The position numbers and the translations under genes are program-made. Positions 1 through 40,818 of a DNA stretch of 40,818 bases are shown here, piece by piece. The stretch is taken from the NCBI RefSeq assembly GCF_008107625.1, contig NZ_SDKK01000006.1:81148-121965 (forward strand), read 5' to 3'. The notes under the pieces are model-generated. The model saw only the letters and a program-made list of their open reading frames with translations, did no database searches and was not told where the DNA came from. Every line of letters begins with the position of its first letter. Within the stretch, counting starts at the first letter, position 1. Source of the stretch: Zoogloea oleivorans. Lineage in GTDB: Bacteria; Pseudomonadota; Gammaproteobacteria; Burkholderiales; Rhodocyclaceae.

Positions 1-176
1 TGCTGGCCACCGGCACGCCGACCTGGGCCCGCCTCGAAAACGGCGACGGCCGCTGGGTGCTCAACGGCCCGGCCTCCGACGTGGTCGGAGAGGGCGTGCT
101 CGTGCTGCTGCTGACACCCGGCCCCTACTACCACGGCGGCCGCATCTACGTCGATAGCGTGGTCCTCTCGTCGTGA
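1..176 (+). CDS. C-terminal end of a phage structural protein (partial)
   Basis: An open frame enters from the left edge and stops with TGA at 174-176, leaving 57 visible residues rich in Gly, Val and Leu. No family is recognisable from this tail alone. The next gene starts with GTG at 173, overlapping this stop by four bases, so the two are translationally coupled. The phage assignment rests only on the neighbours at 173-2246, which look like tail genes. Confidence 0.55.
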   Translation, partial: LATGTPTWARLENGDGRWVLNGPASDVVGEGVLVLLLTPGPYYHGGRIYVDSVVLSS

Positions 177-2032
177 GCGTCGATCTGCGCCTCCACCGCG
201 CGCTCGACCGCAGCACCCACCTGGTCTTCGGTCGAGGCCCGTCCCCCGATGACTTCGTAGGGCACATCGTCGTCGTCGCGGTTGCCCCGGCGCCGGCGGT
301 CCGGATGAGCGTGGGCGCTGCGTATGCCACGGCTGTTGCGGTGCTTGCGCCGGGTGCGGCGATCGCCATTCGGGCTGAGTATCGATCCGAAGTTGAGCGC
401 CCGCTGGTCGGTGTGGCGCGTGATCGCGCCCAAGTCGCGCAGGCCTACCTGTCCAGTCAAACCGAACGCTTCCAGCAGGCCGTCTCGGCCACCCACAGCA
501 CCCGCACCAGGTATCAATCCGCAGCCCTGCGCACTGCGTTCGCTGGCGCGGCCTTCCAGGATGCCGCCCCCGCAGCCTGCGGCCTGGCCGGCGTGTTTCA
601 AGCCTCCGCCCCTATGTTCGCCGATGCGGCAGCGAGCTGGCAGGACGCCGCCTCATCCCACCAGGTGCTGGCCAGCCGCTTCGGGGAGGCTCAGGCCGCA
701 TCCTCTCATGTGGGCGGACGCTGGCAGGACACGATCCGCTACCTGCGCGCCGTCACCACGGCGGCTCAAGAGGCCATTGCACGGGCCATGGCTATCCGCC
801 AGCACGCCGGCCCGGCACAGCAGATCCTGCTGCGCCAGGCAGGGCGCTGGCAGGACGCATGGGGCCCTCGGCCCGGTCGCACCGCCGTCGTCGTGCCGCC
901 CACCCCGGGCCGTTACATCCCGCCGCCCGGTAACGCGGTGGACCTGCTGTTCGACACGCTGCTCACGCGCTCAACGCACCTCATCTTTGGACGTGACGGC
1001 TTGCCTGTGCCGGCCCCCATCCTTGTCCCCGTCCTGGAGGCTTACTACGTGTTCAACACCATTACCCTCGCCCGCGCCGACAGCGGGGTCGAGATCCCCG
1101 CGCGCGGCCTGGCCGTCGGCATCAGCCGGGACGGCCCGCACTGGACCTGGTCCGCAGTGATCCCCGGCGGCGCCAGGGCGCTGGTCGCCCGGAATCCGGA
1201 CCCCGTCGAGCTGATCGCCGTGGTGAATGGCCTTGAAATGCGCCTGCTGGCCGAGAATTCGGAGCGGGACCGGCGCCACGGCGCCGACTGGCTCCGCGTC
1301 TCCGGCCGCAGCCGTTCCGCCTGGCTGTCCGAGCAGTACGCGCCGAAGGAAGCCCGCAGCAACCTCACCGCCCTCAACGCCCAGCAGCTGGCCGACGCCG
1401 TCCTCACGGTCAACGGCGTTTCCATCGGCTGGGCACTCGACTGGCAGATCGTCGATTGGCTCGTCCCCGCCGGCGCCTGGAGCCACTACGGCACCCACAT
1501 GGAAGCCCTCGCACGGCTCGCCGAGGCCGGCGGCGGCTACCTCCAGGCCGACCCGGCCGCGCAGCGCATCGCCGTCCTGCCGCATTACCCGGCCCTGCCG
1601 TGGCACTGGCCCAGCGCCACGCCCGACATCGTGCTGCCCGAAGACATCGTCGAAGTCGAGCGCACCCTCACCGCCGACCAACCCGAATACAACGCGGTGT
1701 ACGTGATCGGCCAGTCCGCCGCCGGCCGCCGCGACCGCGTCCTGCGTGCAGGCTCCGCAGCAGACCGCCTCGCCCCCCAGGTCGTCGATGCCCTGGCCAC
1801 CGACCCCATCATGACGCGCGCCCGGGGCGGCACGGTACTCGCCGAAGGCGGCGCCCAATCCCGCATCAGCCTGCGCCTCCCCGTGCTCCCGGAAACCGGC
1901 CTCATCCTGCCCGGCCGCATGATCGAGTACAGCGCCGAAGGCATCACCCGCCGCGGCCTGACCCGCTCGCTACAGGGCGAATGGTCGCACCCCGAGCTGT
2001 GGCAAACCGTGGAGATCGAAGTCCGTGACTAA
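173..2032 (+). CDS. Phage tail-tip / baseplate-hub-like protein, 619 aa
   Basis: This is a 619-residue protein with no signal peptide. Three parts can be seen. Residues about 1-110 carry a RSTHLVFGR motif. Residues about 90-235 are Ala/Gln-rich and helical, with recurring WQDA or FQDA motifs. Residues about 255-619 start with a second copy of the motif, RSTHLIFGR, and continue into a sheet-rich region. That C-terminal region has features I associate with phage tail hub proteins: a YNAVYVIG strand, an LPVLPETGLILPGRMIEY segment and a final WQTVEIEV strand. The GTG start overlaps the preceding stop, and the 3' end overlaps the next gene by 8 bases. The tail-hub assignment is by feel of the fold and by context, not by a matched domain. 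Confidence 0.55.
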   Translation: MSVDLRLHRALDRSTHLVFGRGPSPDDFVGHIVVVAVAPAPAVRMSVGAAYATAVAVLAPGAAIAIRAEYRSEVERPLVGVARDRAQVAQAYLSSQTERFQQAVSATHSTRTRYQSAALRTAFAGAAFQDAAPAACGLAGVFQASAPMFADAAASWQDAASSHQVLASRFGEAQAASSHVGGRWQDTIRYLRAVTTAAQEAIARAMAIRQHAGPAQQILLRQAGRWQDAWGPRPGRTAVVVPPTPGRYIPPPGNAVDLLFDTLLTRSTHLIFGRDGLPVPAPILVPVLEAYYVFNTITLARADSGVEIPARGLAVGISRDGPHWTWSAVIPGGARALVARNPDPVELIAVVNGLEMRLLAENSERDRRHGADWLRVSGRSRSAWLSEQYAPKEARSNLTALNAQQLADAVLTVNGVSIGWALDWQIVDWLVPAGAWSHYGTHMEALARLAEAGGGYLQADPAAQRIAVLPHYPALPWHWPSATPDIVLPEDIVEVERTLTADQPEYNAVYVIGQSAAGRRDRVLRAGSAADRLAPQVVDALATDPIMTRARGGTVLAEGGAQSRISLRLPVLPETGLILPGRMIEYSAEGITRRGLTRSLQGEWSHPELWQTVEIEVRD

Positions 2033-2246
2033 CCCACTCAAGGCCCTCCGCGAACTCACTGCCGGCCCCCCGCTGCTCACCGGCGCCGTCACCTGGACAG
2101 ACGGCACATCCAGCCAGCTCACCCTGCCCGGCGGAGCTGTCATCACTGTCCGCGGCACCGCGCCCATTGGCACGGCCGTCTATCACCGCGACGCCGCCAT
2201 AGAAGGTGAAGCACCGAACCTGCCGGGAGTGGATATCGAAGTTTGA
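2025..2246 (+). CDS. Small phage-associated protein, 73 aa
   Basis: This 73-residue protein starts at GTG 2025, inside the end of the tail-hub-like gene (TAA at 2030-2032), so it is probably coupled to it. It is predicted to be mostly beta strand, with the central pattern LPGGAVITVRGTAPIGTAVYHRDAAIEGEAP. Small beta proteins of this kind commonly follow hub genes in tail modules. I do not recognise a named family. It is the last phage-like gene before the tRNA, so the prophage boundary lies between 2247 and 2491. Confidence 0.5.
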   Translation: MTNPLKALRELTAGPPLLTGAVTWTDGTSSQLTLPGGAVITVRGTAPIGTAVYHRDAAIEGEAPNLPGVDIEV

Positions 2247-2454
2247 GGCGTTACCACGACACCAGACCGGCCTGGTTTGGGGGCACAAGTAACGGCGCCG
2301 ACAGTGCCAAACCACTTGCAAATCCGTGCCAAATGTCCCGCGCGCTTACAGGACCGCGAGGCTGGGCTAGCCTTTAGCAGAGCGGTGCCGAAAGAAGCGC
2401 CCTCCCCGACACCCAAGCTCTTTTTCCACGCAGGGCAGATTGCGGGGCAAAAAT

Positions 2455-2477
2455 GAAAAACGCCCCGTAAGGGGCGT
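2455..2477 (-). terminator. Rho-independent terminator of tRNA-Ser
   Basis: On the minus strand an ACGCCCC stem with a TTAC loop and GGGGCGT arm is followed by a run of T (A-run at 2456-2460 on the plus strand). It sits 15 bases beyond the CCA end of the tRNA and fits termination of that transcript. Confidence 0.8.
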
Positions 2478-2491
2478 ATTCACTTGGTGCT

Positions 2492-2581
2492 TGGCGGAAA
2501 GGGTGAGATTCGAACTCACGGTACGCCTAAACGTACACCGGATTTCGAGTCCGGCGCATTCGACCACTCTGCCACCTTTCC
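2492..2581 (-). tRNA. tRNA-Ser (anticodon CGA)
   Basis: Read on the minus strand, the 90-base gene has a perfect 7-bp acceptor stem (GGAAAGG with CCTTTCC), discriminator G and an encoded CCA end. It has the long variable arm expected of a serine tRNA and the GTTCGAATC T-loop motif. The anticodon loop CTCGAAA gives anticodon CGA, which reads UCG codons. The 3' end faces the phage-like genes at 1-2246, the orientation expected if a phage integrated into the 3' end of the tRNA. Confidence 0.95.
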
Positions 2582-2624
2582 GCTCGAAGCAAAGAATTAT
2601 ACCCAAGATTTTAAAAAAAACCAG

Positions 2625-2987
2625 TCACGCAGCAGATTTCATCGCGCCAGGCATGAACTCATCGTACGCACGCACCGCTTCGGCAGCGTACATCAGGCTC
2701 GGACCACCGCCCATGTAGGTGCAGATGCCCAGGGTTTCCATCAGTTGCTCGCGGCTCACGCCGAGACGGATCAGGGCCTTTACGTGAAAACCAACACAGC
2801 CGTCACAGCGGGAGGCGATACCGATGGCCAGGGCGATCAACTCCTTGTCGAGCGCTGACAGCACACCGGCCTTCATGGACTCCCGGGCCATCGTACTAAA
2901 ACCCTGCATGGTTCCGGGAATCTCCGCACGCAGCGTGTCCAGTGCCTTGGAAAGATCTGAAGTAATTGTCTGAAATGACTTGCTCAT
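2625..2987 (-). CDS. AhpD/carboxymuconolactone decarboxylase-like protein
   Basis: A 120-residue all-helical protein with the CxxC-x3-H signature of AhpD-like redox proteins (CDGCVGFH), followed by a Gly-rich segment (LGICTYMGGGPSLMYAAEA) typical of the CMD family. Members act as peroxidase partners or decarboxylases. The CxxC pair here argues for a thiol-redox role rather than true gamma-carboxymuconolactone decarboxylation. I chose the ATG at 2987 because family members begin close to this point. A TTG at 3023, preceded by AGGA at good spacing, would add 12 residues and cannot be excluded. The gene stands alone between the tRNA and serS. Confidence 0.8.
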   Translation of the reverse strand: MSKSFQTITSDLSKALDTLRAEIPGTMQGFSTMARESMKAGVLSALDKELIALAIGIASRCDGCVGFHVKALIRLGVSREQLMETLGICTYMGGGPSLMYAAEAVRAYDEFMPGAMKSAA

Positions 2988-3120
2988 GGGGTTCGAATTA
3001 TGAATTTGAAATAACTCATTCAAATATCCTCGCCACTCGACCAGTGGTCAACCGCTCAGCATAAGTCGGACAACCCCATTTGCCCTCACCAAGGAACTGC
3101 GTCACGCCTTGTGAGAATCC

Positions 3121-4419
<1,299 letters not shown>

Positions 4420-4666
4420 TCAAATCAGAAAACTAGCTTATCGACAAAGTCGCGGCCTGGAAATTGCTTCGCATGACCACGGCTTTTCGGTTATATTGCA
4501 GCGCAACATGCATGCCTTGCATGCGCCCCTGGAAACAATAGAAATCAAGAAGTTAATAGCCTAAAAAAGGTGAAACTTTTCTTGATTTAACAAACTCATA
4601 GGTCACAATCAAGAGAAGGTGTCCGCAGACGGCGCCATTTCAATTTGACCATTGAAGGAGACTCCG

Positions 4667-4930
4667 ATGTTATCCATCCGCGACTGCCTGGATTACTGCG
4701 ACCTCACCGACGAGGACGTTGCCATTATTGCCGAGCACCATGACATTCCCGAAGCGGCTGCGGCTCAGATTGCCTGTGGTCTGGTTCAGACTCGCGAAGG
4801 CACCCTGATGCTGACCCAGTTCATGCTTGACCTCGTGGATGCCGCCGAAGAGCGTGGCGACCCTACCAAGGCCAAGCGTTTCCGTGACGCCTGCGCCCGC
4901 TTTGTAGCGAGCCACCCACTCCAACACTGA
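4667..4930 (+). CDS. Small acidic protein of unknown function, 87 aa
   Basis: The start is the ATG at 4667, preceded by a strong AAGGAG site at 4655-4660. The 87-residue product is acidic, helical and soluble, with no signal peptide or membrane segment (MLSIRDCLDYCDLTDEDV start). I do not recognise a family. It points against its neighbours, and its TGA ends one base before the rarA stop, so the two genes converge almost end to end. The 250 bases upstream, shared with the divergent serS, are AT-richer than the surroundings and presumably hold both promoters. Confidence 0.8.
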   Translation: MLSIRDCLDYCDLTDEDVAIIAEHHDIPEAAAAQIACGLVQTREGTLMLTQFMLDLVDAAEERGDPTKAKRFRDACARFVASHPLQH

Positions 4931-4931
4931 T

Positions 4932-6263
4932 TCACCCACGCCCTGCGCGGGCCTCACGGGCTTCAAACTCCCGGTCGAGTTCCCGCAGGCGCTCCAGTTT
5001 TTCGGCGATTTTCGCCTCCAGGCCGCGTCCAACAGGCTCATACCAACCCGGCGGAGCCATTCCGTCCGGCAGGTAACTCTCGCCAGCGGCGTAACCGCCC
5101 GGTTCGTCATGGGCGTAGCGATAAGCCTTGCCGTAGCCGAGTTCTTTCATCAGCTTCGTCGGCGCATTGCGCAGATGAATCGGCACCGACCGGGACGTGT
5201 CGGTGGACACAAACTTGCGCGCCGCATTATACGCCTTGTAAACCGCGTTCGATTTGGCCGCACAGGCCAGGAAAACCGCGGCTTGGGCCAGCGCCAGCTC
5301 CCCCTCCGGCGACCCCAGCCGCTCGAAGGTGGCACAGGCATTGAGCGTGATTTCCAGCGCGCGCGGATCCGCCAGGCCGATATCCTCACTCGCCATGCGT
5401 ACCAGCCGGCGCCCCAGATACAGCGGCTCGACACCACCATCCAGCATGCGGCACAGCCAGTACAGCGCGGCATCCGGATCGGAACCGCGGATCGACTTGT
5501 GCAAGGCCGATATCTGGTCGTAGAAGGCTTCGCCGCCCTTGTCGAAACGCCGCAGGCTGCGCGACAACGCATCGTCGATGAAGGCAGCCGGCACCGGATT
5601 CACGCCTGCAGTGGTGGCCGCCGTCTCGACCTGCTCCAGCAAGTTCAGCATGCGCCGGGCGTCACCATCGGCAAAGCCGGTCAGGCGGTCACGGGCATCA
5701 TCCTCAAAAACCAGTTCAGGGCAGGCAAAGGCCCGCGCCCGCTCGAACAGCTCGCCCAGTTCGTCGGCACTCAACGGCTGCAGCACGTAAACCGCCGCCC
5801 GCGACAACAGCGCCGAATTCACCTCGAAAGACGGATTTTCGGTCGTTGCCCCGACCAGCGTCACCAGCCCCTGCTCCACAAAAGGCAGGAAGGCATCCTG
5901 CTGGGCCTTGTTGAAGCGATGGACTTCATCCACGAACAGGATCGTGTGGCGCCCGCGGGTACGTGCAACTTCGGCCTGGGCAATCGCCTCACGGATGTCC
6001 TTCACCCCCGAAAACACCGCCGACAGGGCCGTGAACTCCGCGTCGAAGGCCCGTGCCATCAAGCGTGCGAGCGTTGTCTTGCCGACCCCGGGCGGCCCCC
6101 ACAGAATCATCGAATGGGGCTTGCCCGACTGAAAGGCCAGTGCCAGCGGCTTGCCAGGCCCGAGCAGGTGCTTCTGGCCGATCACGTCCGCAATCGTCTG
6201 CGGACGCATGGCTTCCGCCAGCGGCAGACGCGGCGGATCGAGAGAATCGAAAAGATCAGCCAT
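4932..6263 (-). CDS. rarA: Replication-associated recombination protein A (AAA+ ATPase)
   Basis: RarA (MgsA/YcaJ) is a clamp-loader-like AAA+ ATPase that acts at stalled replication forks and binds SSB and DNA ends. The 443-residue length is typical. Walker A is GPPGVGKT at residues 56-63 and Walker B is [12 protein letters not shown] near 110. The sensor motif [17 protein letters not shown] follows, and the C-terminal tetramerisation domain carries the [10 protein letters not shown] and [16 protein letters not shown] segments. It lies 20 bases downstream of lolA in the same direction, in the conserved ftsK-lolA-rarA group. Confidence 0.97.
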
Positions 6264-6283
6264 GAAAGTACGAAAACCTGTGC

Positions 6284-6910
6284 TTACTCACCCACCACGT
6301 CAGCGCCCTTGGGCGGCGTGAAACGGAACAAGCCGGCGTCGAGGGAAGGGTTGCGCTCGATCTGCCCGAAGAGCAGCGAAGTGGTCTGGCCGAAGTTGTC
6401 ATTGAGCAGCATCGCCTTCAGCTGACCGCCGGCAAAGCCCATGCGGATGCGCTCGAAACTGCTGTCCTCGGCCTTCGGCGTCGCTTCGATCCACTCCAGC
6501 CCGTCGGCATCACCGGCGTTCTTGAGCACGAAGTTCCTGTCGAGGGAGTTGTCGCCCGCCAGGATCGCCGCTGGCGTGCTGCCGAGCGCCTGACCAAGCT
6601 TCTTGGTCGTGACCTGATTGAGTTCCTGATCGTAGGCCCACAGCTTGGAGCCATCGCCCACCAGCAACTGGGCATAAGGCTTTTCGTAGATCCACCGGAA
6701 CTTGCCCGGCCGCGAGAATGCGAAGGTGCCGCTCGCCGGCTGGGGCTTGCGTCCCGATTTGGAGAAGACCTGCTGGGTGAAGCTGCCCCGTGCCGTCCGA
6801 GTGCCGTCCATGAACTGCTTGAGCTGGGCCAGCCCGTCTGCGTGGACCGAACCGGCAGCGAATAACAGCGCGAGCCCGAGGGCGCGCAGCGTGGGGGTGC
6901 GAAACATCAT
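6284..6910 (-). CDS. lolA: Outer-membrane lipoprotein carrier protein LolA
   Basis: LolA takes lipoproteins released by LolCDE and carries them across the periplasm to LolB. The 208-residue precursor has a Sec signal peptide, probably cleaved after AGSVHA near residue 24. The mature part shows LolA hallmarks: [34 protein letters not shown], then [23 protein letters not shown]. The ATG overlaps the ftsK stop as ATGA (6907-6910), so translation is coupled. A second in-frame ATG follows directly and is better spaced from the AAGGAG site, so the start may be one codon later. Confidence 0.96.
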
Positions 6911-9327
6911 TCTCCTTCGCGGGGTGGCGTAACCACTTCCCGATTGCCATTGGTGCCCATGGACGAAACCAGTCCCGAGCGCTCCATTTGTTCGATCAGG
7001 CGAGCAGCCCGGTTGTAGCCGATGCGCAGATGCCGCTGAACCAGTGAAATCGATGGCCGACGGGTCTTGAGGACGATCTCGACGGCCTGATCGTAGAGCG
7101 GATCCGCTTCACTGCCCTCACCGCCGCCTTCGCCGCCACCGAGCAGGTCACCGCCCTCCTCCTCCGACGGCGCCAGGATGCCCTCGATGTAATCCGGCGC
7201 ACCAAGAGACTTGAGGTATTCGACCACCCGGTGCACTTCGTTGTCGGCCACGAAAGCGCCGTGCATGCGAATCGGCAGGCCAGTGCCCGGCGCCAGGTAG
7301 AGCATGTCGCCCATCCCCAGCAACGCCTCGGCGCCCATCTGGTCGAGAATGGTGCGGGAGTCGATCTTGCTGGACACCTGGAAGGCCATGCGGGTCGGGA
7401 TGTTGGCCTTGATAAGGCCGGTGATCACGTCCACGCTGGGGCGCTGGGTGGCGAGAATCAGATGGATACCGGCCGCCCGGGCCTTCTGGGCCAGACGGGC
7501 AATCAACTCCTCGATCTTCTTGCCGACCACCATCATCAGGTCGGCCAGCTCGTCGATGATCACCACGATGTAGGGCAGCTTGTCAAGGGGCTCGGGGCTT
7601 TCCGGGGTGATCGAAAACGGGTTGGTGAGCGGCGAGCCGGCCTTGGCAGCATCGGCAACGGCCTTGTTGTAGCCGGCCAGGTTGCGCACACCAAGGGAGG
7701 ACATCAGCTTGTAGCGCTTTTCCATCTCTGCCACACACCAGTTGAGCGCGTTGGCGGCATGCTTCATGTCAGTCACCACCGGCGCCAGCAGGTGCGGGAT
7801 ACCTTCGTAGATGGACAGTTCGAGCATCTTCGGATCGACGAGGATCAAACGCACGTCGCTCGGCTCGGACTTGTAGAGCAGCGACAGGATCATCGCGTTG
7901 ATGCCCACCGACTTGCCCGAACCGGTGGTACCGGCCACCAGCAGGTGCGGCGTCTTGGCGATGTCGGCGACCATCGGCTGACCACCGATGTCCTTGCCGA
8001 GCGCCACGGTCAGTGGCGACTGCATGTCGTGGTAGACCTTGGAACCGAGGATTTCCGACAGGCGCACGGTCTGGCGCTTGGGATTGGGCAATTCGAGGGC
8101 CATGCAAGCCTTGCCGGGCACCGTCTCGACGACACGGATACTCACCACCGAAAGCGCCCGGGCCAGATCCTTGACCAGATTGACCACCTGGCTACCCTTC
8201 ACGCCCACCGCCGGCTCGATCTCGAAACGGGTGATCACCGGGCCGGGATAGGCCGCCAGCACCTTCACCTCGACGCCAAAATCAGCCAGCTTGCGTTCGA
8301 TCACGCGGCACGTGAACTCCAGGGATTCGGGCGACGGCGGCTCCACATCATGGGAGGGAATATCAAGCAGCGACAGCGGTGGCAACGGGCCGCCGGAATG
8401 CTCCATCAGCGGGGGGGGCGCCGGCCTCGGCTTGGGCGGAGCCTGGGTGAACACCGGGGCGGGATGCGGCCTCTGCGGTGCCTCGGCGAACACCGGCTCC
8501 GAGCGCTCCTTCTGCACAGGCTCGACCTTGAGCACCTCGGCCTTGACCACCTCGGCCTTGACCACCTCGGCCTTGACCACCTCGGACATTGCCGGCTCGA
8601 TGCGTACCGGCTGAGATGGCGCGGCCTCTTCCTTCTTGCGCTGGACCTCGACCACGGCCTCACGCTTCTGGGCCACTTCCCGGCCAACGCGTCGATCCTG
8701 CCAGGTCTGGAAGCCGTTGGTCACAAACATCCACACCTTTTCGAGACCAGCCCCGAGGACCTCGGAAGCCTCGACCCAGCTGATCCCCGAGAACAGGCTC
8801 AACCCGCCGGCAATCAGGGCCAGCAGCAGCAGCGTGCCGCCTGTAAAACCCAGATACTGAAGCACCAGACCGCCCAGCTCGAGGCCGATGACACCGCCCG
8901 GCTCCAGCGGCAACGTCGCCTTCAGGGTGTGGAAGCGCATCGCCTCAAGGCTGCTGCTCGCCACCAGCACCACCAGAAAACCGAACAACACAACAAAGAA
9001 GGAGCGCCGATCGGCACCGAAGTGCATCTGCAGGCGACGAAAGCCGATCGCCAGCCCGAAGCCAAGGAAAACCACCCACCACCAGGCCGACAGACCGAAA
9101 AGATAGAACAGCAGATCCGACATCCAGGCGCCGAAACGCCCGCCCGGATTACTCACCCGCTCCACCTGCACCGCGTGGGACCAGCCCGGATCAGCCTTGG
9201 AGTAGCCGAACAGGATCATGGCAACATAAAGCGCCAGCACACCGAGGAGCAGCCAGCGGGCTTCCTGCAACAGGCTGGAGATCTTCTCCGGCAGGGGAAG
9301 TGGACGGGTGGAAGGACGATTGAGCAT
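6907..9327 (-). CDS. ftsK: DNA translocase FtsK
   Basis: FtsK anchors in the division septum and pumps chromosomal DNA so that XerCD can resolve dimers at dif. The 806-residue protein has four membrane helices within residues about 20-180 and a Pro/Lys/Glu-rich linker at about 215-330. The RecA-like motor follows, with Walker A GTTGSGKS at 466-473 and [12 protein letters not shown] as Walker B. The winged-helix gamma domain ([25 protein letters not shown]) ends the protein and reads KOPS sites. It is shorter than E. coli FtsK because the linker is short. The linker contains the tandem five-residue repeat listed at 8521-8580. The gene overlaps lolA by four bases. Confidence 0.97.
8521..8580 (-). 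repeat. Four 15-bp tandem repeats in the ftsK linker
   Basis: Three identical 15-bp units (ctcggccttgaccac, plus strand) at 8536-8580 and one diverged unit at 8521-8535 encode repeated VVKAE pentapeptides in the FtsK linker. The unit is a multiple of three, so copy-number change would keep the frame. Confidence 0.9.
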
Positions 9328-9360
9328 GAGTGGGAGCTGGGGCGATACCGGGGGCGATAC

Positions 9361-9394
9361 AAAAAAAGCAAAAGCGCGGCATACACCGCGCTTT
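9361..9394 (-). terminator. Terminator downstream of the Crp-family gene
   Basis: A perfect 9-bp stem (AAAGCGCGG at 9371-9379 with CCGCGCTTT at 9386-9394) is followed on the minus strand by TTTTGCTTTTTTT. It lies between the regulator gene and ftsK, so the two are probably separate transcription units. Confidence 0.85.
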
Positions 9395-9468
9395 GATTAT
9401 AAACCAGGGTCTCTGGTCGTCCCCGCCTGCTCAGGTTCCGAATGAGTAAGGAAGGATTTCCGGACCAG

Positions 9469-10140
9469 TCACAAATCGATGATTTGCTCCCGCAGGATGA
9501 TGCCCCCGTCGGTTTCCTCGATCAGGCCACGCAAGCCGAGATCCTTCATGACCCGGCTGACCATCTCGCGGGAGGCACCGATCATCTTGGCGATGTCCTG
9601 CTTGGAGATCTTCTTCTTGACGATCTTCAGACCATCGACCTCTTCCGACATCTCGAGGAGCAGGCGCGCCACACGGCCGTAAACATCCATCAGCGCGAGG
9701 CTTTCGATCTTGCGATCAGCGTCTCGCAGACGGCGCGTCAGGTTGCACATCACATGCCAGGCCAGATCGAAGTTGTCCTGCATGAGGCGCTTGAAATCGG
9801 TCTTGGCAATGGTCACCAGATCAGACGGCGACACGGCCACCACCGAGGCAGAACGGGGGCTGTCGTCGAGAACCCCCATCTCGCCGAACATTTCACCCTG
9901 GCCAAGAATGGTCAGGATCACTTCACGCCCATCCTCGTCGCTCACCATCACCTTCAGGTTGCCGGTCAGCACAAAGTAGACAAAATCGGTACGATCGCCT
10001 TCATGCACGACCGCAGAGCCCCGCGGGACCCGTCGCATCATCGCGCAACGCGCAACGGCAGCCAGCCGGTCATCGCCGAGGCCCTGGAAGATAGGAAAAG
10101 TCCGCAGGGCAATCGTGGACACTGAGCTGGTAACGGTCAT
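9469..10140 (-). CDS. Crp/Fnr-family transcription regulator (Crp-like)
   Basis: A 223-residue cytoplasmic regulator with an N-terminal cyclic-nucleotide fold and a C-terminal helix-turn-helix. The phosphate-binding cassette reads GEMFGEMGVLDDSPRSA and keeps Glu87, Arg96 and Ser97, the counterparts of the cAMP contacts in Crp. There is no N-terminal cysteine cluster, so it is not an oxygen-sensing Fnr. The recognition helix (IGASREMVSRVMKDL, about 187-201) keeps Arg191, Glu192 and Arg196 as in E. coli Crp, so a TGTGA-like operator is expected. It is divergent from trxB across 216 bases. Binding of cAMP or another nucleotide is inferred, not shown. Confidence 0.9.
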   Translation of the reverse strand: MTVTSSVSTIALRTFPIFQGLGDDRLAAVARCAMMRRVPRGSAVVHEGDRTDFVYFVLTGNLKVMVSDEDGREVILTILGQGEMFGEMGVLDDSPRSASVVAVSPSDLVTIAKTDFKRLMQDNFDLAWHVMCNLTRRLRDADRKIESLALMDVYGRVARLLLEMSEEVDGLKIVKKKISKQDIAKMIGASREMVSRVMKDLGLRGLIEETDGGIILREQIIDL

Positions 10141-10260
10141 ATGGGGCTCCCCTAGGCAAAATGCAAATCAATTTGTGGATGACGTGACAAATTCATCATG
10201 CACATACAACGGTCAAGTATAAAACAAACTTGAGCATCGACGATTGGCGCCGAGCCCTGA

Positions 10261-11316
<1,056 letters not shown>

Positions 11317-11335
11317 AACCGGCTCTCGCCCCCCA

Positions 11336-11362
11336 ACGGACCGGGCATCCCGGTCCGTTTTT
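11336..11362 (+). terminator. Rho-independent terminator of trxB
   Basis: A 9-10 bp stem (acggaccggg with cccggtccgt) with a short loop is followed by TTTTT, 20 bases after the trxB stop. Confidence 0.9.
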
Positions 11363-11387
11363 CATTGGACATCACCTTTCGCACGCC

Positions 11388-12368
11388 ATGGGCAAGGACA
11401 AGCGCAGCACCGGACTCGACGCCCTCAAGGCCCTCAGGAACCGCGTTCCCTCGGCAATCAGCCCGCGACCGAAGCCGGCCGTCAAGGCAGTTCCAGCCGA
11501 ACCCGACGACAGCACGCTGTTTCGCAGCGAGGTCGGCCGCATTCAGCCCCTGCGCAGCGCGGGGCAGGCCGAACTCGGCATCCCGAAGCCCGCACCGGTG
11601 CCGCGTCCACAGATCGTCGAAGCCGAAGCAGACACCCCGCGCCGTGCCCCGCGCATCGACGAGAACGACCCGCTGGCCGTGTTCCGTGCCGCCCTCGGCG
11701 ACATTGCCCCGATCAAGGACTTCAACCGCGCCGACCTGAGCCTGCAGCGCCAGCAGATCAATGCCCAGGTGCGTGCCGTGGACCAATGGGAAGCGCCGCC
11801 CGTCCAGGCCATCGACGAACGCATCCTCCGTGATCCAACCAAGCTCTTCCGCCACATCGCCGGCGAAGTAGCCCCCCTCAAGGACAAGAACCTCGCCGAC
11901 GTCGCCCGCCCCGTGCCCGCACCACGGCCCCTCAAGCGCGAAGAAGACGAACGCGAAGTGCTGCGTGAAGCCCTTGAAGCGCCCCTCACCTTCGAGGACC
12001 GCCTCGACACCGGCGACGAAGCGGCCTACCTGCGTAGCGGCCTGCCGCGCCGGGTTCTCACCGACCTGCGCCGCGGACGCTGGGTCGTGCAGGGCGAACT
12101 CGACCTCCACGGCCTGACCCGCGACGAAGCCCGCGCCAGCCTGGCCCACTTCATCGCCGCCTCCCTCCAGCAGGGTCGCCGCTGCCTGCGCGTCATCCAC
12201 GGCAAGGGCCACGGCTCACCGGGACGCATCCCGGTGCTCAAGCACCTGTCGCGCGGCTGGCTCGCCCAGCGGGAAGACATCCTCGCCTTCTGCCAGGCCC
12301 GCCCTCACGACGGTGGCGACGGTGCACTGCTGGTGCTGCTGCAGGCCGGCTCCGCCCTGCGTGGCTAG
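11388..12368 (+). CDS. Smr-domain protein, SmrB-like, with triplicated N-terminal motif
   Basis: This 326-residue protein ends in an Smr nuclease domain (about 230-320) with the DLHGLT motif at 239-244 and HGKGHGSPG at 271-279. An LRRG segment precedes the domain, as in E. coli SmrB, the ribosome-collision endonuclease. SmrB is about 180 residues, so this protein has a much longer front half. That half holds three copies of the short SmrB/SmrA N-terminal motif: residues 41-58 (DSTLFRSEVGRIQPLRSA), 94-112 (DPLAVFRAALGDIAPIKDF) and 149-168 (DPTKLFRHIAGEVAPLKDKN), joined by Pro-rich linkers. In SmrB this region is thought to help dock on the ribosome. That role for all three copies is inference. 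The ATG at 11388 follows the trxB terminator, so it has its own transcript. Confidence 0.85.
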   Translation: MGKDKRSTGLDALKALRNRVPSAISPRPKPAVKAVPAEPDDSTLFRSEVGRIQPLRSAGQAELGIPKPAPVPRPQIVEAEADTPRRAPRIDENDPLAVFRAALGDIAPIKDFNRADLSLQRQQINAQVRAVDQWEAPPVQAIDERILRDPTKLFRHIAGEVAPLKDKNLADVARPVPAPRPLKREEDEREVLREALEAPLTFEDRLDTGDEAAYLRSGLPRRVLTDLRRGRWVVQGELDLHGLTRDEARASLAHFIAASLQQGRRCLRVIHGKGHGSPGRIPVLKHLSRGWLAQREDILAFCQARPHDGGDGALLVLLQAGSALRG

Positions 12369-12404
12369 AGCAGCGTCCCCTCGCCCCAAAAAGCCCTTCT
12401 CCAT

Positions 12405-12424
12405 CAGCGTATTAGAATACGCTG
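12405..12424. promoter_or_regulatory. 20-bp inverted repeat, possible operator
   Basis: Two perfect 9-base arms (cagcgtatt and aatacgctg) flank AG. A TAGAAT hexamer that could be a -10 element lies inside the palindrome at 12413-12418. No T-run follows, so it is more likely an operator than a terminator. It sits 36 bases after the Smr gene and upstream of nosZ. Confidence 0.4.
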
Positions 12425-12474
12425 TAGACACCACACTCCTTTTCCGCGCATTTTCCCGTCGTCTTCGGTGATTC

Positions 12475-12516
12475 TTGCCCACGGTCAATTTTTTTCCCGG
12501 GCCACGCACCTAAAGT
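12475..12516 (+). promoter_or_regulatory. FNR/DNR-like class II promoter of nosZ
   Basis: TTGCC-CACG-GTCAA at 12475-12488 has one mismatch to the FNR/DNR consensus TTGAY-N4-RTCAA. A TAAAGT hexamer lies at 12511-12516. Centring the box at -41.5, the standard class II position, puts the -10 hexamer exactly there and the start of transcription at about 12523. This leaves a leader of about 117 bases. Binding by FNR, DNR or NnrR is inferred. Confidence 0.55.
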
Positions 12517-12519
12517 TCG

Positions 12520-12554
12520 CTGCGACAGATTGCCGCAGGGACAGCGTGTCGCAG
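12520..12554 (+). other. Inverted repeat at the predicted 5' end of the nosZ mRNA
   Basis: Perfect 8-base arms (ctgcgaca at 12520-12527, tgtcgcag at 12547-12554) enclose 19 bases. If transcription starts near 12523 the stem would form almost at the 5' end of the message. A protective or regulatory role is speculative. Confidence 0.35.
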
Positions 12555-12639
12555 CCCGACCTCTCCGCTCCCTGCTTCGTCTACCAACGCCGCCAGTGCG
12601 GCAAGTTCGCTTCAGGCCCAGGGATTACGGAGACCAACA

Positions 12640-14589
12640 ATGAGCACCGAAGACATCAAGCACGACGATCAAACCGCCGTTCCGGCACGCCGCAAATTCC
12701 TGAACACCGCCGCCCTCGCCGGCCTCGCCGGTGCAGGCCTTTCCGTTGGCCTGTCCGCCTGCAAACAGGAAGCGGCTGCACCCGCCGCCGGCGCACCTGC
12801 CGGTGCCGCTCCGGCCGCACATGCAGCAGGGGAGTTCGGCAAGTACGAAGTCGCCCCCGGCCAGCTCGATGAATACTATTCCTTCTCCAGCGGCGGTCAC
12901 TCCGGCGAAGTGCGCATCTACGGCCTGCCTTCCGGCCGCCTGTTCAAGCGCATTCCGGTGTTCAACATGGACTGCCTGGTCGGCTGGGGCATCACCAACG
13001 AATCCAAGGCGATCCTCGGCACCAAGGCCGACGGCAGCCTGAAGTACCACACCGGCGACACCCACCACGTTCACCAGACCTACGTGGACGGCATGTACGA
13101 CTGCAAGTACATGTTCGTGAACGACAAGATCCATAGCCGTCTGGCGCGCATCCGCATGGACACCATGGAATGCGACAAGATCACCGAGTTGCCCAACATC
13201 CAGGGCTTCCACGGCACCTTCCCGGACAAGCGCGATCCGGTCGATGAAAAGATCAACCACACCACCCGCGTGTTCTGCGGCGCCGAGTTCTCCATTCCGC
13301 TGCCCAACGACGGCAACGACATGAACGACCCGACCAAGTACCACTCGCTGTTCACCTGCGTGGATTCCGAATCCATGGAAGTGCGCTGGCAGGTACTGAT
13401 CGACGGCAACTGCGACCTGGTGGCCACCTCCTACGACGGCAAGCTGGCTGCCACCAACCAGTACAACACCGAGATGGGCGCGCACTACCAGGACATGATG
13501 TCGTCCGAGCACGATGCCTGCCTGTTCTTCAACATTGCCCGCATCGAAGAAGCGGTCAAGGCCGGCAAGACTCGCACCTACGGCAGCTCCAAGGTGCCCG
13601 TCGTCGATGGCACCAAGGCCGCCAACCAGGACCCGAAAACCGCGCTGACCTGCTCGGTGCCGATTCCGAAGAACCCGCACGGCGTCAACGCCAGCCCGGA
13701 CGGCAAGTACTTCGTGTGCTCCGGCAAGCTCTCCCCCACCGCCAGCGTCATCCAGCACGACCTCGTGCTGAAGTGGTTCAACGGCGAGCTGAAGGAAGCC
13801 CGCGAAGCCGTCGTCGCCGAACCGGAAATCGGCCTCGGCCCCCTGCACACCGGCTTCGACAACAAGGGCAACGCCTTCACCACCCTGTTCCTCGACAGCC
13901 AGATCGTGAAGTGGAACGTCGAAGCGGCAATCCAGTCCTTCAAGGGCGACAAGAACGCCAAGGTCGTGCTTGACCGGGTGGACGTGCAATACCAGCCGGG
14001 CCACGGCTTCACCTCCATGGGCGAAACCAAGGCGCCGGACGGCAAGTACTTCCTGTCCGACAACAAGTTCTCCAAGGATCGTTTCCTGCCGGTCGGCCCG
14101 CTGCACCCCGAAACCGCCCAGCTGATCGACATCAGCGGCGACAAGATGAAGGTCGTGGCCGATCACGCCGTGTATTCCGAGCCGCACGACTCCATCATCG
14201 TCCGTCGCGACCTCGTCAAGACCCGCCAGGTCTACAACCTCGACGAATTCCCGAACGCCGTGAAGGACGCGAAGGAATCGGGCGTCTTCCGCAATGGCAA
14301 CAAGGTCACCGTGAAGATGGTGTCGCAGGCACCGTCGTTCAGCCTGCCGGAATTCACCGTCAAGAAGGGCGATGAAGTCACCCTCATCCTCACCAACCTC
14401 GACAAGGTCGAAGACTTGACCCACGGCTTCGCGATTCCGAAGTACGACATCAACTTCCTCGTCAATCCGCAGGAAACCAAGTCGGTCACCTTCAAGGTCG
14501 ACAAGCTCGGCGTCTACTGGTGCTACTGCACCAACTTCTGCCACGCGCTGCACCTCGAAATGCGCTCGCGGATGATCGTCGAGAAGTAA
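12640..14589 (+). CDS. nosZ: Nitrous oxide reductase NosZ (Tat-exported, possible lipoprotein)
   Basis: NosZ reduces N2O to N2 in the periplasm using the CuA and CuZ copper centres. The 649-residue precursor has a Tat signal (ARRKFL, twin Arg 17-18), as in nosR-linked NosZ. The signal ends in LSAC41, a good lipobox, followed by an Ala/Pro/Gly-rich linker. The beta-propeller carries the CuZ histidine motifs (DTHHVH, NPHGV, LGPLHTGFD, SEPHD). The C-terminal cupredoxin has the CuA ligands H595, C630, C634, H638 and M641 (CTNFCHALHLEM). Asn632 stands where Paracoccus-type enzymes have Trp, a residue that binds only through its backbone. RBS ACGGAG precedes the ATG and a strong terminator follows. 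It lies upstream of nosR, the reverse of the textbook nosRZ order. Confidence 0.97.
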   Translation: MSTEDIKHDDQTAVPARRKFLNTAALAGLAGAGLSVGLSACKQEAAAPAAGAPAGAAPAAHAAGEFGKYEVAPGQLDEYYSFSSGGHSGEVRIYGLPSGRLFKRIPVFNMDCLVGWGITNESKAILGTKADGSLKYHTGDTHHVHQTYVDGMYDCKYMFVNDKIHSRLARIRMDTMECDKITELPNIQGFHGTFPDKRDPVDEKINHTTRVFCGAEFSIPLPNDGNDMNDPTKYHSLFTCVDSESMEVRWQVLIDGNCDLVATSYDGKLAATNQYNTEMGAHYQDMMSSEHDACLFFNIARIEEAVKAGKTRTYGSSKVPVVDGTKAANQDPKTALTCSVPIPKNPHGVNASPDGKYFVCSGKLSPTASVIQHDLVLKWFNGELKEAREAVVAEPEIGLGPLHTGFDNKGNAFTTLFLDSQIVKWNVEAAIQSFKGDKNAKVVLDRVDVQYQPGHGFTSMGETKAPDGKYFLSDNKFSKDRFLPVGPLHPETAQLIDISGDKMKVVADHAVYSEPHDSIIVRRDLVKTRQVYNLDEFPNAVKDAKESGVFRNGNKVTVKMVSQAPSFSLPEFTVKKGDEVTLILTNLDKVEDLTHGFAIPKYDINFLVNPQETKSVTFKVDKLGVYWCYCTNFCHALHLEMRSRMIVEK

Positions 14590-14618
14590 GCAAGAGTTCC
14601 TTATCGAAGCTGTAATTT

Positions 14619-14646
14619 GGGGAGACGTCCGCGTCTCCCCTTTTTT
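14619..14646 (+). terminator. Rho-independent terminator of nosZ
   Basis: A perfect 9-bp stem (ggggagacg with cgtctcccc) and TCCG loop are followed by TTTTTT, 30 bases after the nosZ stop. nosR therefore probably needs its own promoter. Confidence 0.93.
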
Positions 14647-14672
14647 CGTTCCAGCCCGGCCTCTGCGGCAAA

Positions 14673-14714
14673 TTGACCCAGCTTAAGGCGCCCCGCGCCA
14701 CCGAACATCAGAAT
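14673..14714 (+). promoter_or_regulatory. FNR/DNR-like promoter of nosR
   Basis: TTGAC-CCAG-CTTAA at 14673-14686 has a perfect left half and two mismatches in the right half of the FNR/DNR box. A CAGAAT hexamer at 14709-14714 lies exactly at -12 to -7 if the box is centred at -41.5. That places the start of transcription at about 14721, 25 bases before the nosR ATG. The match is weaker than that of nosZ, but the geometry is identical. Confidence 0.4.
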
Positions 14715-14745
14715 CCGTTGACATACTGATTAGCGGAGTCACTCG

Positions 14746-16929
14746 ATGCTCTCCCTGCGCGCCCTGCGCCGTCTCCTCCCCTGTTTCGCCTCTGCCCTGC
14801 TGAGCGGTACCGCGCTCGCCGACACCTACGAAGTCAAGCTCCCGCCGGAGCTGTCCACCGCACCGAAGATGTGCGACTACACCCCGTGCAAGGACGTCAT
14901 GCCCGGCGCCACCTCGTTTTCCGAGCGCCGCGGCCAGCCGCCCTTCGTCGAAGCCTACAAGGACGAAGCCGGACAGAAAAAGCTCCTCGGCTACGTCATG
15001 CTGTCCACCGACATCACTGACATTCCGGCCTACTCAGGCAAGCCGGTCGTCACACTGATCGGCATGGACACCACCGGCCACTTCACCGGCGTCAAGATCC
15101 TCAAGCACTCCGAACCCATCCTGCTGCTCGGCATCCCCGAAACTGCGCTGGTCAAGTTCAACAACCAGTACCTCGGCAAGTTCGTCGGCGACAACATCGA
15201 GATCGGCAAATCCCGCCCCGACGAGCACCTCATCGGCCTCGACGCCATCACCGGCGCCACCGTCACCGTCATCGCCCAGAACCAGGTGATGATGACCTCC
15301 GGCAACGAAGTCGCCCGGCAGGTCGGCATCCTCAAACCGGTGCATCGCCCGCAGGCCAGATTCATCGCCTCCACCGCCACCCCCAGCTGGGCCGATCTGG
15401 TGGAAGACGGCAGCGTCCAGCGCCTTGTCGTCAAGGCCGAAGAGGTTGGCCTCAAGAGCGACGGCCGCCCCTACATGGACTTGTGGTTCGGCTACCTCAA
15501 CGAGCCCGCCATCGGCCGGGCCATCCTGGGCAAGTATGCCTACGACGGCCTGATGAGCCGCCTGTTGCCCGGCGAACACGCCATCTTCATCGTCAAGACG
15601 GCCGGCATGGACTCCTTCAAGGGCTCCGGCTTCGTGCGCGGCGGCCTCTACGACCGGGTCCAGGTGCGCCAGGACAAGGACAGCTTCACCTTCCGCGACC
15701 TCGACTACGTGAACCTGTGGGGCGTGTCCGCCCCCGGCGCACCGGCCTTCGACGAATCGGCCATCTTCATCATCCGCGGCAAGAGCTTCTCGGCTGCCTA
15801 CCCCTGGAAGCTGGTCTTCCTCGGCAACAAGATCGACAAGGAAACCTCCGCCAAGACCTTCGCCAACTTCGACAAGGAATACTGGCTCGACGCCAAATAC
15901 CTCGAAGGCGGCCGCCCGCTCGTCATCAAGCCCGACCCCACCTGGCTCAAGGTGTGGAAGGAGCGCGCCGTCGAAATCGGCGCCTTCACCGTCTTCCTGC
16001 TGCTGATTTCGGCCGCCTACGCCAGCCGCGACAAGCTGGTACGCCGCTCCACCCACAAGAACAAGTGGCCGGTGAATGCCTTCAAATACACCGCCTGGGT
16101 GGTGTCCATCGGCTTCGTCGGCTTCACCGCCATGGCCCAGCCCTCCATCACCCAGGTGCTCACCTGGTTCCACTCCCTGCTCTTCCAGTGGAAGTGGGAG
16201 CTGTTCCTGTCCGATCCGCTGATCTTCGTCTTCTGGATCTTCATCATCGTCACGGTCTTCGTGTGGGGCCGCGGCTTCTTCTGCGGCTGGCTGTGCCCCT
16301 TCGGGTCCCTGTCGGAGCTGCTCTACAAGATCGGCCAGGCCGTCGGCCTCAAGCGCTTCCAGTTCCACCTGCCGCAAAAGCTGCACGACAAGCTCAAGTG
16401 GGTGAAATACGCCGTCTTCTTCGGCCTGCTGGCGGTGTCCTTCTTCAACATGGGCCTGGCCGAAAAGCTCGCTGAAGTCGAACCCTTCAAGACCACCTTC
16501 CTCGTCGGCATCATGAACCGCAGCTGGCCCTACAGCCTGTTCGCCGCCGGTTTGCTGGGCCTGTCGATCTTCACCGAGCGGCCCTTCTGCAAATACCTGT
16601 GCCCGCTGGGCGCCGCGCTGGCCATGCCGACCACCTTCCGCTGGTTCGGACTCAAGCGGAAGGACGAATGCACCTCGTGCAAGGCCTGCGCCAAGGGCTG
16701 CGGCTCGCTGGCCATCGACACCAAGGGCAACATCGACCAGCGTGAATGCATGCTGTGCCTCGACTGCATGGTTCTCTACTACGACGACCACGCCTGCCCG
16801 CCGCTGGCCCAGGAGCGCAAGCGCCGCACCAAGGCCGGCCAGCCCCTCACCCCGATCAATGGCAAGGGCTACTACATCCCGATCCACCCGGTTCCCGCCG
16901 ACAAGAAGCAGGAAGGTGCCGCAGCATGA
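14746..16929 (+). CDS. nosR: NosR, electron donor and regulator for N2O reduction
   Basis: NosR is a membrane flavo-iron-sulfur protein thought to feed quinol electrons to NosZ and needed for nos expression. The 727-residue protein has a signal peptide (cleavage near ALA, residue 25). A periplasmic FMN-binding domain follows, with the TGAT motif at 169-172, where Thr172 should carry covalent FMN. Membrane helices occupy about 405-620, with two CxxxCP motifs (FFCGWLCPFG and FCKYLCPLG). A cytoplasmic two-cluster ferredoxin region starts at Cys642 (CTSCKACAKGC, then CMLCLDC). The length fits the family. The start follows GGAG. Its stop overlaps the next ATG as ATGA. Confidence 0.96.
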   Translation: MLSLRALRRLLPCFASALLSGTALADTYEVKLPPELSTAPKMCDYTPCKDVMPGATSFSERRGQPPFVEAYKDEAGQKKLLGYVMLSTDITDIPAYSGKPVVTLIGMDTTGHFTGVKILKHSEPILLLGIPETALVKFNNQYLGKFVGDNIEIGKSRPDEHLIGLDAITGATVTVIAQNQVMMTSGNEVARQVGILKPVHRPQARFIASTATPSWADLVEDGSVQRLVVKAEEVGLKSDGRPYMDLWFGYLNEPAIGRAILGKYAYDGLMSRLLPGEHAIFIVKTAGMDSFKGSGFVRGGLYDRVQVRQDKDSFTFRDLDYVNLWGVSAPGAPAFDESAIFIIRGKSFSAAYPWKLVFLGNKIDKETSAKTFANFDKEYWLDAKYLEGGRPLVIKPDPTWLKVWKERAVEIGAFTVFLLLISAAYASRDKLVRRSTHKNKWPVNAFKYTAWVVSIGFVGFTAMAQPSITQVLTWFHSLLFQWKWELFLSDPLIFVFWIFIIVTVFVWGRGFFCGWLCPFGSLSELLYKIGQAVGLKRFQFHLPQKLHDKLKWVKYAVFFGLLAVSFFNMGLAEKLAEVEPFKTTFLVGIMNRSWPYSLFAAGLLGLSIFTERPFCKYLCPLGAALAMPTTFRWFGLKRKDECTSCKACAKGCGSLAIDTKGNIDQRECMLCLDCMVLYYDDHACPPLAQERKRRTKAGQPLTPINGKGYYIPIHPVPADKKQEGAAA

Positions 16930-17348
16930 CCATCGCCGACAAGACCGAACTCCGCCAGCCCGCTTACGGCAACGCCCACGGCCTCAAATGGTTGGCTGCC
17001 GAAGCCTGGGATCACCTGTGGCCGTGGGCCGGCCGCGGCCAGCCGGCGCGCAAGCTTATTCAGGGTGCAGGCTTTGCACTGGCCATCGCCGCCACGGTGG
17101 CGTGGGTGCTGGCCGCCATGGGCCGCCTCGAAGCCGGCGCCATCATCGGCTGGTGGTTTGGCTGGAGCGTGCTGGAAGTCTTCGTCCGCCTCGACGCCAA
17201 GCCCTACGTCAAGGAAGGCCCCTGGTGGGGCCACCTGTACCGCCGCGCGACGGTGATGGACATGATCTGCTACGTGAGCTTCAAGAATTTGCTCATCGGG
17301 GCTGTGTTGTTCATCGGCTTGAAGAGCATCGGCGCCCTGCAAGTATAG
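16926..17348 (+). CDS. Small membrane protein coupled to nosR, unknown function
   Basis: The 140-residue product begins at an ATG overlapping the nosR stop, so it is co-translated with nosR. It has three likely membrane segments, at about 45-65, 70-90 and 112-137, separated by an aromatic and charged loop (RLDAKPYVKEGPWWGHLYRR). I do not recognise a named family. Its coupling suggests it belongs to the NosR electron-transfer complex, but this is inference from position alone. A hairpin at 17358-17383 follows. Confidence 0.8.
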   Translation: MTIADKTELRQPAYGNAHGLKWLAAEAWDHLWPWAGRGQPARKLIQGAGFALAIAATVAWVLAAMGRLEAGAIIGWWFGWSVLEVFVRLDAKPYVKEGPWWGHLYRRATVMDMICYVSFKNLLIGAVLFIGLKSIGALQV

Positions 17349-17357
17349 AGGCGACGT

Positions 17358-17383
17358 GCAGGGGCAAACTCAGTCGCCCCTGC
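17358..17383. terminator. Terminator-like hairpin after the nosR operon
   Basis: Perfect 8-bp arms (gcaggggc and gcccctgc) enclose a 10-base loop. The following bases (aaatccttt) contain only a short T-run, so termination efficiency is uncertain. It separates the nos genes from the 21-bp array. Confidence 0.5.
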
Positions 17384-17391
17384 AAATCCTT

Positions 17392-17580
17392 TCCCGACTG
17401 GCCCAAAGCGTCTCACGATTAATCGGAACACACTTCCGACGGGTCGAAACACTTATCCAGACTATCGAAAGACCTTTCCGATAGCCCAGAACATTGTTCC
17501 GACGACGCTCAAGACAGTTCCGGACTATCGGAACGTTTATACGGCCAGTCGGAAGACAGTTCTGGCCGGTCACAAGACAT
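17392..17580. repeat. Nine-unit 21-bp palindromic tandem array
   Basis: Nine diverged units of exactly 21 bp, with no insertions or deletions, fill 189 bases. Units start at 17392, 17413, 17434, 17455, 17476, 17497, 17518, 17539 and 17560. The consensus is TTCCGACTAGTCGGAA followed by a spacer GACAG. The first 16 bases are a perfect palindrome. Unit positions 12, 15 and 16 are invariant (C, A, A), and positions 4 and 5 match in eight of nine. Twenty-one bp is two helical turns, so all palindromes face the same side of the DNA. On the minus strand the array is an open frame of heptapeptides (17585 to 17370, 71 codons), starting directly after the HicA-like stop. Whether it is read as protein or acts as DNA or RNA is unknown. 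Confidence 0.85.
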
Positions 17581-17585
17581 ATCAT

Positions 17586-17864
17586 TCAGCCCCGTTCTGC
17601 ATCGTAGGCCGACAAACTCACTCCCGCAGCCGCCAGACATTCCCGCAGGTGCTTCACTTCGGTCTTGAGAAACTCGTTGCCGTGATGCGGGTGATGCACG
17701 AAGAACTCGTGGCGGTTCAAAACAATGCGAAAGCGCGCCCCGTGGCTGGGATCGATGCTCGCGCCGAGGTGATTGAGCAGGGATTCGACCTCGCGCCACT
17801 GGATGTTGCTGCTGATGGGGTCGCGAAAGATCGCTTCGAGAACATTGCGGTGTTTGTGGCTCAT
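17586..17864 (-). CDS. HicA-like protein without HicB partner
   Basis: A 92-residue protein resembling the HicA-family mRNA interferase toxins of the longer type. It has an N-terminal MSHKHRNVLEAIF helix, then QWREVESLLNHLGA, a strand region FRIVLNRHEFFVHHPH and a final KTEVKHLRECLAAAGV helix. The usual Gly-Ser-His of HicA is replaced by GARF, so activity is uncertain. GGAGG stands 8 bases before the ATG. No hicB follows. Instead the stop is directly followed (TGAATG) by the open frame that runs through the 21-bp array. Toxin function is a family-level guess. Confidence 0.65.
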   Translation of the reverse strand: MSHKHRNVLEAIFRDPISSNIQWREVESLLNHLGASIDPSHGARFRIVLNRHEFFVHHPHHGNEFLKTEVKHLRECLAAAGVSLSAYDAERG

Positions 17865-18045
17865 GGCATGGTCCTCCCGTTGATTGTGCCGGTCATTCTT
17901 GCACCGGCAGGGCCGCCCGGGTATGCGCAAACGCAACATCCATCGAAACGATGTCACCCCCCACTTGACCGGAAAGCCCAAATATTCATAGGCCCGGCCT
18001 GCTGCGGTCGCTATCATGCGCGACTTCTCTGTGCATTCCCCACCC

Positions 18046-19698
18046 ATGATCACCCTCAAAAACGTCACCTTGCGCCGCGGCGCCAAGGTGCTGCTCGACA
18101 GCACGTCCGTCACCCTCAACCCCGGCGAAAAGGTTGGCCTGGTAGGCCGCAACGGCGCCGGCAAGTCCACCCTGTTCGGCCTGCTCAACGGCACGCTGCA
18201 TGAAGACGGCGGCGATTACTCGATCCCGACCCAGTGGCGCATGGCCCAGGTCGCCCAGGACATGCCCGAGACCGAGCAAAGCGCCACCGCCTTCGTGATC
18301 GAGGGCGACACCGTGCTGCTCGCCGCCCAGAACGAAGTCACCGCTTCCGAGGCCACCGACGACGGCATGCGCATGGCCCATGCCTACATGGACCTGCACG
18401 ACGCCGGCGCCCACGACGCCGAAGCCCGCGCCCAGGCCCTGATCCTCGGCCTCGGCTTCAAGGTGTCGGAACTCAACAACCCGGTGAACAGCTTCTCGGG
18501 CGGCTGGCGCATGCGCCTGCAACTGGCCCGCGCGCTGATGTGCCCGTCGGATCTGCTGCTCCTCGACGAGCCGACCAACCACTTGGACCTCGACGCCCTG
18601 GTGTGGCTGGAAGCCTGGCTCAAGCGCTACAACGGCACCCTCATCGTGATCAGTCACGACCGGGAATTCCTCGACGCCATCACCACTGTCACGCTGCACA
18701 TCGACAACGCCAAGCTGGTGCGCTATGGCGGCAACTACAGCAAGTTCGAGGACATGCGCGCCGAGCAGCTCGAATTGCAGCAGGCTGCCGTTTCGAAGCA
18801 GGCCGACAAGATCGCCCACCTGCAGAAGTTCATCGACCGCTTCAAGGCCAAGGCCAGCAAGGCCAAGCAGGCCCAGAGCCGGGTCAAGGCGCTCGAACGC
18901 ATGGAGAAGATCGCCCCGGTGCTCGCCGACGCCGACTTCACCTTCGAATTCCAGGAGCCCGCCAACCTGCCCAACCCCATGCTGGCCATGACGGACGTGA
19001 GCTTCGGCTACCCGCCCCTCGACGACGCCCCCGCCGGCACGCCGCCCACCGTCATCGTCAAGAACATCAACCGCTCGGTGCATGCCGGCCAGCGTCTGGG
19101 CATCCTGGGTGCCAACGGCCAGGGTAAATCGACGCTGGTGAAGACGGTGGCCCGCGCGCTGGCCCCGATCACCGGCGAGATCACCGAAGGCAAGGGTCTC
19201 AACATCGGCTACTTTGCCCAGCAGGAACTCGACGTGCTGCGTCCGCTGGACAACCCGATGGAGCACATGATCCGTCTGGCCAAGGACACCATCGCTGCCG
19301 GTGGCCGCGCCGTAGCCGGCCGCGAGCAGGACTTGCGCAGTTTCCTGGGCACCTTCAATTTCAGTGGCGAGATGGTCAAGCAGCCCGTGGGCACCATGAG
19401 CGGCGGCGAAAAGGCCCGGCTGGTGCTGTGCATGATCGTCTGGCAGCGCCCCAACCTGCTGCTGCTCGATGAGCCGACCAACCACCTGGACTTGGCCACC
19501 CGTGAAGCCCTCAGCGTGGCCCTCAACGAGTTCGAAGGCACCGTGATGCTGGTCAGCCACGACCGCGCCCTGCTGCGCGCCGTGTGCGACGAGTTCTGGC
19601 TGGTCACCCGCGGCGGCATCGAGCCCTTCGATGGCGACCTGGACGACTACCAGCGCTTCCTGCTGGCCGAAGCCAAGCGCTCCCGCGAGGCCGCCTGA
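18046..19698 (+). CDS. yheS: ABC-F family ATPase, YheS type
   Basis: ABC-F proteins have two ABC ATPase domains and no membrane part; they act on ribosomes in translation quality control or drug protection. The 550-residue protein starts at ATG 18046. Its first lines (MITLKNVTLRRGAKVLLDST) match the YheS pattern. Walker A is GRNGAGKST at 34-42 in domain 1 and GANGQGKST in domain 2. Signatures are FSGGWRMRLQLA and MSGGEKARLVL. Both Walker B motifs read LLLLDEPTNHLDL. The interdomain linker is Lys/Ala-rich (FKAKASKAKQAQSRVKALERMEKI). No clear Shine-Dalgarno is visible. It is convergent with the response regulator, meeting it at 19698/19699. Confidence 0.92.
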   Translation: MITLKNVTLRRGAKVLLDSTSVTLNPGEKVGLVGRNGAGKSTLFGLLNGTLHEDGGDYSIPTQWRMAQVAQDMPETEQSATAFVIEGDTVLLAAQNEVTASEATDDGMRMAHAYMDLHDAGAHDAEARAQALILGLGFKVSELNNPVNSFSGGWRMRLQLARALMCPSDLLLLDEPTNHLDLDALVWLEAWLKRYNGTLIVISHDREFLDAITTVTLHIDNAKLVRYGGNYSKFEDMRAEQLELQQAAVSKQADKIAHLQKFIDRFKAKASKAKQAQSRVKALERMEKIAPVLADADFTFEFQEPANLPNPMLAMTDVSFGYPPLDDAPAGTPPTVIVKNINRSVHAGQRLGILGANGQGKSTLVKTVARALAPITGEITEGKGLNIGYFAQQELDVLRPLDNPMEHMIRLAKDTIAAGGRAVAGREQDLRSFLGTFNFSGEMVKQPVGTMSGGEKARLVLCMIVWQRPNLLLLDEPTNHLDLATREALSVALNEFEGTVMLVSHDRALLRAVCDEFWLVTRGGIEPFDGDLDDYQRFLLAEAKRSREAA

Positions 19699-20331
19699 TC
19701 AGCCCAGGCGGTGCTCGATGACGTAACGGGTCAGCTCGGCGTTCGACTGGAGGCCGAGCTTTTCCACGATGCGCGTCCGGTAGGTGCTCACGGTTTTCAC
19801 GCTCACCTGGAGCATCTCACCGATCTTCGTCAGCGAAGTGCCCTTGCTGAGCATCAGCAGCACTTCGGCCTCACGCCGTGACAGGGCTTCGTGGGCCATC
19901 TTGCGGCCGGTGGGCGCAACGCCCGCCAGCAGTTTCTCGGCCAGGGTCGGACTGACATAGCGCGATCCGGTCACCGCCGTGCGAATGGCGGTGAGAATCT
20001 GGTTGGGCGGGCTGTCCTTGTTGAGATAGCCGGAGGCGCCGGCCTCGAGGGACGGCATGGCGAACTCGTCCTCCGAGAACATGCTGAAGATCAGCACCGG
20101 CAGATTCGGGCGCAGGCGCTTGATCTGCTTGAGTACCTCCAGGCCACTCAGGTCCGGCAGGGCAATATCCAGCAGCACCAGACTCCACTCGCCAGTCTGG
20201 ACCAGGGCAATCGCCTCCTGCCCGCTGGCGGCCTCGGCCGTAATGGCAAGGTCTTCGGTATCGGCCAGAAACTGGCGCAGGCCACAGCGCACTACCGCGT
20301 GGTCATCGACGATCAATACTGTCGCCATCAT
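19699..20331 (-). CDS. NarL/LuxR-family response regulator
   Basis: A 210-residue two-domain regulator. The receiver domain has the acidic pair Asp9-Asp10, phospho-acceptor Asp55, Ser83 and Lys105. The C-terminal LuxR-type helix-turn-helix lies at about 145-205 (LSRREAEVLLMLSKGTSLTKIGEMLQVSVKTVSTYRTRIVEKLGL). Its start lies inside the end of the histidine kinase gene (29-base overlap), so the two form a coupled two-component system. Target genes cannot be read from the sequence. Its place between the two halves of the nos locus does not prove a role in denitrification. Confidence 0.93.
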   Translation of the reverse strand: MMATVLIVDDHAVVRCGLRQFLADTEDLAITAEAASGQEAIALVQTGEWSLVLLDIALPDLSGLEVLKQIKRLRPNLPVLIFSMFSEDEFAMPSLEAGASGYLNKDSPPNQILTAIRTAVTGSRYVSPTLAEKLLAGVAPTGRKMAHEALSRREAEVLLMLSKGTSLTKIGEMLQVSVKTVSTYRTRIVEKLGLQSNAELTRYVIEHRLG

Positions 20332-23029
20332 CCGTTCCCATGTTGTTTACCCAGTCTTCGAGCGGCAGGTGCAGGCTCAGGCAAGTGCCCTCGCCCGGGG
20401 TGCCGACGATCGACAGCCACCCTCCCAGATACTGGGCGCGTTCGTGCATGCCGATCAAGCCGAAGGAGTCGCTCTTGTGGCGGTCACTCTCGCTCAGGCC
20501 CACGCCGTTGTCACAGACTTCGACGGTCAGCATGCCCAGGTGCTTGTGCATGGTGATGTTGACCTGCGTGGCACTGGCGTGGCGGGCGATGTTGGTCAGG
20601 GCCTCCTGCACGATGCGAAAAACCGCGGTGTCACGCACTGGCGAGAGACTGAGGTATTTGGGCATATGCACCTTGGTGGCAATACCGGTCATGCGTGAAA
20701 AACCGGCGGCGTGCCAGTTTACCGTCGCCACCAGGCCGAGGGTGTCGAGCATGGCCGGGCGCAAACCGGCAGAGATGCGCTTGACGGTCTTGAGTGCGGC
20801 ATCCACCTGCCCCAGCAGTTGATCGAAGCGGGCCTGCATCGGCGAATCGAGGGCCAGGCTGTCGACCGTGGTGGCCAGACCGAGCTTGAGCATGGTCAGC
20901 GTGCCACCGAGTTCATCGTGCACTTCGCGGGCAATTGTCGCGTTCTGTTCCTCGCGCACGGTTTCCAGGTGGGCCGCCAGCCGCTTGAGACGCCTGGCGC
21001 TCTCGGCCTCGGCCTCCACCGCCAGCTTGCGTTCGGTGATGTTCTTGTGCAGAACAACCATGCGCAGCGGCCCGATGCCCTGAAAACAGCTCAGGGTCAG
21101 GATGAACCAGCGGCGCTGGTCCGGGGAGTCGCATTCATATTCGATTGAAAAATCTTCGCGCCGCCCGGCGATGGCATGGCGAATGGCTTCTGCCACCTGC
21201 GTGGCAATGGCGCAGCCAGCCCGCGCCGCCGCATCGCAGATCACCAGATAGTTGGCGCCCTCGCTCATATTCTCCGGATCGCCATCGTTGGCCGACGCAA
21301 AGTCGCGCCAGGCGCGGTTCACCGCGATGATGAAACCGTCGGCATCGAGGACGCACAGCGATGAATTGAGGGCATCGATGGTGGCCCGCGTGAGGCGTTC
21401 GGACTCCAGCAAGGCGCGGCTGCGTGTCTCGGCCTCGAAGGTGCGGGCGGCCACTTTTTCTTCGAGGGTGTCGTTCAGGCGCAGCAGCGCCGCCTCCGCA
21501 TCCTTGCGGGCGCTGATATCGGTGAGGCTGCCGACCACGCGCAACACCCGCCCGCTGGCATCACGGACAAGACGGGCGCTGTCGGAGAGATACATCCACC
21601 GGCCGTCGGCGTGGCGCATGCGGTATTCCACGTGAATCCGGTCGCGACGTGCCCGCATGCAGCGCACGACCTCGGCACGGATCAGGCGCAGATCGTCCGG
21701 ATTGACCCGGGCCCGCCACCAGCTTCTGCTGACCTGCGACTCCACATCGCGGATTCCGAAAACACGGCTGAGACCAACGGAACAATAGGCCGAATCGGCA
21801 TCCCGATCCCAGTCGTAGACCATGCCGGAAACGGCTTCCATGGCCAGCCGGAAGCGTGACTCGCTGGCCGCGCGGGCCACATCGGACTGTTTGAGTTCGG
21901 TAATGTCCTGGGTGCAGCCCAGACCGGCGAGCAGTTTGCCCTGCGAATCGAACTCGAGCTCGACCCGCTCCCTCACCCAGCGGATCTCGCTGCCCACCAC
22001 GATGCGGTGCTCGATACAGTAGGGCTCGCCACGCAGGGCGGCGCGCCAGGATTCATCCACGAAAGCCCTGTCCTCGGGATGAATGGTGTCCAGGAAAGTC
22101 TGGTAGGTCAGCACGCCCCCCTTCGGTACGCCGAAGATGCGGTGGTTTTCATCCGACCAGTGCAGTTCGTTGCGCTGTACATCCAGCCGCCAACTGCCGG
22201 TCCGGGCAACAGCCTGGGCACGCTGAAGATCCGCCTCGCTGGTGCGCAACGACTGCTCGACCTTCTTCAGGCGACTGATGTCGAGGTTGATGCCTGTCCA
22301 GTGGGTGATCTCGCCGCGCTCGTTGCGTACCGCCACCCCGCGCGTCAGCACGTCGTGCCAGCCCCCATCGACGCCACGGACGCGATGCTCGACATCCCAC
22401 ACCGCGCCACTTTCAATGCACGCCAGCCAGGCACCGAGGGAGCGCTCGGCATCGTCGGGATGGAGCACGGAGAACCAGCCGAAATCGGCGCATTTCTCCT
22501 GGGTCAGCCCGACCAGCTTGAGAAAGGAATCGCTGGTGTACAGGTTGCGGCCGTCCGGGGCCGACACCCAGACACCGTATCTGATTGACTCACCGATGGC
22601 GCGATGAAGCCGCTCGCTGTCACGCAGCGCTGCCTCCATGCGCTTTCTCTCGGTGATCTCCATGATGAAGCCGTGCCACAGGATGCTGCCATCCTGTTCG
22701 CGCTGCGGCATCGAATGACCTTCAACCCACAGCTCGCCCTTGCGCGGATGGTTCACGCGGAACTCGGCCCGCCAGGCCGTCATGGTTCTGGCCGAGGCGG
22801 CAATGGTTTCGTTGACGTAGCCGAGGTCCCCGGAGTGCACCCGCGACAGCAGCGAAGCCGCGTTCTCGCGCACGTCTTCCGGACGCAGTCCGTAGAGCTT
22901 GTCGAGCGCGGCACTGGCATAAGGCATGCAGACGGAACCGTCCGGGCGCAACCTGAACGAGCAGATCACGCCCGGCACCGTCGCGGCGATTTTCACCAGC
23001 CAGCCCTGCAATTCAAGCGTCTCGTGCAT
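20303..23029 (-). CDS. Soluble multi-PAS sensor histidine kinase (NarX/DegS-type core)
   Basis: The 908-residue protein has no membrane segment and should sense inside the cell. About five PAS domains with PAC tails run from residue 10 to 675; PAC ends read GFIMEITERKRMEAAL, TGINLDISRLKKVEQ, GCTQDITELKQSDVA, GSLTDISARKDAEAAL and LHKNITERKLAVEA. A coiled segment lies between PAS 4 and PAS 5. The HisKA_3 dimerisation box follows (TIAREVHDELGGTL, His704), then the HATPase domain with FRIVQEALTNIARHA, DNGVGL and GLIGMHERA. It pairs with the overlapping response regulator. No haem-binding or other ligand signature is obvious, so the signal is unknown. Confidence 0.93.
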   Translation of the reverse strand: MHETLELQGWLVKIAATVPGVICSFRLRPDGSVCMPYASAALDKLYGLRPEDVRENAASLLSRVHSGDLGYVNETIAASARTMTAWRAEFRVNHPRKGELWVEGHSMPQREQDGSILWHGFIMEITERKRMEAALRDSERLHRAIGESIRYGVWVSAPDGRNLYTSDSFLKLVGLTQEKCADFGWFSVLHPDDAERSLGAWLACIESGAVWDVEHRVRGVDGGWHDVLTRGVAVRNERGEITHWTGINLDISRLKKVEQSLRTSEADLQRAQAVARTGSWRLDVQRNELHWSDENHRIFGVPKGGVLTYQTFLDTIHPEDRAFVDESWRAALRGEPYCIEHRIVVGSEIRWVRERVELEFDSQGKLLAGLGCTQDITELKQSDVARAASESRFRLAMEAVSGMVYDWDRDADSAYCSVGLSRVFGIRDVESQVSRSWWRARVNPDDLRLIRAEVVRCMRARRDRIHVEYRMRHADGRWMYLSDSARLVRDASGRVLRVVGSLTDISARKDAEAALLRLNDTLEEKVAARTFEAETRSRALLESERLTRATIDALNSSLCVLDADGFIIAVNRAWRDFASANDGDPENMSEGANYLVICDAAARAGCAIATQVAEAIRHAIAGRREDFSIEYECDSPDQRRWFILTLSCFQGIGPLRMVVLHKNITERKLAVEAEAESARRLKRLAAHLETVREEQNATIAREVHDELGGTLTMLKLGLATTVDSLALDSPMQARFDQLLGQVDAALKTVKRISAGLRPAMLDTLGLVATVNWHAAGFSRMTGIATKVHMPKYLSLSPVRDTAVFRIVQEALTNIARHASATQVNITMHKHLGMLTVEVCDNGVGLSESDRHKSDSFGLIGMHERAQYLGGWLSIVGTPGEGTCLSLHLPLEDWVNNMGTDDGDSIDRR

Positions 23030-23069
23030 TACGGCGCGTTACCCGGACATACCCCAGGCGAAAACTTTA

Positions 23070-23498
23070 CTACGCGGCCTTCCTGGTCGTAGTGACGCTA
23101 TTCACCACCGACTTCAACGCATCCGAAAAGTGGGCCTGATCCGCAGGAAACGACTTGAACAAGGCCTCCAGCTGGGCGAAAAAGACCCGCGTCACTTCCT
23201 CGGCACTCTGCGTACCGACCTTGAAGACTTCGACCTGGGTCTGGCTGCCGATGTCGCTGGCTTCGCGGAAATACTCGCTGACACGCTCCAGCTGCTTGGC
23301 GTACGCATTGAACAGTTCGTGAGGCTCCAGGGAGGTCTTGGCGGTCGTGCTGCCTTCGAGAAGCGAACGGAAAAAGTCGTTGTTCAGCGTAAAGAGTTGC
23401 TCGCTGGCCTTGAGGGTGACATCGTAAATGGACTTGAAAGCGTCCCCGTTGGCGGACGCCGCTTCGGCAATTTTTTGCAGATGGGTAATCGAATTCAT
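23070..23498 (-). CDS. phaP: Phasin family protein
   Basis: Phasins coat polyhydroxyalkanoate granules and set their number and size. This 142-residue protein is all helical with the Phasin_2 pattern: an N-terminal ASANGDAFKSIYDVTLKASEQLFTLNNDFF, then a long amphipathic middle and a Ser/Thr/Lys-rich tail (NSVTTTRKAA). The ATG at 23498 is chosen because longer frames upstream do not look like the family. It is 40 bases downstream of the PAS kinase gene when read on the minus strand the kinase precedes nothing of this unit, so it is probably transcribed separately from the region at 23499-23900. Confidence 0.78.
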   Translation of the reverse strand: MNSITHLQKIAEAASANGDAFKSIYDVTLKASEQLFTLNNDFFRSLLEGSTTAKTSLEPHELFNAYAKQLERVSEYFREASDIGSQTQVEVFKVGTQSAEEVTRVFFAQLEALFKSFPADQAHFSDALKSVVNSVTTTRKAA

Positions 23499-23581
23499 GT
23501 AGGAAGTTCTCTCAAGTAAAAATTGAAATTCACCACAGCGCACCCACCGGAACGGTGGTGTGCGGCCTGTGAGGCATGTTT

Positions 23582-23842
23582 TCAAGCAACGCCATCCGGC
23601 TCCAGCAAGCCCAGCGCACGGGCGCTGATCTGGATGAAACTTGCCGCATACGGACTGCGGTAAGGACCGAACGCACACAAGGTATTCAGCACGGGGGTTT
23701 TACGCCCCGACTTTCTGTGTTTTTGCCGCAACAGGAAGTAATAACGATGAAGCCTGTCGTCGTCAGGACATTGATTGGCGTCGTGAAATGCATGCATTTC
23801 CCCTTTCGACATCCTGACGACCTGGCTGAGTGTTGTATGCAA
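23582..23842 (-). CDS. Possible small protein of unknown function, 86 aa
   Basis: In the 580-base stretch between the phasin and the acyltransferase this frame has a good ribosome-binding site (GGAGGAG) six bases before a TTG at 23842. The product is 86 residues, basic in the middle and hydrophobic at the end (PVLNTLCAFGPYRSPYAASFIQISARALGLLEP). An ATG ten codons further in is an alternative start. I do not recognise a family. Codon use is less GC-biased at third positions than in neighbours, so it may be a young gene or a remnant. Confidence 0.4.
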   Translation of the reverse strand: MHTTLSQVVRMSKGEMHAFHDANQCPDDDRLHRYYFLLRQKHRKSGRKTPVLNTLCAFGPYRSPYAASFIQISARALGLLEPDGVA

Positions 23843-23925
23843 AGCTGTCTCCTCCACTCATTACATTTCCGGACGTGAATCACGCCCGAAATAAACAAGT
23901 TGATCCCGGCGGACTTTCTGTGAAG

Positions 23926-24040
23926 CCCTGTAGGGAAAGTCGTGATCTATCGACGGAGTTAATGATCACATTGATTCCCCTGGCCGTCTGTCGGCACCCG
24001 GCCAAATCCGTGACGGAATTTGACAACCTCCCTGTAGGAC
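23926..24040. promoter_or_regulatory. Two copies of a CCCTGTAGG motif
   Basis: CCCTGTAGGGA at 23926-23936 and CCCTGTAGGAC at 24030-24040 share nine bases and lie 104 bp apart in the gene-free stretch 23843-24081. They could be regulator sites for the leftward transcript. Nothing else stands out in this stretch. Confidence 0.25.
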
Positions 24041-24081
24041 ATTTCCGACATGCTCGCCCCTTCTCCGGGGCACAGGCAAAA

Positions 24082-25158
24082 CTAGCCTGTCAGCACCAGG
24101 TTGAGGTTTTTTCTCATGGCCGGACTGGGGATCTGCGGCAGGATGAGCCGCTGCAAAAAGGTGACCTGCAGATAGGTCAGGACGCCGGCCAGGACGAACA
24201 CCAGCGGGTACTTCAGGTAAAAATCGACGCGGACGGCTTCGACCAGCGGGATGTGCCACAGGTAGGCCCAGATGCTGTTCTGCGCCATGAAGCGCACCGC
24301 CACGTAAAAGGGCGAGACCTGTACCAAGGCCAGCAGGCGCCCGGACAGCAGCCAGAGCAGTGACGACACGCCCAGCGCGTAGGAAAGGTAGTAAAGCAAG
24401 GGCGGGTATTTGAACGCCTGGGTCGGCACGAAGCGCCCTTCGACAAGGTACAAGCCGACGCCAAAGGCCGCACAGATCAGCAACCCGCCCCCGGCCAGCA
24501 GGGCAATCTGGCTACGGCGCAACGTGTTGAAGCGCAGGCCGATGGCAAACAGGATGGCGAAAGGCACCAGATACAGGAACATTTCCTCGAACAGCGCTCC
24601 GGCAAGGCCCTGCAAGGGCGGCTTGAGCACGAAAACCAGCGCTTCGTAGGCCGCGTACACGAGGCCCAGCGTCGCGAAATAGCGTCCCTGCCCCGGCGTC
24701 CGGCGATGGAAGTGCAGAATCAGCGGCGACACCAGGGCCACCAGCAAAAAGATGCGGATGATCCACACGTAACCGATACCCGAGCGCAGCAGATAGCTCG
24801 ACACAAGAACGTCGGTGTCCGGCACATGAATCAGCAGGCCGGTCACGCCGACAAAGGCAAAATAGGCACTCAGAAAGATCCACACCGGAAACACCAGTCG
24901 CTTGATGCGCTTCCAGACATAGGCCATGTAAGGCTCATCGCGCCACGCCAGCCCAAAGGAAATCCCCGACAGCAGGACCATCAACGGCACATCGAAATTC
25001 CTGAACTGAAACAACAGCGTCGGCGCGCCCACATGGGCCATGACAACCATGGCCAGGCCCACGAATCTCAGCAGATCAACTTTCTCGTCTCTCACTTGCC
25101 ACTCCACCCGATAAGACAGGCTCATTGGTTGCAGCCGGAGCATAGCTGCCAGCGCCAT
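24082..25158 (-). CDS. Acyltransferase 3 family membrane protein
   Basis: Members move acetyl or other acyl groups onto sugars of surface polysaccharides or lipids. The 358-residue protein has about ten membrane helices. The first helix carries the family's RFVGLAMVVMAHVG pattern with its conserved His, and WKRIKRLVFPVWIF matches the usual RR..R..P segment. A late LWHIPLVEAV holds a second conserved His. The start is unsure: ATG 25158, 25143 or 25125 are all in frame and none has a clear ribosome-binding site; the family start best fits 25125. It is divergent from nosD. Confidence 0.85.
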   Translation of the reverse strand: MALAAMLRLQPMSLSYRVEWQVRDEKVDLLRFVGLAMVVMAHVGAPTLLFQFRNFDVPLMVLLSGISFGLAWRDEPYMAYVWKRIKRLVFPVWIFLSAYFAFVGVTGLLIHVPDTDVLVSSYLLRSGIGYVWIIRIFLLVALVSPLILHFHRRTPGQGRYFATLGLVYAAYEALVFVLKPPLQGLAGALFEEMFLYLVPFAILFAIGLRFNTLRRSQIALLAGGGLLICAAFGVGLYLVEGRFVPTQAFKYPPLLYYLSYALGVSSLLWLLSGRLLALVQVSPFYVAVRFMAQNSIWAYLWHIPLVEAVRVDFYLKYPLVFVLAGVLTYLQVTFLQRLILPQIPSPAMRKNLNLVLTG

Positions 25159-25193
25159 GCCCGGGTTCGGGGTACGGCGGGAAGCTTGTCAAA

Positions 25194-25235
25194 TTCACAC
25201 AAATCAAGGCTGAGTGCGGCATTGCGTCGCACACT
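25194..25235 (+). promoter_or_regulatory. Possible FNR/DNR-like promoter of nosDFYL
   Basis: TTCAC-ACAA-ATCAA at 25194-25207 has one mismatch to TTGAY-N4-RTCAA. At class II spacing the -10 position (25230-25235, CACACT) matches only three of six bases. The predicted start of transcription, about 25242, is 22 bases before the nosD ATG. Confidence 0.35.
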
Positions 25236-25263
25236 GGCAGCCGTTCAGGATACCTTTGCGCTC

Positions 25264-26550
25264 ATGCGACCAGCCCTCAAACCCTTTTGTCTCGTCCGTT
25301 CCTGCATCGCAGCCCTGCTGCTGGCAGGGCTGGCCTGGCCGGCCTGCGGCGCCGAATGGCTGGTGCAGCCGGGAGAGTCGATCCAGGCGGCCATCGTCAA
25401 GGCTGCCGCCGGCGACACGGTTCGCGTAGCCCGGGCCCGTTATACGGAAAACCTGCGCATCGAGAAACCCCTCAAGCTCATTGGCATGGACCGGCCAACT
25501 GTTTCGGGCGGCTTGAAGGGCGACACGATCCGCGTGGTGGCGCCGGACGTGAGCATCGAAGGCTTCATCATCAGCGACTCGGGGGCCAGCCTCGGCGGGC
25601 AGAACGCGGGCATCTACATCCAGCCCGGCGCCCACCGGGCCAGGGTGGCGCACTGTGATTTCAGCTATACCCTGTTCGGCCTGTGGATCGAAAAGGTGGA
25701 CGATGTGCGCATCGAGCACAACCTCATCACCGGCAAGCGCGACCTCGACTCGTCCCAGCGCGGCAACGGCATCCAGATCTACAACACCACCGGCGCGCAG
25801 ATCATCGGCAACAACATCAGCTTCGTGCGCGATGCGATCTACGTGGATGTGTCCCACCACGCGGTGTTCCGCGGCAACCGGATGCACCACAGCCGCTACG
25901 GCACCCACTACATGAACTCCCACTACAACCTGTGGGAGGGCAACGACAGCTATTTCAACCGCGGCGGCCTGGCGCTGATGGAAGTGCGCAACCAGGTGGT
26001 GCGCAACAACCGGGCATGGGGCAACACCGATCACGGCATCATGCTGCGCACCATCCAGGACTCGCTGGTCGAGAACAACGTGGTGGCCGGCAACACCCGT
26101 GGCTTCTTCATCTACGACGCCGAGTACAACACCTTGCGCGGCAACCTGGTGGTGGACAACCAGGTCGGCATGCACGTGTGGGCCGGCTCGGTGCGCAACG
26201 CGGTCGAGAAGAACGACTTCATCTCCAACCGGGAGCAGGTGAAATATGTCGCCGCCCGGGACGAGCCCTGGGGCGTCAAGGAAGGCAACCACTGGAGCAA
26301 CTACGTGGGCTGGGATCGCAACGGCGACGGCCACGGTGACGTGCCCTACGAGGCCAACGACATGGTCGACCGCCTGTCGTGGCGGCACCCGATGGTCAAG
26401 CTGCTGCTGGCCAGCCCGGCCATCCAGACCCTGCGCCTCATCGCCCAGCAGTTTCCGCTGATGCGCGCCCCCAGCATCGTGGACAAGAACCCGCGCATGC
26501 GCCCCGAACATTCCGATTGGAGAAACTGGCTTGGCAAGCAATATCGTTGA
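25264..26550 (+). CDS. nosD: NosD, periplasmic copper-centre maturation protein
   Basis: NosD works with the NosFY ABC transporter to deliver sulfur, and accept copper from NosL, for the CuZ centre of NosZ. The protein from ATG 25264 is 428 residues with a Sec signal peptide (cleavage near ACGA, residue 33). The mature part is a right-handed beta-helix of the CASH/NosD type, seen as repeated N/G-rich turns such as GIYIQPGAHRARVAHC, GIQIYNTTGAQIIGNNIS and GIMLRTIQDSLVENNVVAGN. The conserved end GNHWSNYVGWDRNGDGHGDVPY is typical. The open frame extends far upstream, but only this start gives a signal peptide. nosF begins inside its 3' end. Confidence 0.95.
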   Translation: MRPALKPFCLVRSCIAALLLAGLAWPACGAEWLVQPGESIQAAIVKAAAGDTVRVARARYTENLRIEKPLKLIGMDRPTVSGGLKGDTIRVVAPDVSIEGFIISDSGASLGGQNAGIYIQPGAHRARVAHCDFSYTLFGLWIEKVDDVRIEHNLITGKRDLDSSQRGNGIQIYNTTGAQIIGNNISFVRDAIYVDVSHHAVFRGNRMHHSRYGTHYMNSHYNLWEGNDSYFNRGGLALMEVRNQVVRNNRAWGNTDHGIMLRTIQDSLVENNVVAGNTRGFFIYDAEYNTLRGNLVVDNQVGMHVWAGSVRNAVEKNDFISNREQVKYVAARDEPWGVKEGNHWSNYVGWDRNGDGHGDVPYEANDMVDRLSWRHPMVKLLLASPAIQTLRLIAQQFPLMRAPSIVDKNPRMRPEHSDWRNWLGKQYR

Positions 26551-27442
26551 AGCCCGCGGGGTGACCAAGGATTTCGGCACCGTACAGGCAGTAAAAGGTG
26601 TCGACCTGTCCATCGCCCCCGGCGAACTTTTCGGCCTGATCGGCCATAACGGCGCCGGCAAGAGCACCCTGTTCAAGATGATGCTCGGCCTGATCCCCAT
26701 CACCGCAGGCGAAATCCGCCTCGACGGCGATCTGGTGAACGGCCCGCGCTTCCGCGAGACCCGTCGCAAGATCGGCTACCTGCCCGAAAACGTGGTGCTC
26801 TACGACAACCTCACCGGCCTCGAGACCCTGCACTTCTTCGCCGACCTGAAGGCCGTGGCACGCAAGGAATGCCCTGCGCTGCTGGAAAAGGTCGGCCTCT
26901 CGAATGCCGCCGGCCGGCGCGTGCGGGAATACTCCAAGGGCATGCGCCAGCGCCTCGGCTTCGCCCAGGCCCTGCTCGGCACGCCGCGCCTGCTTTTTCT
27001 CGACGAACCGACCACCGGCCTCGACCCCGGCGCCATCCGCGACTTCTACCGCATCCTGCGCGAACTGAAAGGCGAAGGCGTGACGATGGTCCTGACCTCC
27101 CACATCCTGGCCGAGATCCAGGAGCGGGTCGATCGCCTCGCCATCATGGAAGACGGCCGCATCCGCGCCACCGGCACCGTGCAGGAACTGCGCGAAGGCA
27201 TGAACCTGCCGCTGACACTCGAGATTGCCGGCGGCGCCGGCCTGCGCGAACAAGTCGGCCGTGTGCTCGAAGGGCTGGCCATCGAAAGCATCGAAGAAAC
27301 CGGCAACACCCTGCACATCCGCCTGCCCCGCGACGCCAAGATGCCCGCCCTGACCCGCCTCGCCACCCTCGGCGACACCATGCGCGACCTGCACGTGCGC
27401 GAGCCGTCCCTCGAAGACGTGTTCTTCGGCTACCGGAACTGA
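26531..27442 (+). CDS. nosF: NosF, ATPase of the NosFY ABC transporter
   Basis: NosF is the cytoplasmic ATPase that drives NosY for NosZ maturation. The 303-residue protein starts at TTG 26531, eight bases after GGAG and 20 bases inside nosD; no better start exists before Walker A. Walker A is GHNGAGKST (38-46), the signature is YSKGMRQRLGFAQ and Walker B is LLFLDEPTTGLDP, followed by the switch His in TSHILAE. The C-terminal 80 residues form the usual accessory domain ending in EPSLEDVFFGY. It is followed by nosY after 4 bases. Confidence 0.95.
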   Translation: MASNIVEARGVTKDFGTVQAVKGVDLSIAPGELFGLIGHNGAGKSTLFKMMLGLIPITAGEIRLDGDLVNGPRFRETRRKIGYLPENVVLYDNLTGLETLHFFADLKAVARKECPALLEKVGLSNAAGRRVREYSKGMRQRLGFAQALLGTPRLLFLDEPTTGLDPGAIRDFYRILRELKGEGVTMVLTSHILAEIQERVDRLAIMEDGRIRATGTVQELREGMNLPLTLEIAGGAGLREQVGRVLEGLAIESIEETGNTLHIRLPRDAKMPALTRLATLGDTMRDLHVREPSLEDVFFGYRN

Positions 27443-27446
27443 GCCC

Positions 27447-28271
27447 ATGTTTTCCATCGACTTCAGACAGATCGGCATCATTGCCGGCAAGGAATTCTGG
27501 GACCGCATCCGCAACCGCTGGGTGCTGGCGGTCGGCATCGTGTTCACCGTGTTTGCACTGGTCATCGCCTACTTCGGCGCGGCCCAGCAGGGCGCGGTGG
27601 GTTTCCGCTCCATCGACGTGACCATCGCCTCACTGGTCAGCCTGGTGATCTACCTGATCCCGCTGATCGCCCTGATTCTCGGCTTCGACGCCATCGTCGG
27701 CGAGCGCGAACGGGGCTCGCTGGATCTGCTGCTCACGTTGCCGATCACCCGCAAGGAACTCATCCTCGGCAAGTACGCGGGCCTCGCCGGCGCGCTGGCC
27801 TTCTCGACCATTGCCGGTTTCGGTGCGGTGGGGGTGATCCTGTCACCGCAGCTCAACCTCAACGCCCTCTTCCACTACGCCGGCTTCATGGGTTCGGCCA
27901 TCCTGCTCGGCTTCGCCTTCCTGAGCCTGGCGGTGATGCTGTCGGTGTTTGCCGCCGACCGTACCCGCGCCTCGGGCCTCGCCATCGGCATGTGGTTCTT
28001 CTTCGTGCTGGTCTTCGACCTGCTGCTGCTCGGCGCGCTGGTGGTCACCGCCGGCGACTACGGCGGCGACATCTTCCCCTACCTGCTGCTGCTCAATCCG
28101 GCCGACGTGTTCCGCGTCCTCAACGTGTTCAGCCTCGACGAAGTACGCACCCTGTATGGCCTTGCCACCGTCTTCCCCGAAGCCCTGAGCAACCCTGCCA
28201 CCCTCGGCGGCGTGATGCTCGCCTGGATTGTCGGCCCCCTCGCGGTGGCCATCTGGAGATTCGAACGATGA
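27447..28271 (+). CDS. nosY: NosY, membrane permease of the NosFY transporter
   Basis: A 274-residue ABC-2 type permease with about six membrane helices. The first helix follows IIAGKEFWDRIRNRW and the cytoplasmic VGERERGSLDLLLTLPITRKELILGKY segment is the NosF coupling region. It forms the channel partner of NosF, with NosD on the periplasmic side. It starts four bases after nosF and its stop overlaps the nosL start as ATGA. Confidence 0.95.
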   Translation: MFSIDFRQIGIIAGKEFWDRIRNRWVLAVGIVFTVFALVIAYFGAAQQGAVGFRSIDVTIASLVSLVIYLIPLIALILGFDAIVGERERGSLDLLLTLPITRKELILGKYAGLAGALAFSTIAGFGAVGVILSPQLNLNALFHYAGFMGSAILLGFAFLSLAVMLSVFAADRTRASGLAIGMWFFFVLVFDLLLLGALVVTAGDYGGDIFPYLLLLNPADVFRVLNVFSLDEVRTLYGLATVFPEALSNPATLGGVMLAWIVGPLAVAIWRFER

Positions 28272-28792
28272 AAGTTGCGCCCCTCGTTACCCACACCGTC
28301 GTCCTCCTGCTCGTCGCCAGCCTGATGGCCGCCTGCGGCAAGACCGCCGACAACACCGTGACGCCCGTTGAAATCACCAAGGACAGCTACTGCTCGCTCG
28401 ACGGCATGCTCCTCGGCGACTATCCCGGCCCCAAGGCCCAGATCCATTACGCCGGCCAGCCCGAACCCGAACTCTTCTGCGACACCACGGAAATGTTCTC
28501 CCTGCTCCTCAAGCCCGAACAGGCCCGCAAGGTGACCGCGGCCTATGTGCAGGATCTGGACAAGACCAGCTGGGATACCCCCAAGGGCGCCTGGACCGAC
28601 GCGAAAACCGCCTTCTACGTGGTCGGCTCCAAGAAGCGCGGCGCCATGGGCCCGACGATCCCGTCCTTCGGCACCCGCGAAGGCGCCCAGAAGTTTGCCG
28701 ACAGCGAAGGCGGCAAGGTTTACCCCTTCGCCGAGATCACCCCCGACATGGCCCGCCTCGACGGTGGCGCCCTCCAAGACCAGAGGATGTGA
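28268..28792 (+). CDS. nosL: NosL, copper chaperone lipoprotein
   Basis: NosL brings copper to apo-NosZ and NosD. The 174-residue precursor has a lipobox LMAAC (Cys23) and a lipoprotein linker. The copper-site motif reads C42-SLDG-M47, keeping the Cys and Met of the family's CxxxGM. The tail AFYVVGSKKRGAMGPTIPSFGTREGAQKFADSEGGKVYPF is classic NosL. The start overlaps the nosY stop. A second NosL paralogue lies at 29441. Confidence 0.93.
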   Translation: MKVAPLVTHTVVLLLVASLMAACGKTADNTVTPVEITKDSYCSLDGMLLGDYPGPKAQIHYAGQPEPELFCDTTEMFSLLLKPEQARKVTAAYVQDLDKTSWDTPKGAWTDAKTAFYVVGSKKRGAMGPTIPSFGTREGAQKFADSEGGKVYPFAEITPDMARLDGGALQDQRM

Positions 28793-28794
28793 AC

Positions 28795-29067
28795 ATGGAA
28801 TCCTTCTACAAGAACCTTGCCGTCGAAGATGCAGCAGAAATCGAACGGATCGCCAGGCTGATGTACGACGTGCGCACGGCGCGCGACGAAGTGCTGTGCC
28901 GCCTCGGTGCCGCCGACGAAGCGCAAGCCCTTCAATGCATCGTCAGCGGCGAGCTGTCCGAACACCCCAACTACGAGTACTACCTGTCGGCACGCATCCT
29001 CACCGATCTGCACGGCCAGGTACGGGCCGAGCTGGCCACCCGCACCCAGGAGGTCCAGGGAAAATGA
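28795..29067 (+). CDS. Unknown small protein in the nos operon, 90 aa
   Basis: The ATG at 28795 follows nosL by two bases and has AGGA upstream. The 90-residue product is soluble and helical, without signal peptide or metal motifs beyond two scattered Cys. Its stop overlaps the next gene as ATGA, so it is firmly part of the nosDFYL transcript. I do not recognise the family. A cytoplasmic accessory role in NosZ assembly is a guess from position. Confidence 0.8.
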   Translation: MESFYKNLAVEDAAEIERIARLMYDVRTARDEVLCRLGAADEAQALQCIVSGELSEHPNYEYYLSARILTDLHGQVRAELATRTQEVQGK

Positions 29068-29444
29068 GCCTGCATTTCGATCTTGCAACACGCATCGACG
29101 AAACCTATGGCGAGCGCCTCGAAGGCCCTGCCGAGGTCAAGCTCGATGCCCTCGTCGTGCGCCTGGACAATGGCGTAACCCTCGAAGCGCGCATCGCCGC
29201 CCCCAATGCCTACGCCATCGCCTGGGCCTGGGGCGAGGCCGAACTGCGCATCGACACCGCGCCCGTTCACAAGGATCTGGCGACCTTCCCGAACCACTTG
29301 CATGCCGCGGACGGCAACTTGTACCACGATCCGCTAACCCGCTGCGGCGCCGCTCCGTGGGACAACCTGCGCGCCGTCATCGACTGTGTGCTCAATGACC
29401 CGCTGCTTGAAGACCGCGTCAGCACCGCGAGCGCCAGATCATGA
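29064..29444 (+). CDS. Unknown protein in the nos operon, 126 aa
   Basis: The 126-residue product has no signal peptide and looks like a small alpha/beta cytoplasmic protein (VKLDALVVRLDNGVTLEARIAAPNAYAIAWAWGEAELRIDT). It has a His-containing stretch (FPNHLHAADGNLYHDPLTRCG) that could bind metal, though no known motif fits. It is coupled by ATGA overlaps both to the 90-residue gene before it and to the nosL paralogue after it. No family is recognised. Confidence 0.8.
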   Translation: MSLHFDLATRIDETYGERLEGPAEVKLDALVVRLDNGVTLEARIAAPNAYAIAWAWGEAELRIDTAPVHKDLATFPNHLHAADGNLYHDPLTRCGAAPWDNLRAVIDCVLNDPLLEDRVSTASARS

Positions 29445-29941
29445 TCCGCCGCCTGCTACCCGCTCTTCTGGCCGCACTCATGCTCGGCCAGCCGGTCGCC
29501 GCCAGCGCCGCCGATCTGTCGCCCCAGCAAGTGCAGCGCGCCACCCGCTGCCCGGTGTGCGGCATGTACCCCTCCCGCACACCCCAATGGACGGCGCAGA
29601 TCGTCTTCAACGACCAGAGCGCCAGCAGCTTCGACTCGCCGGTCGACCTGTTCCGTTTCATGGGCAACATGGCGCTCTTTGACAAGCAGCACAAGGTTGC
29701 CGACATCGGCGCCATCTACGTGGCCGACTACAACACCAAGGCGTGGACCGACGCAAAGAAGGCCTTCTTCGTCCTCGGCTCCAAGGCCCTCGGCCCGATG
29801 AACGACCCGAACCTGCCGGCCTTCGCCACGCGGCCGACCGCCGAGGCCTTCGCCAAGGCCCAGGGCGGCAAGGTGCTGGCCTTTGGTGAAGTGACGCGGG
29901 ATGTGATCAAGAGCCTTAACAGCGGGGGGCACCAGCACTGA
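29441..29941 (+). CDS. Second NosL-family protein (soluble periplasmic)
   Basis: A 166-residue NosL paralogue with a Sec signal peptide (cleavage near ASAA, residue 24) and no lipobox, so it should be free in the periplasm. It carries CPVCGM at 37-42, a thiol pair plus Met in place of the C-x3-GM site of NosL. The rest matches NosL: PQWTAQIVFNDQSASSFDSPVDLFRFM, then AFFVLGSKALGPM. It is coupled by ATGA overlap and ends the operon, convergent with the gene at 29952. It probably handles copper for NosZ. Division of labour with NosL is unknown. Confidence 0.9.
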   Translation: MIRRLLPALLAALMLGQPVAASAADLSPQQVQRATRCPVCGMYPSRTPQWTAQIVFNDQSASSFDSPVDLFRFMGNMALFDKQHKVADIGAIYVADYNTKAWTDAKKAFFVLGSKALGPMNDPNLPAFATRPTAEAFAKAQGGKVLAFGEVTRDVIKSLNSGGHQH

Positions 29942-29951
29942 GCCCAAACGC

Positions 29952-30485
29952 TCACGGTGCCTCGCTGGCGTAGGCAATCCGGTAGCGCCGCCCGTCCCAG
30001 TACAGCAGCACATCGACGCCCGCCTCGGTACCGAGCAGGATGCCATCGCCCCGCCAGCGCCGCGCAAATTGCCGCCATGCCAGCGCCGCCGGGTCGTTGC
30101 GCGACAGAATATGGACGGGCTTGTCACCCTCTTCCCAGATCGGGGTCGCAAAGAAGCGACGGTTCTGGATCACGGTGCAGGCGGCAGACGGTGTCCCGCC
30201 GCCGAGGGCCAGCACCAGCGCCATGGCAGCCCGATCGAAGGGCCGCTGGCGATCGCGCCACGGATCGCGCGCCCATTCCCTCCCCGCCGCAGGCCGGGCA
30301 GCGGCTGGCGGAAGAGTCCATAGCCGGTCGATGACTCCATCACCATTGAAATCCCCAGTCCACACCCGCGTGTCCTGCGCTGGCGGACCGAGCGTACAAG
30401 GAGCCGAATCGGCCGTTGCCGCGCCCATGTACAAAGCGCCCCCCGTGAGCAGCACGCCTGCCAGAAATCGTACGAAAACCCTCAT
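29952..30485 (-). CDS. Secreted protein with a Ca-binding loop; possible immunity protein
   Basis: The 177-residue precursor has a Sec signal peptide (cleavage near residue 25). An EF-hand-like loop, DFNGDGVID at 45-53, has Asp/Asn at the calcium positions, followed by RLW as in FG-GAP/VCBS repeats. The rest is unassigned. The ATG overlaps the stop of the peptidoglycan-binding gene at 30482, so the two are coupled. A toxin without a signal peptide followed by a coupled periplasmic partner is the usual arrangement of cell-wall effector/immunity pairs. That reading is inference. Confidence 0.7.
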   Translation of the reverse strand: MRVFVRFLAGVLLTGGALYMGAATADSAPCTLGPPAQDTRVWTGDFNGDGVIDRLWTLPPAAARPAAGREWARDPWRDRQRPFDRAAMALVLALGGGTPSAACTVIQNRRFFATPIWEEGDKPVHILSRNDPAALAWRQFARRWRGDGILLGTEAGVDVLLYWDGRRYRIAYASEAP

Positions 30486-31288
30486 GGCATGGCCAGCCGG
30501 GTCTTCCAGTCGTTCAGAAAAGGGGTCGGATCGATCAGATCACTGCGCCGCATGAAGGCCACGCCGTCGGCCCGCCGGGCGGAAATCTCCCTGGCGACAG
30601 ACAGCGGCCCACTGCCGCTGCCCTTGTACATCTCGAAGTGGAGCATGGCGCTTGGCACCTTGATGCCGACCAGCAGCCCGACCTGGGCGATGGGCTGCCC
30701 CAGCCTTACCTTGTCGCCCTTGCGCAGGGCGCAACCCCGCTTGATCTCCCCGTAGCGAATCACGAAATCGCCGTGGTCGACCTCCAGGGCGTCGGTTTCC
30801 GCGTAGAACAGGTAGGGGTCGCGCATCACCACGCCATCGCGCACCGCGTAGATCGTGCGCCCGACCGGAGCATACAGATCGCAACCGGCATGGGCCCGCT
30901 GGCCGCCGCTGCGGTTGGAACCAAAGGCGCGCGGCGCATGGATCCAGTCGGCAACAGCCGCCTTCGCAAACGGAAAGCAGGCCTCCCCGGCCGACGGTGG
31001 TTCGACGACACCATTCTCTGCACCAGCGAGCTTTTGCCAGGTTCGCCCGCCCGGATCAATGACCCCGTCCGGCCCGATCCCGACCAGGCTCTGGAAAGCC
31101 TTGATCGCCTTGACCGTATCCGATTTGGTGGGCGGCTTGGCGATGCCGCCATCAATGCCGCGGGGATCAAGCTCGGGCCGCCCCAGTTGCCCTGCCGCCC
31201 GGGTCAGCAGTTGCTGGACGGTCACAACATCGTCCTTCAGGTTCCTGGCGCCCTTCTCCCACGCGCCTACCGATGCACCGATTTCCAT
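30482..31288 (-). CDS. Peptidoglycan-binding plus M23-like peptidase, candidate effector
   Basis: The 268-residue protein starts at ATG 31288, six bases after AAGGAG (an adjacent ATG at 31291 is also possible). It has no signal peptide. Residues about 5-90 form a peptidoglycan-binding domain of the kind found on secreted effectors (DVVTVQQLLTRAAGQLG, IKAFQSLVGIGPDGVIDPGGRTWQKL). Residues about 115-250 are an M23/LytM-like domain with the zinc pair H133-x3-D137 and H217 (MLHFEMY). The usual HxH is MxH (Met215), and the second catalytic His position reads E181 (RYGEI). I recall the MLHFEMY form as common in one subgroup, so it may be a family trait rather than decay. It overlaps the downstream signal-peptide protein. 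Confidence 0.8.
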   Translation of the reverse strand: MEIGASVGAWEKGARNLKDDVVTVQQLLTRAAGQLGRPELDPRGIDGGIAKPPTKSDTVKAIKAFQSLVGIGPDGVIDPGGRTWQKLAGAENGVVEPPSAGEACFPFAKAAVADWIHAPRAFGSNRSGGQRAHAGCDLYAPVGRTIYAVRDGVVMRDPYLFYAETDALEVDHGDFVIRYGEIKRGCALRKGDKVRLGQPIAQVGLLVGIKVPSAMLHFEMYKGSGSGPLSVAREISARRADGVAFMRRSDLIDPTPFLNDWKTRLAMP

Positions 31289-31392
31289 CATCGTCTCCTT
31301 CGGAAGCGCCGATGCTTCGCGGGTGTCGCGACACCGCCCCCTGTGTTCCAGCATAGTTCATCGCAGGGACCTGTCATCCCGGGCGCCAGACG

Positions 31393-31424
31393 AAAAAAAG
31401 CCCGGCCGAAAATTGTGGCCGGGC
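31393..31424 (-). terminator. Terminator of the cytochrome c gene
   Basis: Perfect 8-bp arms (gcccggcc at 31400-31407, ggccgggc at 31417-31424) are followed on the minus strand by seven T. It lies 48 bases beyond the cytochrome stop. Confidence 0.88.
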
Positions 31425-31472
31425 CTTGGCGCGCGGGGGTGCGCGCGGAGGAGAAATGATCCGCTGGCGTGC

Positions 31473-31862
31473 TTATTCGGCCTTGCTGACGATGAAGTCG
31501 ACCGCAACCTTCACGTCGTCATCGCTGAGGGACGGGCTGCCGCCCTTGGCCGGCATGGCGCCCTTGTTGCCATTGAAGCCTTCGATGGCGTGCTTGTAGA
31601 GGGTGTCCTTGCCCTGGGCGATGCGCGGGCCCCAGTCGGCCTTGTCGCCCAGCTTGGGGGCGCCGGCCACGCCAGTCTGGTGGCACATGGCGCAGGTCTT
31701 CTTGAAAACATCGGCGCCCTTGCCGCCATCGGCTGCAGCAACGGGGGCCGGTGCGGCAGCGACAGGTGCCGGTGCGGGAGCTTCGGTCTTCGGCGCCTCG
31801 GACTTGCCACAGGCGGCAAGCAGGGCAACCAGGACGAGGGGAAGGAGTGTTGTAGTACGCAT
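31473..31862 (-). CDS. Lipoprotein cytochrome c5-like protein
   Basis: A 129-residue monohaem cytochrome. The lipobox LLAAC (Cys18) anchors it in a membrane and is followed by an Ala/Pro/Glu linker of about 25 residues. The haem motif is CAMCH (57-61), with Met103 in GAMPAKGG as the likely sixth ligand. The KLGDKADWGPRIAQG and SDDDVKVAVDFIVSKAE segments are typical of the c5 group. It probably shuttles electrons in the periplasm. NosZ could be a partner since its genes are near, but it is transcribed separately. Confidence 0.92.
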   Translation of the reverse strand: MRTTTLLPLVLVALLAACGKSEAPKTEAPAPAPVAAAPAPVAAADGGKGADVFKKTCAMCHQTGVAGAPKLGDKADWGPRIAQGKDTLYKHAIEGFNGNKGAMPAKGGSPSLSDDDVKVAVDFIVSKAE

Positions 31863-32001
31863 GGGGCTCTCTGTGGTCTGTTATTGGGGCCGGGACCCGC
31901 AGGTCGGTTTATGGAGACGATGCTATTCCTTCCCCCTGCCTCCCCTCATTGACCCGAATCAATTGAGAAAACAGAGCCCTGAAAACACGCTGTCGGCACC
32001 G

Positions 32002-33348
32002 TCAACGCGAACGGGCCAGATCCACATCCGCCCCGTTCTTCTCGTCGGAGTACGGCGTCAGACGCCCCGCCTGGCTGCTGGCATAGCAGCTGACGATCAC
32101 GTTGCTGATTGGTTTGGTCTTGTGCAGCACCTCCACCGCACAGCGCCCGAAGACACCCTCGATGGTCGCCAGCAGGTTGCGGGCGTAGGGTGTTTCAAGC
32201 TTGCCGTCGAGAATCAGGTTGGCCAGCAGCACCCCATCGGACGCCAGCGCCCGGCGCGCATCCTGCCAAAACTCTCGCGTCACCAGATGGCCGGGGATCG
32301 AGGTGTGGCTGCTGAACACATCCACCACCACCGCGGCGTAACGCTTGTCGGTGCTCTTCACGTAGCGGCGGGCGTCGTCCACGATGAACTCGCCGCGGAT
32401 CGGCGCCTTCAGGAAGCGTTGCTCGGCGATGTCGCGGATCTTCGGGTCGATATCGACGAAGGTGTAGCGGTTGACCGGCTCCCGGTGCGACAGGGTAAAA
32501 CCACCGGCACCGAGCACCAGGACATCCTTGTCCGTGAAGGCCAGTTCCTCCAGCAGAATGTGGCGCAGGTGCTGCACGTAGCGGGCATAGTGGGTCGGCT
32601 CGCTGTCGTCCATCAACGAGGCCAGCGAGTTGTTCACGAAGAAGGCACGCGGGCTGACATGCCCCGGCAAACTGACCGGCGTCACGGCGTAATCGGCGTA
32701 GGCCGTATCGAGCACGTCCGAGGCCGGCAGCAGGTTGATGGCCGCGCCAGCCAGCCCGGCCAGCGCCGCCGCCCCCCAGGCACGCCAGTTCCGCTCGGCC
32801 AGGCGCAGGCTGCCCAGCACCAGCAGGATCGCGCAGATCAGCACCGCCGCCGACACACCAAGCCACTGCATCACCCCCAGCGACAAACTCAGGGAACCGA
32901 GGAATGAGCCCAGCGTGGACCAGTACAGCGCATAACCGCTGGCCTCGCCGGCCCGGGCGTGCTTCATCAGGTTGGTGAGCACCGGCACTGTCTGCCCGAG
33001 CAACCAGGCCAGCGGGCACAGCACGCCGCCAATGAAGAACAGATAGGCCAGCCCCACCGGCTGCACATGGGCAAACAAGCCATCCACCGTCACCCGCGCC
33101 AGCCCGAAGCCGGCGAGCAAAGCCGAAATCAAAAAGTTGCGCGCCACCACCGCCGTGAAGCGTTCGGCCACCCTGGCCCCCGAGGCGTAGCCAAGGGCCA
33201 GCGCCAACAAAAAGAAGCCGATGGTCGGCGCCGTCACCACGATGGCACTGCCTACGTGGGGCACCAGCCGGCGCAGGGCGATAACCTCGGCGCCGAGGGA
33301 GCAAAAACCTTCGATGAAGACGATCAGATAGAGCAGGTGTCGGGGCAT
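32002..33348 (-). CDS. Membrane-fused spermidine synthase-like protein
   Basis: The 448-residue protein has about seven to eight membrane helices in residues 1-215, then a spermidine/spermine synthase-like Rossmann domain. The nucleotide-binding loop is VLVLGAGGFTLSH, followed by FVDIDPKIRDIAEQRFL and VDDARRYVKST. The aspartate of the polyamine-site DVFSSH segment is present. Many such fused proteins lack polyamine synthase activity, so the substrate is open. It lies eight bases upstream-facing from the proline iminopeptidase gene in the same direction and may share its transcript. Confidence 0.85.
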   Translation of the reverse strand: MPRHLLYLIVFIEGFCSLGAEVIALRRLVPHVGSAIVVTAPTIGFFLLALALGYASGARVAERFTAVVARNFLISALLAGFGLARVTVDGLFAHVQPVGLAYLFFIGGVLCPLAWLLGQTVPVLTNLMKHARAGEASGYALYWSTLGSFLGSLSLSLGVMQWLGVSAAVLICAILLVLGSLRLAERNWRAWGAAALAGLAGAAINLLPASDVLDTAYADYAVTPVSLPGHVSPRAFFVNNSLASLMDDSEPTHYARYVQHLRHILLEELAFTDKDVLVLGAGGFTLSHREPVNRYTFVDIDPKIRDIAEQRFLKAPIRGEFIVDDARRYVKSTDKRYAAVVVDVFSSHTSIPGHLVTREFWQDARRALASDGVLLANLILDGKLETPYARNLLATIEGVFGRCAVEVLHKTKPISNVIVSCYASSQAGRLTPYSDEKNGADVDLARSR

Positions 33349-33355
33349 GGGCGGC

Positions 33356-34270
33356 TCAGGTCGGTGCGGTATTCAGGGCATCCTGCCAGGCCGCAACCAT
33401 GGCCGGATGGAAGGCTTCGTGGCCGCAGCCGTCTATCCAGACCAGACGGCTGCCTTTGATGCGGGCATGGATGCGCTCGGCGTTGGCGGGCGGACAAACC
33501 TGGTCGAGGCGACCGTGGATCAGCGTCACCGGCAGGTTTGAGAGGGAAGCGCAGGCGTCGAGAAAAGCGGCTTCGTCGACAAAGCAGCCAGCAACGAGGT
33601 AGTGAGCCTGCAAGCGGTACTTGAGGACCAGACGGTCAAGCTCGGCGGCGGTCAGCAGAGCGTCCGGCGCCGATGGCTCTGCGATCGCCCGTTCATAGCG
33701 GCACCAGGCCAGGGCGGCGGCACGGGCAGCCTCCACGTCCGCGCCATTCAGCCGGGCCTGCAAGGCCGCGAGCAGGTCGCCACCTCCGGCCTCGGGCAAC
33801 GCGGCCGAAAACACACGCCACCCATCCGGACGCACCGCCGCCAGCCCCTGAAAGAACCACGCCAGATTCCCCGCCCCCGGCATGAACACGCTGCGCACCA
33901 CCACGCCGGACGTCGCCTCCCGGTAGGCCGCCGCATACGCCAGCGCCAGCGTCGCCCCCCACGACCCGCCCGTCACCCGCCAGCGGGCAATGCCCAGATG
34001 GCGGCGCAGGCGCTCGATGTCAGCGATCAGGTCGGCCGTCGTATTGGCGCGGATCTCGCCCGCCGGCAATGAACGCCCGGCGCCGCGCTGGTCGAAGAAG
34101 ACCACGTAATGCCGCATCGGGTCGTACAGCTCCCTGAAGCGCGGACTACAGCCACTCCCCGGCCCGCCATGCAGCACCAGCACCGGCTCACCTGCCGGCT
34201 TACCCCAGATTTCGACGTACAACTGATGACCATCGCCAACAGGCAGCAGGAAGGAGGACAGGCTAGGCAT
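33356..34270 (-). CDS. pip: Proline iminopeptidase
   Basis: An alpha/beta hydrolase that removes N-terminal proline from peptides in the cytoplasm. The 304-residue length fits. Family signatures are HGGPGSGCSPRFRELYDP, FDQRGAGRS and the nucleophile elbow GGSWGATLALAYA. A late LIHGRLDQVCPP and DGCGHEAFHP supply the acid and His of the triad. It is divergent from pqqA, separated by 137 bases. A role in trimming PQQ precursor is conceivable but unsupported. Confidence 0.9.
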   Translation of the reverse strand: MPSLSSFLLPVGDGHQLYVEIWGKPAGEPVLVLHGGPGSGCSPRFRELYDPMRHYVVFFDQRGAGRSLPAGEIRANTTADLIADIERLRRHLGIARWRVTGGSWGATLALAYAAAYREATSGVVVRSVFMPGAGNLAWFFQGLAAVRPDGWRVFSAALPEAGGGDLLAALQARLNGADVEAARAAALAWCRYERAIAEPSAPDALLTAAELDRLVLKYRLQAHYLVAGCFVDEAAFLDACASLSNLPVTLIHGRLDQVCPPANAERIHARIKGSRLVWIDGCGHEAFHPAMVAAWQDALNTAPT

Positions 34271-34407
34271 GGCACGCAGCAGGACGACAGGTATCCCGAA
34301 TCATGATTTTCGTGAGGCGGGAGTATGCCGCCCTTTGCCACACTGTGCGCCACGGTACTGCCAACCGGCAGACCGGAAATCACCAACCAATAATCTGGAG
34401 ATCAACC

Positions 34408-34482
34408 ATGACCTGGACCACCCCGCAAGCTTGCGATCTGCGTTTCGGCTTCGAAATCACCATGTACATCGCCGCCAAGTAA
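34408..34482 (+). CDS. pqqA: PqqA, PQQ precursor peptide
   Basis: A 24-residue peptide whose Glu16 and Tyr20 are the two residues joined to make pyrroloquinoline quinone (FEITMY, the E-x3-Y signature). The start MTWTTPQACDLRFGFE is typical of the family, with a slightly unusual ACD where others have KV/CT. GGAG lies seven bases before the ATG. The gene is too short for most gene finders. It leads the pqq operon, 80 bases before pqqB. Confidence 0.96.
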   Translation: MTWTTPQACDLRFGFEITMYIAAK

Positions 34483-34562
34483 TTTCTGCGCCGCGACGGC
34501 GGCCGGCTTCAGACCCCCTGAACGGCCGCCCCTGCTCCCCTTCAGCCTGCCTGCCCCGCCCC

Positions 34563-35480
34563 ATGAAAATCCGCGTTCTCGGTTCCGCCGCCGGCGGTGG
34601 TTTCCCCCAGTGGAACTGCAACTGCCGCAACTGTCAGGGGGTGCGCGAAGGCAGCGCCAACTACCGTCGCCGTACCCAATCGTCGATTGCCGTGAGCGCC
34701 GACGGCGCCCGCTGGACCCTGGTCAACGCCTCGCCCGACATCCTCCAGCAGTTCCAGTCCTTCCCCGGCACCTGGCCCACGGGCGGCCTGCGCGGCTGCG
34801 GCATCGAATCCGTGGTGCTCGTAGACGCCCAGATCGACCACACCACCGGCCTCTACATGCTGCGCGAAAAAGGCAGCCCGTGGCCCATCTGGACCACCGA
34901 TCCGGTCTTTGAAGACCTGACCCGCGGCAACCCGATCCTGCACCTGCTCGAACACTACTGCGGCGTAGCCCGTCGCGCCCTGCCCCTCGATGGCCACAGA
35001 TTCCACCCGGAAGGCTCCGCCCTGCTCGACTGGCACGCCATGCCCTTGCTGTCCGCCGCCCCACCCTACTCGCCCCACCGGGGCAATCCGGTGCCCGGCG
35101 ACAACATCGGCCTCACCATCCGCGACCCGGCCACCGGCAAGCGCGTCTTCTACTCCCCCGGCCTTGCCGAAGTCGACGACGCCGTCTTCGATGCCATGGC
35201 CGGCGCCGACTGCGTGATGGTGGACGGCACCTTCTGGACCGACGACGAGATGATCACCCTCGGCTTGTCGAAAAAGCGCGCCCGCGATATCGGCCATCTC
35301 GCCCAGAGCGGCCCCGGCGGCATGATCGAGCAGCTCAACCGCCTGCCGAAGCACGTGCGCCGCATCCTCATCCACATCAACAACACCAACCCGATCCTCG
35401 ACGAAAGCTCGCCCGAACGGGCCATGCTCAACGCCGCCGGGATCGAAGTCGCCTTCGACGGCATGGAGATCGATCTGTGA
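34563..35480 (+). CDS. pqqB: PqqB, PQQ biosynthesis metallo-hydrolase-fold protein
   Basis: PqqB is a metallo-beta-lactamase-fold protein proposed to hydroxylate the tyrosine of the crosslinked intermediate. The protein is 305 residues, the usual length. The zinc-site cysteines lie in [12 protein letters not shown] near the start, and the iron-site region follows ([15 protein letters not shown]). [14 protein letters not shown] and [11 protein letters not shown] are conserved family strings. The stop overlaps the pqqC GTG start by four bases. Confidence 0.96.
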
Positions 35481-36196
35481 GCAACGCCAGCACCCTGCGT
35501 CCGTGGACGCCCGAAGAGTTCGAAGCCCAGCTGCGCGACAAGGGCGCCGCCTACCACATCCACCACCCCTTCAACGTCATGCTCAACACCGGCAAGGCAA
35601 CGCGGGAACAGATCCAGGGCTGGGTGGCGAACCGCTATTACTACCAGATCATCATTCCCCAGAAGGACGGCGCGGTGCTCTCCAACTGCCCCGACCGGGA
35701 AGTGCGCCGCGAATGGATCCAGCGCATCCTCGATCATGACGGCCATGGCGACGACGCCGGCGGCATCGAAGCCTGGCTGCAGCTCGGCCAGGCCGTCGGC
35801 CTGACCCGCGAGGAAATCGTCGACCAGCGCCACGTGATTCCCGCCGTGCGCTTTGCCTGTGACGCCTACCTCAACTTCTGCCGCCAACGCCCCTGGCAGG
35901 AATCGGTGTGCTCCAGCCTCACCGAACTCTTCGCCCCCACCATCCACAAGCAGCGCCTCGCCAACTGGCCCGAGCACTATCCGTGGATCGAGTCCGACGG
36001 CCTGCAATACTTTCGCAACCGCGTCACGCAAGCCCGGCGCGACGTGGAACAAGGGCTGGCCGTCACGCTGGGCTACTTCGACACCCGCCCGCTGCAGCTC
36101 AAGGCCCTCGACATTCTCAAGTTCAAGCTCGACATCCTGTGGTCGATGAACGACGCCATGATGCTGCGCTACGGCCTCGAAGGCGGCGTCAAATAA
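35477..36196 (+). CDS. pqqC: PqqC, pyrroloquinoline-quinone synthase
   Basis: PqqC performs the final ring closure and eight-electron oxidation to PQQ without a metal cofactor. The 239-residue helical protein has the family signatures [32 protein letters not shown] near the start and [29 protein letters not shown] further in. The start is GTG, overlapping the pqqB stop. The downstream gap to pqqD holds a 12-bp hairpin. Confidence 0.96.
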
Positions 36197-36202
36197 GCCC
36201 TC

Positions 36203-36230
36203 TGTGGGTCGGACTTCAGTCCGACCCACA
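36203..36230. repeat. Perfect 12-bp hairpin in the pqqC-pqqD gap
   Basis: TGTGGGTCGGAC, loop TTCA, GTCCGACCCACA form a perfect stem with no T-run after it. This resembles the short dispersed GTCGGACTTCAGTCCGAC hairpins I recall from many proteobacterial genomes. It may trim or stabilise the pqq message rather than end it. Confidence 0.7.
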
Positions 36231-36251
36231 CACACCACTCCGGAGTCTTGA

Positions 36252-36527
36252 ATGATCCCGACCCTCGCCCGCCCGCGCATCAACCGCCTGTTCCGCTTCC
36301 AGTGGGAGCCGGCCCAGCAGGCCCACGTGCTGCTCTACCCGGAAGGCATGGTCAAGCTCAACCAGAGCGCCGGCGAAATCCTCAAGCGCTGCGACGGCAT
36401 TCGCAGCGTCACCGAAATCGTCGCCGACCTGGAAGCCGCCTTCAACGCCAGCGGCCTGGCCGCCGAGGTGGATGCCTTCCTGCTCATGGCCGAAGCCCAG
36501 AACTGGATCGACTGGAACCCAAGCTGA
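36252..36527 (+). CDS. pqqD: PqqD, RiPP recognition protein
   Basis: PqqD binds PqqA and presents it to the radical SAM enzyme PqqE. The 91-residue protein has the family pattern [31 protein letters not shown], followed by a winged-helix-like C-terminus. GGAG lies six bases before the ATG. It ends one base before the pqqE ATG. Confidence 0.95.
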
Positions 36528-36528
36528 C

Positions 36529-37671
36529 ATGAACGCCCCTCTGCTCGTCCCGCCCCAAGCCCTGAAGCGCGCCGGCCCCCTGTGGCTGCTGGCCGAAGTC
36601 ACCTACCGCTGCCCGCTGCACTGCGCCTTCTGCTACAACCCGGTGGACTTCGCCCAGGCCGGGCCGGAACTGAGCACCGAAGACTGGCTCAAGGTGATCC
36701 GCCAGGCCCGCGCACTCGGCGCCGCCCAGTTCGGTATCTCCGGCGGCGAACCGCTGGTGCGGGACGACATCGAGATCCTCGTCGCCGAAGCCCGCCAGCT
36801 CGGCTTCTACACCAACCTCATCACCTCCGGCGTCGGCCTCACCGAAGCCCGCCTCGCGGCCCTGAAGGAAGCCGGGCTCGACCACATCCAGCTGTCCTTC
36901 CAGGACGCCACAAAAGAAGCCAACGACCTCATCACCAACACCCGCACCTTCGAGCTGAAACGCAAAGTGGCCGCCATGACCAAGGCCGCCGGCTACCCCA
37001 CGGTGATCAACTGCGTGCTGCACCGGACCAACATCGACCACCTCGACCGCATCATCGAGATGGCGGTGGAGATCGGCGCCGAATACCTCGAACTGGCCAA
37101 CACCCAGTACCACGGCTGGGCCTTCCTCAACCGCCAGTCCCTGATGCCCACCGAAGCCCAGCTGGCCGAAGCCGAAGCCGTCACCGAACGCTGGAAGGCC
37201 AAACTGGGCAAGAAGATGCGCATCCTCTTCGTCACCCCCGACTACCAGACAAAGAAACCCAAGAAGTGCATGAACGGCTGGGGTGAAGTCTTCCTGTCCA
37301 TCACCCCCGACGGCCTGGCCTTGCCCTGCCACACCGCCCGCATGCTGCCGGGGCTGGAATTCCCCGACGTGCGCGAGCACGACATCGACTGGATCTGGCA
37401 TGAATCCCCGCTCTTCAACCGCTTCCGCGGCACCGCCTGGCTGCCGGAAACCTGCCAGAGCTGCGAGGACAAGGAGAAGGACCACGGCGGCTGCCGCTGT
37501 CAGGCCTTCATGCTCACCGGCGATGCGGGCGCCACCGACCCGGTGTGCCCCAAGTCGCCGGATCACGCCCTGATCGAAAAGGCACTGGCCGAAGCCGAGC
37601 GGCCCACCCTTGTGAAGCCGCTGGTTTTCCGTGACCCGAAGAACTCCGTGAAACTGGGACGAGCCTTCTAG
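36529..37671 (+). CDS. pqqE: PqqE, radical SAM enzyme of PQQ synthesis
   Basis: PqqE forms the carbon-carbon bond between Glu16 and Tyr20 of PqqA. The protein from ATG 36529 is 380 residues. The radical SAM motif is C28-x3-C32-x2-C35 (CPLHCAFC). The C-terminal SPASM domain holds the auxiliary cluster cysteines (LPCHTARMLPG, CQSCEDKEKDHGGCRCQAF). The open frame extends 19 codons upstream into pqqD, but the internal ATG matches the family. No pqqF/G protease is visible in the window. Confidence 0.97.
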   Translation: MNAPLLVPPQALKRAGPLWLLAEVTYRCPLHCAFCYNPVDFAQAGPELSTEDWLKVIRQARALGAAQFGISGGEPLVRDDIEILVAEARQLGFYTNLITSGVGLTEARLAALKEAGLDHIQLSFQDATKEANDLITNTRTFELKRKVAAMTKAAGYPTVINCVLHRTNIDHLDRIIEMAVEIGAEYLELANTQYHGWAFLNRQSLMPTEAQLAEAEAVTERWKAKLGKKMRILFVTPDYQTKKPKKCMNGWGEVFLSITPDGLALPCHTARMLPGLEFPDVREHDIDWIWHESPLFNRFRGTAWLPETCQSCEDKEKDHGGCRCQAFMLTGDAGATDPVCPKSPDHALIEKALAEAERPTLVKPLVFRDPKNSVKLGRAF

Positions 37672-37727
37672 GGAGCAGCCGCCCCTGAGGCGCATGTTAA
37701 GATCGCCGGAAGTTCGGTTCCACTTCC

Positions 37728-38216
37728 ATGCCTCTTTCCAGACTCCGCCCCACCCTGATTGCCTTCGCGGCAACCTGTGCCGCTGGCGCATGCACCACCA
37801 CCCCGGTGTCCACCGCACCGCACAGCGTGCCCGCGCAGCGGCCCCCTGAAGAACCGGCAAGCGCTGGCGCGCCCTCCAGCCGTCCGCCCCCGAGCGTCCC
37901 TTCCAAGGCCAAACCTGCGCGCAGCGACAAGGACAAGCCCCCACGAACGGACAAACCGGGCAGCCGCCCCGATGTCGTCAGCGAGGAAGACGCCCCCGAG
38001 CCCCCGTTTCGCGGGCCGGCATGGCTGTCCCTGTGCATCAGCCGGCAGATCGAAGGCGGCCTGATTCGCTGCGACGCGAACGATCTCCTCACCCAACCGT
38101 CGCCCCAGGTCAAGGTTTTCACCCGCGATCCGGCAGCCGCCATCCGCACCGCAACCGGCACCATCGAGCTGCGCAGCAACCTCCCCTACAAATACCGTTT
38201 CTTCGTCGTTCCCTGA
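37728..38216 (+). CDS. Putative lipoprotein of unknown function, 162 aa
   Basis: A 162-residue protein with an N-terminal hydrophobic segment and AAGAC as a possible lipobox near residue 22. A Pro/Ser/Lys-rich disordered stretch of about 65 residues follows. The C-terminal 65 residues look folded and contain two Cys (LCISRQIEGGLIRCDAND) that may pair. No family is recognised. It has no clear ribosome-binding site. Confidence 0.65.
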   Translation: MPLSRLRPTLIAFAATCAAGACTTTPVSTAPHSVPAQRPPEEPASAGAPSSRPPPSVPSKAKPARSDKDKPPRTDKPGSRPDVVSEEDAPEPPFRGPAWLSLCISRQIEGGLIRCDANDLLTQPSPQVKVFTRDPAAAIRTATGTIELRSNLPYKYRFFVVP

Positions 38217-38275
38217 CACGCGCCGGGCAGCCGCATTTGCGCCTGGCAACATGCCTGCAACAAAGCGGAGATTCA

Positions 38276-38770
38276 ATGGCACCGACACTCGGCCACCTGC
38301 GCCGAAAGGGAGATGCCATCACGCACGAATTAACCATCACCGCGCTGGAAGCCGACGACGACACCAGCCGGGATGCGGCCACCAACATCCTGTTCCTCGC
38401 CTTCGCCAACCCGGAACGCTACAGCCGGGCGCGCATCACCGAGCAACTGACGCCTGCCGCGCAGCCCTTCTACCGCCACTTCCTCATCGCCCGCCACGGT
38501 GACGAGGTCGTCGGCATCGGCGGCATCAAGGCTGCCGACTGGGCCAGCGACACCCACATCCTGTATCTCTCGGCGGTCACCGAACACGCCCGCGGCCAGG
38601 GCATCGCCCGCGCCCTGATCGCCGCACGCATCGCCTGGGCCATGGAGAACTTCCCCCACGGCCGCCTGCTGGTGTCCACCGCGCGGCCGCGACGCTTCTC
38701 CCGGCTCGGCTTCCGGCTGATGGGCAAACGGGAAGCCGGCGGACGCCGCCTGATGCTGCTGGAGTTCTAG
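38276..38770 (+). CDS. GNAT-family N-acetyltransferase
   Basis: The ATG at 38276 follows GGAG by five bases and gives a 164-residue protein; the frame is open further upstream but without family features. The acetyl-CoA site reads LYLSAVTEHARGQGIARALIAA (R-G-Q-G-I-A), the GNAT signature. The FSRLGFRLMGKRE segment is the usual C-terminal part. The substrate cannot be told from sequence. Confidence 0.85.
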   Translation: MAPTLGHLRRKGDAITHELTITALEADDDTSRDAATNILFLAFANPERYSRARITEQLTPAAQPFYRHFLIARHGDEVVGIGGIKAADWASDTHILYLSAVTEHARGQGIARALIAARIAWAMENFPHGRLLVSTARPRRFSRLGFRLMGKREAGGRRLMLLEF

Positions 38771-38807
38771 CCCGCACAGCCAATTCCGGTGCTGCGCCAA
38801 GGCCTTG

Positions 38808-38813
38808 TATAAT
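38808..38813 (+). promoter_or_regulatory. Putative -10 hexamer of prfC
   Basis: A perfect TATAAT stands 32 bases before the prfC ATG. The best -35 candidate, TTCCGG at 38784-38789 with an 18-base spacer, is weak. Confidence 0.4.
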
Positions 38814-38845
38814 CGCGGGCTTCTCTGCTTTTCCGCCCCCACACC

Positions 38846-40417
<1,572 letters not shown>

Positions 40418-40437
40418 CGCAAGCCATTCAACACGGT

Positions 40438-40462
40438 GTCGAGGGGCTCAAAACCCCTCGAC
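40438..40462 (+). terminator. Hairpin after prfC
   Basis: Perfect 9-bp arms (gtcgagggg and cccctcgac) with a CTCAAAA loop lie 20 bases after the prfC stop. No T-run follows, so it may be a Rho-assisted or processing hairpin. Confidence 0.55.
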
Positions 40463-40660
40463 CCTACGTGGCAAGCGAATCGCAAAACGTGTGAGGCACC
40501 CCATCTTGACGATGCTGGCCGCCTCCGCGACCTTCTTCACAGCCCGCAGCACCCTCCCTTCATCCAGACAGGGCAACTGGATACCCAATACCTCCCGGTA
40601 AAAGAACAGCAAGGCCGACCAGGCCTGTGTCTGCGTCGCGACACTAACAGGTCGATGCAA
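40448..40660 (-). pseudogene. Fragment of an integron-type tyrosine recombinase
   Basis: The first 42 codons of this frame (40660 to about 40535) read like the N-terminal DNA-binding domain of integron integrases: TQTQAWSALLFFYREVLGIQLP. After VLRAVK the similarity ends, and the frame runs out 28 codons later over the prfC hairpin. Neither the catalytic R-H-R-Y domain nor the integrase start is present. It is therefore a broken remnant of perhaps 40 of the expected 320-340 residues. Confidence 0.65.
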
Positions 40661-40718
40661 AACGCCGAGAAACCGCGCAGGCCGGTCCCTTCGCTATTTG
40701 ATTTCTCATGACTTCATT

Positions 40719-40793
40719 CCCGGAATTGGCTTCCCAATCCCGTTTTGATGCCCATCGAATGGGCCGGGGAATGGGCTTTCGCCCAATTCCGGG
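40719..40793. repeat. Cluster of inverted repeats at the right edge
   Basis: Outer 11-base arms (cccggaattgg at 40719-40729, ccaattccggg at 40783-40793) enclose three small hairpins: attgg/ccaat, gcccat/atgggc and gggc/gccc. No R-prime GTTRRRY core is seen, so it is not a standard attC site. It lies just upstream of the recombinase fragment. The rest of 40463-40818 holds nothing else I can support. Confidence 0.6.
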
Positions 40794-40818
40794 TGCCGCT
40801 TCATGCCGCACTCCCCGC

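What the first reader, a model, noticed from the sequence alone, without database searches (positions are those of the whole stretch)
17392..17580. Nine-unit array of 16-bp palindromes phased at exactly 21 bp
Nine diverged copies keep a strict 21-bp period without a single indel, although only a few positions are invariant (C12, A15, A16). The consensus is a perfect 16-bp palindrome plus a 5-bp spacer. Strong selection on spacing with loose sequence suggests either cooperative protein binding on one face of the helix (an operator or iteron-like array), or a heptapeptide-repeat protein, since 21 bp is seven codons and the minus strand is open across the array.
Basis: seen in the sequence. Interest (0 to 1): 0.8.

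Follow-up and report, generated by a model that had tools for sequence, protein, structure and literature searches.

The report
Zoogloea's 21-bp-grid palindrome arrays
The nine-copy repeat is real and belongs to a family of non-coding DNA arrays, scattered between genes in several Zoogloea species, whose mirror-symmetric units keep to a 21-base grid while their sequence changes; what they do is not yet known.

Summary
In detail: nine units of 16-bp palindrome plus 5-bp spacer at 17392-17580, period exactly 21, far beyond shuffles. Chance and a protein are not supported. The genome is a Zoogloea close to Z. oleivorans. Arrays on the same grid lie between genes in several Zoogloea species: five in 728 kb of this genome, four in 267 kb of Z. 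ramigera, on contigs chosen for known arrays (two known beforehand in each). None was accepted in 200 kb of another Zoogloea or about 1.15 Mb of other genera. Array sequences differ, the grid does not; orthologues differ by 126, 105 and 21 bp, with off-grid differences at edges. The real unit is a three-unit inverted repeat: units 1 and 3 are complementary and carry CGATAG(T) and its reverse complement 45 bp apart, unit 2 is self-palindromic, spacers do not pair. Paired positions change together. The design resembles BIMEs but lacks the GTAG tag, and several array-bearing genomes gave no Y1-transposase match. Most likely a DNA element working through phased dyads; 3'-end RNA hairpins or template switching remain open.

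The parts
17392..17580 (.). Array of nine 21-bp units (16-bp palindrome + 5-bp spacer)
17455..17470 (-). Type-3 unit ATCCAGACTATCGAAA, carrying ACTATCG
17476..17491 (+). Type-1 unit TTCCGATAGCCCAGAA, carrying CGATAG; unit 1 of the three-unit module
17497..17512 (.). Type-2 unit TTCCGACGACGCTCAA, middle of the module (self-pairing is weak in this copy)
17518..17533 (-). Type-3 unit TTCCGGACTATCGGAA, unit 3 of the module; 14 of 16 bases complementary to 17476-17491 (counted by eye)
17479..17530 (.). CGATAGC...ACTATCG inverted pair, starts 45 bp apart, the signature shared with other arrays and species
16926..17348 (+). Upstream gene, 140-aa protein next to nosR (nosR named from recollection); it ends 44 bp before the array
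17586..17864 (-). Convergent small gene, 92 aa (HicA-like by my recollection, not tested); a match in 23 of 23 Zoogloea genomes, weak (33% identity) in one of them; its 3' end lies 6 bp after the array as given (11 bp after the last palindrome)

Best explanation
The array is one copy of a non-coding, BIME-like repeat family of the genus Zoogloea. In the arrays that carry CGATAG, the building block is a 58-bp inverted repeat of three 16-bp units on a 21-bp grid: unit 1 and unit 3 are complementary and carry CGATAG(T) and its reverse complement 45 bp apart, unit 2 is its own palindrome, and the 5-bp spacers stay unpaired. Other arrays keep the grid and dyad symmetry without CGATAG. Blocks are tiled so that every symmetry axis falls on the same face of the helix (inferred from the 21-bp grid). 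Arrays gain and lose mostly whole units and diverge in sequence while keeping grid and symmetry. SHOWN: grid, symmetry, covariation, intergenic placement, spread over species, mostly whole-unit length changes. INFERRED: it works at the DNA level, as a row of equally oriented dyad sites (or cruciform-prone palindromes) mostly just downstream of genes, held by a dimeric DNA-binding protein not yet identified, with an insulating or transcript-ending role like that of E. coli BIMEs.
For: The period is exactly 21 in arrays of unlike sequence. Lag 21 is the commonest repeat lag in the 212 intergenic gaps of 728 kb of this genome and in 67 gaps of Z. ramigera, on contigs chosen because they held two known arrays each. 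Orthologue length differences are one gap of 126 bp at this locus and one of 105 bp in array F, and 21 + 21 bp in J. The C/I orthologue pair aligns over 203 bp without an indel at 87% identity. Inverted CGATAG/CTATCG pairs at the 45-bp spacing: 8 in this genome's stretches, 4 in Z. ramigera, 3 in the Z. oleivorans MAG, 1 elsewhere in Zoogloea (sets partly fetched for their arrays), 0 in 1.15 Mb of other genera; no other '><' spacing exceeds 2 in any set for this pair. In 19 distinct modules units 1 x 3 pair at 222 of 304 positions (expected 197), unit 2 with itself 96 of 152 (expected 74), spacers 34 of 95 (expected 36). In nine J-family copies 15 of 72 pairs show double changes against 8.3 in shuffles and 0-4 when slid; by mirror class, 0.21 of double-changed pairs stay complementary on the dyad class against at most 0.15 on the other 20. 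No sense-strand G-U excess over 12 arrays (GT 381, AC 536; expected 400, 539), which favours DNA over sense RNA.
Against: No binding protein is known and none was tested. One genome holds at least four array flavours, which one sequence-specific protein would hardly bind. AT content has periods 21 and 7; 10.5 stands out in only 6 of 19 arrays, so there is no general bending or gyrase-type signature. Within single arrays, symmetry inside units does not exceed what column composition gives (mean z -0.2 over 15 arrays). In orthologue pairs compensating changes are few (2 of 6 double-changed pairs in C/I, with another class reaching 3; 7 of 35 in D, equalled by another class). In the J family G-T exceeds A-C on the sense strand (45 against 17), which fits RNA. 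Not all length differences are whole units: 31 bp at the edge of D and gaps of 14, 13, 8 and 1 columns at edges or between paralogues in the J alignment. The surroundings of C/I may be non-homologous, so their failure to align does not by itself prove selection on the array. Adjacent units also covary (z 2.9 and 3.5), so the three-unit module is not the only symmetry.
Confidence: 0.45

Rival explanations
1. The arrays act as RNA: they are transcribed as 3' ends of the upstream genes and fold into rods (16-bp stem, 5x5 internal loop, inner hairpin) that stabilise the message or help end transcription.
For: Both strands of 17345-17590 (the array plus a flanking hairpin) fold better than shuffles (z -4.6 and -6.1). 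J-family helices covary, with G-T 45 against A-C 17 on the sense strand. Of ten tandem-gene cases, seven arrays lie nearer the upstream stop than the downstream start.
Against: Over 12 arrays oriented to the upstream gene there is no G-T excess (381 against 536 A-C). Paired units of arrays A and B have A-C mismatches and no G-T in that sense, though one pair in array G has two G-T. RNA gives no reason for an exact 21-bp grid. No Rfam family fits.
Confidence: 0.25
2. No present function: palindromic satellite DNA kept symmetric by replication template switching (which copies one arm onto the other) and lengthened by unequal exchange of whole units.
For: Superperiods of 2, 3, 4 or 6 units show block duplication. 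Adjacent arms can be perfect complements (C and I units 5/6). Template switching can make compensating changes (PMC8794818, abstract read).
Against: Does not explain the same 21-bp period and the same 45-bp CGATAG spacing in arrays of unlike sequence and in different species, nor a 203-bp array staying indel-free at 87% identity between species.
Confidence: 0.18
3. REP/BIME proper: palindromes mobilised by a RAYT-type (Y1) transposase.
For: Often alternating inverted orientation, extragenic, dispersed copies (J family), REP-like hairpins nearby. This genome, G018 and G012 each have one Y1_Tnp match. Clusters of short-stem GTAG-1 REPs are reported in Thauera MZ1T (PMC3733652, section 5 and passages).
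Against: No Y1_Tnp match in G009, G008, G004, G010, G007, G005 and G002, in which I describe arrays (completeness 100, 92, 98, 89, 82, 80, 77%), while G006 has four matches and no array in 200 kb. GTAG is not enriched in 19 arrays (19 against 22.7 expected; only D and R have several); CGTC neither (52 against 64).
Confidence: 0.08
4. Heptapeptide-repeat protein encoded on the minus strand.
For: Open minus frame across the array; more open frames than plain shuffles (19 against 3.4); orthologues C and I share an open minus frame.
Against: With the period kept, 20 against 14.1, and 6 of 19 arrays have no open frame. In the shared frame of C/I the 27 changes fall on codon positions 1, 2, 3 as 15, 6, 6 (my reading of the phases), not as synonymous drift would.
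Confidence: 0.02

Closest known systems
BIME / REP arrays (GTAG REPs, RAYT-associated)
   Same: Intergenic palindromic units, often alternating orientation, higher-order modules, species-specific sequences, mostly after genes
   Different: Exact 21-bp grid, unit sequence free to vary between arrays of one genome, no GTAG or CGTC enrichment, arrays present where no Y1 transposase was found
Thauera sp. MZ1T GTAG-1 clustered repeats (PMC3733652; section 5 and passages read, figures not held)
   Same: A betaproteobacterium related to Zoogloea (recalled), short (5-bp) stems, clusters found through a tandem-repeat database
   Different: Described as GTAG-tagged; spacing and sequence not seen by me, so identity is neither shown nor excluded
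Plasmid iterons / phased operator arrays (recalled)
   Same: Direct repeats about two helical turns apart
   Different: Several chromosomal arrays per genome, units palindromic and of many sequences; no plasmid match for two arrays

Membership tests
REP/BIME | Extragenic palindromic units in alternating orientation with regular spacing | tested here: met
   15 of 15 arrays intergenic by my gene calls; CGATAG orientation alternates in most but not all arrays that have it (D and several J copies do not)
REP/BIME | Terminal unpaired GTAG (or CGTC) tag | tested here: not met
   GTAG 19 against 22.7 expected, CGTC 52 against 64.2 expected over 19 arrays; GTAG absent from array A
REP/BIME | Cognate RAYT (Y1_Tnp) gene in the genome | tested here: not met
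   PF01797 in 9 of 23 Zoogloea; none in seven array-bearing genomes, of which G009 is 100% complete; present once in this genome
REP/BIME | High copy number, more than 100 per genome (PMC2817692, abstract) | tested here: inconclusive
   5 arrays per 728 kb and 4 per 267 kb on chosen contigs, with unlike sequences; whole genomes not counted
Operator or iteron array | Bound by a cognate dimeric protein | not testable with these tools
   No binding data
Structured RNA family | Match to a known Rfam model | tested here: not met
   (only weak microRNA- and snoRNA-type matches under their cut-offs in L083, none for window 17300-17640)
Structured RNA family | Covarying helices with G-U tolerance on the transcribed strand | tested here: inconclusive
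   Covariation met (structure derived from the same alignment); G-U bias absent overall, present in the J family
Protein-coding repeat | Open frame kept across family members | tested here: not met
   6 of 19 arrays have none

The most novel reading that the evidence does not exclude
A class of chromosomal element whose conserved quantity is geometry, not sequence: dyad axes on an exact two-turn grid, in many arrays with an inverted CGATAG pair 45 bp apart, read by an unknown protein that wraps or bridges DNA, with arrays free to drift in sequence as long as symmetry and phase are kept.
Probability: 0.25. Interest if true: 0.8.

Novelty: new variant of a known kind. Interest (0 to 1): 0.6.

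Why it matters
Repeats are normally recognised by sequence. These are easily missed that way because arrays differ in their letters: a DNA search of 39 relatives with this array found nothing, and Tandem Repeats Finder does not list it. If geometry is what is selected, they give a natural series for asking how phased symmetry in DNA acts on transcription or chromosome structure, in a genus of sewage flocs. They also suggest that symmetric repeats can keep their pairing over species without an apparent transposase.

Tried and rejected
Rejected: chance; coding; intrinsic terminator in the array (the one terminator-like site in 16900-18100, at 17864, is outside it and no more than shuffles give); known RNA families; plasmid relatives (no match for two arrays in 72,556 records); general DNA bending with 10.5-bp AT phasing. 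A motif scan with the full consensus was no better than its reversed control (24 against 35), because units diverge; a four-unit model (R1) worked far better. The first column-shuffle test found no within-unit covariation; only the comparison across flavours and species did.

Counts that need care. One search matched 15 of 23 Zoogloea (this one included) at E<=1, but many matches are weak; of 20 stretches fetched from those matches, lag 21 is the best lag at the array in 10 (L075, L077, L078, L082, L083, L084, L085, L089, L090, L093). In L079 and L080 lag 21 is best too, but elsewhere; the L079 array itself has lag-21 identity only 0.38. The contigs scanned had been picked because they held known arrays: two of the five and two of the four were known beforehand, so the densities are biased upward. 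True arrays are my reading of the listed rows: of 11 lag-21 hits at 0.42 or more, I accepted five and dropped six as coding-like, pyrimidine-rich, an 18-bp repeat, or weak (three of the dropped were never displayed). In one search, of five at 0.48 or more I dropped one 7-bp microsatellite; two weaker ones were not displayed. In the Thauera MAG I dropped two, one looking coding and one low-complexity; in G006 one run of G, and one weaker hit was not displayed. Among the non-Zoogloea loci five lag-21 hits reached 0.42 (best 0.456) and were not displayed. In one search the 23 loci that I sorted as Zoogloea (354 kb, 128 gaps, around the 92-aa gene) gave no lag-21 hit at 0.42; they include the three-unit array of G018, so the scan misses short arrays. 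The modules were chosen by their CGATAG core; without the five fixed positions units 1 x 3 pair at 127 of 209 (61%). With the overlapping 6-mer pair GATAGT/ACTATC the 45-bp spacing occurs 4, 1 and 2 times in three sets, and a 127-bp offset three times in Z. ramigera. Arrays were partly found with a model holding CGATAG, which inflates its enrichment. Orthologous and paralogous copies are not independent. On rechecking I changed three statements (7, not 8, of ten arrays nearer the upstream stop; 10, not 11, of 20 stretches; contigs not chosen blindly) and counted GTAG; my odds did not change.

Full report
What is there. The nine units at 17392-17580 are exactly as described. They sit in a convergent gap between a 140-aa gene next to nosR (it ends at 17348) and a 92-aa gene on the minus strand (from 17586), with an ABC-F-like gene beyond (nosR, ABC-F and HicA-like are names from recollection). 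The 92-aa gene has a match in all 23 genomes of the genus searched, weak in one, and named records identify the genus as Zoogloea, nearest Z. oleivorans (99% protein identity).

The locus in relatives. Of 12 relatives in which the gap between the two genes could be read, one (the Z. oleivorans MAG, G018) has the array, with three units instead of nine; the alignment has a single gap of 126 bp, six whole units. The other 11 have no array there. The array at this spot is therefore young or easily lost. A plain DNA search of 39 relatives with the array found nothing.

A family of arrays. A second array in the same genome shares the sequence (G000 C37). A sequence model of four units found more, and plotting them showed a common plan with different letters: TTCCGA..TCGGAA, ATCCGG..CCGGAT, TATC..GATA, GAAC..GTTC and others, always at 21 bp. 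I then scanned two whole contigs of this genome (728 kb) without using any motif. They had been picked because they held two known arrays. Among 212 intergenic gaps, lag 21 was the commonest repeat lag (11 hits at 0.42 or more; the next, lag 9, had 7), and five of the hits are arrays by eye, three of them new. In 267 kb of Z. ramigera, again on contigs with two known arrays, the same scan gave four arrays, two new. It gave no accepted array in 200 kb of another Zoogloea, G006, no lag-21 hit in 354 kb around the 92-aa gene in Zoogloea, and no accepted array in about 1.15 Mb of other genera of the same order or class (375 kb, 500 kb, 276 kb). All 15 arrays whose surroundings I worked out are between genes: ten between tandem genes, three convergent, two apparently divergent; in seven of the ten tandem cases the array is nearer the upstream stop than the downstream start (gene calls by my own codon model).

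Grid before sequence. Orthologous arrays differ mostly by whole units: 126 bp here and 105 bp in array F, 21 and 21 bp in array J. Exceptions: 31 bp at the edge of array D, and gaps of 14, 13, 8 and 1 columns at edges or between paralogues of J. Arrays C (this genome) and I (G018) align over 203 bp, about ten units, with no indel at 87% identity. The intergenic DNA around them aligns poorly, but part of it may be non-homologous, since the distances to the next matching stretch differ.

The true unit. Alignment showed unit types in order 2-3-1; types 1 and 3 are near reverse complements. Motif counting then showed that arrays of different sequence and species share CGATAG(T): 36 CGATAG/CTATCG sites against 1.2 expected, in 13 of 19 arrays (some arrays were found with a model that holds this motif). 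Its inverted pairs lie 45 bp apart in 16 of 23 neighbouring '><' pairs, and facing away at 18 or 39 bp in 7 of 11 '<>' pairs (30 arrays, orthologues and paralogues included); 45 + 18 = 63 and 45 + 39 = 84 are three and four units. In 995 kb of two species the exact 7-mer pair has this spacing three times and every other spacing up to 130 bp at most once. With the 6-mer CGATAG the counts are 8, 4, 3 and 1 in Zoogloea sets and 0 in 1.15 Mb of other genera. Arrays of Z. dura (H, K, Lx), N, and E and F4 of this genome lack the motif but keep the grid. In 19 distinct modules units 1 and 3 pair at 73% of positions (61% without the five positions fixed by the choice of modules), the middle unit with itself at 63%, units 1 and 3 with themselves at 34%, spacers at 36%; all but the spacers exceed their shuffles (z 4.5, 4.7, 3.7 and -0.5), and adjacent units do too (z 2.9, 3.5). 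The sides change together: at positions 5/58 C-G in eight modules, G-C in six. In nine copies of the Z. ramigera-type array 15 of 72 pairs have double changes, 8.3 in shuffles, 0 to 4 when slid (the structure was derived from the same alignment, which favours it). Within single arrays and single orthologue pairs the signal is weak or absent.

DNA or RNA. If sense RNA were selected, G-U should replace A-C on that strand. Over 12 arrays oriented to the upstream gene it does not (GT 381, AC 536; expected from column make-up 400 and 539). The J family leans the other way (45 to 17). I read this as a DNA-level constraint with RNA possible for some arrays. A general bending or gyrase-wrapping reading is not supported: AT content shows periods 21 and 7, and 10.5 in 6 of 19 arrays.

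How it most likely works. Symmetry axes on an exact two-turn grid face the same side of the helix (inference). The likeliest use is a row of sites for a dimeric protein, or palindromes ready to extrude, mostly just downstream of genes, as BIMEs do in E. coli (PMC2817692, passages read: gyrase, IHF and Rho-dependent termination). No protein is known. Template switching (PMC8794818, abstract) can create and repair such arms and probably contributes to how arrays change, but alone it does not explain one period and one 45-bp spacing in unlike arrays.

Known or new. It works like a BIME but fails two tests for REP membership: a GTAG or CGTC tag (neither enriched) and a cognate Y1 transposase (no match in seven array-bearing Zoogloea, four of them under 90% complete; one match in this genome). 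PMC3733652 (section 5 and passages read) reports clustered short-stem GTAG-1 repeats in Thauera MZ1T; I could not see the sequences, so a kinship is possible. Searches for a description of such arrays listed no title or abstract start that describes them; only open-licence papers are held, and beyond the three papers named nothing was opened.

Noticed in passing
L083 4285-4380: REP-like hairpin (GGTTACGCTGCGCTAACC type, GTAG-flanked) with dozens of near-identical matches in many Zoogloea genomes.
   Followed up: partly
L004 3664-3681; G000 C14:241157-241220; L133 gap: Other REP-like hairpins (GTCGGACTGAAGTCCGAC; GGGCGACTTCAGTCGCCC) lie directly beside 21-bp arrays.
   Followed up: no
G000 C14:339393 (L128, about 19393): Strong 18-bp (9/18/27/36) repeat with high palindromy in a predicted 567-bp convergent gap; a possible second kind of array or an unpredicted repeat gene.
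   Followed up: no
window 8521-8585: 15-bp tandem repeat, 4.3 copies, 96% match.
   Followed up: no
L087, L088, L091, L092: Model R1 matches with E 0.04-0.41 in other Zoogloea where lag 21 was not the leading lag; probably chance.
   Followed up: partly
G006 C7:182312: Run of about 100 G in a contig, probably an assembly artefact.
   Followed up: no
L083 4205-4285: The right end of array J (AAAAAACTATCGTCGACGGCG...) is duplicated about 53 bp apart and shared by paralogous copies, suggesting a defined element end.
   Followed up: no
L217 (G004 C111:140-391): An array 92% identical to that of Z. ramigera G009 in another Zoogloea genome, at a contig end: horizontal transfer or a stray contig.
   Followed up: no
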